Positions 1-64,000 of a DNA stretch of 64,000 bases are shown here, one piece after another. Source of the DNA: Palleronia marisminoris (lineage in GTDB: Bacteria; Pseudomonadota; Alphaproteobacteria; Rhodobacterales; Rhodobacteraceae). The DNA lies in contig NZ_FWFV01000009.1 in NCBI RefSeq assembly GCF_900172315.1, forward strand, positions 1 to 64,000, given 5' to 3'. The notes beneath the pieces are model-generated. The model searched no databases. It had not been told where the DNA came from and worked only from the letters and a program-made list of their open reading frames with translations. How positions within the stretch are numbered: the first letter of the stretch is position 1; each line of letters starts with the position of its first letter. The position numbers and the translations under genes are program-made.

Positions 1-63
1 CTGGGCAAGGGCGACGGTGGCGATGGTCCCGAGAGCGAGGGACGTGGCTATCAGTCTTCTCAT
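1..63 (-). CDS. Exported protein, N-terminal end only
   Basis: Only the first 21 codons lie in the window; the gene runs off the left edge. The residues form a Sec signal peptide: MRR followed by a hydrophobic stretch of about 15 residues ending in an Ala-Leu-Ala-Gln cleavage-type site, so the product is exported to the periplasm or outer membrane. An AGGGA ribosome binding site sits 7 bases before the ATG. No mature sequence is visible, so the function cannot be named. Confidence 0.55.
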   Translation of the reverse strand, partial: MRRLIATSLALGTIATVALAQ

Positions 64-150
64 CGTTATGTTCCCTGTTGAAATGTGGTCGAACGAAATC
101 ATCACAGCACCTAGCGCGCGCGCGTCAAGTTCCCATGATGGCCAATTGGA

Positions 151-687
151 TCACTCCATGACCACCCGCCCTATGTGCGGCAGGTTCCGGTCGCGCTGCG
201 CGTAGTCGATACCGTAGCCCACGACGAACTCGTCAGGGATTTCGAAGCCGGTCCAAGTTGCCTTGACATCGACCTCGCGCCGCGACGGCTTGTCGAGAAG
301 CGCAATGGTCTCGAGCCGGGCGGGACCGCGCTGCCGCAAGAGCCCGAGAACGTGGTGCAGCGTAAAGCCCGTGTCCACGATGTCCTCGACCACCAGCACG
401 TCACGGCCGGCGATCTTGCCGCGCAGGTCCTTCAGGATGCGCACCTCGCGCGAGCTTTCCATCGAGTTGCCGTAGGACGACGCCTCGAGGAAATCGACCT
501 CGACCGGCAGCTTCAACTCGCGCACGAGGTCGGCGATGAACACGAAGGACCCGCGCAGGAGGCCGACCACGACAAGCTGCTCTGTGCCGGCGAAATGCCG
601 CTCGATCTCGCGGGCGAGGGCCTCGATCCGGGCGGCGATCGTCTTGGCCGAGATCATCTCTTCGACGTGGTAATTCGGTCGCTCCAT
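151..687 (-). CDS. hpt: Hypoxanthine phosphoribosyltransferase
   Basis: This 178-residue enzyme joins hypoxanthine (and usually guanine) to PRPP to salvage purines as IMP/GMP in the cytoplasm. The signature PRPP-binding loop [14 protein letters not shown] is at about residues 96-109, an LLRGS loop lies near residue 43, and a [19 protein letters not shown] segment near the C-terminus forms the purine-binding flap typical of Hpt. Length is normal for bacterial Hpt. The ATG has AAGG 9 bases upstream; a second Met at residue 11 is a weaker alternative. It is divergent from the COQ10-like gene, sharing a 65-bp control region. Confidence 0.95.
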
Positions 688-752
688 GCCGCAGCCCTTG
701 ATTTATGGATCGGATCGGTCGAAATCCTCGGCGAGGCCGACCCCGGAGAGAT

Positions 753-1199
753 ATGCCGAAGCATCACGAAACCCGCAAGCTGCCCTACACGGCCCAGCAG
801 ATGTACGATCTGGTGGGCGACGTGGAGAGCTATCCGAATTTCATCCCCTGGATCTCGGCCGCCCGGATCACCTCGCAGCGCGAGACCGATACCGGCGAGG
901 TGCTCGAGGCCGACCTGGTGATCTCGTTCAAGGTGTTCCGCGAGCGGTTCCGCAGTCGCGTGACCAGGGATCGCGAGGAGATGCGGATCGACACCGAGTA
1001 CCTGAACGGCCCCTTCCGTCACATGAACTCGACCTGGGCCTTCCGCGATGTCGAGGGCGGCGGCTGCGAAGTGCTGTTTGACGTGGATTTCGAGTTCAAG
1101 AGCCGCATACTGGGCTCGGCGGCGCAGATGTTCTTCAACGACGCGATGCAGCGCATCGTGCGCGCCTTCGAACGCGAGGCCTCCAAGCGCTACGGTTAA
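753..1199 (+). CDS. COQ10/RatA-type START-domain protein (coenzyme Q-binding)
   Basis: A 148-residue single-domain protein of the polyketide cyclase/START superfamily. It opens with the typical YTAQQMYDLVGDVESYPNFIPW block and ends with the FNDAMQRIVRAFEREA helix seen in COQ10-like proteins. Mitochondrial COQ10 binds ubiquinone and supports respiration; the E. coli relative RatA was described as a ribosome-associated toxin. In alphaproteobacteria the quinone role is more likely, but this is inference. I chose the ATG at 753 because GGAGAG lies directly before it; upstream in-frame codons are low quality. It ends 1 bp from the convergent pncC stop. Confidence 0.85.
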   Translation: MPKHHETRKLPYTAQQMYDLVGDVESYPNFIPWISAARITSQRETDTGEVLEADLVISFKVFRERFRSRVTRDREEMRIDTEYLNGPFRHMNSTWAFRDVEGGGCEVLFDVDFEFKSRILGSAAQMFFNDAMQRIVRAFEREASKRYG

Positions 1200-1200
1200 G

Positions 1201-1668
1201 TCAGCCCAGGGAGTCGGCCAGAAGGCGCAGGGCGTGATCGCGGGAGGCGGCGCGGACGGGGCCGCGACCGATTGCGCCGAACTCTACCGTTTCGGTTCGG
1301 GTGCCCTCTTCGGTGGCGAGGCCGAAACAGACCCGCCCCTCGGGCTTGTGCTCCGATCCGCCTGGGCCTGCGATGCCGGTCACGGCGACCGCATGGGTGG
1401 CGCCCGAGCGCGACCTCGCTCCTTCGGCCATCTCGCGTGCGACCTCCTCCGAGACGGCGCCACGGGCCGCGAGCGTCGCCTCCGAAACGCCCAGCATCTG
1501 GATCTTGGCGGCATTGGAATATGTTACGAAGCCTCGGTCGAACACCGAAGAGGCGCCGGCCGGATCGGTCAGGGCCGCGGCGATCATGCCGGCGGTGCAG
1601 CTTTCGGCCGTGACAAGAAGCGCCCCCCGCGCCTTGGCCGCCGCAAGGACTGCCTCGGCAAGGGTCAC
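1201..1668 (-). CDS. pncC: Nicotinamide-nucleotide amidohydrolase (CinA C-terminal domain, PncC)
   Basis: The 155-residue stand-alone CinA C-terminal domain deamidates nicotinamide mononucleotide to nicotinate mononucleotide, recycling NAD breakdown products. Diagnostic blocks are LVTAESCTAGMIAAALTDPAGASS near residue 17 (the Ser-containing active site) and VAVTGIAGPGG near residue 95. The N-terminal molybdopterin-binding half of long CinA is absent, which is common for PncC. The GTG start overlaps the pgpA stop by 4 bases (GTGA), indicating translational coupling at the end of the ispDF-pgpA-pncC operon. Confidence 0.92.
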   Translation of the reverse strand: MTLAEAVLAAAKARGALLVTAESCTAGMIAAALTDPAGASSVFDRGFVTYSNAAKIQMLGVSEATLAARGAVSEEVAREMAEGARSRSGATHAVAVTGIAGPGGSEHKPEGRVCFGLATEEGTRTETVEFGAIGRGPVRAASRDHALRLLADSLG

Positions 1669-2156
1669 AGCAGGATCGCTCCATGTGCGATCACGGCCAG
1701 CAGAATGACGCAGATCGCCGCCATTGCTCCGGCGACGATATCGTCGAGCATTACGCCCGTCACGTCGCCGCGTCGGTCCACGGCGCCGACCGGGCCGGGT
1801 TTCCAGATGTCGAACAGCCGGAACAGGGCGAACGCCGCGATCCAGCCGGGCCAGAGCGCGCCGATTCCCACGCCCACGCTCGCCGCGCCGAAGGTCAGCG
1901 GCAAGAGGGCGACCCATTGCCCCGCCACCTCGTCGATCACGATCCAGCCGGGATCCTCGATCCCGACCCGCGCCGTCTCGCGCGCCGTCGCCCAGTGGCC
2001 AAGCGCATAGGCGACCACGATTCCGATCACGCAGAGCCACGGCCCGCCCAGCACGTGCAGCGCGAAGAAGGCGGGCAGGGCGGCCAGCGAGCCCCATGTG
2101 CCGGGCGCCGGTTTCATGAGGCCGACGAAGAAGAAGGTGGCGACGATTCGGCTCAT
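1665..2156 (-). CDS. pgpA: Phosphatidylglycerophosphatase A
   Basis: A 163-residue inner-membrane enzyme that dephosphorylates phosphatidylglycerol phosphate to phosphatidylglycerol. The PgpA signature is present: [13 protein letters not shown] near residue 13, then the acidic [14 protein letters not shown] motif near residue 70 and the [12 protein letters not shown] stretch near residue 112. Three to four hydrophobic segments fit the family topology. The ATG overlaps the ispDF stop (ATGA), and its own stop overlaps pncC, so all three genes are probably translated from one mRNA. Confidence 0.93.
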
Positions 2157-3304
2157 ATCGAGAGCAGCGAGACGGTGGCGATGGCGGCGATCCCCTCTTG
2201 GCGGCCCGGGAAGCCCAGTTTCTCGGACGTGGTTGCCTTGACCGAGATGCGCGAGGCGTCCGCCTCGAGGATCTCCGCGAGCCGCTCGGCCATCTCTTCG
2301 GCGTGCGGGCCTATCTTGGGTGCCTCGCAGATCAGCGTCAGGTCGGCATTGCCCAGCCTCAGCCCGTGCTGTGCCGCCAGATCGCGGGCATGGGCGAGGA
2401 AGATGCGGCTTTCGGCACCCTTCCATTTCGGGTCCGAGGGCGGAAAGTGGCGCCCGATGTCGCCCGCCGCGAGCGCGCCGTAGATCGCATCCGTCACCGC
2501 GTGCATCCCGACATCGGCATCGGAATGCCCGAGAAGGGCGCGATCATGCGGGATCTCGACGCCGCAGAGAATCACGTGGTCCCCTTCGGTGAAGGCGTGG
2601 ACGTCGAAGCCGTTGCCGACGCGGATATCCATTGGACCTCGCAGCAGTTGCTCGGCCCGCGCGAAATCGGCGGGCCCGGTGATCTTCAGGTTCCTTTCAT
2701 CGCCCTCGACGATGGAAACGTCCAGCCCCGCCGCCCGCGCCACGGCGACATCGTCGGCTGCATCCGAGTCGGCCGCGGCATGTGCGTCGCGGATGGCTGA
2801 GTAGTGGAACCCCTGCGGCGTCTGTGCGCGCCACAGCCCGGTGCGGTCCTGCGTCCCGGCAACACGGCCGTCTTCGCCGAGCCAGAGCGCATCGACCACC
2901 GGCAGGGCAGGGGCCGCGCCCGGAGTTTCGGCCAACGCATCGATCACCCGGTCGATCAGGTCGGCCGTCACCAACGGGCGTGCGACGTCGTGGATCAGCA
3001 CGTGCTGCGGCGCCATGGACAGCAGTGCATCCAGCCCGGCCCGAACGGATTCGGCCCGCGTGGCGCCACCCGCCACGACGTCCATGTCCGGCCACATTTG
3101 CCACCCCGGCGCGAGTCCCATGTCGTCGGGGTGCAGGACCAGGACGACGTGATCGACCCGCGCATGGGCGCGGAACGCGTCGATCGAATGGGCGGCGACG
3201 GTGCGGCCACCCAGCGTACGCCATTGTTTTGGAAGGCCTCCCCCGGCGCGTGATCCGCGCCCTGCAGCAACGAGGACAGCGGCAGTCGTGGACACATTGG
3301 GCAT
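2153..3304 (-). CDS. ispDF: Bifunctional IspD/IspF isoprenoid biosynthesis enzyme
   Basis: One 383-residue chain carries two steps of the MEP isoprenoid pathway. Residues about 1-220 are IspD (CDP-ME synthase), with the nucleotide-binding [19 protein letters not shown] block and HDVARPLV. Residues about 225-383 are IspF (MEcPP synthase), starting [11 protein letters not shown] with the metal ligands of DVHAF and [12 protein letters not shown], and ending with the [10 protein letters not shown] motif. IspD-IspF fusion is usual in alphaproteobacteria. The ATG at 3304 is preferred over one nine codons upstream because GAAGGA is 6 bases before it. Confidence 0.96.
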
Positions 3305-3439
3305 GACGATTCCTTCACGTTTACCGTGCATTTGAAGCGTTTACCTTGCGGATGCGGCAATTGTTGCCCGACTTTTGGGCAGATCGTGTTTTTCGCGTGT
3401 CCGACTTGGATCCCGATTTGCCTTGGTTTTCCGGGGGCG

Positions 3440-3463
3440 ATAAGCGAATGTGCAAACGCTTAT
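3440..3463. promoter_or_regulatory. Inverted repeat upstream of dusB-ntr operon
   Basis: A perfect 7-bp inverted repeat, ATAAGCG and CGCTTAT, is separated by 10 bases and lies about 20 bases before the dusB start. This region is AT-richer than its surroundings. It could be an operator for the dusB-ntr operon or an mRNA hairpin near the start codon; the sequence does not decide between these. Confidence 0.35.
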
Positions 3464-3484
3464 AGATTAGGCATCGAACACCCC

Positions 3485-4465
3485 GTGACCTCCCCATTCG
3501 CCGCGCTTGACCTTGCTCCGCCGGTTTTCCTGGCCCCGATGGCCGGTATCACCGACCTGCCGTTCCGCGACCTCGTATGCCGTTTCGGCGCCGGCCTCGT
3601 GGTGAGTGAAATGGTCGCAAGCCAGGAGATGGTCCAGGGCAAGCCGGGCGTGCGCGAACGGGCCGCGCTGGGGCTGGATCGGGGACGGACCAGCGTCCAG
3701 ATCGCCGGACGCGAGGCACGGTGGATGGCCGAAGCCGCACGGCGGGTCGTCGGGGCCGGCGCGCGGATCGTCGATATCAACATGGGATGTCCGGCCAAGA
3801 AGGTGGTGAACGGGCTGTCCGGCTCGGCGCTCATGCGCGAGCCGGACCACGCCCTGTCGCTGATCGAGGCCGTCGCCGAGGCGGTCGAGGTGCCGGTGAC
3901 GCTGAAGATGCGGCTCGGCTGGGACGACGGAATGATGAACGCCGCCGAGATCGCCGCGCGGGCCGAAGCGGCCGGCGTGCGGATGATCGTCGTCCACGGA
4001 CGTACGCGCTGCCAGTTCTACACCGGCCGCGCCGACTGGGCGGCGATCGGCGCAGTCAAGCGCGCCGTTTCGATCCCGGTGGTCGCGAATGGCGACATCC
4101 GTTCCAGCGCCGACGCCCGCGCGGCGTTGGAGGCCTCGGGCGCCGACGGCGTGATGATCGGCCGTGGCGTGCAGGGCCGTCCCTGGCTTCTGGCCGAGAT
4201 CGCCGCCGCGATCCACGGTACCCCCGCTCCCGACCTGCCGGGTCCGGCGGAGGTCGTGGAACTCGTCGCGGGCCATGTCGAGGCGTCCTGCGCCTTCTAC
4301 GGCCGCGAACTGGGCGCCAAGGTCGTGCGCAAGCACCTGGGTTGGTACCTTGATGCGCTGGCCCCGGAGACGTCGTTCCGCCGCGCCATCCTGACCGCCG
4401 GCAGTCCCGAGCGGGTCGCGGCGCTTCTGCCCGATGCGCTCGGCGATGCGAGGGTCGCAGCATGA
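3485..4465 (+). CDS. dusB: tRNA-dihydrouridine synthase (NifR3/DusB)
   Basis: A 326-residue FMN enzyme that reduces uridines in the tRNA D-loop. The beta/alpha barrel begins with VFLAPMAGITDLPFRDLVCRFG; the catalytic-Cys block INMGCPAKKVV is near residue 100 and the FMN/phosphate segments GDIRSS and GVMIGRGVQGRPWLL follow. The gene has long been called nifR3 because in Rhodobacter and relatives it heads the ntr operon, as here. The start is uncertain: the GTG at 3485 fits family length but has only a weak AGG upstream. ntrB follows after 40 bp. Confidence 0.93.
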   Translation: MTSPFAALDLAPPVFLAPMAGITDLPFRDLVCRFGAGLVVSEMVASQEMVQGKPGVRERAALGLDRGRTSVQIAGREARWMAEAARRVVGAGARIVDINMGCPAKKVVNGLSGSALMREPDHALSLIEAVAEAVEVPVTLKMRLGWDDGMMNAAEIAARAEAAGVRMIVVHGRTRCQFYTGRADWAAIGAVKRAVSIPVVANGDIRSSADARAALEASGADGVMIGRGVQGRPWLLAEIAAAIHGTPAPDLPGPAEVVELVAGHVEASCAFYGRELGAKVVRKHLGWYLDALAPETSFRRAILTAGSPERVAALLPDALGDARVAA

Positions 4466-4505
4466 TCGGCACGTCAGCGCGCGCGGATGGAGCGGAGGTC
4501 CCGCG

Positions 4506-5567
4506 ATGACGTTCGACGGTCAGCTCTGGGCATCCCTGCCGTTTCCGGCGCTTTTGCTCGACGCCGATGACCGCATCCTCGACGTGAATGCGGCGGCCGA
4601 GGATTTCCTCATGACGTCGGCGAAGTTGTTGCGAGCCGCGCCGGTCTTCGACCGCATCTTCATCGACGCGCCCCTCGACGAGGCGTTCGGCCGGGTGCGC
4701 GTCAACGGCGGCCCGCTCTTCGTCAACACGGTCATGGTCAGCTCGGGCAACCGCCCGCCCGAGACCTGCGACATCCAGGTCGCCCCGATGCTGGGGACCG
4801 AGGGCGACGTTCTGCTGCTTCTGACGCCGCAACAGGTTGCGGGACGGCTGCAGAAGGCGAAGCAGGCGCGCTCGTCGGCGCGGTCGGCCATCGGCATGGC
4901 CGAGATGCTGGGCCACGAGATCAAGAACCCGTTGGCCGGGATCACCGGCGCCGCGCAGCTGCTGGCCATGAGCCTCGACAGCGCCGACCGCGAGCTGACC
5001 GACCTGATCGTGGGCGAGTGCCGCCGGATCGTCGCGCTGATCGACCAGGTCGAGCAGTTCGGCAACCTGCGCCCGCCCGAACGGCGCGCGGTGAACCTGC
5101 ACGACATCCTCGACCGCACCCGGAAAAGCGCCGCCCTTGGTTTTGCCGCGCATATGCGGCTGGTCGCGGAATACGACCCTTCGCTGCCGTTCGCACACGT
5201 GGACCAGGACCAGCTGCAGCAGGTGTTCCTCAACATCATCAAGAACTCGGCCGAGGCTGCCGGACCCGAGGGCGGGACGATCACCGTGCGCACCTTCTAC
5301 GACCACGGCTTGCGCGTGCGCCTCGCGGACGGGGATACCGCCGTCGTGCCGTTGCAGGTCGAGGTGATCGACGACGGCCCCGGCATGCCCGCCGACCTGA
5401 TGGAGTCGATCTTCGATCCCTTCGTGTCCGGCAAGGAGAACGGCACCGGGCTTGGCCTCGCGCTCGTCTCGAAGATCATCAGCGACCATGATGGTCTGAT
5501 CGCCGTGGAAAGCCGCCCCGGGCGGACGGCGTTCCGCATGTCGCTTCCGCTAGCCCCCGATACCTGA
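4506..5567 (+). CDS. ntrB: Nitrogen regulation sensor kinase NtrB (GlnL)
   Basis: A 353-residue cytoplasmic histidine kinase/phosphatase that sets the phosphorylation state of NtrC under control of PII. It has an N-terminal PAS domain (about residues 8-110), the phosphoacceptor H137 in EMLGHEIKNPLAG, and a C-terminal ATPase domain with NIIKNSAEAA (N box), DDGPGMP (G1) and GTGLGLALV (G2). There are no membrane segments. The ATG is preceded by GGAGG at 8 bases. ntrC starts 9 bp downstream, so the two-component pair is co-translated from one message. Confidence 0.95.
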   Translation: MTFDGQLWASLPFPALLLDADDRILDVNAAAEDFLMTSAKLLRAAPVFDRIFIDAPLDEAFGRVRVNGGPLFVNTVMVSSGNRPPETCDIQVAPMLGTEGDVLLLLTPQQVAGRLQKAKQARSSARSAIGMAEMLGHEIKNPLAGITGAAQLLAMSLDSADRELTDLIVGECRRIVALIDQVEQFGNLRPPERRAVNLHDILDRTRKSAALGFAAHMRLVAEYDPSLPFAHVDQDQLQQVFLNIIKNSAEAAGPEGGTITVRTFYDHGLRVRLADGDTAVVPLQVEVIDDGPGMPADLMESIFDPFVSGKENGTGLGLALVSKIISDHDGLIAVESRPGRTAFRMSLPLAPDT

Positions 5568-5576
5568 GGAGAGACC

Positions 5577-6944
5577 ATGGACGGCACCGTTCTTGTCGCC
5601 GACGACGACCGCACCATCCGCACCGTGCTGACCCAGGCGCTGACCCGCGCGGGCTGCAAGGTCCACGCGACCTCGTCCATGGTGACGCTGATGCGGTGGG
5701 TCGACGAGGGCAAGGGCGACCTCGTGATCTCGGACGTGGTCATGCCCGATGGCAACGGGCTGGACGCGCTGCCCGAGATCACCCAACGCCGGCCGGGCCT
5801 GCCGGTGATCGTGATCTCGGCGCAGAACACGATCACCACGGCCATCAAGGCGGCCGAGAAGGAGGCGTTCGACTACCTGCCCAAGCCGTTCGATCTGCCG
5901 GACCTGATGAAACGGGCGGCCAAGGCGCTCGACTCGCCGCGCAAGGCTATTGCGCCAGGGCGGGCCGAGAGCCCCGGTGCCGCGGGGGATCTGCCCCTCG
6001 TCGGGCGCACCCCGGCGATGCAGGAGCTCTACCGCCTCGTCGCGCGCGTGATGAACACGGACCTGCCGGTTCTGGTCATGGGCGAAAGCGGCACAGGCAA
6101 AAGCCTTGTCGCGCGAGCGGTCCACGATTTCTCGGACCGGCGTTCGATGCCGTTCGTCGTTGCCGGCGCGGCCGATTTCACGTCGATCGACGGACCTGCG
6201 ACCATGCTGTCCAAAGCACGCGGCGGCACGATCCTTTTCGACGAGGTCGGAGATCTCGATCCCGAGGCGCAGGTCAGGACCGTGCGGATGCTCGATACGC
6301 TCCGCGAGGGGGCGCCGCGGGTGATGGCCACCACGCAGGGCGATCTGGCCCAGCGGATGGAGGCAGGGCACTTCCGTCAGGATCTGTTCTATCGTCTGGC
6401 GGGGGTTACGCTGACCTTGCCCGCATTGCGCGAACGGGTCGAGGACATCCCGCTTCTGGCCGAACATTTCCTGCTGAAGGCGGAGCGGGACGGGATGCCG
6501 CAGCGCGTGTTCTCGGACGACGCGATGGAGCTGATCCGGCGCTATTCCTGGCCCGGCAACGTGCGCCAGCTCGAAAACACCGTGCGGCGCCTGACGCTGA
6601 CCGGCGGCGAGGGCGAGATCGGCCGCGACGAAGCCGAGGCGGTGCTTGGCAACCAGCCCGCGATGGAGCCCCTGAAGGGCGGCGGCGACGGCGACCGCCT
6701 GCAAGCGTCGGTCGCGCGGCATTTGCGCCGATATTTCGACCTTCATGGCGGGGTGCTGCCGGCCCCCGGCCTCTACCAACGCATCTTGCGCGAGGTCGAA
6801 GCGCCGCTGATCGAGATCGCGCTGGACGCGACAGGCGGCAACCAGGCGAAATGCGCCGATTTGCTGGGAATTAACCGCAATACGCTCAGAAAGAAGATCA
6901 CGGACCTCGATATTAGCGTGACACGCCGCCGGAAGTTGATGTAA
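5577..6944 (+). CDS. ntrC: Nitrogen regulator NtrC, lacking the GAFTGA loop
   Basis: A 455-residue response regulator. The receiver domain carries D53 ([10 protein letters not shown]) and K103 (LPKPFD), the AAA+ domain has Walker A GESGTGKS (169-176) and Walker [10 protein letters not shown] (219-227), and a Fis-type HTH ends the protein. Where canonical enhancer-binding proteins have GAFTGA, the contact loop for sigma54, this protein reads [16 protein letters not shown], and the preceding ELFGH block is missing. Rhodobacter capsulatus NtrC has the same loss and activates sigma70 RNA polymerase. I infer the same here: control of nitrogen assimilation genes without sigma54. Confidence 0.95.
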
Positions 6945-7047
6945 AGCTGCAACAATAGCGTGGCCGATGGGGCAAAGACCCCACCTTCAACGAGCCACGT
7001 AGAGCGGTAACGGCGCACGTGGTGCGCCTGTGTTTCGGGAGTCGTCC

Positions 7048-9321
7048 ATGGCGCATCCTGTCGGGATGCCTGGCTGGGACCGATTGGTACGGTTGCGGCG
7101 GCGCAAGAGGTTGCAGAACGCGGCCACGATCGGGCTGGTCGCACTCGGGCCGGTGCTGGCCGTCGCCACCTATCTGGTGCTTGGTCCGCTCGATGGCGGC
7201 TCGACCGGCTTGGCGCTGCGGCTGGTCCTGCTGGCCGACCTCGTCTACGTGATCGCGCTGGCGACGCTGGTGCTGATGACGTTGGCCCGGATGGTCGCGG
7301 CGCGGCGGGCACAATCGGCCGGATCGCGCCTGCACCTGCGGCTGACCGGCGTCTTCGCCCTGATCGCGCTCGTGCCCACCGTAACGGTCGCGATTTTTGC
7401 CGCGGTGACCATCAATTTCGGGCTCGAAGGGTGGTTTTCGGACCGCATCCGGTCGGTGGTGGGGGCCTCGCTTGCCGCCGCCGAAGCCTACGAGGACGAG
7501 CAGCGCGACAGTCTCGCCACCGATGCCGACGCCCTGGCGCGCTATCTCGCGGCCGCGCAACTGGGCCGGGCCCAGCTGTCCGACGGCGAACTGCGCCAGC
7601 TTCTGGGGCAAGGCCAGGTGCAGATCCAGCGCGGCCTGAGCGAAGCCTACGTCATCGACGGCACGACCGAGATCCGCGCGCGGGGCGAAGGCTCGTATCT
7701 CTTCGACTACGAAACCCCGCCCGAGGGCGCGATCGAGGCCGCCGCGAACGGCGAGACGGTGGTGATCGAGGACTGGGACATCAACGAGTTCCGCGCCCTC
7801 GTCGCGCTTGGCGGGATCGAGGATCGCTACCTCTACGTCTCGCGCGACGTGGACGGCGAACTTCTGGCGCTGCTCGACGACACTCAGGACTCGGTGCGGC
7901 TCTACAATCAGCTGGAAGCGGACCGCGGGAAGCTGCTGTTCGAGTTCGGGCTTCTCTATATCGGGTTCGCGGTGATCCTGATCCTCGCCGCGATCTGGTT
8001 GGGCCTCTGGTTCGCCGAGCGCCTGTCGCGCCCGGTGGGGCAGCTTGCGGACGCGGCCGAGCGTGTGGGGGCGGGCGATCTGGACGTTCAGGTCAAGGAG
8101 GATGACGGCGATGACGAGATCTCGCTGCTCGGCCGGCTGTTCAACCAGATGACCCGGCAGCTCAAGGCGCAGCGCGAGACGCTGCTCGACACGGCCGATC
8201 AGATCGACCGCCGCCGCCGCCTGTTCGACAGCGTGCTGTCATCGGTGACCGCAGGTGTCGTCGGGGTCGATCCGGAGGGCCGTGTGACCTTCGTGAACCG
8301 CTCGGCCGAGCGGTTGCTGGCGCTTGACGAGGAAGGCGGGCGCGAAACCCACCTGACCGTCGCCATCCCCGAGTTCGGCGCCCTGTTCGAGCGCATCGCC
8401 GAGGGCCGCGACGAAAGCGTCCAGGCCGAGGTGAAGGTTTCGCGGCGCGGCGTGCTCGAGGCGCTGCTGGTGCGCATGTCCACACGGCGGGCCGAGGACG
8501 GCGCGCTCGAGGGGTTCGTGGTGGCCTTCGACGACGTCTCGGACCTTGTCGCGGCGCAGCGCATGGCGGCCTGGGGCGACGTGGCGCGGCGCATCGCACA
8601 CGAGATCAAGAACCCGTTGACCCCGATCCAGCTGTCCGCGGGGCGCATCAAGCGCAAGTTCAGCCGCGAAGTCTCCGAGCCCGAGAAGCTCGAACAGATG
8701 ACCGAGGTGATCGTGCGCCAGGCCGAAGGCCTGCGCCGCATCGTCAACGAGTTCAGCCAGTTCGCCCGGATGCCCGAGCCCGACCGGCGCTTTCACGACA
8801 TGACGCGGATCGTCGAATCCGCGGTGCTGCTTCAGCAGGCGGGGCAGGAAGGGGTGAAGATCCGCGCGGACCTGCCACCCGCGCCTGTCACGGCCGAGAT
8901 CGACGAGACGATGATCGGGCAGGCGCTGACGAACCTCATCAAGAATGCGGGCGAGGCGACGGAAAGCCTGATCAAGAAAGGCGCGCCCGACGGGTATCGC
9001 CCCGAGGTGCGCGTGACCATGGCGGCCGAGCACTCGGGGATCCTCATCACCATCGAGGATAACGGCATCGGTCTGCCCGAGGACCGCGCGCGGCTTTTCG
9101 AGCCGTATGTGACCACGCGCGACGAGGGAACGGGCCTGGGCCTGCCCATCGTCAAGAAGATCATCGAAGAACACGGCGGCACCCTTGTCCTGGTCGATGC
9201 CGACCCGTTCACCCCCGGCGCCCATCGTGGCGCGCGGGCGGAAATCCGGCTGCCGGCGGCAGAGGCGCCGGCAGAGACGACAAATAAAAAGGAGGCGGAC
9301 TACTCATGGGCGACATCCTGA
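7048..9321 (+). CDS. ntrY: Nitrogen/redox-linked sensor kinase NtrY
   Basis: A 757-residue membrane histidine kinase. Three hydrophobic helices lie at about residues 26-47, 56-80 and 97-121; a roughly 170-residue extracytoplasmic region and a fourth helix (about 294-322) follow. The C-terminal half has HAMP, a PAS domain, the phosphoacceptor near residue 518 in RIAHEIKNPLTPIQLSAG, and ATPase boxes NLIKNAGEAT, DNGIGLP and GTGLGLPIV. The signal it senses is not settled; nitrogen and oxygen/redox have both been proposed. The ATG at 7048 has GGGAG upstream; a GTG six codons earlier is possible. ntrX overlaps its 3' end by 16 bp. Confidence 0.94.
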   Translation: MAHPVGMPGWDRLVRLRRRKRLQNAATIGLVALGPVLAVATYLVLGPLDGGSTGLALRLVLLADLVYVIALATLVLMTLARMVAARRAQSAGSRLHLRLTGVFALIALVPTVTVAIFAAVTINFGLEGWFSDRIRSVVGASLAAAEAYEDEQRDSLATDADALARYLAAAQLGRAQLSDGELRQLLGQGQVQIQRGLSEAYVIDGTTEIRARGEGSYLFDYETPPEGAIEAAANGETVVIEDWDINEFRALVALGGIEDRYLYVSRDVDGELLALLDDTQDSVRLYNQLEADRGKLLFEFGLLYIGFAVILILAAIWLGLWFAERLSRPVGQLADAAERVGAGDLDVQVKEDDGDDEISLLGRLFNQMTRQLKAQRETLLDTADQIDRRRRLFDSVLSSVTAGVVGVDPEGRVTFVNRSAERLLALDEEGGRETHLTVAIPEFGALFERIAEGRDESVQAEVKVSRRGVLEALLVRMSTRRAEDGALEGFVVAFDDVSDLVAAQRMAAWGDVARRIAHEIKNPLTPIQLSAGRIKRKFSREVSEPEKLEQMTEVIVRQAEGLRRIVNEFSQFARMPEPDRRFHDMTRIVESAVLLQQAGQEGVKIRADLPPAPVTAEIDETMIGQALTNLIKNAGEATESLIKKGAPDGYRPEVRVTMAAEHSGILITIEDNGIGLPEDRARLFEPYVTTRDEGTGLGLPIVKKIIEEHGGTLVLVDADPFTPGAHRGARAEIRLPAAEAPAETTNKKEADYSWATS

Positions 9322-10715
9322 TCGTGGACGACGAGCGCGATATTCGCGAACTGGTTGCGGATATCCTCGAGGACGAAGGCTACACCTGCCGCAAGGCATC
9401 GAATTCGGGCGAGTGCATGGCCGAGATCGAGAAGGAGCCGCCTTCGCTGATGATCCTCGACATCTGGCTCAAGGATTCCGACATGGACGGGATCGACATC
9501 CTCAAGATCGCCAAGCGCGACTACCCGGGGATGCCGGTCATCATCATCTCGGGGCACGGCAATATCGAGATCGCGGTCGCGGCCATCAAGCAGGGCGCCT
9601 ACGACTATATCGAGAAACCGTTCAACATCGACCAGCTGATGGTGGTGATCGGCCGCGCGATGGAGACCTCGCGCCTGCGCCGCGAGAATGTCGAACTGCG
9701 CCGCCGCGATGCCGAGCCGCCCGAGCTGGTGGGGTCGTCGCCGGCATTCCGCGCGCTGAAATCCTCGCTCGACAAGGTCACGAGGTCCAACGGCCGCGTC
9801 ATGCTGACCGGGCCCGCTGGCTCGGGCAAGGAACTCGCCGCCCGCTACATCCACGCCAATTCCGGGCGCGCGGACTACCCCTTCGTGACCGTCGGCGCCG
9901 CCGCGATCGAGCCCGAGCGGATGGAGGAAACCCTGTTCGGCCGCGAGGGCGAGCGCGGGCTCGAGCCGGGCCTGCTGGAGCAGGCCGACGGGGGCGTGCT
10001 GTTCTTCGACGAGGTTGCGGACATGCCGCTGGGCACCCAGTCCAAGATCCTGCGCGTGCTGGTCGACCAGGCGTTCACCCGCGTCGGCGGCGCGGACAAG
10101 ATCCGCGTGGATATCCGCTTCGTCTCGTCGACGAACCGCGACCTGCAGGCGCTGTGTGACGAGGGCAAGTTCCGCTCGGAACTCTATCACCGCCTCGCGG
10201 TGGTGCCGATCGAGGTGCCCGCGCTCGACGACCGGCGCGAGGACATCCCCGAACTCGCCGACTTCTTCCTGCGCCTGTTCAACCGCCAGCAGGGCCTGCC
10301 GATGCGCAAGCTGTCCGGCGAAGCGTCCGCGATGCTGCAGACGATGATCTGGCCCGGCAATGTCCGGCAGCTGAAGAACATGATGGAACGTGTGCTGATC
10401 CTGGGCGACGCCGAACAGGGCGAGATCGCCGTCACCGAACTGCCCGGCCCCGACGCCCAGCCGGCGGACGAGCAGGGCAGGGTGGTCCTTTCGGGCTCGC
10501 TCGCCACGCTGCCCCTGCGCGAGGCGCGCGAATTGTTCGAGCGCGAGTACCTGCTGACCCAGATCAACCGCTTCGGCGGGAATATCAGCCGCACGGCGAA
10601 CTTCGTGGGGATGGAGCGGTCGGCGCTGCACCGCAAGCTCAAGAGCCTCGGCGTGGTCACATCGGCCAAGCAGGGCGCGCGCGTCGCACGGCTGGACGAA
10701 CAGGCCGCGAGCTGA
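9306..10715 (+). CDS. ntrX: Response regulator NtrX (AAA+, Fis-type)
   Basis: The 469-residue partner of NtrY. The receiver domain has D52 (LMILDIWLKDSD); the AAA+ domain has a Walker A variant GPAGSGKE (169-176) and Walker B VLFFDEVAD; the C-terminus has a Fis-like helix-turn-helix. As in the NtrC of this operon, GAFTGA is absent: LFGREGERGLEPGLLEQADGG occupies that region, so sigma54 contact is unlikely. A strong AAGGAGG precedes the ATG, which lies inside the end of ntrY, giving translational coupling. Confidence 0.93.
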   Translation: MGDILIVDDERDIRELVADILEDEGYTCRKASNSGECMAEIEKEPPSLMILDIWLKDSDMDGIDILKIAKRDYPGMPVIIISGHGNIEIAVAAIKQGAYDYIEKPFNIDQLMVVIGRAMETSRLRRENVELRRRDAEPPELVGSSPAFRALKSSLDKVTRSNGRVMLTGPAGSGKELAARYIHANSGRADYPFVTVGAAAIEPERMEETLFGREGERGLEPGLLEQADGGVLFFDEVADMPLGTQSKILRVLVDQAFTRVGGADKIRVDIRFVSSTNRDLQALCDEGKFRSELYHRLAVVPIEVPALDDRREDIPELADFFLRLFNRQQGLPMRKLSGEASAMLQTMIWPGNVRQLKNMMERVLILGDAEQGEIAVTELPGPDAQPADEQGRVVLSGSLATLPLREARELFEREYLLTQINRFGGNISRTANFVGMERSALHRKLKSLGVVTSAKQGARVARLDEQAAS

Positions 10716-10722
10716 TTCGTTC

Positions 10723-11565
10723 GTGCCCTATGCAGATCGCCACACGCAGGTTGCGGGTCGCGCGGTCGCCTACGTGGACGCGGGGCCGCGCGAGGCGCCG
10801 CCGCTCGTCCTGCTGCACGGCGCGGGGTTCGATCAGGCCGAGTTGACGTGGCGGCTGACGGCCTCGGCAATGCGCGAGAGTCACCGGGTCATCGTTCCGG
10901 ACCTGCCGGGATACGGCGACAGCGCCTCCCTCGGCGGGCGGCCGGACCTGGCGCGCCTCGCCGACTGGGTGGTGCGCTTTCTCGATGCGGTGGGGGTCGC
11001 GCGCGCGGATCTTGGTGGGGTCAGCATGGGCGGTGGCATGGCGCTGTGGGTTGCGATCCACGCGCCGGAGCGAGTGCGCCGTCTCGTGGCCGTCTGTCCC
11101 TATGGCGTGATGTCGCGTGCACCCCATCACCGGCTGGCTTGGGCGGCATTGCGGGCCGGGGCGCTGCCACTGGCCTACAGGATCGCCGCGGCCAGTCCGC
11201 GCGCGGCTCGATTGGGTTTGGGGCTGAGCTACGGCGATCCGCACCGGGTCAGCCGCAAGGCGGTCGAAGAACTGCGCGTCACTGCCCGGCAGCAGGTGCA
11301 ACGGCGCAGCTTCGATGCCTTCCTCGCCTCCGAAATGACGTCTGCCAGGCTGAAGTCGGACCTGACGCCCGAGCTTCACCGGATCGGCGCACCGACCCTT
11401 CTGGTCGCGGGGCGGTACGACCGGCTGGTCCCGGCAGTCCACGTCAAGCGCGCCCGCGAGCGCATTCCCGACTGCCGCTACCTCGCGCTGCCCACCGGCC
11501 ACTGGCCGATGCGCGAACGGCCCGAGATGTTCCAGCAAGCGCTCAGCCGCTTCCTGGCGGGGTGA
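10723..11565 (+). CDS. Alpha/beta hydrolase
   Basis: A 280-residue alpha/beta-hydrolase fold protein of unknown substrate. The oxyanion motif LLHGAGF lies near residue 28, the nucleophile elbow GVSMGGG near residue 102, the acid in GRYDRLVP near residue 228 and the catalytic His in TGHWPM near residue 257, a complete triad. A 20-residue helical cap sits in the middle. It starts at GTG only 7 bp after ntrX with a poor ribosome site, so it may be read through from the ntr operon. No signal peptide is visible. Whether it is an esterase, lactonase or C-C hydrolase cannot be told. Confidence 0.8.
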   Translation: MPYADRHTQVAGRAVAYVDAGPREAPPLVLLHGAGFDQAELTWRLTASAMRESHRVIVPDLPGYGDSASLGGRPDLARLADWVVRFLDAVGVARADLGGVSMGGGMALWVAIHAPERVRRLVAVCPYGVMSRAPHHRLAWAALRAGALPLAYRIAAASPRAARLGLGLSYGDPHRVSRKAVEELRVTARQQVQRRSFDAFLASEMTSARLKSDLTPELHRIGAPTLLVAGRYDRLVPAVHVKRARERIPDCRYLALPTGHWPMRERPEMFQQALSRFLAG

Positions 11566-11822
11566 CCGGTGATCGCCTGTGCCGCTACGCTGTCGCCCTG
11601 CTGGCTTGAATGCATCGCGGGGGCCGAAAGCCGATCGACCTGTCTTCGAGAACCTCCGACAGGTCCTTGACTTGCGTCGCAGGGCAGCCGGCTCTGGCAG
11701 GCAGGGCTCGGCTCGCCGCGACCGTGGAGGTTCCGGCTCGGCCATTTCATTCTTGCCCGATGGCAGCCCTGTGCATATGCCATGCAGTCACGAAAACACT
11801 GTCGCTCGCTGAGGGGGTGAAC

Positions 11823-12317
11823 ATGCGTCACGTACTGGTCATGGGCATCTGCGGGACGGGCAAGTCGTCCGTTGCCGGGCGCTTGGCGGAACGGTTGGCC
11901 AATCCTCTTGTCGAAGCTGACGAATACCATTCGCCCGATGCTGTCGCGCGCATGGCGCGGGGCGAGCCGTTGACCGACGCGGATCGCTGGGGCTGGCTCG
12001 ACCGCGTGGCAGAGGCGGCCCTTGCACGCGAATCTCCGGCTGTCATCGCTTGCTCGGCCCTCAAGCACGTCTACCGGGCGCGCCTCGAGGACCAGCTTGG
12101 TAAGATGGACGTCATCTACCTGCACGGTGCGCGCGACCTGGTGGAAGAGCGCATGACGGCACGACCCGGGCACTACATGCCCGCCAGCCTGATCGACAGC
12201 CAGCTTGCCGATCTCGAACCGCCAGCCGGTGCCGACGTCCTGCCGCTCGACATCGCGAAACCCCTCGAGGCGTTGGTCGATGAGGCGCAGGACTTTGCAA
12301 TCCGGCCACGCGCTTGA
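11823..12317 (+). CDS. gntK: Gluconokinase
   Basis: A 164-residue P-loop kinase that phosphorylates D-gluconate to 6-phosphogluconate for the Entner-Doudoroff or pentose phosphate route. Walker A is GICGTGKSS (residues 9-17). The GntK family block DEYHSPDAVARMARGEPLTD is followed by DRWGWL, ACSALKHVYR and the lid segment ERMTARPGHYMPASLIDSQ, all diagnostic. GGGGGTG lies just before the ATG. The gene stands alone after a 257-bp gap in which I see no coding sequence. Confidence 0.93.
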   Translation: MRHVLVMGICGTGKSSVAGRLAERLANPLVEADEYHSPDAVARMARGEPLTDADRWGWLDRVAEAALARESPAVIACSALKHVYRARLEDQLGKMDVIYLHGARDLVEERMTARPGHYMPASLIDSQLADLEPPAGADVLPLDIAKPLEALVDEAQDFAIRPRA

Positions 12318-12392
12318 ACGGGATTTGACGTTCCCGGACGGAGAGGACCAATGGATAGGACAGCCGGCACCGGACGTGGGGCCGGCCGTGCG

Positions 12393-13079
12393 TCACGCCC
12401 CGCAGAGGCGATCGTAGTCCGAGACGAGGGGCCGGTAGGCGGGTTCGTCCTCTTCGACCTGCGCGAAGCGGCCGATCGGATCGCGGAAGATGTTGTCGGT
12501 CTCGTCGTCGTTGACGGTCGAGACCTCGCCGACCAGAACGTCACCACCATCGCCCCAGAAGGCGTGCCAGTCGCCGGGGCGTAGCGTCACAGACTGGCCG
12601 GGCGCCAGTTGCAGGACCTCGCCGGGGGTGAAGGTGTGCTCGACGCCATCGCACAGGACCGTGCCACCGGCGTCAGGGGCGAATTCGCCGTCGGGGGTGC
12701 TGCCGAACAGCTCGACCGCGAGGATGGCGCCGCCGCGATTGATGATGTCCTCGGCCTTCACGACGTGGGTGTGCATCGGACTCAACTGGTCATGGCGCGA
12801 GATCAGGAGCTTCTCGGCATAGCACATGCCTTGCCCCGCGCGGAGATCCTTCAGCGTGCCGTTGCGCAGGGTGAAGAGCGCGAGGCCCATCTCGTCGAAC
12901 CGCCCGGAGCCGTAATCCGTCACGTCCCAGCCAAGCCGGCGGGCGACAATGTGACTCTGGGGTCCAGCGGCGCGGACGTCCGCGTCGGACCATGCTCCAA
13001 AGGGTGGCAACGTGAAGCCGTGAGAGCGGATCAGCTCGTCTGCGTCGCGGATGATCTGATTGATACGGGAACGTAACAT
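12393..13079 (-). CDS. D-lyxose ketol-isomerase (cupin family)
   Basis: A 228-residue cupin sugar isomerase resembling D-lyxose isomerase (interconverts D-lyxose and D-xylulose, and often D-mannose and D-fructose). The metal centre is visible in QLSPMHTHVVKAEDIINRGG (two His and a Glu) with a later His in RPGDWHAFWGD. The start at 13079 (MLRSRINQI) has GAGG 9 bases upstream; longer readings extend into non-coding sequence. Family assignment is good; the physiological substrate is inferred. It is the only sugar isomerase near gluconokinase, which it faces tail to tail, so a shared pathway is possible but unproven. Confidence 0.82.
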   Translation of the reverse strand: MLRSRINQIIRDADELIRSHGFTLPPFGAWSDADVRAAGPQSHIVARRLGWDVTDYGSGRFDEMGLALFTLRNGTLKDLRAGQGMCYAEKLLISRHDQLSPMHTHVVKAEDIINRGGAILAVELFGSTPDGEFAPDAGGTVLCDGVEHTFTPGEVLQLAPGQSVTLRPGDWHAFWGDGGDVLVGEVSTVNDDETDNIFRDPIGRFAQVEEDEPAYRPLVSDYDRLCGA

Positions 13080-13149
13080 CGGCCTGCCTCGTAATATCCT
13101 GTAAGAAGGTCCTGCCGCGGACCGCCAGACGACGCAACGGAGAACCGAC

Positions 13150-13734
13150 ATGCGATACGCCCTGATCTTCAGTCTCGTGGCCCTGCCTGCTTTCGCGCAG
13201 GACGACGGATCCCCGGATTCCGAGGCCGAACCACCGGTAGGCGGTGTGGGGCGGCTTGCCTGCGGGGCCATCGTCGGTGCCGAGAACGCGGCCTACCTGG
13301 GACAGGCGGGTGACTGGGCGATGGGCTACATGGCGGGGCGGATCGATGCGGGCGAAGAGGTGCTCGAAGACGCGACGCTGTCACCGGACGACCCTATCGA
13401 CGTGGTGTCGGGAATTGCCGTCCGGTGCCGCGAAAATCCCGACCAGCCCGTCATTCAGGCCGTCCGCACCTTTGCCGAGCGGATCTTCGGCGCCGAGGCG
13501 CAGGCCGGTCCCGTAACGGCGGATGCGCCGCCGCCGGCCCCTGACATGCCCGAAAGCGCGGCAAGTGACGATCCAGCGCGACAGACCGTCCCTCCTGAAC
13601 CGAGGCCTGAAACGGCGGCGCCGGAGCCGGATGACGAAGCGTCCGATACCGAAGAGACGTCATCTTCGAGCAGCGAAGAAGCGACCTCGGCCGAGGACGA
13701 GCCCGCGACGAGCGACAGCGATTCCGAGGATTAG
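13150..13734 (+). CDS. Exported HdeA-like protein with acidic low-complexity tail
   Basis: A 194-residue secreted protein of unknown function. Residues 1-17 are a signal peptide ending AFA-Q. Residues about 37-112 have two Cys spaced about 60 residues apart and the pattern LACGAIVGAEN ... WAMGYMAG ... VRCRENPDQPVIQAV, which resembles the small periplasmic HdeA/HdeB fold where the two Cys form a disulphide. The last 75 residues are Pro/Glu/Asp/Ser-rich, including a run of Ser and acidic residues to the C-terminus. GGAGAA precedes the ATG. It is divergent from the lyxose isomerase gene. A periplasmic chaperone role is only a guess. Confidence 0.7.
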   Translation: MRYALIFSLVALPAFAQDDGSPDSEAEPPVGGVGRLACGAIVGAENAAYLGQAGDWAMGYMAGRIDAGEEVLEDATLSPDDPIDVVSGIAVRCRENPDQPVIQAVRTFAERIFGAEAQAGPVTADAPPPAPDMPESAASDDPARQTVPPEPRPETAAPEPDDEASDTEETSSSSSEEATSAEDEPATSDSDSED

Positions 13735-13773
13735 GACTCCCGACGGTGAGCCATTGGAGGAGAGGAGCGCGTG

Positions 13774-14304
13774 ATGCTGGAAGTGCGCGTCGCGGACATC
13801 ACGACGCTTGAGGTCGATGCCATCGTCAACGCCGCGAACCGCTCGCTCCTGGGCGGGGGTGGCGTGGACGGCGCCATCCACCGGGCGGCAGGGCCGCAAC
13901 TGCTCGAGGAGTGTCGCAGGCTTGGCGGGTGCGAGACCGGCGACGCCAAGGCGACGGGCGGTCATGCGCTGAGGGCCGATCACGTCATCCACACCGTTGG
14001 GCCGGTCTGGCACGGAGGCGACCGTGACGAGCCAGAGGCGCTCGCGTCATGTTACCGACGATCGCTCGAGGTGGCTCGGGAACTGGGGTGTCGCAGTATC
14101 GCCTTTCCGGCGATTTCGACCGGGGTCTACGGCTACCCGTCGGGCGAGGCCGCCCGCGTCGCGGTTGAAACCGTCGCCACGCACGGCAGCGGGATCGATG
14201 TGATCTTTTGCTGCTTTTCGGAAGGATCCGCCGAACACCATCGCGCGGCACTGCGCGAGCTGGGATGGCGCGAGAGGGGCTCTGCCTTCGACCCTCCGGG
14301 CTGA
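13774..14304 (+). CDS. Macro-domain protein (ADP-ribose binding/deacetylase)
   Basis: A 176-residue single macro domain of the MacroD/YmdB type. The hallmark [20 protein letters not shown] (residues about 18-37) binds ADP-ribose, and [11 protein letters not shown] near residue 112 forms the second substrate loop. Relatives remove O-acetyl groups from ADP-ribose or ADP-ribose from acidic residues of proteins. The ATG at 13774 is preferred over the adjacent GTG because AGAGGAG then stands 6 bases away. No partner ADP-ribosyltransferase is visible nearby. Confidence 0.92.
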
Positions 14305-14471
14305 CCCCGATCTCTGCTGGCCCGAGCATGGCCGTGAAAACTGGGGCTGGCACATCTCCCGCCGCCGCCCTAGATCTGCGCGCGCCCGGCTATCCGGCGC
14401 CAGGCGCGCGGCACGCCACCGGCCGCGTCCACTTGGCGCCCCATGCGCAAGCAAGACAGAAGCGAGACTCG

Positions 14472-15137
14472 ATGATCGTTCTCCATCACTGCCACCAGAC
14501 CCGTTCGATGCGGACCCTCTGGCTCTTGAACGAGCTGGATCTGGCCTTCAGCCTGCGGGTTCACGCCTTCGATCGGTCGCTGCGTGAGCCGGAATACCTG
14601 TCGCTCAGCCCGGCGGGGCGGGTGCCGGCGCTGGAACTCGACGGTGAAGTCTACTTCGAAACCGGCGCCATCGCAGAGATCCTCTGCGAGCGGTTTCCCG
14701 AGCGGGGCCTCGGACGACCCCCGGGCGATATCGACCGACCGGATTTCCTCGTGTGGCTGCACTTTGCCGAGACCGTGACCCAGCATGCGGCGGCGCTGAC
14801 GCAACAGCATGTGGCGCTCTACGAGGACGAGATGCGCTCGCCCCTCATCATGCGGCTCGAGGCCGCGCGGCTGCGCAAATGCTATGCGGCGATCGAGGGC
14901 CGCCTTTCGACCCCGGTCGAAAATCGCGACTATCTGCTGACGAGCGGCTTTTCGGCCGCCGACATTGCCGTCGGTCAGGCGGTGTACATGGCACGACATT
15001 TCGCGCAGATCGATGAATTCCCTGAAACGGCCCGCTGGTATGACCGGATCACCGAGCGCGAGTCGTTTCAGGACGCGCTGCCGCCCCAGGGGGCCGAACT
15101 CCTGTTCGAGCGGGACTTCTACCCGGCCTGGGACTGA
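14472..15137 (+). CDS. Glutathione S-transferase family protein
   Basis: A 221-residue cytosolic GST-like protein. The thioredoxin-fold N-terminal domain (residues 1-80) has LHHCHQTRSMRTLWLLNE with a Ser as candidate catalytic residue, a cis-Pro motif GRVPALELDG and the glutathione-binding ETGAIAEIL. The all-helical C-terminal domain follows, with SAADIAVG as its capping motif. Substrate unknown. The ATG at 14472 matches family length, although its ribosome site is weak; the open frame continues upstream over the end of the macro gene and is not credible there. Confidence 0.87.
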   Translation: MIVLHHCHQTRSMRTLWLLNELDLAFSLRVHAFDRSLREPEYLSLSPAGRVPALELDGEVYFETGAIAEILCERFPERGLGRPPGDIDRPDFLVWLHFAETVTQHAAALTQQHVALYEDEMRSPLIMRLEAARLRKCYAAIEGRLSTPVENRDYLLTSGFSAADIAVGQAVYMARHFAQIDEFPETARWYDRITERESFQDALPPQGAELLFERDFYPAWD

Positions 15138-15216
15138 GGCCGCGGGATCAGGCCAGGGCCAGGACGATCCGTCCGGTTTCGCGACATTGGCGTCATCTGC
15201 CCGTCGGGATAGGGCG

Positions 15217-15245
15217 TTGACCCGAGCCATGCCGGGGGATATTTG
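15217..15245 (+). promoter_or_regulatory. Candidate sigma70 promoter of the nuo operon
   Basis: TTGACC at 15217-15222 and TATTTG at 15240-15245 are separated by exactly 17 bases, matching -35 and -10 elements. They lie about 35 bp upstream of nuoA and after the GST stop, so transcription would start near 15252. This is a sequence match only. Confidence 0.55.
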
Positions 15246-15278
15246 CGGCCCTGACCATTGAAGGAGGGCGGGACCGCC

Positions 15279-15644
15279 ATGGACGCGATGCTCAGGGACT
15301 ATCTTCCGATCCTCATCCTTCTCGGGCTGGCGATCGCCCTCGGCCTGGTGCTGATCCTGGCCGCGGCGATCCTTGCGGTGCGGCACCCCGACTCGGAGAA
15401 GGTGTCGGCCTATGAATGCGGCTTCAACGCGTTCGACGACGCCCGGATGAAATTCGACGTGCGGTTCTACCTGGTCTCGATCCTGTTCATCATCTTCGAC
15501 CTCGAGATCGCGTTCCTGTTCCCGTGGGCGACGACGTTCTCGACCATGACGGACGCGGCGTTCTGGTCGATGATGGCCTTCCTCGGCGTCCTGACCATCG
15601 GGTTCGCCTACGAATGGAAGAAGGGCGCTCTCGACTGGGAGTGA
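15279..15644 (+). CDS. nuoA: NADH:quinone oxidoreductase subunit A
   Basis: A 121-residue membrane subunit of complex I (ND3 homologue). It has three transmembrane helices (about residues 8-32, 62-84 and 91-112) and the conserved quinone-site loop [18 protein letters not shown], in which the Cys is the residue whose exposure marks the deactive state in mitochondrial ND3. First gene of the nuo cluster. AAGGAGG lies 11 bases before the ATG; an in-frame TTG further upstream would place that site inside the gene. Confidence 0.96.
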
Positions 15645-15817
15645 CGATTTCGAATGGGCCGCTGCAGGGTTTGTTCGCCACGCCGGCTTCTAGCTGAGAC
15701 AATCCGCGCAGACGGCTGCGCGTTGACGCCGGGGGCACGCGATTATACGTGCTTGTGGCAAAGCGGAGCATCCGCGCCCCGAGCGTCGGCCCGCGCTTCC
15801 CGCAAGAGGATGATGAG

Positions 15818-16366
15818 ATGTCTGTGACCCCGGGCGCGACCCCCAAGACCGCCATGACCGCTGGTCCCGACCAGGAGCACGCCACGCAGGTGCTCAACCG
15901 CGAGCTGACGGACAAGGGATTCCTGCTGACCACCGCCGATGACCTCATCAACTGGGCCCGGACCGGGTCGCTGCACTGGATGACCTTCGGCCTGGCCTGC
16001 TGCGCGATCGAGATGATGCACACCTCGATGCCGCGCTACGATGCGGAACGGTTCGGCGTCGCACCCCGCGCCTCGCCGCGGCAGTCGGACGTGATGATCG
16101 TCGCCGGCACGCTGACCAACAAGATGGCTCCGGCGCTGCGCAAGGTCTACGACCAGATGCCCGAACCGCGCTACGTGATCTCGATGGGCTCCTGCGCCAA
16201 CGGCGGCGGCTACTATCACTACAGCTATTCGGTCGTGCGCGGCTGCGACCGCGTGGTGCCGGTGGACCTGTACGTGCCCGGCTGCCCGCCGACGGCCGAG
16301 GCGCTGCTCTACGGTATCCTGCAGTTGCAGCGGAAGATCCGCCGCACCGGCACCATCACCCGCTAA
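15818..16366 (+). CDS. nuoB: NADH:quinone oxidoreductase subunit B
   Basis: A 182-residue peripheral-arm subunit carrying the terminal iron-sulfur cluster N2, which passes electrons to ubiquinone. The ligands are in [11 protein letters not shown] (two adjacent Cys), [10 protein letters not shown] and VPGCPPTAE. The ATG at 15818 has AAGAGGA 7 bases upstream. A 173-bp gap separates it from nuoA, the largest before nuoG, in which I see neither a gene nor a clear terminator. Confidence 0.97.
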
Positions 16367-16376
16367 GGAGGCGACC

Positions 16377-16988
16377 ATGCCCGACACGGCCCTTCTAGAA
16401 TTGGGCGAGCACGTGAAGAACGCCCGGCCGGATTGCGTGCTGAGCTACCACGTGACGAATGGCGAGTTGACGGTCGATGTCGCGCTCGCCTCGATCCGCT
16501 CGCTGGTCGAGTTTTTGAAGACGGACAAGACCTGCCGTTTCACGACGCTGGTCGACATCACCGCGGTCGATCACCCGGCCCGCGAGGCGCGGTTCGACCT
16601 TGTCTATCACTTCCTGTCGATGTGGCAGAACCACAGGATCCGCCTCAAGGCGCAGATCCGCGAGGACGAGATGGCCGCTTCGGTCACCGGCGTGCATCCC
16701 TCCGCCAACTGGTTCGAGCGCGAAGTGTTCGACATGTTCGGGATCATCTTCACCGGCCATCCCGACCTGCGCCGCATCCTCACCGACTATGGCTTCCGCG
16801 GCTATCCTCTGCGCAAGGACTTTCCGACGACCGGCTATGTCGAGGTTCGCTATGACGAGACCGCCAAGCGCGTGGTCTACGAGCCCGTCGACCTGGTGCA
16901 GGAATACAGGCAGTTCGACTTCATGAGCCCGTGGGAAGGCGCCGACTACGTGCTTCCGGGCGACGAGAAGTCGAAGGAAGGCGCCTGA
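16377..16988 (+). CDS. nuoC: NADH:quinone oxidoreductase subunit C
   Basis: A 203-residue hydrophilic subunit (30-kDa subunit homologue) of the complex I connecting module. The family signature ERE(V)[16 protein letters not shown] lies near residue 115 and is followed by the conserved [14 protein letters not shown] stretch. It is separate from nuoD, unlike the nuoCD fusion of E. coli. A consensus AAGGAGG stands directly before the ATG; the gap to nuoB is 10 bp. Confidence 0.96.
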
Positions 16989-17015
16989 GATGGTTGGGAC
17001 CGGAGGGCGGACGTG

Positions 17016-17213
17016 ATGATGGGTTCCATGGCCACGGGCAACATGCTGACCGGATTCCTGTTCCTCGCGGTTCTCCTGGTGGTGCCGTTCTGGCGGATCC
17101 TGCCGAATTACGGCATCTCGAAATGGGTGTCGCTACTGGCGATCCTGCCGGTGGGGGCGCTGATCCTTTTGTGGATTGTCGCCTTCCGGGACGCCTTCGA
17201 CGACCGCGCCTGA
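17016..17213 (+). CDS. Small membrane protein between nuoC and nuoD
   Basis: An approximately 65-residue protein with two predicted transmembrane helices (near residues 10-26 and 36-57) joined by WRILPNYGISKW, ending in a charged RDAFDDRA tail. GGAGG precedes a run of GTG-ATG-ATG start codons, so the exact start may be 17013, 17016 or 17019. It sits where Paracoccus and Rhodobacter nuo clusters also carry small unidentified frames. It is too hydrophobic to be a soluble factor; an assembly or accessory role for complex I is inference from position only. Confidence 0.75.
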   Translation: MMGSMATGNMLTGFLFLAVLLVVPFWRILPNYGISKWVSLLAILPVGALILLWIVAFRDAFDDRA

Positions 17214-17315
17214 TCGCGAAGGGCGTGGACTCCACGGCCCTGACATACGACGTTGTAGCCCATGGTACGGGCGCGCCGCCCGCGGGGTGGCTGAAACACC
17301 TGACGAAGGTCTGAA

Positions 17316-18536
17316 ATGATGGACGGAACCAAATTCGACGACGCCCAGACGGGCGAACAGAAGATCCGCAACTTCAACATCAACTTCGGACCTCAGCACC
17401 CGGCGGCGCACGGAGTGCTGCGGCTGGTGCTCGAGCTTGACGGCGAGATCGTCGAGCGTGTGGACCCGCATATCGGCCTGCTGCATCGCGGGACCGAGAA
17501 GCTGATGGAAAGCCGCACCTACCTTCAGAACCTGCCCTATTTCGACCGGCTCGACTATGTCGGCACGATGAACCAGGAACATGCGTGGTGCCTCGCGATC
17601 GAGCGGCTGACCGGAACCGAGGTTCCGCGCCGCGCCTCGCTGATCCGGGTACTGTATTGCGAGATCGGCCGCATCTTGAACCACCTTCTGAACGTGACCA
17701 CGCAGGCCATGGACGTGGGCGCGCTGACGCCGCCGCTCTGGGGTTTCGAAGAGCGCGAGAAGCTCATGGGCTTCTACGAGCGCGCGAGCGGCGCCCGTCT
17801 TCACGCCGCGTATTTCCGGCCCGGCGGCGTTCACCAGGACCTTCCGCCCGACCTGATCGACGATATCGAGGAATGGTGCCACACCTTCCCGAAGGTGCTG
17901 AACGACATCGACGGGTTGATCACCGACAACCGCATCTTCAAGCAGCGCAACGTCGATATCGGCATCGTCAGCGTCGAGGATGTGCAGGATTGGGGCTTCT
18001 CCGGCGTCATGGCGCGCGGATCGGGCCTGGCGTGGGACCTTCGCCGGTCTCAACCCTACGAGCTGTATGACGAATTCGAGTTCCAGATCCCCGTTGGCAA
18101 GGCCGGCGATTGCTACGACCGCTACCTGCTCCGCATGCAGGAGATGCGGGAATCGGTGAAGATCATGCTCCAGGCTGTCGAAAAGCTGCGGGCACCCGAG
18201 GGCAAGGGCCCGGTGCAGCCAAGCGGCAAGGTTGCGCCTCCTCGCCGGGGCGACATGAAGACGTCGATGGAAGCGCTGATCCACCACTTCAAGCTCTACA
18301 CCGAAGGCTTCCACGTTCCCGAGGGCGAAATCTATGCCTGTGTCGAGGCGCCGAAGGGCGAATTCGGCGTGTACCTCGTCGCGGACGGAACCAACAAGCC
18401 CTACCGCGCCAAGCTGCGCGGACCCGGCTACCTGCACCTGCAGGCGATGGACTACCTCAACCGCGGGCACTTGCTGGCCGACGTCTCGGCGATCCTCGGC
18501 TCGCTCGACATCGTGTTCGGAGAGGTGGACCGCTGA
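17316..18536 (+). CDS. nuoD: NADH:quinone oxidoreductase subunit D
   Basis: A 406-residue subunit (49-kDa homologue) that with NuoB forms the quinone-binding pocket. Diagnostic segments are [20 protein letters not shown] near residue 20, [14 protein letters not shown], and the C-terminal [12 protein letters not shown] that closes the family. Length is normal. The gene starts with two consecutive ATGs after AAGG. About 100 bp of sequence without a gene separate it from the preceding small membrane protein. Confidence 0.97.
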
Positions 18537-18566
18537 CGCCGCGGCGGTCCGGGGCAGGGGGAGCGT

Positions 18567-18758
18567 ATGGCCGTCGCGTTCGCATGGCTCCTTCTGATCG
18601 GGACGCCGCTCGCGATCCTGTCGTTCCTGACCTGCTTTCTCGTCTGGATGGGGCAGGGCCGCCACGACACCTGGTTCACCCGGGCCTGCAACCGGATGAT
18701 GGTCCCGTCGGGCATCGCCGTGTTCGTCTGCCTGTTCCTGACCTTGCGGTATTTCTGA
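18567..18758 (+). CDS. Small membrane protein between nuoD and nuoE
   Basis: A 63-residue protein with two hydrophobic helices (about residues 4-27 and 45-61) linked by the polar QGRHDTWFTRACNRMM segment. GGGGGAG lies immediately before the ATG and codon use resembles the neighbours, supporting a real gene. I do not recognise a named family. Its position in the nuo operon suggests a membrane-arm or assembly accessory protein, but nothing in the sequence gives a function. Confidence 0.72.
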   Translation: MAVAFAWLLLIGTPLAILSFLTCFLVWMGQGRHDTWFTRACNRMMVPSGIAVFVCLFLTLRYF

Positions 18759-18853
18759 GAGGGACGCGAGACGCCGCGAATGCGGCCCTTCGCCTTCCCC
18801 TTCCCGCAAACCTTCGCTAGATCAGCCCCGACACGGATCACAAGAGGCCCGCC

Positions 18854-20179
18854 ATGCTCCGCCGCCTGTATCACGAGCAGCCCGAAAGCTTCGCCTTCAC
18901 GCCTGGAAATCAGAAATGGGCCGAGGCGCAGATCTCGAAATATCCCGAGGGGCGCCAGGCGTCGGCGGTCATCGCGCTGTTGTGGCGCGCGCAGGAGCAG
19001 GAAGGCTGGCTCTCGCGCCCCGCGATCGAGAGTGTCGCGGGGATGCTGGGCATGGCCTATATTCGTGCGCTCGAGGTCGCGACCTTCTACTTCATGTTCC
19101 AGCTGCAGCCGGTCGGCGCGGTCGCCCATATCCAGGTATGCGGCACGACCTCGTGCATGATCTGCGGCGCAGAGGACCTGATCGGCGTCTGCCGCGAGAA
19201 AATCGCGTCGAAGGCACATCAGCTTTCGCCAGACGGCAACTTCTCGTGGGAGGAGGTCGAGTGCCTTGGCGCCTGCGCCAACGCGCCGATGGCCCAGATC
19301 GGCAAAGACTACTACGAGGATCTGACGGCCGAGAGCTTCGCGGGCCTGCTCGACCGCATGGCAGCGGGCGAGGTGCCGACGCCGGGCTCTCAGATTGGAC
19401 GCTTCGCCTCCGAGCCTGCGGGTGGCGCGACGACGCTGCAGATGGACAAGGCCAACGCGGCCAATGCCTCGGTGGCCCTGGCGACCGAGATCGGCGACAC
19501 GCTCAAGCGGATCGACGGAACCGAGGTGCCGCTGCGTGCGCCGTGGAATCCGGCGATGGACTCGGCCGCCGCGGCGCCGCCGGCGGTGAACGACGACCTC
19601 CTGTCGCCCAGCGGCATGAGCGATGAGCCGACTCCTGGCGCACAGCCCGGCGCGGGCAAAGAGGTCAACGAAGAAGCCACGACCATACAGGAATCCGACG
19701 CCGACGATGCGGGCCGTCCGGATGAGGGTGGTATTGCCGGTACCGCCGAGGCCGGGGACTCCACTCCCGAGGGCGGGGGGTATCATCCCGCCGGAGAAAC
19801 CGAGGTGGACAGGACCGCCAGGTCCCGCCAAAGCCCGACCCACTCAGCCGAGGGTCCGTTGTCGGACGACCCCGCCGACGAGCCTGCCAGATCGGCCGGA
19901 GCGGACGCGCCCGAGAGCGAAGCAAAAGAGCCGCCGCGCCTCGATGCCCCGCGCGGGTCTGGTGGGGACAATCTGCAGAGGATCAGGGGAATCGGCCCCA
20001 AGCTGGCCGAGACGCTGAACGGGATGGGCTTCTACCATTACGACCAGATCGCCGCCTGGACGCCCGAGGAACTGGCCTGGGTCGATCGCAATATCGTCGG
20101 CTCCCGTGGCCGCGCGAGCCGCGACGACTGGGTCGGACAGGCGAAGGACTTGTCCGGCGAAGGGCAGACAGACCGCTGA
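18854..20179 (+). CDS. nuoE: NADH:quinone oxidoreductase subunit E with long C-terminal extension
   Basis: A 441-residue protein, over twice the usual NuoE length. Residues about 1-180 are the 24-kDa subunit, a thioredoxin-like fold binding [2Fe-2S] cluster N1a through [10 protein letters not shown] and [10 protein letters not shown]. Residues about 185-360 are an acidic, Pro/Ala/Asp-rich, probably disordered linker. Residues 362-441 form a compact domain beginning [10 protein letters not shown] and containing [20 protein letters not shown], a helix-hairpin-helix-like pattern. The same domain ends the protein encoded next. Extended NuoE proteins occur in Rhodobacter relatives; the tail's role is unknown. 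Confidence 0.93.
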
Positions 20180-20240
20180 CCGCGCACTAGCTTCCCTGTG
20201 AGGCGGCCGTACCATGGCCATGAGAGCAGGGGAGAACACG

Positions 20241-21122
20241 ATGCAGAGACGAAGCTCGAGCGCTGTATTGGCCATCGCGGCCGTCGCGGGGGGGATCGGA
20301 TTCGTCGTCTTCACGGCGTTGTTGATCGTCGTCGGCGTCACCATTTCTCCGGCCCTATTTCTGGCGCTCGTCGTGGCGGCTACGGTGGCGGCCTTTCTGC
20401 TTCTGCGCGCGGACCGGGGGGCGGAAGCTACCGACGACCATGCAGACAGTGCCCGATCCGAGCCCGGCACGGCCGGAGTGCCGGTGACGGAAGCAGCCCC
20501 GGCCACGCTCGGCACGGAACGGGCGGGCGAGGGTTCCGACTCCGACGGAACCGCCGTCGCGCCTGTGGGGGCCGCGAGCCCCGAAGGTGCCGCGGTCTCG
20601 GATGCATCCGCGGGACCGAACCGCGACGATGCCGGGGACGCGGTGGGATCCGCTCCGTCCGCCGGGACCGGGGGACTGTCCGGGACGGACAGCGCGTCTG
20701 ACGCCGAAGGCGAGACCGGTGCGACGGACGCCCCCTCCACGACCGAGACCGCGGGGGACGAGGACGGCGCCGGTACCCGCTTGCCAACCGAAGAGATCGT
20801 CGAGGCGACCGACTCGTCTGAAGACAGCGCCCCGACGAACGATCCTGAGGAGGACGCGCCGAACGATGCGATCGGGCGTCCTCCGGCTCGTCTCGACGCG
20901 CCGCGCGAGGGCGGGGCGGACGATCTCAAGCGGATCAGGGGCGTGGGGCCGAAGCTCGAAGAGACATTGAACGGCATCGGCATCTACCATCTCGACCAGA
21001 TCGCCGGTTGGAGCACCCAGGAGCTGGCCTGGATCGACGAGCATCTGGAGGGCTTCAAGGGCCGTGCTAGCCGTGACGCATGGGTCGAGCAGGCGCGTGA
21101 GTTGAGCGAGGCGGACGCGTGA
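20241..21122 (+). CDS. Membrane protein sharing the NuoE C-terminal domain
   Basis: A 293-residue protein with no full-length family that I recognise. Two adjacent hydrophobic helices (about residues 7-56) anchor it, a 160-residue acidic low-complexity linker follows, and residues 217-293 repeat the NuoE tail: 48 of 73 aligned positions are identical by my count (RLDAPR, RIRG, GPKL, ETLNG, DQIA, ELAW, GRASRD). It probably arose by local duplication of the tail domain. AGGGGAG precedes the ATG at 20241; an ATG nine codons upstream is the alternative. A membrane partner or tether for NuoE is a reasonable inference. Confidence 0.78.
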   Translation: MQRRSSSAVLAIAAVAGGIGFVVFTALLIVVGVTISPALFLALVVAATVAAFLLLRADRGAEATDDHADSARSEPGTAGVPVTEAAPATLGTERAGEGSDSDGTAVAPVGAASPEGAAVSDASAGPNRDDAGDAVGSAPSAGTGGLSGTDSASDAEGETGATDAPSTTETAGDEDGAGTRLPTEEIVEATDSSEDSAPTNDPEEDAPNDAIGRPPARLDAPREGGADDLKRIRGVGPKLEETLNGIGIYHLDQIAGWSTQELAWIDEHLEGFKGRASRDAWVEQARELSEADA

Positions 21123-21188
21123 CGCGCCTTCGGGACGTGACCGGGCAGGGGCTGGTCGCGCGCGCGGTTTCGGCGTAGACACCGCCCC

Positions 21189-21413
21189 ATGTCAGACAGG
21201 AACGACATGGAGATCGCCCGTCGCGCGCGGACCATCGCGGTGGTCCTCGCCTTCACGATGATCCTGTGGATGGGCGCGCAGTTGACCGGCGCGTCGCTGG
21301 GATTGCCGCCGGGATTGGTGTTCATTTTCGACGGTTTGGCATTGGCTGCGTTCGCCTGGGCACTGGTCGCGACCATTCGCATCTGGCAAAAGCGGCGCGA
21401 CGAGCGCAAATAG
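21189..21413 (+). CDS. Small membrane protein (DUF5337-like)
   Basis: A 74-residue protein with two transmembrane helices (about residues 16-33 and 40-63), a basic N-terminus (ARRARTIA) and a basic C-terminus (KRRDERK). Layout and wording ([20 protein letters not shown]) resemble DUF5337, a family I associate with Rhodobacterales nuo clusters; this is from memory and not searched. It lies 40 bp before nuoF. Function unknown. Confidence 0.72.
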
Positions 21414-21453
21414 GGCGCGACCCCCACGGCCACCGACTAGACGAGGCGAAGCG

Positions 21454-22734
21454 ATGCTCGACGACAAGGACCGGATCTTCACCAACCTATACGGCATGGG
21501 CGACCGGACTCTATCCGGCGCGAAGTCGCGCGGGCAGTGGGACGGCACCGCCGACATCATCGGCAAGGGCCGGGACTGGATCATCCAGGAGATGAAGGAA
21601 TCCGGTTTGCGCGGCCGCGGAGGCGCGGGTTTCCCCACCGGCATGAAGTGGTCCTTCATGCCGAAGGAAACGGACGGGCGCCCCTCGTACCTCGTGGTGA
21701 ACGCGGACGAGTCGGAGCCGGGAACCTGCAAGGATCGCGAGATCATGCGGCACGATCCGCATACGCTGATCGAGGGCTGCCTGATCGCGTCCTTCGCGAT
21801 GAACGCGCATGCGTGCTACATCTACATCCGCGGCGAGTATATCCGCGAGCGCGAGGCGCTGCAGCGCGCCATCGACGAGGCCTATGACGACGGGCTCCTG
21901 GGCAAGAACGCTGCCGGTTCGGGCTGGGATTTCGACCTCTACCTGGCCCATGGCGCCGGCGCCTATATCTGCGGCGAGGAAACGGCGCTGATCGAAAGCC
22001 TCGAGGGCAAGAAGGGAATGCCGCGCCTCAAGCCGCCATTCCCGGCCGGCGCCGGCCTTTACGGCTGCCCAACGACGGTGAACAACGTCGAATCCATCGC
22101 CGTGGTGCCGACGATCCTGCGGCGCGGGGCGTCGTGGTTCAGCTCGTTCGGGCGCGAGAACAACGCGGGCACGAAGGTCTTTGCGATCTCGGGCCATGTG
22201 AACAAGCCCTGCGTCGTCGAAGAGGCCATGTCGATCTCGTTCGAGGAACTGATCGATCGGCACTGCGGCGGCATCCGGGGCGGCTGGGACAACCTCAAGG
22301 CGGTGATTCCGGGCGGATCGTCGGTACCCTGCCTGCCGGGCGCGACCATGCGCGAAGGCATCATGGATTTCGACTGGCTCAAGGAGAACAAGTCGGGTCT
22401 CGGCACGGCGGCGGTGATCGTGATGGATCAGTCCACCGACATCATCAAGGCGATCTGGCGTCTCGCCGCCTTCTACAAACACGAGAGCTGCGGCCAGTGC
22501 ACGCCCTGCCGCGAAGGCACCGGCTGGATGATGCGCGTGATGGAGCGACTGGTGCGTGGCGAGGCCGAGGTGGAAGAGATCGACATGCTGCTCGACGTGA
22601 CCAAGCAGGTCGAGGGGCACACGATCTGCGCGCTTGGCGATGCCGCGGCCTGGCCGATCCAGGGCCTGATCCGTCACTTCCGCGACGAGATCGAGGATCG
22701 TATCAAGCACAAGCGCGTGATCGCGGCCGAATGA
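21454..22734 (+). CDS. nuoF: NADH:quinone oxidoreductase subunit F
   Basis: A 426-residue subunit (51-kDa homologue) that oxidises NADH. The FMN/NADH-binding loop [17 protein letters not shown] is near residue 52, the [20 protein letters not shown] segment near residue 168, and cluster N3 is held by [12 protein letters not shown] plus a later Cys in HTICALGD. With NuoE and NuoG it forms the NADH dehydrogenase module. The start is preceded by GAGGCGAAGCG. Confidence 0.97.
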
Positions 22735-22879
22735 TCGTGTCGCACTGCAACCCTTTGGACGGGATTAACCCCTTCATGCGAAACAACGGCTTGTGTTCAG
22801 TGGCCGGAATTGTCGCGGGGCGTTCCGCCCTGTATGCCGGGCCCACGTCCTCGTGAACCCCAATGGAGGTCGCCGCACC

Positions 22880-23236
22880 GTGTCGCGTCTGGTCTGTCTC
22901 TTGCTCGTCTCCGCGGCCCTTGCCGGTTGCGGACGCATCCCGATCCCCTCGCTGCCCTCCTTCGGGGCTACGCGTCCGGCCGAACCGTTGCCCTATGACG
23001 CGAGATTGATCGCGGATCGAGGGGCCGAGGAGTTCTCGGTCGTGGTCGAGGCGCCCGGGGTGCCGCTGGAAGCCAGCCGCGAAACGGTACGATTCTACGG
23101 CACGCGCCATTGCCTGCGGTATTTCGGGTCGTCTCGAATTGCATGGGATGCGCCCGCGGGTAACCCCGCGGCGTGGACGGCTACCGCGACCGAGGCCGGC
23201 CTGCCGGTCTATTCGGGGCGCTGCATCGGGCGGTAA
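22880..23236 (+). CDS. Predicted lipoprotein between nuoF and nuoG
   Basis: A 118-residue protein with a lipoprotein signal: a short hydrophobic stretch ending LAGC, so the mature protein would be acylated at Cys 17 and anchored facing the periplasm. The mature part holds two more Cys (near residues 76 and 115) that could form a disulphide. GGAGGT stands 9 bases before the GTG start. I recognise no domain. It is the first of three consecutive exported-protein genes between nuoF and nuoG, which is odd for an operon encoding a cytoplasm-facing NADH module. Confidence 0.7.
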   Translation: MSRLVCLLLVSAALAGCGRIPIPSLPSFGATRPAEPLPYDARLIADRGAEEFSVVVEAPGVPLEASRETVRFYGTRHCLRYFGSSRIAWDAPAGNPAAWTATATEAGLPVYSGRCIGR

Positions 23237-23338
23237 GTCTGCTTGCGGCCGCCTTGCATGGCCAACAGGGAAGGTCATATTGTTTTCTTGGGCATGCCGT
23301 GCGCGGGGCGTCCACCATATGGGCGGAGAGTATCGAGG

Positions 23339-23737
23339 ATGAGAGTTTTCTTTGCAGCCATATGCCTTTTGACGGCGGGCCTGCAGGCCGCGGCGGCGCA
23401 ATCGCTTGCACAGGACCCGACCGTGCGGCAGGGATTCTACGCGATCGGCTTGGCCGACGAGATTCGCAAAAACTGCCCATCGATCACGCCGCGTCTGGTG
23501 CGCGCCTATACGTTCCTCAAATCGCTGGAATCCTACGCGCTTCAATCGGGGTATACGCAAGACGACATCGAGGCCCTGAAGGACAACGATGCCGCTCGCT
23601 CGCAGCTCGAGGCCGAGATCGTCGCCGACCTCGTCGCCCGGGGTGCGACACCGGGCAATCCGGCCGGATATTGTCAGGTAGGCCGCGAGGAGATGGCCCG
23701 TGGCACTGCGGCCGGCAAACTTCTGAAGGGGAATTGA
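23339..23737 (+). CDS. Exported protein (DUF5333-like)
   Basis: A 132-residue protein with a signal peptide (residues 1-20, ending AAA-Q). The mature part is helical, with EIRKNCPSITPRL and GNPAGYCQVGREE supplying two Cys. It resembles DUF5333, a small Rhodobacterales family, by memory only. GGAGAG lies upstream of the ATG. Its stop overlaps the next ATG by one base (TGATG), so this gene and the next are coupled. Function unknown; periplasmic location inferred from the signal peptide. Confidence 0.72.
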   Translation: MRVFFAAICLLTAGLQAAAAQSLAQDPTVRQGFYAIGLADEIRKNCPSITPRLVRAYTFLKSLESYALQSGYTQDDIEALKDNDAARSQLEAEIVADLVARGATPGNPAGYCQVGREEMARGTAAGKLLKGN

Positions 23738-24120
23738 TGCGTTATCTTGCTCTTTGCCTGGCACTTCTCAGCCCGGCCTCGGCGTTGGCCGGCGGCCTCG
23801 TCGTTGTCGTCGAGGCGCCGTGCTATCCCAAGGACAAGTTCCACCTGTGCGAGGTCCCGATCGTCGACGGGCACTATCCGAGCTACCTGCCGCGAAGCGT
23901 CCCGCACACGGTCACCTATGCCAGGGCATCCGAGCGGTTCGCCGTTTTCGTCACGCCCAACATCGTCCCCTACGAGATTGCGATTGGCGAGGCGGCTGCA
24001 GCGGCTGCGGGCCTGTGCGGGCAGGACCCCGGCGAGGTCGTCGTGGCCCGGATATCCGAGCGCGAGCGGTATGCCCCCGAGAATCTGGAAAGCTGGAGGT
24101 TCTCTGGCACCTGCCAGTGA
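23737..24120 (+). CDS. Exported Cys-containing protein before nuoG
   Basis: A 127-residue protein with a signal peptide (residues about 1-18, cleaved near ALA-GG). The mature part has four Cys (CYPKDKFHLCEV, LCGQDPGE and the final GTCQ), suggesting two disulphides in the periplasm. GAAGGGG precedes the ATG, which overlaps the preceding stop. No family recognised. The final Cys-Gln resembles the end of the lipoprotein two genes upstream (SGRCIGR versus SGTCQ), and both contain a VVVEAP-like stretch, so the two may be distant paralogues. Confidence 0.68.
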   Translation: MRYLALCLALLSPASALAGGLVVVVEAPCYPKDKFHLCEVPIVDGHYPSYLPRSVPHTVTYARASERFAVFVTPNIVPYEIAIGEAAAAAAGLCGQDPGEVVVARISERERYAPENLESWRFSGTCQ

Positions 24121-24244
24121 CCTGTGCCCCGCGACAAAACGCGAATACGTGGCAAGTGACGGTTTCAGCCGTCCTCGATCCGTATTAAGTCACCGCTGAA
24201 CGAGGCGGTCCATGCCTCGGGAGACGACACCAGGAGATGCGGGC

Positions 24245-26242
24245 ATGAGCGATCTGCGCAAGATCATCATCGACGGACGCGAGGTCGAGGTCGACCCCGC
24301 CATGACCCTTCTGCAGGCCTGCGAGCAGGTTGCGGATATCGAAATTCCCCGCTTCTGCTACCACGAGCGGCTCTCGATCGCCGGCAACTGCCGGATGTGC
24401 CTCGTGGAAGTCGTCGGCGGGCCGCCGAAGCCAGCCGCCTCCTGTGCGATGCAGGTCCGCGACCTGCGCGGCGGTCGCAACGGCGAGCCGCCCGAGATCA
24501 AGACGACCTCGCCCATGGTGAAGAAGGCCCGCGAGGGGGTGATGGAGTTCCTGCTCATCAACCACCCGCTCGACTGCCCGATCTGCGACCAGGGCGGCGA
24601 ATGCGACCTTCAGGACCAGGCGATGGCCTATGGCGTGGACTTCTCGCGCTACCGCGAGCCGAAGCGCGCGGTGACGAACATGGACCTGGGCCCGCTCGTC
24701 GGCACCCACATGACGCGCTGCATCTCCTGCACCCGCTGTGTGCGCTTCATCACCGAAGTCGCCGGAATGCCCGAGCTGGGCCTGACGGGCCGCGGCGAGG
24801 ATTCCGAGATCACCTCTTACCTCGGCCAGACGCTCGATTCCGAGCTGCAGGGCAACATCATCGACCTGTGCCCGGTGGGCGCGCTGACCTCGAAGCCCTA
24901 TGCCTTCACCGCCCGCCCGTGGGAGCTGACCAAGACCGAGACCATCGACGTGATGGATGCGCTCGGCTCGAACATCCGGGTTGATACGAAGGGCCGCGAG
25001 GTCATGCGGATCCTGCCGCGCAACCATGACGGCGTGAACGAGGAATGGCTGGCCGACCGCTCGCGTTTCGTATGGGACGGACTTAAGCGACAGCGCCTCG
25101 ACAAGCCCTACCTGCGTGAGAACGGCCGCCTGCGTCCGGCCTCGTGGTCCGAGGCGCTGACAAAGGCCGCTGCCGCCATGAAGGGCGGCAAGGTGGCCGG
25201 TCTTGTCGGTGATCTCGCGCCGGTCGAGGCTGTCTACGCGCTGAAGGAGTTGGTCGAAGGGCAGGGCGGCCGCGTCGAGAGCCGTCTTCACGGCGAGGCG
25301 CTGGTTCCCGGGAATCGGGGCGCCTATTCTGGAACGACGTCCATCGGCGCGATCGAGGATGCGGCGCGCATCCTGATCGTGGGCTCGAACCCGCGAACGG
25401 AAGCGCCCGTGCTGAACGCGCGCATCCGCAAGGCCTGGATTCATGGGGCGGATGTCGCCGTGATCGGTGAGGGTGCCGATCTGACCTATGAATATGCCCA
25501 TATCGGAACCGACGCGTCGGATCTTGCCGGGCTCGCCCTGCCCGAGATCGAGGGCGAGACCATCGTGATCGTGGGGCAGGGTGCGCTGCGTCGTGAAGAT
25601 GGTGCGGCGATCGTGAAGAAGGCGGGCGAGCTGGGCGACGGGTTGCTGGTTCTGCATACGGCGGCCAGCCGCGTCGGCGCAATGGATGTGAACGCCGTCA
25701 CCGAGGGCGGGATCGAGGCTGCGCTTGACGGGGCCGAGGTGGTCTATGCGCTCGGCGTCGACGAGATCGATATCCCCGCCGGGCCGACCGTCATCTACCA
25801 GGGCAGCCATGGCGACCGGGGAGCGCATCGCGCCGACATCATCCTGCCGGCCGCCTGCTACACCGAGGAAACCGCCATTTTCGTGAATACGGAAGGTCGC
25901 CCGCAGCTGGCGATCCGCGCGAACTTCCCTCCGGGCGAGGCGAAGGAGAACTGGGCGATCCTACGCGCGCTCTCGGCCGAGTTGGGCAGCAAGCTGCCCT
26001 ACGACTCGATTCGCGAGCTTCGCCAGAGGCTTTGGGGCGAGGTTCCGCATTTGAAGGCGATCGACGAGGTTCCGCTGAACGAGCTTGGCCTCATCGATGC
26101 TCGAGACATCGGGTCCGGCGGGTTTGAGGCCACGGTCAAGGATCACTACCTCGCCAACCCGATCATGCGGGCGAGCGCCTTGATGGGCGAGCTGAGCCAG
26201 AAGGCACGGTCCCGCAAGGAGGCGCCTCTCGCGGCCGAGTGA
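24245..26242 (+). CDS. nuoG: NADH:quinone oxidoreductase subunit G
   Basis: A 665-residue subunit (75-kDa homologue) of the NADH module. The N-terminal part holds the [2Fe-2S] ligands [18 protein letters not shown], the His/Cys site [18 protein letters not shown] and the Cys pairs [10 protein letters not shown] for cluster N4/N5; the C-terminal two thirds is a molybdopterin-oxidoreductase-like fold without cofactor. It is shorter than E. coli NuoG and matches mitochondrial length. AGGAG lies 9 bases upstream of the ATG at 24245; an earlier ATG in frame lacks a good site. Confidence 0.96.
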
Positions 26243-26244
26243 AT

Positions 26245-26649
26245 ATGCGCTTGCCCCTCGCCTTTTGCGGCGCGCTCGCGGCCTGTGTCGCGGGCGCGCC
26301 GCCCGAGGCACTGCCGGAACGACCCGTCTTGCCACCCGAAGACGCAACATATCTGGGAAGCCAGACGCGGCTTCTCGACACAGACCTCGTGAACTTCCTA
26401 GTCGAGATGCAAGGGGCAAGGGACCAACGTGACGCCGGGGCGTATGCCCGCTGTGTCGCGGCACAATACGCGCTGATCCGAGGCTACGGATTCGCGCGGC
26501 ATATCCGCACGATTGTGTCCGAAGAGGGTGGCGTTTGGCGCGGAGATGCGGTTTACACCGTCTCGCCCGCGCTGCCGCCCGGCGCACGCACGCTGGACGC
26601 CGAAATCGAAGTGGCTAGGTGCCGCGAGGACGGCATCCCCACGATCTGA
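26245..26649 (+). CDS. Predicted lipoprotein between nuoG and nuoH
   Basis: A 134-residue protein starting within a few bases of the nuoG stop. The N-terminus (MRLPLAFCGALAAC) reads as a short signal with a LAAC lipobox. The mature part has a Pro-rich start (PPEALPERPVLPPED), then a mixed domain containing ARCVAAQYALIRGYGFARHI and a late Cys. An AAGGAGG lies about 20 bases upstream, too far to be ideal; a GTG at 26239 is the alternative start. I recognise no family. Position suggests co-expression with complex I. Confidence 0.65.
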   Translation: MRLPLAFCGALAACVAGAPPEALPERPVLPPEDATYLGSQTRLLDTDLVNFLVEMQGARDQRDAGAYARCVAAQYALIRGYGFARHIRTIVSEEGGVWRGDAVYTVSPALPPGARTLDAEIEVARCREDGIPTI

Positions 26650-26664
26650 CCTGAGGATCTGCCT

Positions 26665-27702
26665 ATGGAAGGCTTCATTGCAACACCGGTCGGGATCACG
26701 CTCGTCCTTGTCGCTCAATGCGTCATGATCGTGGCCTTCGTGATGATCTCGCTGCTGTTTCTGGTCTATGCCGACCGCAAGATCTGGGCGGCGGTCCAGA
26801 TGCGCCGCGGCCCGAACGTTGTCGGCGTGTTCGGCATCTTGCAGTCGGTTGCCGACGCGCTGAAATACGTCCTGAAGGAGATCGTCATTCCGGCCGGATC
26901 GGACCGGACGGTCTTCCTGATGGCGCCACTCGTGTCTTTCGTGCTTGCCATGGTCGCCTGGTCGGTCATCCCCTTCGCCGAGGGCTGGGTCCTGGCGGAC
27001 ATCAACGTCGCCATCCTGTTCATCTTCGCCGTCTCGTCGCTCGAGGTGTACGGGGTCATCATGGGCGGATGGGCGTCGAACTCGAAATACCCGTTCCTGG
27101 GCTCGCTCCGGTCGGCCGCGCAGATGATCTCGTACGAGGTGTCGCTGGGCCTCATCATCATCGGTATCATCATCTCGACCGGCTCGCTGAACCTCAGCGA
27201 CATCGTGCGGGCGCAGGACGGCGATTTCGGCCTGTTCAACTGGTACTGGCTGCCGCACTTCCCGATGGTGTTCCTGTTCTTCATCTCGTGCCTGGCCGAG
27301 ACGAACCGCCCCCCCTTCGACCTGCCCGAGGCCGAATCCGAGCTCGTGGCCGGCTACCAGGTCGAGTACTCCTCGACGCCGTTCCTGCTGTTCATGGCCG
27401 GCGAATACATCGCCATGTGGCTGCTGAGCGCCGTGACCGCGATCCTGTTCTTCGGCGGCTGGCTGTCGCCCATCCCGGGGCTGCCCGACGGCGCGTTCTG
27501 GATGGTGCTGAAGATGGCGTTCTTCTTCTTCCTCTTCGCGATGGTGAAGGCCGTGGTGCCGCGCTTTCGCTACGACCAACTGATGCGGCTTGGCTGGAAG
27601 GTATTCCTTCCGTTCAGCCTCGTCTGGGTCGTCCTCGTGTCCTTTCTTGCCCATTTCGAACTGTTCGGCGGCTTCTATGCCCGCTGGGCGGTAGGAGGCT
27701 GA
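26665..27702 (+). CDS. nuoH: NADH:quinone oxidoreductase subunit H
   Basis: A 345-residue polytopic membrane subunit (ND1 homologue) at the junction of the membrane and peripheral arms, lining the quinone entry. Eight or so transmembrane helices are visible. The loop [21 protein letters not shown] near residue 32 and the acidic loop [25 protein letters not shown] near residue 212 are family signatures. GAGGA lies upstream of the ATG; nuoI starts 3 bp after its stop. Confidence 0.97.
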
Positions 27703-27705
27703 ACC

Positions 27706-28203
27706 ATGGCTGACACCTTCGACTATGCCCGCGCCGGTCGCTACTGGCTGCTCTTCGACTTCTGGAAGGGCTTGGGCCTTGGGCTGAAATACTTCTTCGC
27801 GCCCAAGGCGACGCTGAACTACCCGCACGAGAAGGGCCGCCTGTCGCCCCGTTTCCGCGGTGAGCATGCGCTGCGCCGTTACGCGAATGGCGAGGAACGC
27901 TGCATCGCCTGCAAACTGTGCGAGGCGATCTGCCCGGCGCAGGCCATCACGATCGACGCGGAACCGCGCCAGGACGGCTCGCGGCGGACGACGCGCTACG
28001 ATATCGACATGACGAAATGCATCTATTGCGGCTTCTGTCAGGAAGCCTGCCCGGTGGATGCCATCGTCGAGGGGCCGAATTTCGAGTTTTCGACCGAGAC
28101 CCGGGAAGAGCTCTACTACGACAAGGCGCGACTTCTCGAGAACGGCGAACGGTGGGAATCCGAGATCGCTCGCAACCTTGAAATCGACGCGCCGTATCGC
28201 TGA
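27706..28203 (+). CDS. nuoI: NADH:quinone oxidoreductase subunit I
   Basis: A 165-residue ferredoxin-like subunit (TYKY homologue) with two [4Fe-4S] clusters, N6a and N6b. The ligand motifs are [15 protein letters not shown] and [15 protein letters not shown], spaced about 40 residues apart. An amphipathic N-terminal helix attaches it to the membrane. GTAGGAGG precedes the ATG. Confidence 0.97.
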
Positions 28204-28215
28204 GGGACCGACGCC

Positions 28216-28833
28216 ATGACACCCGCCGATTTCGCCTTCTATGTCTTCGCGATCCTCGTGGTCGCGGCCGGACTCTTCACCGTGGTGGCGCGCCATCCCG
28301 TGCATTCGGTCCTGTGGCTGATCCTGGCCTTTCTCTCCTCTGCCGGCCTCTTCGTCCTCATGGGCGCCGAGTTCGTCGCGATGCTTCTGGTCATCGTCTA
28401 TGTAGGCGCGGTCGCGGTGCTGTTCCTGTTCGTCGTGATGATGCTCGACGTCGACTTCGCCTCGCTCAAGGCCGAGATGGCCAAGTTCGTGCCGATCGCA
28501 TTGCTGATCGGGGTCGTGATCCTGATGCAGCTCGGGATCGTCTTCGGCGTCTGGGAGGCGTCGGACCTGGCGGCGGTCAATGTCGCCGCATCGCGCGAGG
28601 CGTTCGGCGGCGCGTCGAACACGCAGGCGATCGGGCAACTGGTCTATGACGAGTACCTGCTTCTGTTCCAGCTTTCGGGGCTGATCCTGCTGGTCGCGAT
28701 GATCGGGGCGATCGTGCTGACATTGCGGCACCGTACGGACGTCAAGCGGCAGGATGTCGTGCAGCAGATCATGCGCGATCCCAAGAAGACGATGGAGATG
28801 CGGGACGTGAAGTCGGGCCAGGGCCTGGGATAA
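28216..28833 (+). CDS. nuoJ: NADH:quinone oxidoreductase subunit J
   Basis: A 205-residue membrane subunit (ND6 homologue) with five predicted helices. The conserved helix containing [20 protein letters not shown] near residue 55, including its pi-bulge region, is clear, and the C-terminal portion (about 45 residues) is hydrophilic. GAGGGA precedes the ATG. A gap of about 105 bp follows before nuoK; I see no gene or clear terminator there. Confidence 0.96.
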
Positions 28834-28938
28834 GCGCTGTGACGGTGGCGCACCGAGGCCTCTACAACCGATGCCGCAGCGCATGGACGCCGGAACAGCA
28901 AAGGTCTAGGACCGAGCCAAACCGAGCCGAGGGACAGA

Positions 28939-29244
28939 ATGATCGGACTTGAACATTACCTAACGGTCGCTGCCGCGCTTTTCGTGATCGGCATCTTCGG
29001 CCTCTTCCTCAACCGCAAGAACGTCATCATCATCCTGATGTCGATCGAGCTGATCCTGCTGGCGGTGAACATCAACCTCGTCGCGTTCTCGACCCACATG
29101 GGCGATCTGGTGGGGCAGGTGTTCACGCTGTTCGTGCTGACGGTTGCGGCGGCCGAGGCGGCGATCGGCCTCGCCATCCTCGTGTGCTTCTTCCGAAACC
29201 GCGGCACGATCGCCGTGGAAGACGTCAACATGATGAAGGGCTGA
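28939..29244 (+). CDS. nuoK: NADH:quinone oxidoreductase subunit K
   Basis: A 101-residue three-helix membrane subunit (ND4L homologue). The two buried acidic residues needed for proton transfer are visible: the Glu in [20 protein letters not shown] (helix 2) and the Glu in [13 protein letters not shown] (helix 3). GAGGGA is just upstream. nuoL follows after 4 bp. Confidence 0.97.
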
Positions 29245-29248
29245 GCGC

Positions 29249-31423
29249 ATGGCGACGATCATCCTGTTCGCGCCGCTGATCGGCGCATTGATCTGCGGCT
29301 TCGGCCATCGGTTCATCGGTGAGAAGCCGGCGCAGTGGACGGCCACCGGCCTTGTCGTGCTGGCGGCGCTTCTCAGCTGGATCGTCTTCCTCGGTCACGA
29401 CGGCGAACTGCAGCGCATCCAGATCCTGCGCTGGATCGAGTCGGGCAGCCTGTCGACCGACTGGGCGATCCGGCTCGACCGGCTGACGGCGATCATGCTG
29501 ATCGTCATCAACACGGTGTCGGCGCTCGTCCACATCTACTCGTTCGGCTACATGGCCCATGACGAGAACTTCCGCGACAACGAGAGCTACCGCCCCCGTT
29601 TCTTCGCCTATCTGTCGTTCTTCACCTTCGCGATGCTGATGCTGGTGACGGCCGACAACCTCGTGCAGATGTTCTTCGGCTGGGAGGGTGTCGGCCTCGC
29701 CTCATACCTCCTGATCGGTTTCTACTTCCGCAAGCCCTCCGCCAATGCCGCGGCGATGAAGGCCTTCGTCGTGAACCGGGTGGGCGATTTCGGCTTCGCA
29801 CTGGCCATGTTCGCGCTGTTCTTCCTGGTCGACTCGATCCAGTTCAACGACATCTTCGCCGCCGCACCCGAGATTGCTGCGACCGAGATTCACTTCCTCT
29901 GGGCCACGTGGAACGCGGCCGAGGTCGTGGCGGTGCTGCTCTTCATCGGCGCCATGGGCAAGTCGGCGCAGCTCTTCCTGCATACCTGGCTTCCCGACGC
30001 GATGGAGGGCCCGACGCCGGTGTCGGCCCTGATCCATGCGGCGACCATGGTGACGGCGGGTGTGTTCCTGGTCTGCCGGATGTCGCCCCTGATGGAGTTC
30101 GCGCCGCACGCGACCGCCTTCATCACGATCATCGGCGCCTCGACCGCGTTCTTTGCGGCGACGATTGGTCTCGTGCAGACCGACATCAAGCGCGTCATCG
30201 CGTATTCCACCTGCTCGCAGCTTGGCTACATGTTCGTGGCCGCCGGGGTGGGCGTCTATTCGGCGGCGATGTTCCACCTGTTCACCCACGCCTTCTTCAA
30301 GGCGATGTTGTTCCTCGGCGCGGGTTCGGTCATCCACGGGATGCACCACGAACAGGACATGCGGAACTATGGCGGGCTGAAGGACAAGATGCCCAGGACG
30401 TTCTGGGCGATGATGATCGGTACCCTCGCCATCACCGGCGTCGGCATTCCGCTGACCCATATCGGCTTCGCCGGCTTCCTGTCGAAGGACGCCGTGATCG
30501 AAAGCGCCTGGGGCGCGCATTCCGGCCCCGGATTCTATGCGTTCTGGCTTCTCGTCCTCGCGGCAGCCATGACCAGCTTCTATTCGTGGCGCCTGATGTT
30601 CCTGACCTTCTACGGCGAGCCCCGCGGTGACCGTCACACGCACGAGCACGCCCATGAGAGCCCGTCGATCATGACGATCCCGCTGGGTGTCCTGGCGCTC
30701 GGGGCGATCTTCTCGGGCATGGTCTGGTACGGGTCGTTCTTCGGCGACCACGCGCAGGTCAACCGCTTTTTCGGCATCCCGGCCCACGCCGAAGCCGTCG
30801 AGGCAGACGAACACGGCGCGACCGAAGCCGAGGGGCAGGGCGAAGGCGCCATTCCCGCCGCGACGGAATTGGCCGAGGGCGACTTCGAGGATGCCGCAGC
30901 AGCCCTGGTGGAACCGACCGAGGATACCGGCGGCGGCGAAGGCGTTCATGGCGGCGTAATGGCCGGCGGATGGGAGGACGGCGCGATCTACATGGCACCG
31001 GACAACCACGTGATGGACGACGCGCACCACGCGCCGATCTGGGTCAAGGTCAGCCCGTTCGTGGCGATGCTCCTCGGGTTCCTCGTGGCGTTCCAGATGT
31101 ATATCCGCCGTCCGGACCTTCCGGCCAAGTTCGTCAACGCGCAGCGGCCTCTCTACGATTTCCTGCTGAACAAGTGGTACTTCGACGAAATCTATGGCTT
31201 CCTCTTCGTGCGCCCCGCCTCCTGGCTCGGCCGGACGCTGTGGAAGCGCGGCGACGGCAACGTCATCGACGGAGGCATCAACGGGCTGGCGATGGGGGTG
31301 ATCCCGTTCTTCAGCCGCCTCGCGGGTCGCGCGCAGTCCGGATATCTCTTTCACTACGCCTTCGCGATGGTCCTCGCGGTCGCGATCCTGCTGACCTGGA
31401 TGACTCTCGGAGGGGTCGAGTAA
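29249..31423 (+). CDS. nuoL: NADH:quinone oxidoreductase subunit L
   Basis: A 724-residue antiporter-like proton-pumping subunit (ND5 homologue) at the distal end of the membrane arm. The core has the essential Glu in [18 protein letters not shown] and the Lys residues in [35 protein letters not shown]-type helices (given in part) with [19 protein letters not shown]. Residues about 515-600 hold an unusually long acidic, Gly/Ala-rich insert with His ([13 protein letters not shown]) before the lateral helix that runs along the membrane arm. The insert is longer than in E. coli. Confidence 0.96.
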
Positions 31424-31424
31424 G

Positions 31425-32975
31425 ATGGATAGCCTGATCTCGATCGTCGTCTTCCTGCCTACTGTGGCGGCGATCATCCTCGCCCTCTTCCTGCGCGGTG
31501 ACGACGAAGCCGCGCGCCGGAACGCCAAGTACCTGGCGCTGATCGCGACGACCGCGTCGTTCCTCGGCTCGCTTCTGATCCTCGCCCAGTTCGAGCCGGG
31601 CGGCGGGTTCCAGATGGTCGAGCAGCGACAGTGGATCGCCGGCTTGACCTACAAGGTCGGCGTCGACGGCATCAGCGTGCTTTTCGTGCTGCTGACGACG
31701 TTCCTCATGCCGCTCGTCATCCTTTCCGCGTGGGACGTGTCCGAGCGGGTGAAGGAATACATGATCGCCTTCCTCGTGCTCGAGACGATGATGCTGGGCG
31801 TCTTCGTCGCGCTGGACTTGATCCTGTTCTATCTCTTCTTCGAGGCCGGCCTGATCCCGATGTTCCTGATCATCGGCATCTGGGGCGGGGCGAACCGGGT
31901 CTACGCCGCGTTCAAGTTCTTCCTCTACACCTTCCTCGGTTCGGTCCTGATGCTGGTCGCGATGCTGGCGATGTATGTCGACGCAGGGACGACCGACATT
32001 CCGGCGCTGCTGACCCATCAGTTCAGCTATGACGTGATCTCGGTCTTCGGGTTCACGATCGTGGGCGGGCTGCAGACGCTGCTCTGGCTGGCCTTCTTCG
32101 CATCCTTCGCGGTGAAGATGCCGATGTGGCCGGTCCATACCTGGCTGCCCGACGCCCACGTTCAGGCGCCGACTGCGGGGTCCGTGGTGCTGGCGGCGAT
32201 CCTTCTGAAGCTCGGTGGCTATGGGTTCCTGCGGTTCTCGCTGCCGATGTTTCCGGTCGCTTCGGATGTGCTGGCACCGTTCGTCCTGTGGCTGTCGGCC
32301 ATCGCGATCGTCTACACCTCGCTCGTGGCGCTGGTGCAGGAGGACATGAAGAAGCTCATCGCCTATTCGTCGGTCGCCCATATGGGCTTCGTGACGGCGG
32401 GGATCTTCTCGGCCAATCAGCAGGGGCTCGACGGGGCGATCTTCCAGATGATCAGCCACGGCTTCATCTCGGGCGCGCTCTTCCTCTGCGTGGGCGTGGT
32501 CTATGACCGGATGCACACGCGCGACATCGACGCCTATGGCGGCCTGGTAAACCGGATGCCGGCCTACGCCCTCATCTTCCTGCTGTTCACCATGGCCAAT
32601 ATCGGCCTGCCGGGCACCAGCGGCTTCGTCGGCGAGTTCCTGACGCTGATGGGCATGTTCCAGGCCAACACGTGGGTCGCCTTCGTCGCGACCACGGGGG
32701 TGATCCTGTCGGCGGCCTACGGGCTGTGGCTCTATCGCCGGGTGATGCTGGGCGACCTGATCAAGGAGAGCCTCAAGTCCATGCGGGACCTCACGGCCCG
32801 AGAGAAGTGGATCTTCGCGCCCCTCGTGGCGATGACGATCCTGCTGGGCGTCTACCCGCCGCTTGTCACCGATATCGTCGGCCCCTCTGTCGCGGGGCTT
32901 CTCGACACCTACGAGGCGGCTCTGGACGAGGCTGGTCTGATGACCGCGACCGCCGCCGCAGACGTTGTACATTGA
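31425..32975 (+). CDS. nuoM: NADH:quinone oxidoreductase subunit M
   Basis: A 516-residue antiporter-like proton-pumping subunit (ND4 homologue). Typical segments are [20 protein letters not shown] with the functional Glu, [20 protein letters not shown] with the key Lys, and [15 protein letters not shown]. It starts 1 bp after the nuoL stop, so translation is probably coupled. Length is normal for the family. Confidence 0.97.
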
Positions 32976-32985
32976 GGACGCCGCG

Positions 32986-34422
32986 ATGACTTCCGCCGAT
33001 TTCTCCACCATCCTGCCCGAACTCGCCCTGGCGATCTACGCCATGGGTGCGCTTCTGGTCGGCGTCTATACCGGCAAGGATCGGATCGCGCCGATGCTGG
33101 TCTGGGTGACGGTTGCAGTGTTCGTGGTCTTCGCTTTCTGGATCGGCGTGTCGGGCCCCACCTCGCGCTTCGCGTTCAGAGGGCTGTTCATCGACGACGC
33201 TTTTGCGCGTTTCGCCAAGGTGACCATTCTGCTGTCGGCCGCAGCCGTCCTCGCCATGAGCCAGAACTACATGGAGCGGCGCGGCCTTCTCCGGTTCGAG
33301 TACCCGGTCCTCGTGACGTTGAGCGTCGTCGGAATGATGGTCATGGTCTCGGCCGGGGACCTGATGACACTGTATCTCGGCCTCGAACTGCAGTCGCTGG
33401 CGGCCTATGTGATCGCGTCGCTGCGGCGCGACTCCGTTCGCTCGACCGAAGCGGGCCTCAAGTACTTCGTGCTGGGCGCGCTCAGCTCGGGCCTGCTGCT
33501 CTATGGTGCGTCGCTGACCTACGGGTTTGCCGGAACCACGTTGTTCGCGGGCATCATCGCAAGCGTCGAGGGCCAGGCATCGCTGGGGCTTCTGTTCGGG
33601 CTGGTGTTCATCCTGTCGGGTCTCGCGTTCAAGATCTCGGCTGCGCCGTTCCACATGTGGACGCCCGACGTCTACGAGGGCGCGCCCACCCCAGTCACCG
33701 CCTTCTTCGCCACGGCTCCGAAGGTTGCGGCCATTGGCCTCTTCGCACGGGTGGTTTTCGACGCCTTCGGTGGAGTCGTGGGGGACTGGCAGCAGATCGT
33801 TGCGGCGCTGTCGGTCGCATCCATGTTCCTGGGTGCCGTGGCGGCGATCGGACAGACCGACATCAAGCGGCTGATGGCCTACTCGTCGATCAACCACATG
33901 GGCTTCGCGCTGATGGGCCTCGCGGCGGGGACCGTCTTCGGGGTGCAGGCCATGCTGATCTACATGGCGATCTACGTCACGATGAATATCGGCACCTTCG
34001 CGTTCATCCTCTCGATGGAGCGGGACGGCAAGCCGGTCACCTCGCTCAGTTCGCTGAACATGCTTTCGAAGACCGATCCCGCACGTGCCTATGCGCTCGC
34101 TGCGCTGATGTGGGCCATGGGTGGGCTGCCGCCTCTGATGGGGTTCTGGGGCAAGTTCTACGTGTTCTCGGCGGCAATCGAGGCTGGCCTGGGCTGGCTC
34201 GCGCTGCTGGGCGGTATCGCCTCGGCGATTGCGCTCTACTACTACCTGCGGATCGTCTACCTGATGTTCTTCGGGGAAGAGAACGAAGGGCTCGACCGGT
34301 CGCGCTCGCCGCTCCTGACCGGGCTGGCGGTCGGATCGGCGCTGGTGATGGTTGTCGGTATCGCGACCCTGTTCGGCGTGGAGGGCGCGGCCGGCCTGGC
34401 AGCGGTTGCCCTTGTCAACTGA
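32986..34422 (+). CDS. nuoN: NADH:quinone oxidoreductase subunit N
   Basis: A 478-residue antiporter-like subunit (ND2 homologue), the last core complex I gene. The signature [19 protein letters not shown] carries the conserved Glu, and the Lys helices are in [19 protein letters not shown] and [21 protein letters not shown] chose the ATG at 32986, with GAGGA 8 bases upstream, over an in-frame codon inside the end of nuoM. The birA start overlaps its last codons. Confidence 0.96.
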
Positions 34423-35149
34423 GCCCAACTGGCCTGAAGGTTACGACCGTATCGTCCTCGAGACATGCGACAGCACGAATGGCGAGGCGGTGCGCCTCGC
34501 CCGCGAGTTGAAGCGCCCCACCTGGATCCTCGCGCGCCGTCAGACCGGCGGGCGGGGGCGCCAGGGACGACGCTGGGCCAGCCCCGAGGGGAACTTCACG
34601 GCAACCTTGCTGATGCGGCCGACGGGCACGGCCGGTTGGGCGGCGCTTCGCTCGTTCATGGCGGCCAACGCGGTGTTCGAGGCGCTCGCCCTCCATGTGC
34701 ACCGGTCCCGCCTAGCGATGAAGTGGCCGAATGACGTCCTGCTGGACAATGGCAAGGTAGCGGGCCTGCTTCTGGAAAGCGCGTCCCGGGGGGATCAGAT
34801 CGACTGGCTGGCGATCGGGATCGGGGTCAACCTCTCGCACACACCCGGCGGCATCCGCGACGCCGCCTTTCCGCCGACTGCCGTCGGAGAGGACGTGGAT
34901 GTGGAGCTCTTCCTCACCGAACTCGCCGGGTTCTACGCCACGCAAGAGGACATGCTCACGCAGCTTGGCTTCGATACCATCCGCGAGTCGTGGCTCCGCC
35001 ATGCCGCACGGCTGGGAGAGGTCATCACCGCTCGCCTGCCGCAGGAAGAGATCACCGGCCGGTTCGAGAGCGTGGACGAGGCGGGGCGCCTGGTCCTCTC
35101 CACCCCCGATGGAGAGCGCCGTATCTCGGCCGCGGACATCTTCTTCTGA
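34412..35149 (+). CDS. birA: Biotin--[acetyl-CoA-carboxylase] ligase
   Basis: A 245-residue enzyme that makes biotinyl-AMP and attaches biotin to the carboxyl carrier protein. The biotin-binding loop [13 protein letters not shown] is near residue 42 and [15 protein letters not shown] near residue 102. It lacks the N-terminal helix-turn-helix of E. coli BirA, so it is a ligase only, not a repressor. The start is uncertain: a TTG at 34412, overlapping nuoN by 11 bp, gives the right length, but no strong ribosome site is visible and coupling to nuoN is likely. Confidence 0.92.
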
Positions 35150-35165
35150 GAACAAGGCCTAGCCC

Positions 35166-35945
35166 ATGCTTCTGGCGATCGACGTCGGCAACACGAATAC
35201 GGTTTTCGCGATCTGGAACGGGGAGAGGTTCCTCGAGACGTGGCGCACCGCGACCGAGGTCCGGCGCACCGCCGACCAGTATTTCGTGTGGCTCTCGACG
35301 CTGATGAAGCTGAGGGGGCTTGAGGACGTCACCATCGACGAAGTCATCGTGTCCTCGACCGTGCCGCGCGTCGTGTTCAACCTGCGCGTCCTGTGCAACC
35401 GATATTTCGACTGCCGCCCGATCGTGGTCGGCAAACCGGATTGCGCCCTGCCGGTCGCACCGCGGGTCGATCCGGGGACGCAGGTTGGCCCTGACCGGCT
35501 GGTAAACTCTGCCGGGGGATTCGATCTGCACGGTGGCAACCTGATCGTGGTGGATTACGGAACTGCGACGACCTTCGATGTCGTCGGCGAGGATGGCGCA
35601 TATGAAGGTGGGGTGATCGCTCCGGGGGTGAACCTGTCGCTCCAGGCGTTGCACGAGGCCGCGGCGGCGCTGCCTCTTGTGGACGTGACGATGCCGCCCC
35701 AAGTTGTGGGCAAGAACACCGTCGACTGCATGCAGTCCGGAGTTTTCTGGGGATATGTGGGCCTCGTGGGCGGGATTGTGCAGCGCATAAAGGATGAGCG
35801 CGCGCGCCCCATGAAGGTCATCGGAACGGGCGGGCTGGCGCCTCTTTTCCAGCAAGGGGACACGTTGTTCGACGTGTTCGAGGACAATCTGACGATGCAC
35901 GGCCTGACCGTGATTCATCGGTACAACAAGGAATTGCAAGAATAA
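35166..35945 (+). CDS. coaX: Type III pantothenate kinase
   Basis: A 259-residue CoaX-type kinase performing the first step of coenzyme A synthesis without feedback by CoA. The ASKHA-fold motifs are present: phosphate loop LAIDVGNTNTVFAIW at the N-terminus, GPDRLVNSAGG near residue 100 and VVDYGTATTFDVV near residue 120. It follows birA by 16 bp and overlaps rnj by one base, as part of the nuo-birA-coaX-rnj run common in this bacterial order. Confidence 0.95.
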   Translation: MLLAIDVGNTNTVFAIWNGERFLETWRTATEVRRTADQYFVWLSTLMKLRGLEDVTIDEVIVSSTVPRVVFNLRVLCNRYFDCRPIVVGKPDCALPVAPRVDPGTQVGPDRLVNSAGGFDLHGGNLIVVDYGTATTFDVVGEDGAYEGGVIAPGVNLSLQALHEAAAALPLVDVTMPPQVVGKNTVDCMQSGVFWGYVGLVGGIVQRIKDERARPMKVIGTGGLAPLFQQGDTLFDVFEDNLTMHGLTVIHRYNKELQE

Positions 35946-37615
35946 TGGCTGCGAAAGAAAGACTGATCTACCTGCCCCTCGGTGGGGCGGGCGAAATCGG
36001 CATGAACTGCTATGTCTATGGCTACGGCAAGCCGGGACAGGAGCGTCTGATCGTCGTCGATCTGGGCGTGACCTTCCCGGACATGGACACGACGCCAGGG
36101 GTCGACCTGATCTTCCCCGATGTGTCGTGGCTGGAAGAGCGCAAGAACCGGATCGACGGGATCTTCATCACCCACGCCCATGAGGACCATGTCGGCGCGA
36201 TCGGGCAACTTTGGGACAAGCTCGACGCACCGGTCTATACGCGCGCCTTCACCGCGATCCACGCGCGCCGGAAGATGGAAGAGGCCGGGCACAACCCGGA
36301 CAAGGTCCAGACCATGAAGCCATGGCCCGACACCATCGCCCTCGGGCCGTTCCAGGTGGGCTTCCTTCCGATCTCGCACTCGATCCCTGAAAGCTCGGCC
36401 CTCGTGATCGATACGCCCGAAGGCCGGGTGGTCCATACGGGCGATTTCAAGATCGACTACCAGCCGGGCGTGGGCGAGGCGTTCGACCGGGACCTGTGGG
36501 CGTCGGTGGCGAAGGTGGGTGTGAAGGCGCTGGTCTGCGACTCGACCAACGTGTTCAACCACCACGAAGGCCGGTCCGAGTCGACGGTCGGCCCCGAGAT
36601 CGCGCGTTTCGTAGCCGAACAGAGGGGAATGGTGGTCGCGACCACATTCGCCTCGAACGTCGCGCGGGTGCGAACCCTCGCCAATGCGGGGGTTGCAGCG
36701 GGGCGGTCGGTCTGCCTTCTGGGTCGCGCCATGCAGCGGATGATCGAAGCCTCGACCGAAGCTGGCGTGCTGCCCGATTTTCCGAGCGTCGTCAGCCCTG
36801 AGGATGCGGGGCAGTTGCCGCGCGAAAACCTGATGCTGATCGTGACCGGCAGCCAGGGCGAGCGGCGCGCCGCATCGGCTCAGCTTGCCCGCGGGAAGTA
36901 CATGGGGCTGTCGATGAAAGAGGGCGACACGTTCCTGTTCTCGTCCAAGACGATCCCGGGTAACGAGCGCGGCGTCATCGAAATCATGAACGCATTCTCC
37001 GAGAAGGGTGTGGATATCCAGGACGATGATGGCGGGCGCTACCACGTTTCCGGCCATGCGAACCGGCCTGACCTGGTTGCGATGCACGAGTTGGTCAAAC
37101 CTCAGATCGTCATCCCGATGCATGGTGAGCATCGCCATCTGCGCGAGCATGTGAAGCTGGCCGAATCGGGCGGAAGACTTGGCGTCCTGGCGCCGAACGG
37201 CACCTGCGTGTCGCTGTCCGGAAACAAGCCCGAAATCGTGGAGTATGTGGAGACCGGCCGAGTCTATCTTGACGGCACGGTGCAGGTTGGCGCTCTCGAC
37301 GGGGTCGTGCGCGACCGTATCCGGATGGCGTTGAACGGCCATGCGGTGGTCTCGCTCGTCCTCGACGAAGACGACAGTCCGTTGGGCGAGCCGTGGGTGG
37401 ACCTCAAGGGACTGCCGGAACTGGGGTCTTCCGGTGCGTCGCTTTCCGACGTGATGGAAGCGGATCTGGATCAAGCGCTACAGCGGGCCGACGACAAGAT
37501 CATCCTCGACGATGATAGGCTCGACGAGCTCATTCGACGTGTAGCCCGCCAATCGGCAAATGCTGAAATCGGGCGTAAGCCAGAGGTGACCGTCGTCATC
37601 AGCCGGCTGAGCTGA
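35945..37615 (+). CDS. rnj: Ribonuclease J
   Basis: A 556-residue metallo-beta-lactamase/beta-CASP ribonuclease with 5'-3' exo- and endonuclease activity in mRNA turnover and rRNA maturation. Metal-binding FITHAHEDHVGAIG is near residue 74, HTGDFKIDY near residue 160, and the beta-CASP motifs IVTGSQGE and HVSGHA with PMHGEHRHL follow. RNase J is typical of alphaproteobacteria. Its ATG overlaps the coaX stop (TAATG). Its 3' end overlaps the convergent PilZ gene by 17 bp. Confidence 0.95.
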   Translation: MAAKERLIYLPLGGAGEIGMNCYVYGYGKPGQERLIVVDLGVTFPDMDTTPGVDLIFPDVSWLEERKNRIDGIFITHAHEDHVGAIGQLWDKLDAPVYTRAFTAIHARRKMEEAGHNPDKVQTMKPWPDTIALGPFQVGFLPISHSIPESSALVIDTPEGRVVHTGDFKIDYQPGVGEAFDRDLWASVAKVGVKALVCDSTNVFNHHEGRSESTVGPEIARFVAEQRGMVVATTFASNVARVRTLANAGVAAGRSVCLLGRAMQRMIEASTEAGVLPDFPSVVSPEDAGQLPRENLMLIVTGSQGERRAASAQLARGKYMGLSMKEGDTFLFSSKTIPGNERGVIEIMNAFSEKGVDIQDDDGGRYHVSGHANRPDLVAMHELVKPQIVIPMHGEHRHLREHVKLAESGGRLGVLAPNGTCVSLSGNKPEIVEYVETGRVYLDGTVQVGALDGVVRDRIRMALNGHAVVSLVLDEDDSPLGEPWVDLKGLPELGSSGASLSDVMEADLDQALQRADDKIILDDDRLDELIRRVARQSANAEIGRKPEVTVVISRLS

Positions 37616-37916
37616 GTTCAGAGATCTCGGCATCGGACAGGCGGCCTTTCTCGAAGCTTAGTCCGATGCCGTGGTCGGAATACCAACGAATCCGAACATC
37701 GAAGAGCCGTAGCCCGTCGATCCGAAGGCGGGCTATGAGGCAGTCGGCGGTGTCGGGCAGGCCGCTGGCAAGCGTGATGCTTGCCCCGTTCCGCGAGATA
37801 TCCACGATCGTGCATGGTGAGCCGCGGCCGTTGACGATGAACTGGCCGGGCAGGGCGACGGGCAGGCAATGCCCGCCACGTCTATCAGGATCTTCTGTAG
37901 CTGGCTGGAGGGTCAT
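37599..37916 (-). CDS. PilZ-domain protein
   Basis: A 105-residue protein made of a single PilZ-like beta-barrel. The C-terminal core IVDISRNGASITLAS matches the PilZ D/NxSxxG motif (here DISRNG) and is followed by RIRWYSDHGIGLSFEK. The Arg-rich RxxxR switch before the barrel is only partly present (PDRRGG), so cyclic-di-GMP binding is plausible but not certain. Such proteins usually relay c-di-GMP to motility or exopolysaccharide systems. It is convergent with rnj. Confidence 0.8.
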   Translation of the reverse strand: MTLQPATEDPDRRGGHCLPVALPGQFIVNGRGSPCTIVDISRNGASITLASGLPDTADCLIARLRIDGLRLFDVRIRWYSDHGIGLSFEKGRLSDAEISELSSAG

Positions 37917-37995
37917 GTCGCATCATCTTGCTTCTTTCCAGAAGCGTGACACGAAATGTTGAACGAGACCTTGCCAAGAGGCATTCGATTCAAAA

Positions 37996-38016
37996 GCCGC
38001 GGGGATTACCCGCGGC
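37996..38016 (-). terminator. Rho-independent terminator after the DEAD-box helicase gene
   Basis: A perfect 8-bp GC stem (GCCGCGGG and CCCGCGGC) with a 5-base loop lies four bases after the helicase stop. Read on the minus strand, it is followed by a short T run (CTTTTG). Position directly behind the stop codon supports a real terminator. Confidence 0.75.
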
Positions 38017-38020
38017 CTCT

Positions 38021-39439
38021 TTATGAGCCGAACCGTTCCTCGAAGCTCTTCTCGATGAAATATGGCAGGTGGTCGCCCATGCCGACGACCGGCCCGGACT
38101 TGTCATCCTGGCCCCGGTTGCGCGTGCGGCTGCCGCGCCGCTTGTCGGTCGGCCTCTGATCCACGGGCTTCTCATCAGGTTGTGCCGTTTCGGGAGCGCG
38201 CTGTTCGGCAGGCTTCTCTTCGGCTGGCGACGGTGCCTCGACCACTGACTGGGGCGCTTCGACCGGCGCCGCTTCGTGGACAGGCGCTGCTGTGGCTTCG
38301 ACCTCGATGCGCGGGATCGTCCGCTCGAGCAATTTCTCGACGTCCTCGAGGTTCTTCTCATCCGAGGGCTGGCAGATCGTGATCGCCTTGCCGTCGCGTC
38401 CGGCTCGGCCTGTCCGGCCGATGCGGTGCACGTAATCCTCGGCATGGGACGGCACGTCGAAATTGAAGACATGCGTCACGCTCGGCACGTCGAGCCCCCG
38501 CGCGGCCACGTCCGAGGCCACGAGGATCCGCAAGTCGCCGCCGCGGAACCCCTCCAGCGTGGAATTGCGGAGCGACTGGTCCAGATCACCGTGGATGGGA
38601 GCGCTGTCGTAGCCATACTTCTTCAGCGATTTCGCGACGATATCGACGTCCGTCTTGCGGTTGCAGAAGATGATCGCGTTCTTCAACCGGTCACCTTCGC
38701 CATCGATCAACTCGCGCAGCGCCTTGCGCTTTTCCGAGGCGGAACGGTCCTTGCGCGAGGGGCGGAACATCAGGACCGTCTGCTCGATCGTCTCGGACGC
38801 GGTGGCCTGGCGGGCGACCTCGACCCGGTGCGGGTTCGACAGGAACGTGTTGGTGATCCGCTCGATCTCGGGCGCCATGGTAGCCGAGAAGAACAGCGTC
38901 TGCCGCGTGAAGGGCACGAGGCTGAAGATGCGCTCGATATCGGGGATGAACCCCATGTCGAGCATCCGGTCGGCCTCGTCCACCACCATGATCTTGACGT
39001 CGGTCAGCAGAAGCTTGCCGCGTTCGAAATGATCGAGCAGCCGGCCCGGCGTCGCGATCAGAACGTCCACGCCCTTGTCGATCAGGGCGTCCTGCTCCTT
39101 GAAGGAGACGCCACCGATCAGCAGCGCCTTGGTCAGTTTCACGTGCTTGGAGTAGGTGTCGAAATTCTCGGCCACCTGCGCCGCAAGCTCGCGCGTCGGC
39201 GCAAGGACCAGGCTGCGGGGCATCCGCGCCTTGGCCCGGCCGCGGGCGAGCTGCGTGATCATCGGCAGCGTGAAAGAGGCCGTCTTGCCGGTGCCGGTCT
39301 GGGCGATTCCCAGGATATCGCGGCCTTCAAGGGCCGCAGGGATGGCTTGTGCCTGAATTGGCGTCGGGACAACGTATCCCGCCTCTTCGATGGCTTTCTG
39401 GACCTTGGGGCCCAGCTTTAGGTCTGAAAACTTCGTCAT
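38021..39439 (-). CDS. DEAD-box RNA helicase (RhlE type)
   Basis: A 472-residue ATP-dependent RNA helicase. Core motifs in order: Q motif PTPIQAQAIP, motif I AQTGTGKTAS, Ia PTRELAAQV, II VVDEADRMLDMGF, III FFSATM, V DVAARGLDVP and VI HRIGRTGRAGRDG. The last 110 residues are rich in Pro, Glu and Ala and end with a basic segment (DKRRGSRTRNRG) typical of RNA-binding tails. Likely roles are RNA unwinding in ribosome assembly, cold growth or mRNA decay. The ATG at 39439 fits homologues; its ribosome site is weak. Confidence 0.93.
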   Translation of the reverse strand: MTKFSDLKLGPKVQKAIEEAGYVVPTPIQAQAIPAALEGRDILGIAQTGTGKTASFTLPMITQLARGRAKARMPRSLVLAPTRELAAQVAENFDTYSKHVKLTKALLIGGVSFKEQDALIDKGVDVLIATPGRLLDHFERGKLLLTDVKIMVVDEADRMLDMGFIPDIERIFSLVPFTRQTLFFSATMAPEIERITNTFLSNPHRVEVARQATASETIEQTVLMFRPSRKDRSASEKRKALRELIDGEGDRLKNAIIFCNRKTDVDIVAKSLKKYGYDSAPIHGDLDQSLRNSTLEGFRGGDLRILVASDVAARGLDVPSVTHVFNFDVPSHAEDYVHRIGRTGRAGRDGKAITICQPSDEKNLEDVEKLLERTIPRIEVEATAAPVHEAAPVEAPQSVVEAPSPAEEKPAEQRAPETAQPDEKPVDQRPTDKRRGSRTRNRGQDDKSGPVVGMGDHLPYFIEKSFEERFGS

Positions 39440-39555
39440 GTGCGTCCGGATCGAGGGTGGCCGGGCCACCGGTTCAGGACGCGGGAACGAGCGTCCTAGC
39501 CAAAGGCCGCGCGCATCGCGACCCGGTGTTTACCTATAGACGCAAGGCCCTAGCG

Positions 39556-40002
39556 TCAATCCGCCTGCACCTTCCGGGCATCACGCATTATCACGGCCTG
39601 AAGAGTGTGGGGGTCGTCCACGAACTCCAGGTCGCCCTCGACGGTGATCTCGGCGAATTCCGGCATGTCGGGAAGGGGCTTCGACAGGTGCACCTCGATC
39701 ACGGGGGCGTCCGTGGCGGTGCCGCAGAAGGGGCAGTTGGCCGGGTCCTTCACCAGAAGGAATGTCGTGATGTAGGCTTCGGCCTCGATGGGGACGACGT
39801 AGCCGGTGATGCGGAAGCCCATCGCCCGGTCGTGAACGGCGTCGGGAAATGTCTTCACTGCACGCCACTCGTCGCCGTCGATCTCTTCGCGTATCTCGAT
39901 CGTTTCGAGCAAGCTCCATCCCTGCGGCGCGGCGAGGGCGGGGCTAGTGAGCGTGACCAGCGTGAGGATGAGTGCGCGCATCGGGTGAAAGCGTCTCGAC
40001 AT
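39556..40002 (-). CDS. DUF3299-like exported protein
   Basis: A 148-residue protein with an N-terminal signal peptide (basic RRFHP then a hydrophobic stretch, cleaved near LAA-PQG). The mature part contains MGFRITGYVVPIEAEAY, then FLLVKDPANCPFCG, a pattern I associate with DUF3299, whose CxxC could bind metal. DUF3299 genes occur in zinc-regulated operons of other bacteria (known from memory). The ATG at 40002 is chosen because GAGG lies 9 bases upstream, giving a 59-bp overlap with the PCu(A)C-like gene; an internal ATG at 39981 lacks a ribosome site. Confidence 0.72.
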   Translation of the reverse strand: MSRRFHPMRALILTLVTLTSPALAAPQGWSLLETIEIREEIDGDEWRAVKTFPDAVHDRAMGFRITGYVVPIEAEAYITTFLLVKDPANCPFCGTATDAPVIEVHLSKPLPDMPEFAEITVEGDLEFVDDPHTLQAVIMRDARKVQAD

Positions 40003-40417
40003 GGATTTCAACCTCGGGACTGTCCCTGAACAGCAGGTGCAGCGCAACCTCGTCACCTTCGTTGCGCGGTTCGACGCCGTCGATCTGCACATAGACGGTC
40101 TCGGGTGAGAGGGTCATGTCGCGGCCGGCGGCGATCTCGATTCCGGGCAGGGGAGTCGGATCCCCGTCGGCCTTCATGGCGGCGCCGACGACCTGGCCAG
40201 TCCCGCCGATCTCGGTCTCTGCCCCGGTGAGGAAGACGGGGGCATCGCGGTCGTTCTCGATTTCCAAGTATACGCGCATCTCGTCGCTTTCGCCGGCATT
40301 GGTCCAGGCATGCAGGACGCGGATGCCGTCGCCCTCGGCCAGGTGGTCGTGATCGTCGTGCTGCGCCGCGAGCGGACTGGCGATCAAGGCAAGTACGACG
40401 AACAGGTCAGGGCGCAT
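39944..40417 (-). CDS. PCu(A)C-like periplasmic protein with His-rich ends
   Basis: A 157-residue protein with a signal peptide (residues 1-18, cleaved near LAA-Q). The mature domain follows the PCu(A)C (DUF461) copper-chaperone layout: AWTNAG, then MRVYLEIENDRDAPVFLTGA, then IEIAAGRDMTLSPETVYVQIDG. The family's copper ligands (His and Met in the HxM positions) are not conserved here; Val and Gln occur instead. His-rich segments flank the domain: HDDHDHL after the signal and HTHPHAGHAH at the end. It heads a two-gene operon with the DUF3299-like gene and may carry zinc or another metal. Confidence 0.78.
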   Translation of the reverse strand: MRPDLFVVLALIASPLAAQHDDHDHLAEGDGIRVLHAWTNAGESDEMRVYLEIENDRDAPVFLTGAETEIGGTGQVVGAAMKADGDPTPLPGIEIAAGRDMTLSPETVYVQIDGVEPRNEGDEVALHLLFRDSPEVEIHVETLSPDARTHPHAGHAH

Positions 40418-40452
40418 GGGGTCTCTCCGGTCTCGGGTCTGCTTCGTATGGA

Positions 40453-40465
40453 GTTACAACGTAAC
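40453..40465 (-). promoter_or_regulatory. Zur-like palindrome upstream of the metal-handling pair
   Basis: A perfect 5-3-5 palindrome, GTTAC-AAC-GTAAC, lies 36 bp before the PCu(A)C-like start. It has the same spacing as the GTTAT-NNN-ATAAC core recognised by proteobacterial Zur, differing by one base per half. Regulation by zinc is an inference from the motif and the downstream genes. Confidence 0.4.
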
Positions 40466-40467
40466 AA

Positions 40468-41040
40468 CTACGCGAAGGCGCCCGCCATCTCTGGCCGGTA
40501 TCCCGCTGCGAGGGTTTTCAGGATCGGGGCCGGGGTCAGCACGGTTACAGGAATGCGCGGGCGGGCGGTCGGCATCCCGTACCCGTCGGGCGACCAGGGC
40601 AGCACGCAGCCGGTGCGGACAAGGTGCGGCTGACCGTCGTGGAGGATGAAGGCGCCGGCGGGCAGGTCGCGGATATCGGCGCTGATCCGTCGTTGCCGGC
40701 GGGTGTGAGGCACGATGCGGGCGGTGTGCAGGGTCGCGTCGATCTCGGACATGCGCGCGACTTCCGCGACCCCCTTCTGCCAGGCGTGGCGGAACGCCAT
40801 GGCGGCCTCGCGCCGACATTCGCAGCAGGGCCGATGTCCGGCCGCCAGGGCTGTGGCCTCGTCGAGGAAGAACAGCTCGGTATAGCTGCGGGGGGACATG
40901 ATGCGGCGCCGGCGCCCGCGAAACTCCAACTGGCAGCTGATCCAGGCCTTGGTCTTCCACCGGGCCTGTCGCAGCCGGCCGTTGTCGTCATGCAGACAGC
41001 CGCGATTTCCCATGAGTTGGCCGCGGGCCGGGTGGGACAT
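40468..41040 (-). CDS. Conserved hypothetical protein with Ada-like Cys motif
   Basis: A 190-residue cytoplasmic protein with no named family that I can assign with certainty. It begins RGQLMGNRGCLHDDNGRL and has ATALAAGHRPCCECRRE near residue 70. The latter resembles the zinc-binding end of the Ada N-terminal domain (A..AGYRPC..C.P), and the earlier WISCQLEFRGRRR segment supplies a further Cys. A small metal-binding domain is therefore likely. No membrane segment or signal is present. The start at 41040 has GCGAGAT upstream. It precedes the PCu(A)C-like gene by 50 bp on the same strand. Confidence 0.68.
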   Translation of the reverse strand: MSHPARGQLMGNRGCLHDDNGRLRQARWKTKAWISCQLEFRGRRRRIMSPRSYTELFFLDEATALAAGHRPCCECRREAAMAFRHAWQKGVAEVARMSEIDATLHTARIVPHTRRQRRISADIRDLPAGAFILHDGQPHLVRTGCVLPWSPDGYGMPTARPRIPVTVLTPAPILKTLAAGYRPEMAGAFA

Positions 41041-41119
41041 GATCTCGCCGGTCGGGGCCATCCTGTTCTGGCGGGGGGGCTTGGTCTGGACGTTCAATTG
41101 GCCTGCACCTCATCGGGTG

Positions 41120-41135
41120 GGCGGTTTCGACCGCC
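41120..41135 (+). other. UUCG-capped hairpin
   Basis: GGCGGT and ACCGCC form a perfect 6-bp stem capped by TTCG on the plus strand, followed by a pyrimidine-rich stretch. It lies in the 157-bp gap between the DUF6869-like gene and the Ada-like gene, where it may act as a weak or bidirectional terminator or protect an RNA 3' end. No plus-strand gene is seen here. Confidence 0.3.
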
Positions 41136-41197
41136 TCACAATCTTCTTCTTTGAATGGCCCGACTATGTTGCGGAATCGCTCCTTTTGGAAGCCGTC

Positions 41198-41617
41198 TCA
41201 GTCACGAATCGCCAGGATGCGCGCTTTGAGGAACGGGTGCTCGATCTCTTCGGCGGAGACTTGCCGCATGGCGCGGCGCAGCTCCGGGCGGCCGGGGGCA
41301 GCCGCCTCCAAGCATCCGATAGCCTCGGTACCAGAGCGGCGCACCAGATCGTCGAGCGGCCCGGCGCCCAGTTCCTCGGCGCGCTCGGGTGCCAGGTCGA
41401 GACAGGCGAACAAGGCGGCGCAGGCAAGCTCGGGCTCGGCGATCACGAGGTGATCGAACAGGTCCACCGTCCAGACGTCTGTTTCATCCCCCTCAGGCCG
41501 GTCGAGCGCGCCGAGGAACCGCTCGGCGAAGCGGTCGACCGGAAGATCCCCCGGCGGCAGCGCGTCGGTATCCGAAGGCAGGTCGAGCGCTGCGGCGACG
41601 CGATCCCGGGGGATCAC
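41198..41617 (-). CDS. DUF6869-like protein, translationally coupled to prfC
   Basis: A 139-residue acidic, helical protein. The central region WTVDLFDHLVIAEPELACAA and GPLDDLVRRSGTEAIGCLEAAA resembles DUF6869, a family of unknown function (recalled, not searched). No signal peptide, membrane helix or catalytic motif is visible. It starts at a GTG that overlaps the prfC stop (GTGA), so it should be made together with release factor 3. Open reading continues upstream into prfC in a different frame and is not credible as an N-terminus. Confidence 0.72.
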   Translation of the reverse strand: MIPRDRVAAALDLPSDTDALPPGDLPVDRFAERFLGALDRPEGDETDVWTVDLFDHLVIAEPELACAALFACLDLAPERAEELGAGPLDDLVRRSGTEAIGCLEAAAPGRPELRRAMRQVSAEEIEHPFLKARILAIRD

Positions 41618-43221
41618 GTCATCATCTCCTTGGTGGCGGTCAGGGTCAGCTCGGGCCAGTCCCGCTCGACCCGGTCGATGTCCCATTGCAGGCGCGTCAG
41701 GAACACGAGGTCGCCGTCATTGTCGCGCGCCATGTGGCCCTTGTTGACCTGCGCAAAGGCCTCGATCTTGTCCTTGGGGCCGTGCATCCAGCGCGCGGAA
41801 GTGAACTGCGAGGGCTCGAACCGGACGGGCAGACCGTATTCCAGCTCGATCCGGCTCGCCAGAACCTCGAATTGCAGGGCGCCGACGACGCCGACGATGA
41901 AGCCCGCGCCCAGCATCGGCTTGAAGACCTTCGCAGCACCCTCTTCGGCGAATTGCATCAGCGCCTTGTCGAGGTGCTTGGCCTTCATCGGGTCGCCCGC
42001 GCGGCAGTTCTGCAGAAGCTCGGGCGCGAAACTGGGAATACCCTGCACCCGCAGCGCCTCGCCCTCGGTCAGGGTGTCACCGATACGAAGCTGGCCGTGG
42101 TTCGGGATGCCCATGATGTCGCCGGCCCAGGCTTCCTCGGCCAGCTCTCGATCCGAGGCAAGGAAAAGCACCGGGTTCGTGATCGCCATGGGCTTCTTTG
42201 TGCGCACATGGGTCAGCTTCATGCCGCGCTTGAAGTGCCCCGAGGCGAGGCGCACGAATGCCACCCGGTCGCGATGCTTGGGGTCCATGTTCGCCTGCAC
42301 CTTGAAGACGAAACCCGCGACCTTCTCTTCCTCGGGCGCGATCTGGCGGGGGCTGGCCTTTTGGGGCTGCGGCTGGGGGCCAAAGCGGCCAATTCCGTCC
42401 ATGAGTTCGCGCACGCCGAACGAGTTGATCGCGCTGCCGAACCAGATCGGGGTCAGGACGCCGTCCAGAAGCCCCTGCGCGTCGAAGGCGGGCAGAAGCT
42501 CGCGCGCCATCTCGACCTCTTCGCGGAGTTTCTCCAACAGGTGGGCCGGGACGTGCTCTTCCATCTTCGGGTCGTCGAGGCCCTGAAGCCGCACGCTCTC
42601 GGCCACCTTGTTCCGGTCGGCGCGGTCCATCAGTTCCAGCCGGTCGTTCAGCATGTCGTAACAGCCGAGGAAGTCGCGTCCGACGCCGATGGGCCACGAG
42701 GCGGGCGTGACGTCGATGGCCAGGTTTTCCTGGATCTCGTCGATGATGTCGAAGGTGTCGCGGCTTTCGCGGTCCATCTTGTTGCAGAAGGTCAGGATCG
42801 GCAGGTCGCGCAGACGGCAGACCTCGAACAGCTTCTGCGTCTGGCTTTCCACGCCCTTGGCGCCGTCGATCACCATGACCGCGGCATCGACAGCCGTCAG
42901 CGTGCGATAGGTGTCCTCGGAGAAATCGCTGTGGCCCGGAGTGTCGACGAGGTTGAAGCGATAGCCACCGAAATCGAACGACATGGCGGAGGCCGAGACC
43001 GAGATCCCGCGGTCCTTCTCCATCTGCATGAAGTCCGAGCGCGTCCGGCGCGCCTCACCCTTGGCGCGGACCTGTCCGGCCATCTGGATCGCGCCACCGT
43101 AGAGAAGGAACTTCTCGGTCAGCGTCGTCTTGCCGGCATCGGGGTGCGAAATGATCGCGAATGTCCGGCGACGGGCGATCTCGGGGGGCAGCGGAGCTGC
43201 GTTGTGCGAACGGTCGAGCAT
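41614..43221 (-). CDS. prfC: Peptide chain release factor 3
   Basis: A 535-residue translational GTPase that removes RF1/RF2 from the ribosome after termination. GTPase motifs: G1 ISHPDAGKTTLTEKFLL, G2 region SDFMQMEKDRGISVS, G3 VDTPGHSDFS, G4 FCNKMDRE. EF-G-like domains II and III follow; there are no domains IV-V, as expected for RF3. Two Met codons three apart could start it (43221 or 43230); neither has a strong ribosome site. The next gene is coupled by a 4-base overlap. Confidence 0.95.
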   Translation of the reverse strand: MLDRSHNAAPLPPEIARRRTFAIISHPDAGKTTLTEKFLLYGGAIQMAGQVRAKGEARRTRSDFMQMEKDRGISVSASAMSFDFGGYRFNLVDTPGHSDFSEDTYRTLTAVDAAVMVIDGAKGVESQTQKLFEVCRLRDLPILTFCNKMDRESRDTFDIIDEIQENLAIDVTPASWPIGVGRDFLGCYDMLNDRLELMDRADRNKVAESVRLQGLDDPKMEEHVPAHLLEKLREEVEMARELLPAFDAQGLLDGVLTPIWFGSAINSFGVRELMDGIGRFGPQPQPQKASPRQIAPEEEKVAGFVFKVQANMDPKHRDRVAFVRLASGHFKRGMKLTHVRTKKPMAITNPVLFLASDRELAEEAWAGDIMGIPNHGQLRIGDTLTEGEALRVQGIPSFAPELLQNCRAGDPMKAKHLDKALMQFAEEGAAKVFKPMLGAGFIVGVVGALQFEVLASRIELEYGLPVRFEPSQFTSARWMHGPKDKIEAFAQVNKGHMARDNDGDLVFLTRLQWDIDRVERDWPELTLTATKEMMT

Positions 43222-43304
43222 GGGGCGCATATATTTGCCCGAGGGGCAGGGCGCAATCGGGTGTCAGGGCTGCGATGAAGCCCGTCGCGTGGCATTCGTC
43301 CGGT

Positions 43305-44303
43305 TCAGCCGATGCTGGCCCGGCGCAGAAGATCGGTCGCGCGCTCCGAGCGGAAGTGGCGGTGGTCCAGTTCGATCGCGTAGGTGCTTTCGCCCGCGTT
43401 GCTTTCGACCGGCACATCGAGTGGCAGGGCGCGCCGCGTGGTGTGATCCACGAGGAACGTCTCGGCCGCAATGCCCTCGGCATAGATGATCTCGTGCCGG
43501 TCGAAGAGCATCTGGTAATAGTCCACGAAACCGCCGCACGTCCGCGTCACTGCGTCCCCGTCGAGCAGGTGGCTGGCCTTCACGAGCACCTCGGCCCGGC
43601 CCGCGCCCAGGCGATCTTTGCGCTGATAGACGAACAGCCGGTGGTTCGGGCTGACGATCAGGTCGCGAGAGTTGTTCAGAGCGCCCTTGCGGATCCTGAT
43701 CGGGGCGAGGGCACCGAGAGCGCGCACTGTCCGCCGCCCGATCCAGCGTATCGGCTGCACGCCATGGTCGCGGGTCAGGATGCGGTCGCCCGTATTCAGA
43801 TGTTCGATGGCCCGTTGGGACCCGTTGGCCATGGTGACGTGGGTGCCGCGCGTGAACGACACGCAGGTCGTTTCGGCGAAACGGGTCATCGCGGTGTCCC
43901 GGTCAATCGCCACGATCGCGTAGTCGCTGCGGGGCGACATCTCGGCCAGCGGGTAGATATGGATGTCGCAGATCGAGCCGCCAGGCCGGAATTCCGAGAG
44001 CAGCAGGGCCTCGACGACCGAACCGTCCGGGGACATGAAGGTCACGCATGAATCGAGCGTGATGGCAGCGCCGGCACGGCCGACCTCGCTCGATGGCGCG
44101 ACATGGAACGAGCCGTTTTCGCAGGGCGACAGAACGAGGCTGCTGCACACGGCGCCGATCGACAACTGGTAGACATCCCCGGCGACGAGATCCTCGGCCG
44201 GGCCAAGAGGGTCGCCCAGGTTGGCCCCGTCAGATGCGATGAGATCGCGGGCGCCATGGACGGGCAGGATTCGGTAAGGGTTCGGCGGGATGGAAGCCGG
44301 CAA
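43305..44303 (-). CDS. Hint-domain protein
   Basis: A 332-residue protein. Residues about 145-290 form a Hedgehog/intein (Hint) domain: CVSFTRGTHVTMANGSQRA begins the fold with the candidate nucleophile Cys, then LNTGDRILTRDHGVQPIRW, and LIVSPNHRLFV supplies the conserved His motif. The N-terminal 140 residues are beta-rich without a recognised domain; the C-terminal part ends in RRALPLDVPVESNAGEST. Such proteins are numerous in Rhodobacterales, but few have been studied; self-cleavage is likely from the fold but unproven. No signal peptide is seen. A divergent 208-bp region separates it from the SDR gene. Confidence 0.85.
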   Translation of the reverse strand: MPASIPPNPYRILPVHGARDLIASDGANLGDPLGPAEDLVAGDVYQLSIGAVCSSLVLSPCENGSFHVAPSSEVGRAGAAITLDSCVTFMSPDGSVVEALLLSEFRPGGSICDIHIYPLAEMSPRSDYAIVAIDRDTAMTRFAETTCVSFTRGTHVTMANGSQRAIEHLNTGDRILTRDHGVQPIRWIGRRTVRALGALAPIRIRKGALNNSRDLIVSPNHRLFVYQRKDRLGAGRAEVLVKASHLLDGDAVTRTCGGFVDYYQMLFDRHEIIYAEGIAAETFLVDHTTRRALPLDVPVESNAGESTYAIELDHRHFRSERATDLLRRASIG

Positions 44304-44511
44304 AGGAGCGCTTTCGAAATAGTGGACCTGCCGCAGTGAAGCGGTCGGTCAGTGCTAATCGAAGGGTGGACTACATCAACATAATGGACGAATTCTTTCG
44401 ACAAAAGATGAACGGGCGTCGGAACCCATGTTCCCTTACGTCCTGGCTGGCGCTCTGGACGGGGCAGGGGCCGCCGCCTAGGGTTCCGCGAAATGATAGG
44501 GGAGCACACGG

Positions 44512-45291
44512 ATGGATCTTGGAATCGGTGGGAAGCGGGCGCTGGTGACGGCGTCGTCCAAGGGGCTCGGCCTGGGATGCGCCCGGGCGCTGGCCGCGGC
44601 AGGCGTCGATCTGGTGATGAACGCGCGCGGCGCCGAGGCGCTGGCTGCGGCGGCATCCTCGATAAGGGACGAGTTCGGCGTCGCGGTGACCGAGGTGCCG
44701 GCCGATATCACCACCGAAGAGGGTAGGTCGCGGGTTCTCGATGCCGCGGGTGAGCCGGACATCCTCGTGACCAATGCCGGCGGTCCGCCCCCCGGCACGT
44801 GGGCCGACTGGGATCGTGACGACTTCATTGCTGCACTCGATGCCAACATGCTGACCCCCATCGCGCTGATGAAAGCCTGCCTGCCCATGATGATGGAGCG
44901 CGGTTGGGGCCGGGTGGTGAACATCACGTCGCAATCGGTCAAGTCACCGATCCCGGCTCTTGGCCTGTCCAACTCGGCCCGGGCGGGGCTGACCGGATAC
45001 GTGGCGGGGACCGCGCGGCAGGTGGCCGGGTCGGGCGTCACGATCAACAACCTGTTGCCCGGCATCCACGACACGGACCGCGCTTCCGCGCTGGATACCG
45101 GAGTGTCGAAGCAGAAGGGCATCACGCGCGACGAGGCTCGTTCCGAGCGAGAGGCCTCGATACCTGCCGGTCGCTACGGCACCCCGGCCGAGTTCGGTGC
45201 CGCCTGCGCGTTCCTCTGCTCGCAGCACGCCGGATTCATCGTCGGGCAGAATATCCTGCTGGATGGCGGCGCGGTGAACCTGTCGATGTAG
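44512..45291 (+). CDS. Short-chain dehydrogenase/reductase, atypical active site
   Basis: A 259-residue Rossmann-fold oxidoreductase of the FabG-like SDR family. The cofactor loop ALVTASSKGLGLGCA (TxxxGxG type) and NAGGPPPGTW are present, and the C-terminus has the usual FLCSQHAGFIVGQNILLDGG. The catalytic YxxxK is replaced: after VVNITSQSVKSPIP the helix reads LSNSARAGLTGYV, with Ser and Arg at the Tyr and Lys positions. A subgroup of SDRs shares this change; substrate unknown. GGGGAG lies 8 bases before the ATG. Confidence 0.88.
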   Translation: MDLGIGGKRALVTASSKGLGLGCARALAAAGVDLVMNARGAEALAAAASSIRDEFGVAVTEVPADITTEEGRSRVLDAAGEPDILVTNAGGPPPGTWADWDRDDFIAALDANMLTPIALMKACLPMMMERGWGRVVNITSQSVKSPIPALGLSNSARAGLTGYVAGTARQVAGSGVTINNLLPGIHDTDRASALDTGVSKQKGITRDEARSEREASIPAGRYGTPAEFGAACAFLCSQHAGFIVGQNILLDGGAVNLSM

Positions 45292-45307
45292 CGGGGTCGT
45301 CGCGGCG

Positions 45308-46180
45308 TCAGTAGGCCAGGTCGACGGCGACCGGGTAGTGGTCGCTGGGCCACTCGCCTTCGAAGCGGTGGCGCAGCACGTAGGGGCCTTGAACGACGCG
45401 GGCCCCGCTAAAGGCGATGTGGTCGATGGCGCCGAAGAGGTTCAGCCCCCGGTCGAAATGGTAGGTCGCGCCGCGGATGTCGGCGAAGGTCAGGCCGGCG
45501 GCCTTCAGATCGCGGACAGGACCCATCAGGCGGATCGCGTTCAGATCGCCGGCGAGGATGGCAGTCTCTCCGGCATCCAGAACGGGGCGCAGGCGCGTGG
45601 TGACAAGCTCGGTCGAGCGGTGGCGGTTCTCGCGGCTGAACGCGTCGAGATGCACGTTCGTCACATGGATCGTCTTCCCGATTTCATCCTCGAACCGCGC
45701 CCAGGAGGCGAAGGCCGGGTACGATCCGTCGAAGCTGCGCGAATAGATCGTGTCCGGCGTTTCCGAGAAGAAGTACCAGCCCTGGTCGACGAGGCTCAGG
45801 CGGTCGGACCGGTAGAGGATCGGTTGCGTCGACGGAAAGTCGCGCCAATCGCCGACGGCGGCTGCTCGGTAGCCCGGGTTCCGCGCGAGAAGCCAGTCGA
45901 GGGCGAGGTTGGTTCCGCCATCGGACCCGCGGGAAAAGCTCTCCATCTCCTGGAAGGCGATTATGTCGGCGCCGACGGACTTGAAAGCGGCGTCGAGCGG
46001 AGCCTTGCGCTGCTCCCAATCGGCGAGGGACCAGTCGCCGCTTTCCGCGTTGAGGTCGATGTAGTGGACGTTGTAGCTGGCGACCCGCAGGCTGCCTTCG
46101 GGCGGAGGCGGAAGCTCGGCCGGGCCGCGGGCGCATCCCAGCAGGAATAGCAGCAGGACGAGCGGCAGGGCGCGGGGCAT
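45308..46180 (-). CDS. Exported endonuclease/exonuclease/phosphatase-family lipoprotein
   Basis: A 290-residue EEP-superfamily phosphoesterase. The N-terminus (LVLLLFLLGC) is a lipoprotein signal with Cys 16 as the modified residue, so the enzyme is membrane-anchored facing the periplasm. Catalytic blocks: LRVASYNVHYID (Asn), IIAFQEMES (metal Glu), NVHLDAFS, LAGDLNAIR (Asp/Asn) and SDHYPVAVDL (terminal His). All active-site residues of the fold are present. Substrate may be nucleic acid, phospholipid head groups or inositol phosphates; the sequence does not decide. It is 7 bp upstream of the end of the DUF502 gene on the same strand. Confidence 0.85.
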   Translation of the reverse strand: MPRALPLVLLLFLLGCARGPAELPPPPEGSLRVASYNVHYIDLNAESGDWSLADWEQRKAPLDAAFKSVGADIIAFQEMESFSRGSDGGTNLALDWLLARNPGYRAAAVGDWRDFPSTQPILYRSDRLSLVDQGWYFFSETPDTIYSRSFDGSYPAFASWARFEDEIGKTIHVTNVHLDAFSRENRHRSTELVTTRLRPVLDAGETAILAGDLNAIRLMGPVRDLKAAGLTFADIRGATYHFDRGLNLFGAIDHIAFSGARVVQGPYVLRHRFEGEWPSDHYPVAVDLAY

Positions 46181-46187
46181 GACCGCG

Positions 46188-46871
46188 CTACTCGGCCGCG
46201 ATGCGTCCGCCGGCCTCGGACCGGGGACGCGGGGGCGGGTAGACGAGGCCCGCCGATATGACCAGTTTCGCGGCGTCCTCGACGCTCATGTCCAGCTCGA
46301 TCAGTTCCGAGCGGCCGATGAAGAGAAGAAAGCCGCTGGTCGGGTTCGGCGTGGTGGGAAGGAACACGGCGACCTTGCCGTCCGAGGTCGGGATGGCATC
46401 GGCGATCTCGCCCTTCGCGTCGGTCGATACGAAGGCGATGGCCCATAACCCGCGGCGCGGATATTCGACCAGCACGGCCTTGTCGAAGCTCGTCTCGCTC
46501 TGGGCAAAGACCGTCTCGGCGATCTGCTTCAGGCCGGAATAGACCGAGCGCACGATGGGCGTGCGGTCCACCAGGCTTTCGGCCCAGCGCAAGAGCGACC
46601 GGCCGATGAACCCCTTGGCCAGCCAGCCGATGATGACGGTGAAGACCAGGAAGAAGATGACGCCCACGCCGCGCAGGTTGATCCCGATATAGGGCTCGGG
46701 CTTGAAACGGTCCGGAACGAACGGCAGCACGAAGCTGTCCACCCAGCCCATCACCGCCCAGACAAGCCAGATCGTCAGCCCGATGGGGGCGATGACGACC
46801 AGGCCCGTCAGGAAATTGGCCCGCACCTTGGCGAGCGGTCCGGGGCGTCGTGGTTTGGGTTCGGGGCTCAT
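46188..46871 (-). CDS. DUF502 membrane protein
   Basis: A 227-residue inner-membrane protein of family DUF502. Two long hydrophobic helices (about residues 18-42 and 65-88) are followed by RTPIVRSVYSGLKQIAETV, the family's signature, and then by a soluble domain containing GFLLFIGRSELIELDMSVEDA. Function is unknown in bacteria. The region upstream in frame overlaps the psuG gene in another frame and is not coding. The ATG at 46871 has no good ribosome site. Confidence 0.9.
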   Translation of the reverse strand: MSPEPKPRRPGPLAKVRANFLTGLVVIAPIGLTIWLVWAVMGWVDSFVLPFVPDRFKPEPYIGINLRGVGVIFFLVFTVIIGWLAKGFIGRSLLRWAESLVDRTPIVRSVYSGLKQIAETVFAQSETSFDKAVLVEYPRRGLWAIAFVSTDAKGEIADAIPTSDGKVAVFLPTTPNPTSGFLLFIGRSELIELDMSVEDAAKLVISAGLVYPPPRPRSEAGGRIAAE

Positions 46872-46900
46872 GCGCGAGAGATACGCGACCGACGCGAGCG

Positions 46901-47848
46901 CTACAACGGCGCGTCTGTGGCTCCGGCGATTTCCTTGCGGAGGATGCCGATCTCTCGGGCGATCCCGGCGGCGAGACGTGCATTGTTGAGCACCAGGGCG
47001 ATGTTCGCCTCGAGCGAGCGGCCCTCGGTCAATTCGAAGATGCGCGACAGCAGGTACGGCGTGACGGCCTTGGCCGAGACGCCGTCGCGGATGGCTTCGG
47101 AAAGCGCCTGCTCGATGATCGGTGCCAAGGTTTCGGCAGGAATTTCGTCCGCTTCGGGAATCGGGTTCGCGACCAGCTGGCCGCCCGGCAATCCCATCGC
47201 GCCGCGCATCACATGGGCTGCGGCGATGTCCGCGGGACGGTCGAGCCTGAGCGGCGCCGGGTGCTCGGACCCGCGCGACCAGAAGGCCGGCAGCACGTCC
47301 TGACCGACGGCGATCACCGGCACGCCCAGGGTTTCGAGCATCTCCCACGTCTTGGGCAGGTCGAGGATCGCCTTGGCACCGGCCGCGACCACGGTAACGG
47401 GCGTTTCGCTGAGTTCGCGCAGATCGGCCGAGACGTCGAAGCTGCGTTCGGCGCCGCGATGCACGCCGCCGATGCCGCCCGTGGCGAAGACTTCGATCCC
47501 GGCGAGGCGCGCGGCGATCATGGTGGCGGCCACGGTGGTCGCGCCGGTGGTCCGCGTCGCCATGGCAACCGGCAGGTCGGCGCGGCTGAGCTTCGCGACA
47601 TCCCTGGCCTTCGCAAGGTCTGTCATCTGGCCCTCGGTCAGGCCGATATGCAGGACGCCCTTGATCACGGCCATCGTGGCCGGCGTGCCGCCGTGGGCGC
47701 GGATTTCGTCCTCGACCTGGCGGGCCGTCTCGAAATTGCGCGGCCAAGGCATCCCGTGGGTGATGATCGTGCTCTCCAGCGCAACGACGGGGGCGCCGGC
47801 GTCGAGCGCTGCGCGCACCTCTTCGGTCTGTTCGAACGGTCCGGTCAT
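46901..47848 (-). CDS. psuG: Pseudouridine-5'-phosphate glycosidase
   Basis: A 315-residue enzyme that splits pseudouridine 5'-phosphate into uracil and ribose 5-phosphate, reversing the C-glycosidic bond. Diagnostic segments are VALESTIITHGMPWPRNFE near residue 22 (metal and substrate Glu), FATGGIGGVHRGAE near residue 124, and the C-terminal LVLNNARLAAGIA. AGGAG lies 10 bases before the ATG. It overlaps psuK by 4 bases, forming the standard two-step pseudouridine breakdown operon. Confidence 0.95.
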   Translation of the reverse strand: MTGPFEQTEEVRAALDAGAPVVALESTIITHGMPWPRNFETARQVEDEIRAHGGTPATMAVIKGVLHIGLTEGQMTDLAKARDVAKLSRADLPVAMATRTTGATTVAATMIAARLAGIEVFATGGIGGVHRGAERSFDVSADLRELSETPVTVVAAGAKAILDLPKTWEMLETLGVPVIAVGQDVLPAFWSRGSEHPAPLRLDRPADIAAAHVMRGAMGLPGGQLVANPIPEADEIPAETLAPIIEQALSEAIRDGVSAKAVTPYLLSRIFELTEGRSLEANIALVLNNARLAAGIAREIGILRKEIAGATDAPL

Positions 47849-48729
47849 GTGGCGATGTCTCCTGAAACGTGCTGTGCCGCGGCCTGAAGCCCGGCTTCAA
47901 GCGCTGCCGCCGGCTCTGCTCCGTCGCGTTCGACGGCGATGTGGGCGGCCATGAAGGTGTCTCCGGCCCCGGTCACGCGGGTGACGAGGACTTCGGGCGG
48001 GGTAGCCGTCAGAACCACGCCATCCCGCGCCGAGGCGGCCGGCCGGGGCCCGTCGGTCACGACGACCCGAGCCGCGCCCCGATCCGACAGACCCCGTGCG
48101 GCGTCCGCAGCCGTCTTTGGGCGCGCGCCGAGAAGCAGGCCGGCCTCTTCGAGATTGACGTAGAACGTGGCGCCCGGCATCCGGAGAAGCGGTGCCAGTC
48201 GGTGCGCCTTCCCGGGCGAGGCGGGCGCGATGCGCAGGTCCGCGGCCGACAGCCACGGCCCCTTCGCGATCCGGCCCAGCAGCCCCTCGGACAGGTTCCC
48301 GTCGAGCGCCACGACCCCCTCGAACGGCGCGGCTTCGGTGCCGAACCGCCCATCGACGAGGGGGGTCAGGATCTTGTCGTCTGCCCGTTCCAACGAATGG
48401 GCGTCGGCGATCGCCGCGACCAGGCCGTTGGCTCCCTCGATGGCCATGTAGCGGTCCGTCGGCAGGTCGTCCGAGACATAGGCATGCGCCGTGCCGATGC
48501 CGCGTTGCCGCGCCTCTTCAAGCAGCGCCGTGCCGTCGATATCGCGCCCGACCGCCGTGAGAAGTTCGCAGCCCACGCCGAAGCGAGCGAGCCCGAACGC
48601 GATGTTCAACGCGACGCCGCCCGGTACGCGGATGATGTGGCCCGGAACGTCCGAACCGACGGACATATGCGCGGGGGTCCGGCCGATCACGTCCCACAGG
48701 ACGCTGCCGATGCAGAGAACGGGTGTCAT
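47845..48729 (-). CDS. psuK: Pseudouridine kinase (PfkB family)
   Basis: A 294-residue PfkB/ribokinase-type sugar kinase. The N-terminal CIGSVLWDVIGR and GGVALNIAFGLARFG match the substrate-binding part; the C-terminal VTGAGDTFMAAH holds the anion hole and catalytic Asp. Coupling to psuG by an ATGA overlap identifies pseudouridine as the likely substrate: psuK makes pseudouridine 5'-phosphate, psuG cleaves it. Confidence 0.9.
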   Translation of the reverse strand: MTPVLCIGSVLWDVIGRTPAHMSVGSDVPGHIIRVPGGVALNIAFGLARFGVGCELLTAVGRDIDGTALLEEARQRGIGTAHAYVSDDLPTDRYMAIEGANGLVAAIADAHSLERADDKILTPLVDGRFGTEAAPFEGVVALDGNLSEGLLGRIAKGPWLSAADLRIAPASPGKAHRLAPLLRMPGATFYVNLEEAGLLLGARPKTAADAARGLSDRGAARVVVTDGPRPAASARDGVVLTATPPEVLVTRVTGAGDTFMAAHIAVERDGAEPAAALEAGLQAAAQHVSGDIAT

Positions 48730-48785
48730 GCCGCCTGATTGCGGCAGAGCCAAAGCGGGCGCAAGGGCCTGCGCCGCGGAATGTC

Positions 48786-49925
48786 CTAGCCCCGGTGAAT
48801 CCACCCGCCGCCGAAGACGCGCGTGCTCTCGGTGTCGTAGAACACGCAGGCCTGACCGGGCGAGACGCCTTCCTCGGCGACGATCAGCTCGACCTCGGCC
48901 TCGGTGTCCGAGATCGGACGCACGATCGCGTCGCGCGGCGGGCGGGTCGAGCGGACCTTCACCCCCAGATGCCATTCGGGCTGCGAGGTGAACGGGGCGT
49001 CACCCAGCCAGTTGATCTCGCGCACCGGGACGATGCGGGTCGAGAGCAGCTCTTTCGGGCCCACGATGACGTGGCGTTTCTCGACGTCGAGCTTCACGAC
49101 ATAGAGCGGTTCGGCCAGCCCGCCGATCCCCAGACCGCGCCGCTGCCCAACCGTGTAGTGGATCACGCCCTCGTGGGTGCCGAGCACATGCCCGTCCACA
49201 TCGATGATCTCGCCCGGGTCTGCCGCGCCGGGACGCAGCTTCTCGATGACGCTCGCGTAGTCGCCGTTGGGTACGAAGCAGATGTCCTGGCTGTCGGGCT
49301 TGTCCGCGACGCTGAGCCCGTGCTTCGCGGCAAGGCCGCGCGTTTCGGCCTTCGTCGACAGGTGACCCAGCGGGAAGCGCAGGTAGTCGAGCTGCTCTGG
49401 CGTGGTCGAGAACAGGAAGTAGCTTTGATCCCGGTTCGGGTCGGCAGCACGGTGCAGCTCCGGCCCGGCGATGCCGGTGCGGCGTTGAATATAGTGGCCC
49501 GTCGCCATGCAATCGGCGTCGAGATCCTTGGCGGTGGCAAGAAGATCGCGGAACTTGACGCGCTCGTTGCACCGGATGCAGGGCACGGGCGTGGCACCGG
49601 CCAGGTAGCTGTCGGCAAACTCGTCGATCACGGACTCCCTGAAGGTGTTCTCGTAGTCGAGGACGTAATGGGGAAAGCCCATCGTCTCGGCCACGCGGCG
49701 CGCGTCGTGGATGTCGCGGCCGGCACAGCACGCGCCCTTCTTGGCCAGCGCTGCGCCGTGGTCATAGAGTTGCAGCGTGATCCCGACCACATCGTACCCC
49801 TGCGACGCAAGTTCGGCCGCGACGACGGATGAGTCGACCCCGCCCGACATGGCGACGATCACGCGGGTTTCGCTTGGGGGCTTTGCAAAACCCAGCGAAT
49901 TCAATGCGGTGGCGTCCAAGGCCAT
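48786..49925 (-). CDS. mnmA: tRNA-specific 2-thiouridylase
   Basis: A 379-residue ATP-dependent enzyme that places sulfur at position 2 of wobble uridine 34 in tRNA-Lys, -Glu and -Gln. The PP-loop is [13 protein letters not shown] near residue 24; the catalytic Cys pair is in [11 protein letters not shown] near residue 116 and CFVPNGDYA near residue 213; [18 protein letters not shown] lies near residue 63. GGGGA precedes the ATG. It is divergent from the sciP-like gene. Confidence 0.96.
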
Positions 49926-50053
49926 TTGGGTCCCCGAAATTTTCTGCAGAGGTCTGGTAGGTAGGGAAAATGCCGTGGATTCTCAAGGCCTGCGTTCACC
50001 ACCCTTTAAACCGTTCCGGCACAAGGTCGAATTGGGAACGGAAGGGGAACGGG

Positions 50054-50332
50054 ATGTATCTGAAGAAATTATCGGGACCGCGGGCTGTGGCCCTGCCGGG
50101 GGGGAAGTCGATGACGCGCGCCGATCTGCCGGACGCTGGCACGCAACGCTGGGTCGCCAGTCGGAAGGCCACTGTCGTGCGGGCCGTGATGGCAGGGCTC
50201 ATCACCAAGGACGAGGCGATGGGGATGTACGACTTGTCCGACGAGGAACTGGAGAGCTGGACGCGCGCTGTTTCCACGCATGGGGAAGCCGCTCTTCGGG
50301 CGACACGTGTGCAAAAGTATAGACAACCGTAA
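50054..50332 (+). CDS. sciP: SciP-like DUF1153 regulator
   Basis: A 92-residue DUF1153 protein. In Caulobacter this family includes SciP, which blocks transcription of CtrA-dependent genes early in the cell cycle. The family core is clear: LPGGKSMTRADLPDAGTQRW, then a helix-turn-helix (ATVVRAVMAGLITKDEAMGMY, DLSDEELESW). AAGGGG precedes the ATG at 50054; the upstream in-frame extension lacks support. It lies 98 bp ahead of ctrA on the same strand, so regulator and antagonist are adjacent. Confidence 0.88.
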   Translation: MYLKKLSGPRAVALPGGKSMTRADLPDAGTQRWVASRKATVVRAVMAGLITKDEAMGMYDLSDEELESWTRAVSTHGEAALRATRVQKYRQP

Positions 50333-50370
50333 GCTGTATTCGGTTATCTAGATCAGCGATCGCCGATTCG

Positions 50371-50385
50371 GTAACTTTAGGTTAA
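50371..50385 (+). promoter_or_regulatory. Candidate CtrA box upstream of ctrA
   Basis: GTAA-N7-TTAA at 50371-50385 differs by one base from the CtrA full site TTAA-N7-TTAA. It lies 45 bp before the ctrA start within an AT-rich 98-bp gap. In Caulobacter, CtrA boxes overlap the -35 region, and ctrA is autoregulated; the same is inferred here. Confidence 0.45.
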
Positions 50386-50430
50386 TGATTTACGGTGAAG
50401 GATGAACGGGCAGCGAAAACGGAGTGGTCG

Positions 50431-55443
<5,013 letters not shown>

Positions 55444-55458
55444 GCCCAAATCGACGGT

Positions 55459-55473
55459 GTTCACTTAAAGTTC
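55459..55473 (+). promoter_or_regulatory. LexA (SOS) box 1, GTTC-N7-GTTC
   Basis: GTTC-ACTTAAA-GTTC is a perfect match to the alphaproteobacterial LexA operator. It lies 60 bp before the 39-codon gene at 55533. A second perfect box in the opposite orientation starts 13 bp further on, so chance occurrence is unlikely. Confidence 0.8.
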
Positions 55474-55485
55474 TTTACAAACCGT

Positions 55486-55500
55486 GAACGATATGAGAAC
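55486..55500 (-). promoter_or_regulatory. LexA (SOS) box 2, reverse orientation
   Basis: GAAC-GATATGA-GAAC reads GTTC-N7-GTTC on the minus strand, a second perfect alphaproteobacterial LexA site. It lies 33 bp before the small-protein start, with its centre 27 bp from that of box 1. A TTTACA (55474-55479) between the boxes is a possible -35, but no convincing -10 at the standard spacing is visible. Confidence 0.78.
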
Positions 55501-55532
55501 AAATAAGCATCAGAGGAACATGGAGGCCCCCG

Positions 55533-55652
55533 ATGCTTCGCACGCTGAAAGACACGATCCGCCGCTCGGACACGTTCGTCGAGGATTTCGCGGGATGCGC
55601 GGCGCTGGCCCTGTTCCTGGTAGCCGGCCTCCATCTGCCGACATTCCTTTAG
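55533..55652 (+). CDS. 39-residue predicted SOS-induced membrane protein
   Basis: A short gene with a strong GGAGG site 6 bases before its ATG and a stop at 55650-55652. The first 18 residues (MLRTLKDTIRRSDTFVED) are charged and probably amphipathic; residues 19-39 (FAGCAALALFLVAGLHLPTFL) form one hydrophobic helix that fits a single membrane pass. Two perfect LexA boxes precede it and a terminator follows, so it is a self-contained unit expected to be induced by DNA damage. Architecture recalls Caulobacter SidA/DidA, small SOS or damage-induced membrane division inhibitors, without evident sequence similarity. Similar short proteins may occur in relatives. Confidence 0.78.
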   Translation: MLRTLKDTIRRSDTFVEDFAGCAALALFLVAGLHLPTFL

Positions 55653-55765
55653 GTTTCTGCCTGCGTCTCCCGGGCAGGGTCCCGTGCATGATCCGCCCCC
55701 AGCGACATGCGCGACGCCACTGCCGGATCCGCCTCGATCCACGACCCACCCGGACGCGCATCCTC

Positions 55766-55801
55766 ACCGCCGCCATCCACCCGGATGCGCGGCGGTTTTT
55801 T
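55766..55801 (+). terminator. Rho-independent terminator of the SOS small-protein unit
   Basis: A long stem (ACCGCC-GC-CATCC paired with GGATG-CGC-GGCGGT, one bulged base, 4-base loop ACCC) is followed by six Ts at 55796-55801. On the minus strand there is no T run, so it terminates plus-strand transcription from the small gene about 110 bp upstream. Confidence 0.8.
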
Positions 55802-55803
55802 CG

Positions 55804-56253
55804 TCAGGCGGTGGCGTTTTCCTCGGCTGTCGCAAACGCTTCGGTCGCGGCATCGAGCGCCAGCATGATCGAGGCGTGGCGGTTCTTGTAGTCTCGCGCC
55901 GGGCGCAGCACCTCAAGCCCGTCGAATGGGGCGGAGGGCGCCGGACCGTCCTGCTTCAGCATCGCGCGCAGCTCGTCCCGCGCCTGCTCGAGCTCGGCAC
56001 GGTCACGACCCAGGATCGATTTCCCTACGACGGCGGCCGAAGCCTGTCCCAAAGCGCAGGCCTTCACGTCCTGCCCATAGGCGACGACGCGTCCGTCGGC
56101 GACTGCGATGTCCACGGTCACTGTCGAGCCGCAGAGCGGTGAGCGCTTCTTCACCGTGGCATGCGGATGATCCAGCCGCTCGGTCAGCGGTATGTCCGCC
56201 GCGAGCTCGAGGATGCGGCCCGAATAGAGCTTGATGAGATCGCTGTCGGACAT
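55804..56253 (-). CDS. NifU/IscU-like iron-sulfur scaffold protein
   Basis: A 149-residue cytoplasmic protein of the NifU_N/SufU family, which assembles Fe-S clusters before transfer. Two of the three usual Cys ligands are visible: SPLCGSTVTVDIAV near residue 40 and VKACALGQASAAVVGKS near residue 67. The third Cys, normally near the C-terminal end (RxxCA), is replaced: the corresponding segment reads YKNRHASIMLALDA. It may therefore be a variant scaffold or trafficking factor. AGGGAAAG precedes the ATG. It is divergent from hisI. Confidence 0.85.
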   Translation of the reverse strand: MSDSDLIKLYSGRILELAADIPLTERLDHPHATVKKRSPLCGSTVTVDIAVADGRVVAYGQDVKACALGQASAAVVGKSILGRDRAELEQARDELRAMLKQDGPAPSAPFDGLEVLRPARDYKNRHASIMLALDAATEAFATAEENATA

Positions 56254-56325
56254 GACTTTCCCTTGCTTGGTCCGTGATAGATAAGCGGTTCTATCCGTTT
56301 CGCAATCTCCTTCGAAAGGTGGCAC

Positions 56326-56679
56326 ATGTTCGATCCGGCTACCCTTAAATTCGACGCGGCGGGACTCGTGCCTGCGATCGCGCAGGATCATTCCAGTGGC
56401 GAAGTCCTGATGCTCGCCTGGATGAATGCCGAGGCCGTCGCGAAGACGCTCGACACCGGCCGCGTCACCTATTGGAGCCGCTCGCGCCAGGCCTTCTGGG
56501 TGAAGGGCGAGACGAGCGGCCACCTGCAGCACCTCGTCGAGATGCGTGTGGATTGCGACCGTGACTGCCTGCTGGTCCTGGTGCGCCAGGAGGGGCCGGC
56601 CTGTCACACCGGGCGTCGAAGTTGCTTCTATACCTCGGTGCGCGACGGCGACGAGGTCGAGATCATGGCGCCGGAGTAA
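56326..56679 (+). CDS. hisI: Phosphoribosyl-AMP cyclohydrolase
   Basis: A 117-residue enzyme of histidine biosynthesis that opens the purine ring of PR-AMP. Metal-binding and catalytic parts are visible: [20 protein letters not shown] near residue 44, [12 protein letters not shown] (two Asp, two Cys) near residue 75, and [13 protein letters not shown] with the zinc ligands. It is the stand-alone form, not fused to HisE. AGGTGG precedes the ATG. Its 3' end overlaps gluQ, convergent, by 17 bp. Confidence 0.96.
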
Positions 56680-57505
56680 GCCCTAGCCGAGCTCGAAGAT
56701 CAGCGGGCGAGTGGCCCTCGGCACGGTAGGCGGCGATGGCGCGGGCGTCGTCGCGCTTCGCCAGGCGCTTTCCGTGCTCATCCCGGATCAGCCGGTGGTG
56801 GTGGTAAATCGGCGTCGGCAGGTCCAGGAGGCGCTGCAAGAGCACGTGGATCGGCGTGGCTTCGAACAGATCGAGCCCTCGAACCACATGAGTAACGCCT
56901 TGCGCGGCATCGTCCACGACGACCGAAAGGTGGTAGCTCGTCCCCATTTCGCGGCGGGCGAGCACCACGTCGCCGACCTTCTCGATCATCGCCTGCCGGG
57001 TGATCTCCTGCCGTCCGCCGTCGGGTCCAGTTTCCTCGAACCAGAGCGGGCTTGCCCGGTCCAGCGCCCGGTCCATGTGCAGGCGCATCGCGGCGCCTTC
57101 GGGCTCGTTGCCAGCGCGCTTGCAGGTGCCGGGATAGACGATGCCATCCGGCCCCGTCGGAATCGCGCCTTCTTGCGGCGCCGAGGCCGCCTCGCGAATA
57201 TCGCGGCGGTTGCAGGTGCAGGCATAGATCAGCCCCATGGCGCTCAGCCGGTTCAGGGCGTCGCGATAAGCCGGTATCCGCTCGGATTGGCGCATCACAG
57301 GGCGGGGCCAGTCGAGGCCGAGCCAGTGCAGATCATCCTCGATCTGCGCCTCCCATTCGGGGCGCGCGCGGCTATGGTCGATATCTTCGATCCGCAGGAG
57401 GAAAGTGCCGCCGGCGTCCTTCGCCATGTCGTGCGCCATCATGGCCGAGAAGGCGTGGCCAAGGTGAAGCGGCCCCGTGGGAGAGGGAGCGAAGCGCGTG
57501 ATCAC
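56663..57505 (-). CDS. gluQ: Glutamyl-Q tRNA(Asp) synthetase
   Basis: A 280-residue truncated glutamyl-tRNA synthetase that attaches glutamate to the queuosine base of tRNA-Asp. It has the class I HIGH variant [11 protein letters not shown] near residue 12, a zinc site with CTCNRRD and YPGTCK, and a KMSKS-like [10 protein letters not shown] near residue 248. The anticodon-binding domain of full GluRS is missing, which defines GluQ. GTG start, overlapping the trmFO stop by 4 bases (GTGA). Confidence 0.94.
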
Positions 57506-58857
57506 GCAGGAACGCGGCCGTCCTGCGTCGCCAGCCAGGCGGTCCAGTCGGCCTTGGCGCGGTCGGTATAGGCCTTGTAGCGCGCCTGGCGGTTCTTGCG
57601 GCCGCCCTTCAGGTCGACCGGGGGAAAGAGCCCGAAATTGACGTTCATGGGTTGGAATGTCTTGGCCTCGGCACCGCCGGTGATGTGGGTCACAAGGGCA
57701 CCGGTCGCCGTCGTCGGCGGGACATCAGCGACGCTCAGACCCATGATCTCGCTGGCGGCGAGGCGGCCGGCGAGTAGGCCCATGGCGGCGCTTTCGACAT
57801 AGCCTTCAACACCGGTGATCTGGCCAGCGAAGCGGATGTTCGGCTGGCTGCGCAACCTCAGGGTCGGGTCCAGAAGCGTCGGCGAATGGATGAACGTATT
57901 GCGATGGATGCCGCCGAGCCGTGCGAAGCGCGCGTCCTGAAGGCCGGGAATCATCCGGAAAACATCGGTTTGCGCACCGTACTTCATCTTCGTCTGGAAG
58001 CCGACGATGTTGTAGAGCGTGCCCAGCTTGTTGTCGCGACGCAGTTGCACCACGGCATGGGCCTTGGTCTGCGGATCATGCGCGTTGGTCAGGCCGACGG
58101 GCTTCATCGGGCCGTGGCGGAGGGTCTCGCGGCCGCGTTCGGCCATGACCTCGATCGGTAGGCAGCCGTCGAAGTAGTTGGCCGTTTCGCCTTCCTTGAA
58201 CTCGGTTTTTTCCGCCGCGAGGAGGGCGTCGATGAAGGCCTCGTACTGCTCCTTGGTCATCGGGCAGTTGATGTAGGCGGTCCGCTCGTCCTCGGTCTCG
58301 CCCTTGTCATAGCGGGATTGGCGCCAGGCGATGTCCATGTCGATGGACTCGGCATGGACGATGGGGGCGATGGCGTCGAAGAAGGCGAGCTGGTCGGCGC
58401 TTGTTTTAGAACGGATCGCTTCTGCCAATGCTCCGGATGTCAGCGGGCCGGTGGCGATGATCCAATGACCGTCTTCGGGAACCTCTGCGATTTCAGCGCC
58501 TTGAACCGTGATCTTCGGGTGGGCCTTCAGCTTCGCCGTGACCGCTTCGGAGAAGGCGTCACGGTCTACGGCCAGCGCACCACCGGCGGGAAGACGGTGG
58601 AGATCTCCCATTTCCATGATGAGGCCGCCGGCCTGGCGCATCTCCCAGTGGAGCAGACCGACGGCGTTCTGCTCGGAATCGTCCGAGCGGAACGAGTTGG
58701 AGCACACCATTTCCGCAAGGTTTCCAGTCTGGTGCGCGAAGGTCTTCACCTGCGGGCGCATCTCGTGGATCACCACGTCGACGCCCATGTTCGCGGCTTG
58801 CCACGCGGCTTCCGAGCCGGCCATGCCGCCGCCAACGATGTGCAGAGTGTCGGTCAT
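57502..58857 (-). CDS. trmFO: Methylenetetrahydrofolate-tRNA-(uracil-5-)-methyltransferase
   Basis: A 451-residue FAD enzyme that makes m5U54 in the tRNA T-loop, using methylenetetrahydrofolate as methyl donor. The FAD-binding [21 protein letters not shown] lies at residue 5 and [10 protein letters not shown] (conserved Cys) near residue 50; the C-terminal [10 protein letters not shown] and NFGLFPPV complete the family pattern. GAGG stands 7 bases before the ATG at 58857. gluQ is coupled downstream. gyrA lies upstream on the same strand, separated by a hairpin. Confidence 0.95.
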
Positions 58858-58883
58858 GTCGGGCCTCGATGCAGTGCAGGAGT

Positions 58884-58908
58884 CCCGTCGGAGGAAACCT
58901 CCGACGGG
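58884..58908 (-). terminator. Perfect 11-bp hairpin between gyrA and trmFO
   Basis: CCCGTCGGAGG and CCTCCGACGGG form an 11-bp stem with a 3-base loop, 13 bp after the gyrA stop on the minus strand. No T run follows, so it may be an attenuating or RNA-stabilising hairpin or a factor-dependent terminator rather than a classical terminator. Confidence 0.5.
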
Positions 58909-58921
58909 AAGGAGCGCAGGA

Positions 58922-61660
58922 TTACTCGGATTCGTCGCCGTCGACAATGTCCTCGTCCGGCTGCTCGGCGATCCAGGCGACCGAGACGACCTCTTCGCCG
59001 GCGCCGGTGTTGAAGACCCGGACACCGCCCGCACCGCGCGAGCGGAACGAGATGCCTTCGATGGGCACGCGGATCGACTGGCCGCGAGAGGTGGCCAGCA
59101 TGATCTGGTTGTCCATCTCGACCGGGAACGAAGCGACCAGCGGGCCGCCGCGCATGGCGCGATCCATCGCCGAGACGCCCTGACCGCCGCGACCGCGGAC
59201 GGGGTAGTCGTGGGACGACGAGAGCTTGCCGTAGCCTTGGGAGGTGACGGTCAGGATCAGGTCTTCGGCCGCCGACATCTCGGCATAGCGCTCCTGGCTG
59301 AAGTCCTGTGCCTCGGTCGTGGCCTCGTCTTCGTCGGCCTCGGGCTCTTCCGTGACGCCGGCCATGGCGCGGCGCATCTTGAGGTAGGTCTGACGCTCTT
59401 CCGGGGTCGCCTCGAAGTGGCGGATCACCGACATCGAGACGACCTCGTCGTCCTTTCCAAGCCGAATGCCGCGCACGCCGACGGAAGCCCGCGAGTTGAA
59501 CACCCGCACGTCCGTCGAGGGGAAGCGGATCGCGCGTCCCCCGGCTGTCACGAGCATCACGTCCTCTTCCGGGGAGGCGATGCGCGCGTCGATGAGGCGC
59601 ATGCGCTCGTCCTCGAACTTCATGGCGATCTTGCCGGCGCGGTTCACGTTCGTGAAATCGGACAGGGCGTTGCGCCGGACGCTTCCGGCGTTGGTGGCAA
59701 AGACGATCTGCAGCTCGTCCCAATCCTTTTCGTCCCGGTCCACGGGCATGATCGCGGCGATGCCGGTGCCCTCGTCGAGGTTCTGCAGGATGTTGCTGAG
59801 ATAGCGTCCGCGCGCGCCGCGCGAGCCGGCCGGAAGCTGCCAGGTCTTGAGCTTGTAGACCATGCCGGTGGTCGTGAAGACCAGCAGCGGCGTGTGGGTG
59901 TTGGCGACGAACAGGGTCGTGACGACGTCGTCATCTTTGAGCGCGCCGCCCGACAGGCCCTTGCCGCCGCGCCGCTGCGAGCGGAATTCGACCAGCGGCG
60001 TGCGCTTGATGTAGCCGCCGGCGGTGACGGTGACGACCATGTCCTCACGCTCGATAAGGTCCTCGTCCTCCATGTCGCCGGACCATTCGATGATCTCGGA
60101 CCGTCGGGGCACGGCGAACTGCTCGCGCACCTCGCGCAGCTCGTCCGAGATGATCGCCATGATCCGCTCGCGCGAGCGCAGGATGTCGAGGTAGTCCTTG
60201 ATCTTTCCGGCCAGTTCTTCGAGCTCGTCGGTGACTTCCTGCACGCCGATCTGGGTCAGGCGCTGGAGGCGCAGGTCGAGGATGGCGCGGGCCTGGCGTT
60301 CGGAAAGGTTGTAGGTGCCGTCCTCGTTCACGGTGTGGCCGGGATCGTCGATCAGCCGGATGAAGGGCGCGATCTCCATCGCGGGCCAGCGGCGCTCCAT
60401 CAGGCGGACGCGCGCCTCGGCAGCGTCCTGCGAGGACCGGATCGTCTGCACGACCTCGTCCACGTTCGACACCGCGACGGCGAGGCCGCAGAGGATATGC
60501 GCCCGTTCGCGCGCCTTGCGCAGCTCGTAGGCGGTGCGGCGGGCGACGACTTCCTCGCGGAAAGTGATGAAGTGGGTGAGGAACTCGCGCAGGGTCAGCT
60601 GCTCGGGGCGGCCGCCGTGCAGCGCCAGCATGTTGCAGCCGAACGAGGTCTGAAGCGGCGTGAACCGGTAGAGCTGGTTCAGGACGACGTCGGCGGTGGC
60701 GTCCTTCTTCAGCTCGACCACCACGCGCACACCGACCCGGTCGGATTCGTCCTGAACGGCCGAGATGCCTTCGAGGCGCTTTTCCTTCGCCAGATCCGCG
60801 ATCCGCTCGATCAGCGCGGCCTTGTTCACCTGGTAGGGGATCTCGTCGAAGACGATGGCCTCGCGCCCCTTCGAGATCTCCTCGATATGGGACCTGGCGC
60901 GGATGATGACCGAGCCGCGCCCTTCGAGATAGGCCTTGCGCGCGCCCGAGCGGCCGAGGATCTGGGCGCCCGTGGGAAAGTCGGGGGCCGGGATGATCTC
61001 GATCAGGCGTTCGGTCGAGAGGTCGGGATCCTCGATCAGCGCGAGGGTGCCGTCGATGACTTCGCCCAGGTTGTGGGGCGGAATGTTTGTGGCCATGCCG
61101 ACCGCGATGCCGCCGGCGCCGTTGACCAGCATGTTCGGGAAGCGCGCGGGCAGGACGGTGGGTTCGAGGTCCTTGCCGTCGTAATTGTCCTGGAAGTCCA
61201 CCGTGTCCTTCTCGATATCGGCGAGAAGGGACTGGGCGGGCTTGTCCATCCGAACTTCGGTGTAGCGCATGGCCGCGGCGTTGTCGCCGTCCATGGAGCC
61301 GAAGTTGCCCTGGCCGTCGAGCAGCGGCAGCGACATGGAAAAGTCCTGCGCCATCCGCACCAGCGCCTCGTAGATCGCCGAGTCGCCGTGCGGGTGGTAC
61401 TTGCCCATCACGTCGCCGACGGGGCGCGCGGACTTGCGGTAGGGCTTGTCATGCGTGTTGCCGGTCTCGTGCATCGCGTAGAGGATGCGGCGGTGGACAG
61501 GCTTCAGCCCGTCGCGCAGATCGGGGATCGCGCGGCTGACGATGACCGACATGGCATAGTCGAGGAAGGACGAGCGCATCTCGTCCGCGATGTTGATCGT
61601 CGGGCCGGTGTGACGCGGGCCTTCGTCGGCCAGTTCGGGGGGCTCGGGCGTGTCGCTCAA
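58922..61660 (-). CDS. gyrA: DNA gyrase subunit A
   Basis: A 912-residue type II topoisomerase subunit that breaks and rejoins DNA to introduce negative supercoils. The quinolone-determining region [17 protein letters not shown] has Ser at the position of E. coli Ser83 and Glu at Asp87. The catalytic Tyr is in [13 protein letters not shown]. The GyrA box QRRGGKG in [14 protein letters not shown] marks gyrase rather than topoisomerase IV. The gene begins at TTG, with AAAGG 10 bases upstream. An acidic low-complexity insert ([16 protein letters not shown]) lies in the C-terminal pinwheel, near residue 780. Confidence 0.97.
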
Positions 61661-61707
61661 AAGGGGGCGCCTTTCTGCTCGGTTGATCCCAGATTTTGTT
61701 GGGTTTC

Positions 61708-61737
61708 ACTATACCAGCACATCGGGTTGGGGGGCAA
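61708..61737 (-). promoter_or_regulatory. Candidate gyrA promoter
   Basis: On the minus strand, TTGCCC (61732-61737) and TATAGT (61708-61713) are separated by 18 bases, a good sigma70-type pair. They lie about 48 bp upstream of the gyrA TTG. A 27-bp palindrome, TTGGCA-N15-TGCCAA (61752-61778), lies just upstream and could be an operator for gyrA or the divergent usg. Confidence 0.5.
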
Positions 61738-61844
61738 TCGGAACCTCCCCTTTGGCAGCCATTGGTCGTGAGTGCCAACATACTGTTTTTGTTGATTTTT
61801 AACGCGGTCGTGGCAGGCTGGTGGGATCAGCATGGAGAAAAGGC

Positions 61845-62108
61845 ATGACCGAAGGCGAGATGCTTCTGAAGGGTTACGGCGTCACGACGGCTGAGATGTT
61901 CTACCGGATGCCGGATTATATCAACGTTCTCAATAGCTTCGTGTGGCAGGACTACGATCGGGCGCCCGATCACGAGCGGCTGTTCGAGTTCGTCGAATAT
62001 TGGCAGCGCGAGATCGAGGGGCCGCTTCATTCCGTGCGCTTCACCCACCGCAAGCTGATCGCTCCGGGTGAGTGGCGTCACGTCACGGGGGAGTTCCCGC
62101 TGCATTAA
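61845..62108 (+). CDS. usg: Usg family protein
   Basis: An 87-residue protein of the alphaproteobacterial Usg family. Family wording is clear: LKGYGVTTAEMFYRMPDYIN, VLNSFVWQDYDRAPDHERL, and FVEYWQREIEGPLHSVRFTH. Its function is not established. GGAG and AAAAGG lie just before the ATG at 61845. It is divergent from gyrA, and its stop overlaps the convergent trpE by 4 bp. Confidence 0.85.
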   Translation: MTEGEMLLKGYGVTTAEMFYRMPDYINVLNSFVWQDYDRAPDHERLFEFVEYWQREIEGPLHSVRFTHRKLIAPGEWRHVTGEFPLH

Positions 62109-63619
62109 GTGTTGCCGCGAAGCCCCGCGAAGCGGCCAGCATCCTCGGCGGCGCGGCGCAGGGCGCGGGCCTTGTTGACGGTCTCCTGGTATTCGGCCTC
62201 GGGGTCGCTGTCGAAGACGACGCCGCCGCCGGACTGGATGTAGAGCTTGTCGTCCTGCACCACCGCCGTACGCAGGGCGATGCACATGTCCATGTCGCCT
62301 CCGGCGCTGAAATAGCCGAGGCCGCCGCCGTAGATGCCGCGCTTTTCGGGCTCCAACTCGTCGATGATCTCCATCGCGCGGACCTTGGGCGCGCCCGAGA
62401 CGGTGCCGGCGGGGAGGCCCGCCAGCAAGGCCGAGAGCGCGTCCTGATCGTCGCGCAGCTCGCCCACCACGTTCGAGACGATGTGCATGACGTGCGAGTA
62501 ACGCTCGATGATGAACTCTTCGGTGGGGTGGACCGTGCCGATCTTTGCCACGCGGCCGACGTCGTTGCGTCCCAAGTCGAGCAGCATCAGGTGCTCGGCC
62601 CGTTCCTTGGCGTCGGCCAGCAGGTCCTCTTCGTTGGCGCGGTCCTCTTCGGGGGTGGCGCCGCGGGGGCGGGTGCCGGCGATGGGGCGGATCGTGACTT
62701 CGCCGTCCATGACGCGCACGAGGATCTCGGGGGACGCGCCGACGACCTGAAAGCCGCCGAAGTTGAAGTAGAACATGAAGGGCGACGGGTTCGTGCGCCG
62801 CAAGCTGCGGTAGAGCGCGAAGGGCGGCAGGGGAAACTCCTGCGTCCAGCGCTGCGAGGGCACGACCTGAAAGATGTCGCCGGCGCGGATGTAATCCTTC
62901 GCGCGTTCTACGATCGACAGGTAGTCGTCGTGGCTGATGTTCGACACGGGGTCGGGCAGGGTGCCGGTTTCGCCGAGGTCACGGGCGTTGGCGCCGGTCG
63001 GCCGGTCGAGGTCGCGCAGGGCATCCATGACACGCTCGGCCGCCTGGGCGTAGGCGGCGCGGGCGGTTTGACCGTCGGCGGCCCAGGCGGGGGCCACCAC
63101 GGTGACCTCGCCCTTCACACCGTCGAGCACCGCGACGACCGAGGGGCGCAGCATCAGCGCGTCGGGCAGGCCGATCGGGTCGGGGTTCACGTTGGGCAGA
63201 TTCTCGACCAGGCGGATCATGTCGTAGCCGAGATAGCCGAAGAGGCCGGCCGAGGCGGCGGGAAGCTCGTCCGGCAGGTCGATGCGGCTTTCGGCGAGGA
63301 CCGCGCGCAGGGTGTCGAGGGGGTGGCCCTCCATGTTCTCGAACGCGGTGTCGTCGAAGCGGGCGTGGCGGTTCACGCAGCTGGTCTCGCCCGTGCATTT
63401 CCAGACGAGGTCGGGCTTCATCCCGATGATCGAGTAGCGGCCGCGCACCTCGCCGCCGGTCACGGATTCAAGCATGAACGTGTCGCGCCCGGCCTGCCCG
63501 AGCTTGAGCATCAGCGAGACGGGCGTGTCGAGATCGGCGGCGATGCGGGCGTAGACGACCTGGTTTTTCCCCACGGCATGGCCGCGCGCGAAGGTGTCGA
63601 AATCCGGGCTGAGCTGCAT
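62105..63619 (-). CDS. trpE: Anthranilate synthase component I
   Basis: A 504-residue chorismate-using enzyme, first in tryptophan biosynthesis; with TrpG it makes anthranilate. The N-terminal Trp-binding part has SLMLKLGQAGRDTFMLESV (LLES-type element). Chorismate and metal motifs follow: VVGASPEILVRV, IRPIAGTRPRG, DLGRNDVGRV and LPAGTVSGAPKVRAMEII. The start (ATG at 63619) overlaps the stop of the upstream PPIase gene by one base (TGATG), so the two may be coupled; trpG is not in the window. Confidence 0.96.
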   Translation of the reverse strand: MQLSPDFDTFARGHAVGKNQVVYARIAADLDTPVSLMLKLGQAGRDTFMLESVTGGEVRGRYSIIGMKPDLVWKCTGETSCVNRHARFDDTAFENMEGHPLDTLRAVLAESRIDLPDELPAASAGLFGYLGYDMIRLVENLPNVNPDPIGLPDALMLRPSVVAVLDGVKGEVTVVAPAWAADGQTARAAYAQAAERVMDALRDLDRPTGANARDLGETGTLPDPVSNISHDDYLSIVERAKDYIRAGDIFQVVPSQRWTQEFPLPPFALYRSLRRTNPSPFMFYFNFGGFQVVGASPEILVRVMDGEVTIRPIAGTRPRGATPEEDRANEEDLLADAKERAEHLMLLDLGRNDVGRVAKIGTVHPTEEFIIERYSHVMHIVSNVVGELRDDQDALSALLAGLPAGTVSGAPKVRAMEIIDELEPEKRGIYGGGLGYFSAGGDMDMCIALRTAVVQDDKLYIQSGGGVVFDSDPEAEYQETVNKARALRRAAEDAGRFAGLRGNT

Positions 63620-64000
63620 CAGTTGAACTGGGACAGGACGGCATTGATCGCCGACTGGTTGAGGGCAATGCCCTTCTGCGCCTCGATCGCCGAGGTGAAG
63701 GACGAGGTCAGGTCCTGTGCGACGCCTTGCCCGACGGCCTGGCGCAGGCCTGCGCGGGCCTCGTCGCCCTCGACCGCGTCTGGCGCGTTCACGGAGTCGA
63801 CCCGGACGAGGATGGCGCCGTCGGTCGTGGGGACCACGGTCGCGGCGCGTTCGTCGAGGGCGAAGGCCGTTTCGACGAAGTCTTCGGGCGCGAATTCGAT
63901 CACGGCGTCGCGGGTCACGTCGGCGCGGCGCATGACCTCGCCGCCGAGGGTGTCGAGAGAGACGGCGGCGCTGTTCTGCAGGGTTTCCAGGGCAGCTTCG
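63619..64000 (-). CDS. SurA/PpiD-like peptidyl-prolyl isomerase, C-terminal part
   Basis: The last 126 codons of a gene entering from the right edge. The visible segment (LDTLGGEVMRRADVT, then EFVETAFALDERAATVVPTTDGAILVRVDSVN, given in part) resembles the end of PpiD/SurA N-domain proteins, where a degenerate parvulin-like region is followed by a helix such as LRQAVGQGVAQDLTSSFTSAIEA. PpiD is an inner-membrane periplasmic foldase and commonly precedes trpE in Rhodobacterales. Assignment is moderate because the N-terminal anchor and domain are outside the window. Confidence 0.7.
   Translation of the reverse strand, partial: EAALETLQNSAAVSLDTLGGEVMRRADVTRDAVIEFAPEDFVETAFALDERAATVVPTTDGAILVRVDSVNAPDAVEGDEARAGLRQAVGQGVAQDLTSSFTSAIEAQKGIALNQSAINAVLSQFN

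Follow-up and report, generated by a model that had tools for sequence, protein, structure and literature searches.

A Proposed LexA-Controlled Unit Behind recG in Rhodobacteraceae: A Small Predicted Membrane Peptide and, in Many Members, a Conserved RNA

The Locus Behind recG

The window, by which we mean the whole 64-kb stretch of DNA analysed, carries a recG gene that is recognised by the Pfam domains RecG_wedge, DEAD, Helicase_C, and RecG_dom3_C over positions 53362-55440. It is followed on the same strand by two LexA boxes, a ribosome-binding site, a gene of 39 codons, a structured RNA element and an intrinsic terminator (Table 1). An earlier note on this DNA had placed two perfect boxes after recG as well as the gene, its ribosome site and the terminator, and all of them stand as placed; the terminator stem folds with -24.8 kcal/mol (z -4.54). 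That note described only a part of the unit because the covarying RNA between stop codon and terminator was missed.

Table 1. Positions of the features at the recG locus within the window.
Feature	Position	Strand	Remarks
recG	53359..55443	+	usual upstream neighbour of the small gene; start by frame reading
LexA box 1	55459..55473	+	GTTCACTTAAAGTTC; perfect GTTC-N7-GTTC, read directly
Probable -35 element TTTACA	55474..55479	+	abuts box 1; putative role
LexA box 2, inverted	55486..55500	-	perfect; GAACGATATGAGAAC on the plus strand, GTTCTCATATCGTTC on the minus strand
Ribosome-binding site GGAGG	55522..55526	+	6 nt 5' of the ATG, read directly
Gene P0001 for a small predicted membrane protein	55533..55652	+	39 codons; product MLRTLKDTIRRSDTFVEDFAGCAALALFLVAGLHLPTFL
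3' structured RNA element	55657..55766	+	divergent, shortened copy; matches covariance models R1 and R2
Intrinsic terminator	55766..55801	+	stem 55766-55796, then U-run to 55801
Convergent neighbour gene	55804..56253	-	149 aa; ends face to face with the small-gene unit

The gap between the end of recG at 55443 and box 1 measures 15 nt and contains no terminator (55443-55459). Hence, transcription reading through from recG should yield the peptide, unless LexA also stops passing polymerase. The half-site GAGAAC of box 2 overlaps the probable -10 element. The convergent neighbour, which presumably resembles an IscU/NifU-type scaffold, has no Pfam match at 1e-5; by tblastn, 24 of 29 relatives have it close to the small gene. 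Farther along the same window, Pfam recognises a phosphoribosyl-AMP cyclohydrolase.

Distribution and Conservation of the Small Gene

With the 39 residues as query, relatives are found in 86 of 198 family genomes (E 0.01), and a protein profile built from 30 members (A1) matches in 168 of 198 Rhodobacteraceae genomes. In an order-level draw, 260 of 292 genomes match at E 0.001, all of them from the same family among the matches listed. A class-wide draw of 385 genomes returned nine matches, five of which are convincing and lie without exception in the family of the window, while four weak ones (E 0.0027-0.0076, inside frames of 237-526 aa) are taken as chance. Among the 235 relatives in named genomes, the 80 best come from Ruegeria, Leisingera, Tritonibacter, Sulfitobacter, and others of this group, or from unresolved alphaproteobacterial bins; one carrier of the gene is a Ruegeria pomeroyi strain (L209). 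Over 421 close pairs of named loci dN/dS amounts to 0.139, indicating purifying selection. Together with the 168 profile matches, this ratio rules out a chance open reading frame. Conservation of the frame in relatives had been named in the earlier note as a point to check, and it is borne out by the profile and by the position of the gene behind recG in 109 of 112 loci.

No convincing match of the small protein was found in Pfam, NCBIfam, PHROGs, PADLOC, or among solved structures. The viral contigs, plasmids and phages searched, the latter two with one member as query, contain no relative, which argues against a mobile or phage gene. An old alphaproteobacterial gene behind recG is likewise not supported: none of the 27 best-scoring recG loci from outside the family shows a small hydrophobic frame, and one of the 27 carries a box.

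In 24 of the 30 family genomes without a profile match, recG could be located. A perfect box follows within 400 nt after recG at 16 of these 24 loci, and 15 of the 16 have a hydrophobic frame of 38-67 residues after recG, several of which show the family's D..G or LP pattern. Thus, the gene comes closer to being universal than the number of profile matches would suggest, and it evolves fast. The other eight recG loci lack the box and one of them has a small hydrophobic frame, which is doubtful; thus, the unit can apparently be lost. Two profile matches each occur in G046, G072, G087, G117, G187, G655, and G739, where second copies of the small gene elsewhere in the genome are possible.

The Operator and the Promoter Region

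A single GTTC-N7-GTTC is common: the window contains three, with 1.68 expected, and the whole genome 114, compared to 59 for a reversed-pattern control. The operator stands above chance because it is conserved at homologous loci. Among 112 loci examined, window included, recG lies upstream in 109, with 80-312 nt from the recG stop to the start of the small gene, and a perfect GTTC-N7-GTTC-type box is found closely upstream of the gene in 111; it is also present in 78 of 80 named loci. Restricted to homologous loci behind recG, a perfect forward box lies at most 140 nt before the small gene in 108 of 109 cases, the one exception being L149. The chance of a box within 140 nt is 0.3% in shuffles, and none of 104 control stretches inside recG contains one, so that a chance match is ruled out. 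L039 represents the same locus as L030 and is left out of the set of 109; it is still among the 118 rows of the register count.

Three loci (L098, L137, and L146) have no recG within about 700 nt upstream of the small gene. They are not part of the 108/109-type counts and were looked at separately. In all three, the small gene is preceded by a box at a distance of 72-84 nt, so the box travels with the small gene and not with recG, and a box that is a feature of recG is unlikely. Moreover, these loci illustrate that LexA box and small gene can move as a whole. Some alphaproteobacterial recG genes are apparently LexA-regulated according to PMC3323433; the sites described there lie upstream of recG, whereas the operator of the small gene lies behind it.

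Immediately 3' of the box, TTTAC is found in 92 of 108 loci. Searching for sigma-70 promoters of the E. coli type gave no match. The promoter region of the family can be written as tttGTTCgCaAATGTTCTcAaAAAGTTCTTTACA-N14-AtaTGAGAACAAAgggGCAACA. The earlier note suggested checking both boxes for conservation and took the pair to imply tight repression. For box 1 the conservation is as strong as stated above. Box 2 differs: a perfect inverted second box at most 60 nt after the first occurs in five of 108 loci, window counted, and in the register of the window it is restricted to the window and L134. As a family feature, a second box in this register is thus ruled out, and the paired arrangement persists in a changed form. 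Of the 108 loci, 97 have the half-site GAGAAC at a constant distance. In 93 of the 108, the second site is GAAC-N7-CAAC, an inverted box that deviates from a perfect one at a single position and lies one helical turn downstream of where the window has its perfect box 2. A third GTTC, one turn upstream, is found in 95 of the 108. In the window, neither this GTTC nor the CAAC half is present; its perfect inverted box sits one turn closer instead. The conservation of half-site and inverted site suggests that in most of the family LexA probably bridges the -35/-10 region from both sides, in slightly varied registers.

SOS Genes and LexA in the Same and Related Genomes

Boxes of the same type are found in the same genome at lexA, recA, uvrA, uvrD, a dnaE2-like gene, an imuB-like gene, and rSAM_link_UDG. 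The boxes at lexA and recA, together with the conserved operator, support the proposal of LexA control that the earlier note had made. We inspected 20 own-genome boxes, chosen by eye for AT-rich spacers among the 114, and the small gene alone has two perfect boxes among these loci. The recA promoter (L170, some 105-150 nt 5' of the RecA match) combines one perfect and one imperfect inverted box, with an inverted spacing of 27 nt, which is the geometry found at the small gene of the window.

A LexA match (TIGR00498) was obtained in all 16 gene-bearing family genomes tested. Three of the eight box-less genomes have no LexA match, and five keep LexA yet lost the unit at recG. In G195, G167, and G008, which have no TIGR00498 match, recG was found and is followed by neither box nor small gene; G029 has no TIGR00498 match either, and its recG was not found.

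Three further boxes of the window's own genome lie at other genes. On contig C15, a perfect LexA box precedes the start of a 73-residue DUF3072 protein (L157:847-1065) by 19 nt; its gene is another small SOS candidate. A reverse transcriptase with an RVT_1 domain (L153:5-1015, contig C9) has a LexA-type box with GC-rich spacer at its start, and this box may be a chance match; the best NCBIfam matches of the protein are a group II intron reverse transcriptase and the antiviral Drt3a, both under their cut-offs. At L162:4-1023 (contig C22), a CNNM/PaeA-like membrane protein has a LexA-type box beside its start codon.

The Peptide

Members of the family are 36-42 aa long and contain a single hydrophobic core, in agreement with the one helix that the earlier note described. 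The N-terminal side of the core carries an excess of K/R in 109 of 109 members, the core itself is without charge in 103 of 109, and the chain ends about 4 residues past the core. The small protein is therefore predicted by hydropathy to be a single-span, N-in peptide of the inner membrane.

The peptide of about 40 residues follows the residue pattern D..G..AL...L...L.LP. D18 and G21 are invariant in all 109 members, which come from about 108 genera, L33 is present in 108, and P36 in 104, the other five ending early or differing there. Conservation is periodic at 100 degrees (moment 9.07 compared to 3.67, p 0.004, gaps excluded). Hence, one face of the helix is conserved, as expected for a helix docking on another protein.

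The RNA Between Stop Codon and Terminator

At 20 Ruegeria-type loci, conservation over the 200 nt past the stop codon roughly equals that of the frame. Across the family, this stretch can be folded into a closing stem, formed in L187 by TGCGATCTCATGCCGG and CCGGATCCCTCATGAGACCCGCA, and a GCATC/GATGC hairpin plus others; the terminator comes next. A covariance model (R1), built from 13 well-aligned sequences with the structure set by hand, matches 67 of 100 loci at E 0.1, and 59 of these also pass 0.01. Seven seeds are among the 67, and L034 is identical to seed L187. In the R1-matched alignment, each of the 20 pairs has changed on both sides, pairing holds in 92.3% of cells (72.3% when shuffled), 224 cells carry double changes (47.3 shuffled), and the covariation score is 0.467, compared to at most 0.078 in slid controls; this count leans towards the fold because the structure was set by hand and the alignment fitted to it. 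An alignment-free test with swapped arms was added for this reason: the closing-stem arms score 16.7 within their own genome and 13.5 (sd 0.24) when swapped between genomes, and the own arms pair better in 74 of 94 elements. A first RNAalifold run on 45 whole 3' regions returned the terminator only. Unconstrained RNAalifold on the extended alignment, which was fitted to that fold, gave the closing stem again. Of the 109 loci, 96 have a terminator recognised by rule; these supplied the elements, of which 94 could be trimmed. Without the terminator, the RNA folds with a median z of -2.48, and 65% of z values are below -2.

A broader covariance model (R2) was run over 197 whole family genomes and matches in 79 of them, once per genome. 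All 79 matches lie on the same strand as the small gene, 4-72 nt past its end; positions were checked by script for all of these and for a part of the 67 R1 matches. Under the stricter filters of this search, R2 finds no match in the other 118 genomes, among them that of the window (G000). Among the 33 loci missed by R1, R2 recovers 21 at E 0.1 and 12 at 0.01, including the copy of the window. This copy has an E of 0.0064 with R2 in 118 kb and of 0.003 with R1 in 501 nt, and the region 55655-55803 folds with a z of -5.04 including the terminator and about -2.5 without it. The RNA of the window is thus a weak, divergent copy, and with matches in only 79 of 197 genomes, many members may lack the RNA or carry a strongly altered form. 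The RNA model finds no match in the 27 recG loci from outside the family or in 20 other loci of the own genome. Rfam gives none at E 1 for 55200-56400 of the window, and for 10 relatives it gives eight sub-threshold matches, none of which covers the RNA element.

Of the 94 trimmed elements, 79 contain the word CTGTCCC, for which chance predicts 0.035 occurrences in each. This word is mostly unpaired, with a probability of 0.75, and the repeated words as a group reach 0.75-0.79, compared to 0.53 for all C/U; counts of CTGCC are biased, since trimming starts each element at [CT]TGCC. The usual anti-ribosome-site word CCTCC is depleted (eight of 94 elements, mean 0.10 compared to 0.54 shuffled), and pairing of the RNA to the ribosome site of its own gene is not favoured (-18.1 with the own site, -18.7 with swapped sites).

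Relation to Known Systems

CcsR/cuckoo RNAs of Rhodobacter sphaeroides, a member of the same bacterial family, are reportedly hairpin RNAs with C-rich loops behind a small-protein gene; they are said to carry the anti-ribosome-site motif CCUCC and to be controlled by heat-shock-type sigma factors. In contrast, CCUCC is rare in the RNA described here (8/94), the control is by LexA on our reading, and the RNA forms one closed multi-hairpin domain.

SidA of Caulobacter crescentus is described in PMC4211646 as a LexA-controlled inner-membrane protein of 29 aa that binds FtsW, and the operator type of Caulobacter is GTTC-N7-GTTC according to PMC12700426, which also treats the kinetics of the Caulobacter SOS response. 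In that work, a Caulobacter lexA mutant forms filaments, and deletion of sidA abolishes this. The peptide resembles SidA in its very small size, its alphaproteobacterial origin, its predicted single span in the inner membrane and its probable LexA control. Unlike SidA as described, the gene here is linked to recG, restricted to one family, encodes the pattern of about 40 residues and in many members is followed by an RNA. YneA (Bacillus subtilis), SosA (Staphylococcus aureus), and ChiZ (Mycobacterium tuberculosis) are likewise SOS-induced small membrane-helix proteins acting in late division. In YneA, the transmembrane helix docks on TM7 of FtsW; for SidA, SosA, and ChiZ the same docking is suggested by AlphaFold 3 models whose confidence is not high (PMC13396833). 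The transmembrane part of YneA alone localised and did not block division, for which the periplasmic domain was needed (PMC13396833). The peptide ends shortly after its core and has no counterpart of the periplasmic LysM domain that YneA needs, which counts against a role as division brake. SulA occupies the same functional slot of an SOS-induced division inhibitor; it is an FtsZ inhibitor of another family. Its domain PF03846 scores over the cut-off in none of 197 family genomes (one weak match lies in a stop-broken frame), and the small protein, having no Pfam match, does not contain it.

LexA sites have been described in Dinoroseobacter shibae (PMC6473078). The small gene is not mentioned in the available parts of PMC6473078, PMC12700426, PMC13384398, and PMC3323433. 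In the titles and abstract openings of the open-licence literature, we found nothing on the small gene, and in that literature no SOS-induced division inhibitor of Rhodobacteraceae.

Proposed Mechanism and Alternatives

Operator, gene, protein type and RNA fold are conserved, and so is their linkage. We consider it somewhat more probable than a coin toss that they form a LexA-controlled SOS unit whose peptide holds back division, joined in many members by a conserved RNA on the same transcript. Without damage, LexA would occupy the GTTC half-sites over the probable -35 and -10 elements and keep the promoter shut. Upon DNA damage, RecA would trigger the self-cleavage of LexA and the promoter would open. 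A transcript of about 0.3 kb might then start near 55505, close to the conserved GAGAACAAA, and end at 55801. Its 5' part would be translated into a peptide of 39-40 residues that inserts into the inner membrane with its N-terminus inside and exposes almost nothing to the periplasm. The likeliest role of this peptide, by analogy with SidA, DidA, YneA, and SosA, would be that of a division inhibitor: the conserved helix face around T14, D18, G21, L25, L29, and P36 might dock on a protein of the membrane, the likeliest being FtsW or one of its neighbours in the late divisome, and delay septation until repair is finished. Three points lead to FtsW as the preferred guess: it is bound by SidA (PMC4211646), its TM7 is where the YneA helix docks and where models suggest that SidA, SosA, and ChiZ dock as well (PMC13396833), and SulA is not found in the family (0/197 over cut-off).

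Other roles of the peptide are conceivable. It might act directly on the membrane like TisB or DinQ, so that its induction would lower the proton-motive force and lead to dormancy. Small size, hydrophobicity, SOS control and a single helix are in line with this idea, and DinQ is an SOS-controlled toxic single-span peptide (PMC3567139). We regard it as improbable since the invariant D18 and G21, P36 (104/109) and the conserved docking face exceed the apparent needs of a pore former, the core is uncharged in nearly all members, and, compared to TisB and DinQ, there is no sign of a structured leader (the 5' leader has a z of -0.40) or of a known antisense RNA, Rfam giving no RNA in the region, although undescribed antisense RNAs are beyond its reach. 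The conserved helix face would equally suit a regulator of another membrane protein during DNA damage, such as a CckA-type histidine kinase, a transporter or a protein for the release of gene transfer agents, and PMC6473078 relates a connection of LexA with cckA and gene transfer agents in Rhodobacter capsulatus. As no linkage to such genes is seen, no relative occurs in the viral contigs, phages and plasmids searched, and the peptide has no domain outside the membrane, this reading is unlikely, though it deserves to be kept in mind.

For the RNA, the closed multi-hairpin fold past the stop codon would present CUGCC and CUGUCCC in unpaired stretches and would most likely serve as a regulatory RNA from the 3' end of the message or set the fate of the message itself. 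A single LexA transcript that encodes both a divisome-braking peptide and a regulatory RNA silencing or sequestering targets through the exposed CUGCC/CUGUCCC is a possibility to which we give a little less than an even chance. A comparable chance, again short of even, falls to an RNA without action in trans, which would stabilise the 3' end of the peptide mRNA or provide a binding site that sets its half-life. Such a cis role fits the finding that every genome-wide match is joined to the frame, closely behind it and once per genome, whereas the repeated accessible words are more than a plain stabiliser needs, and pairing with the own ribosome site is no better than with those of other genomes. 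Lastly, the transcript might chiefly serve to make the RNA, with the short frame as a conserved leader directing how the RNA is processed. The covarying fold, the recurrence of CTGTCCC and the strict linkage to the frame would agree with this, but the frame is under purifying selection at the level of residues and is present in 168 of 198 genomes, compared to 79 of 197 for the RNA, making this the kind of explanation for which we see very little room.

Meaning for the SOS Response of Rhodobacteraceae

Rhodobacteraceae are a major bacterial group and common in the sea. If the peptide brakes division as proposed, the unit would fill the slot of the SOS division inhibitor in most of the family. 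What is new is a covarying RNA, presumably under LexA, attached to the unit in many members. Should this RNA act in trans, the SOS response of Rhodobacteraceae would have an RNA branch that is directly testable. If one transcript indeed delivers both a division-braking peptide and a regulatory RNA, one promoter switched on by damage would halt division and reshape translation at the same time, and the SOS response of Rhodobacteraceae would have a post-transcriptional arm.
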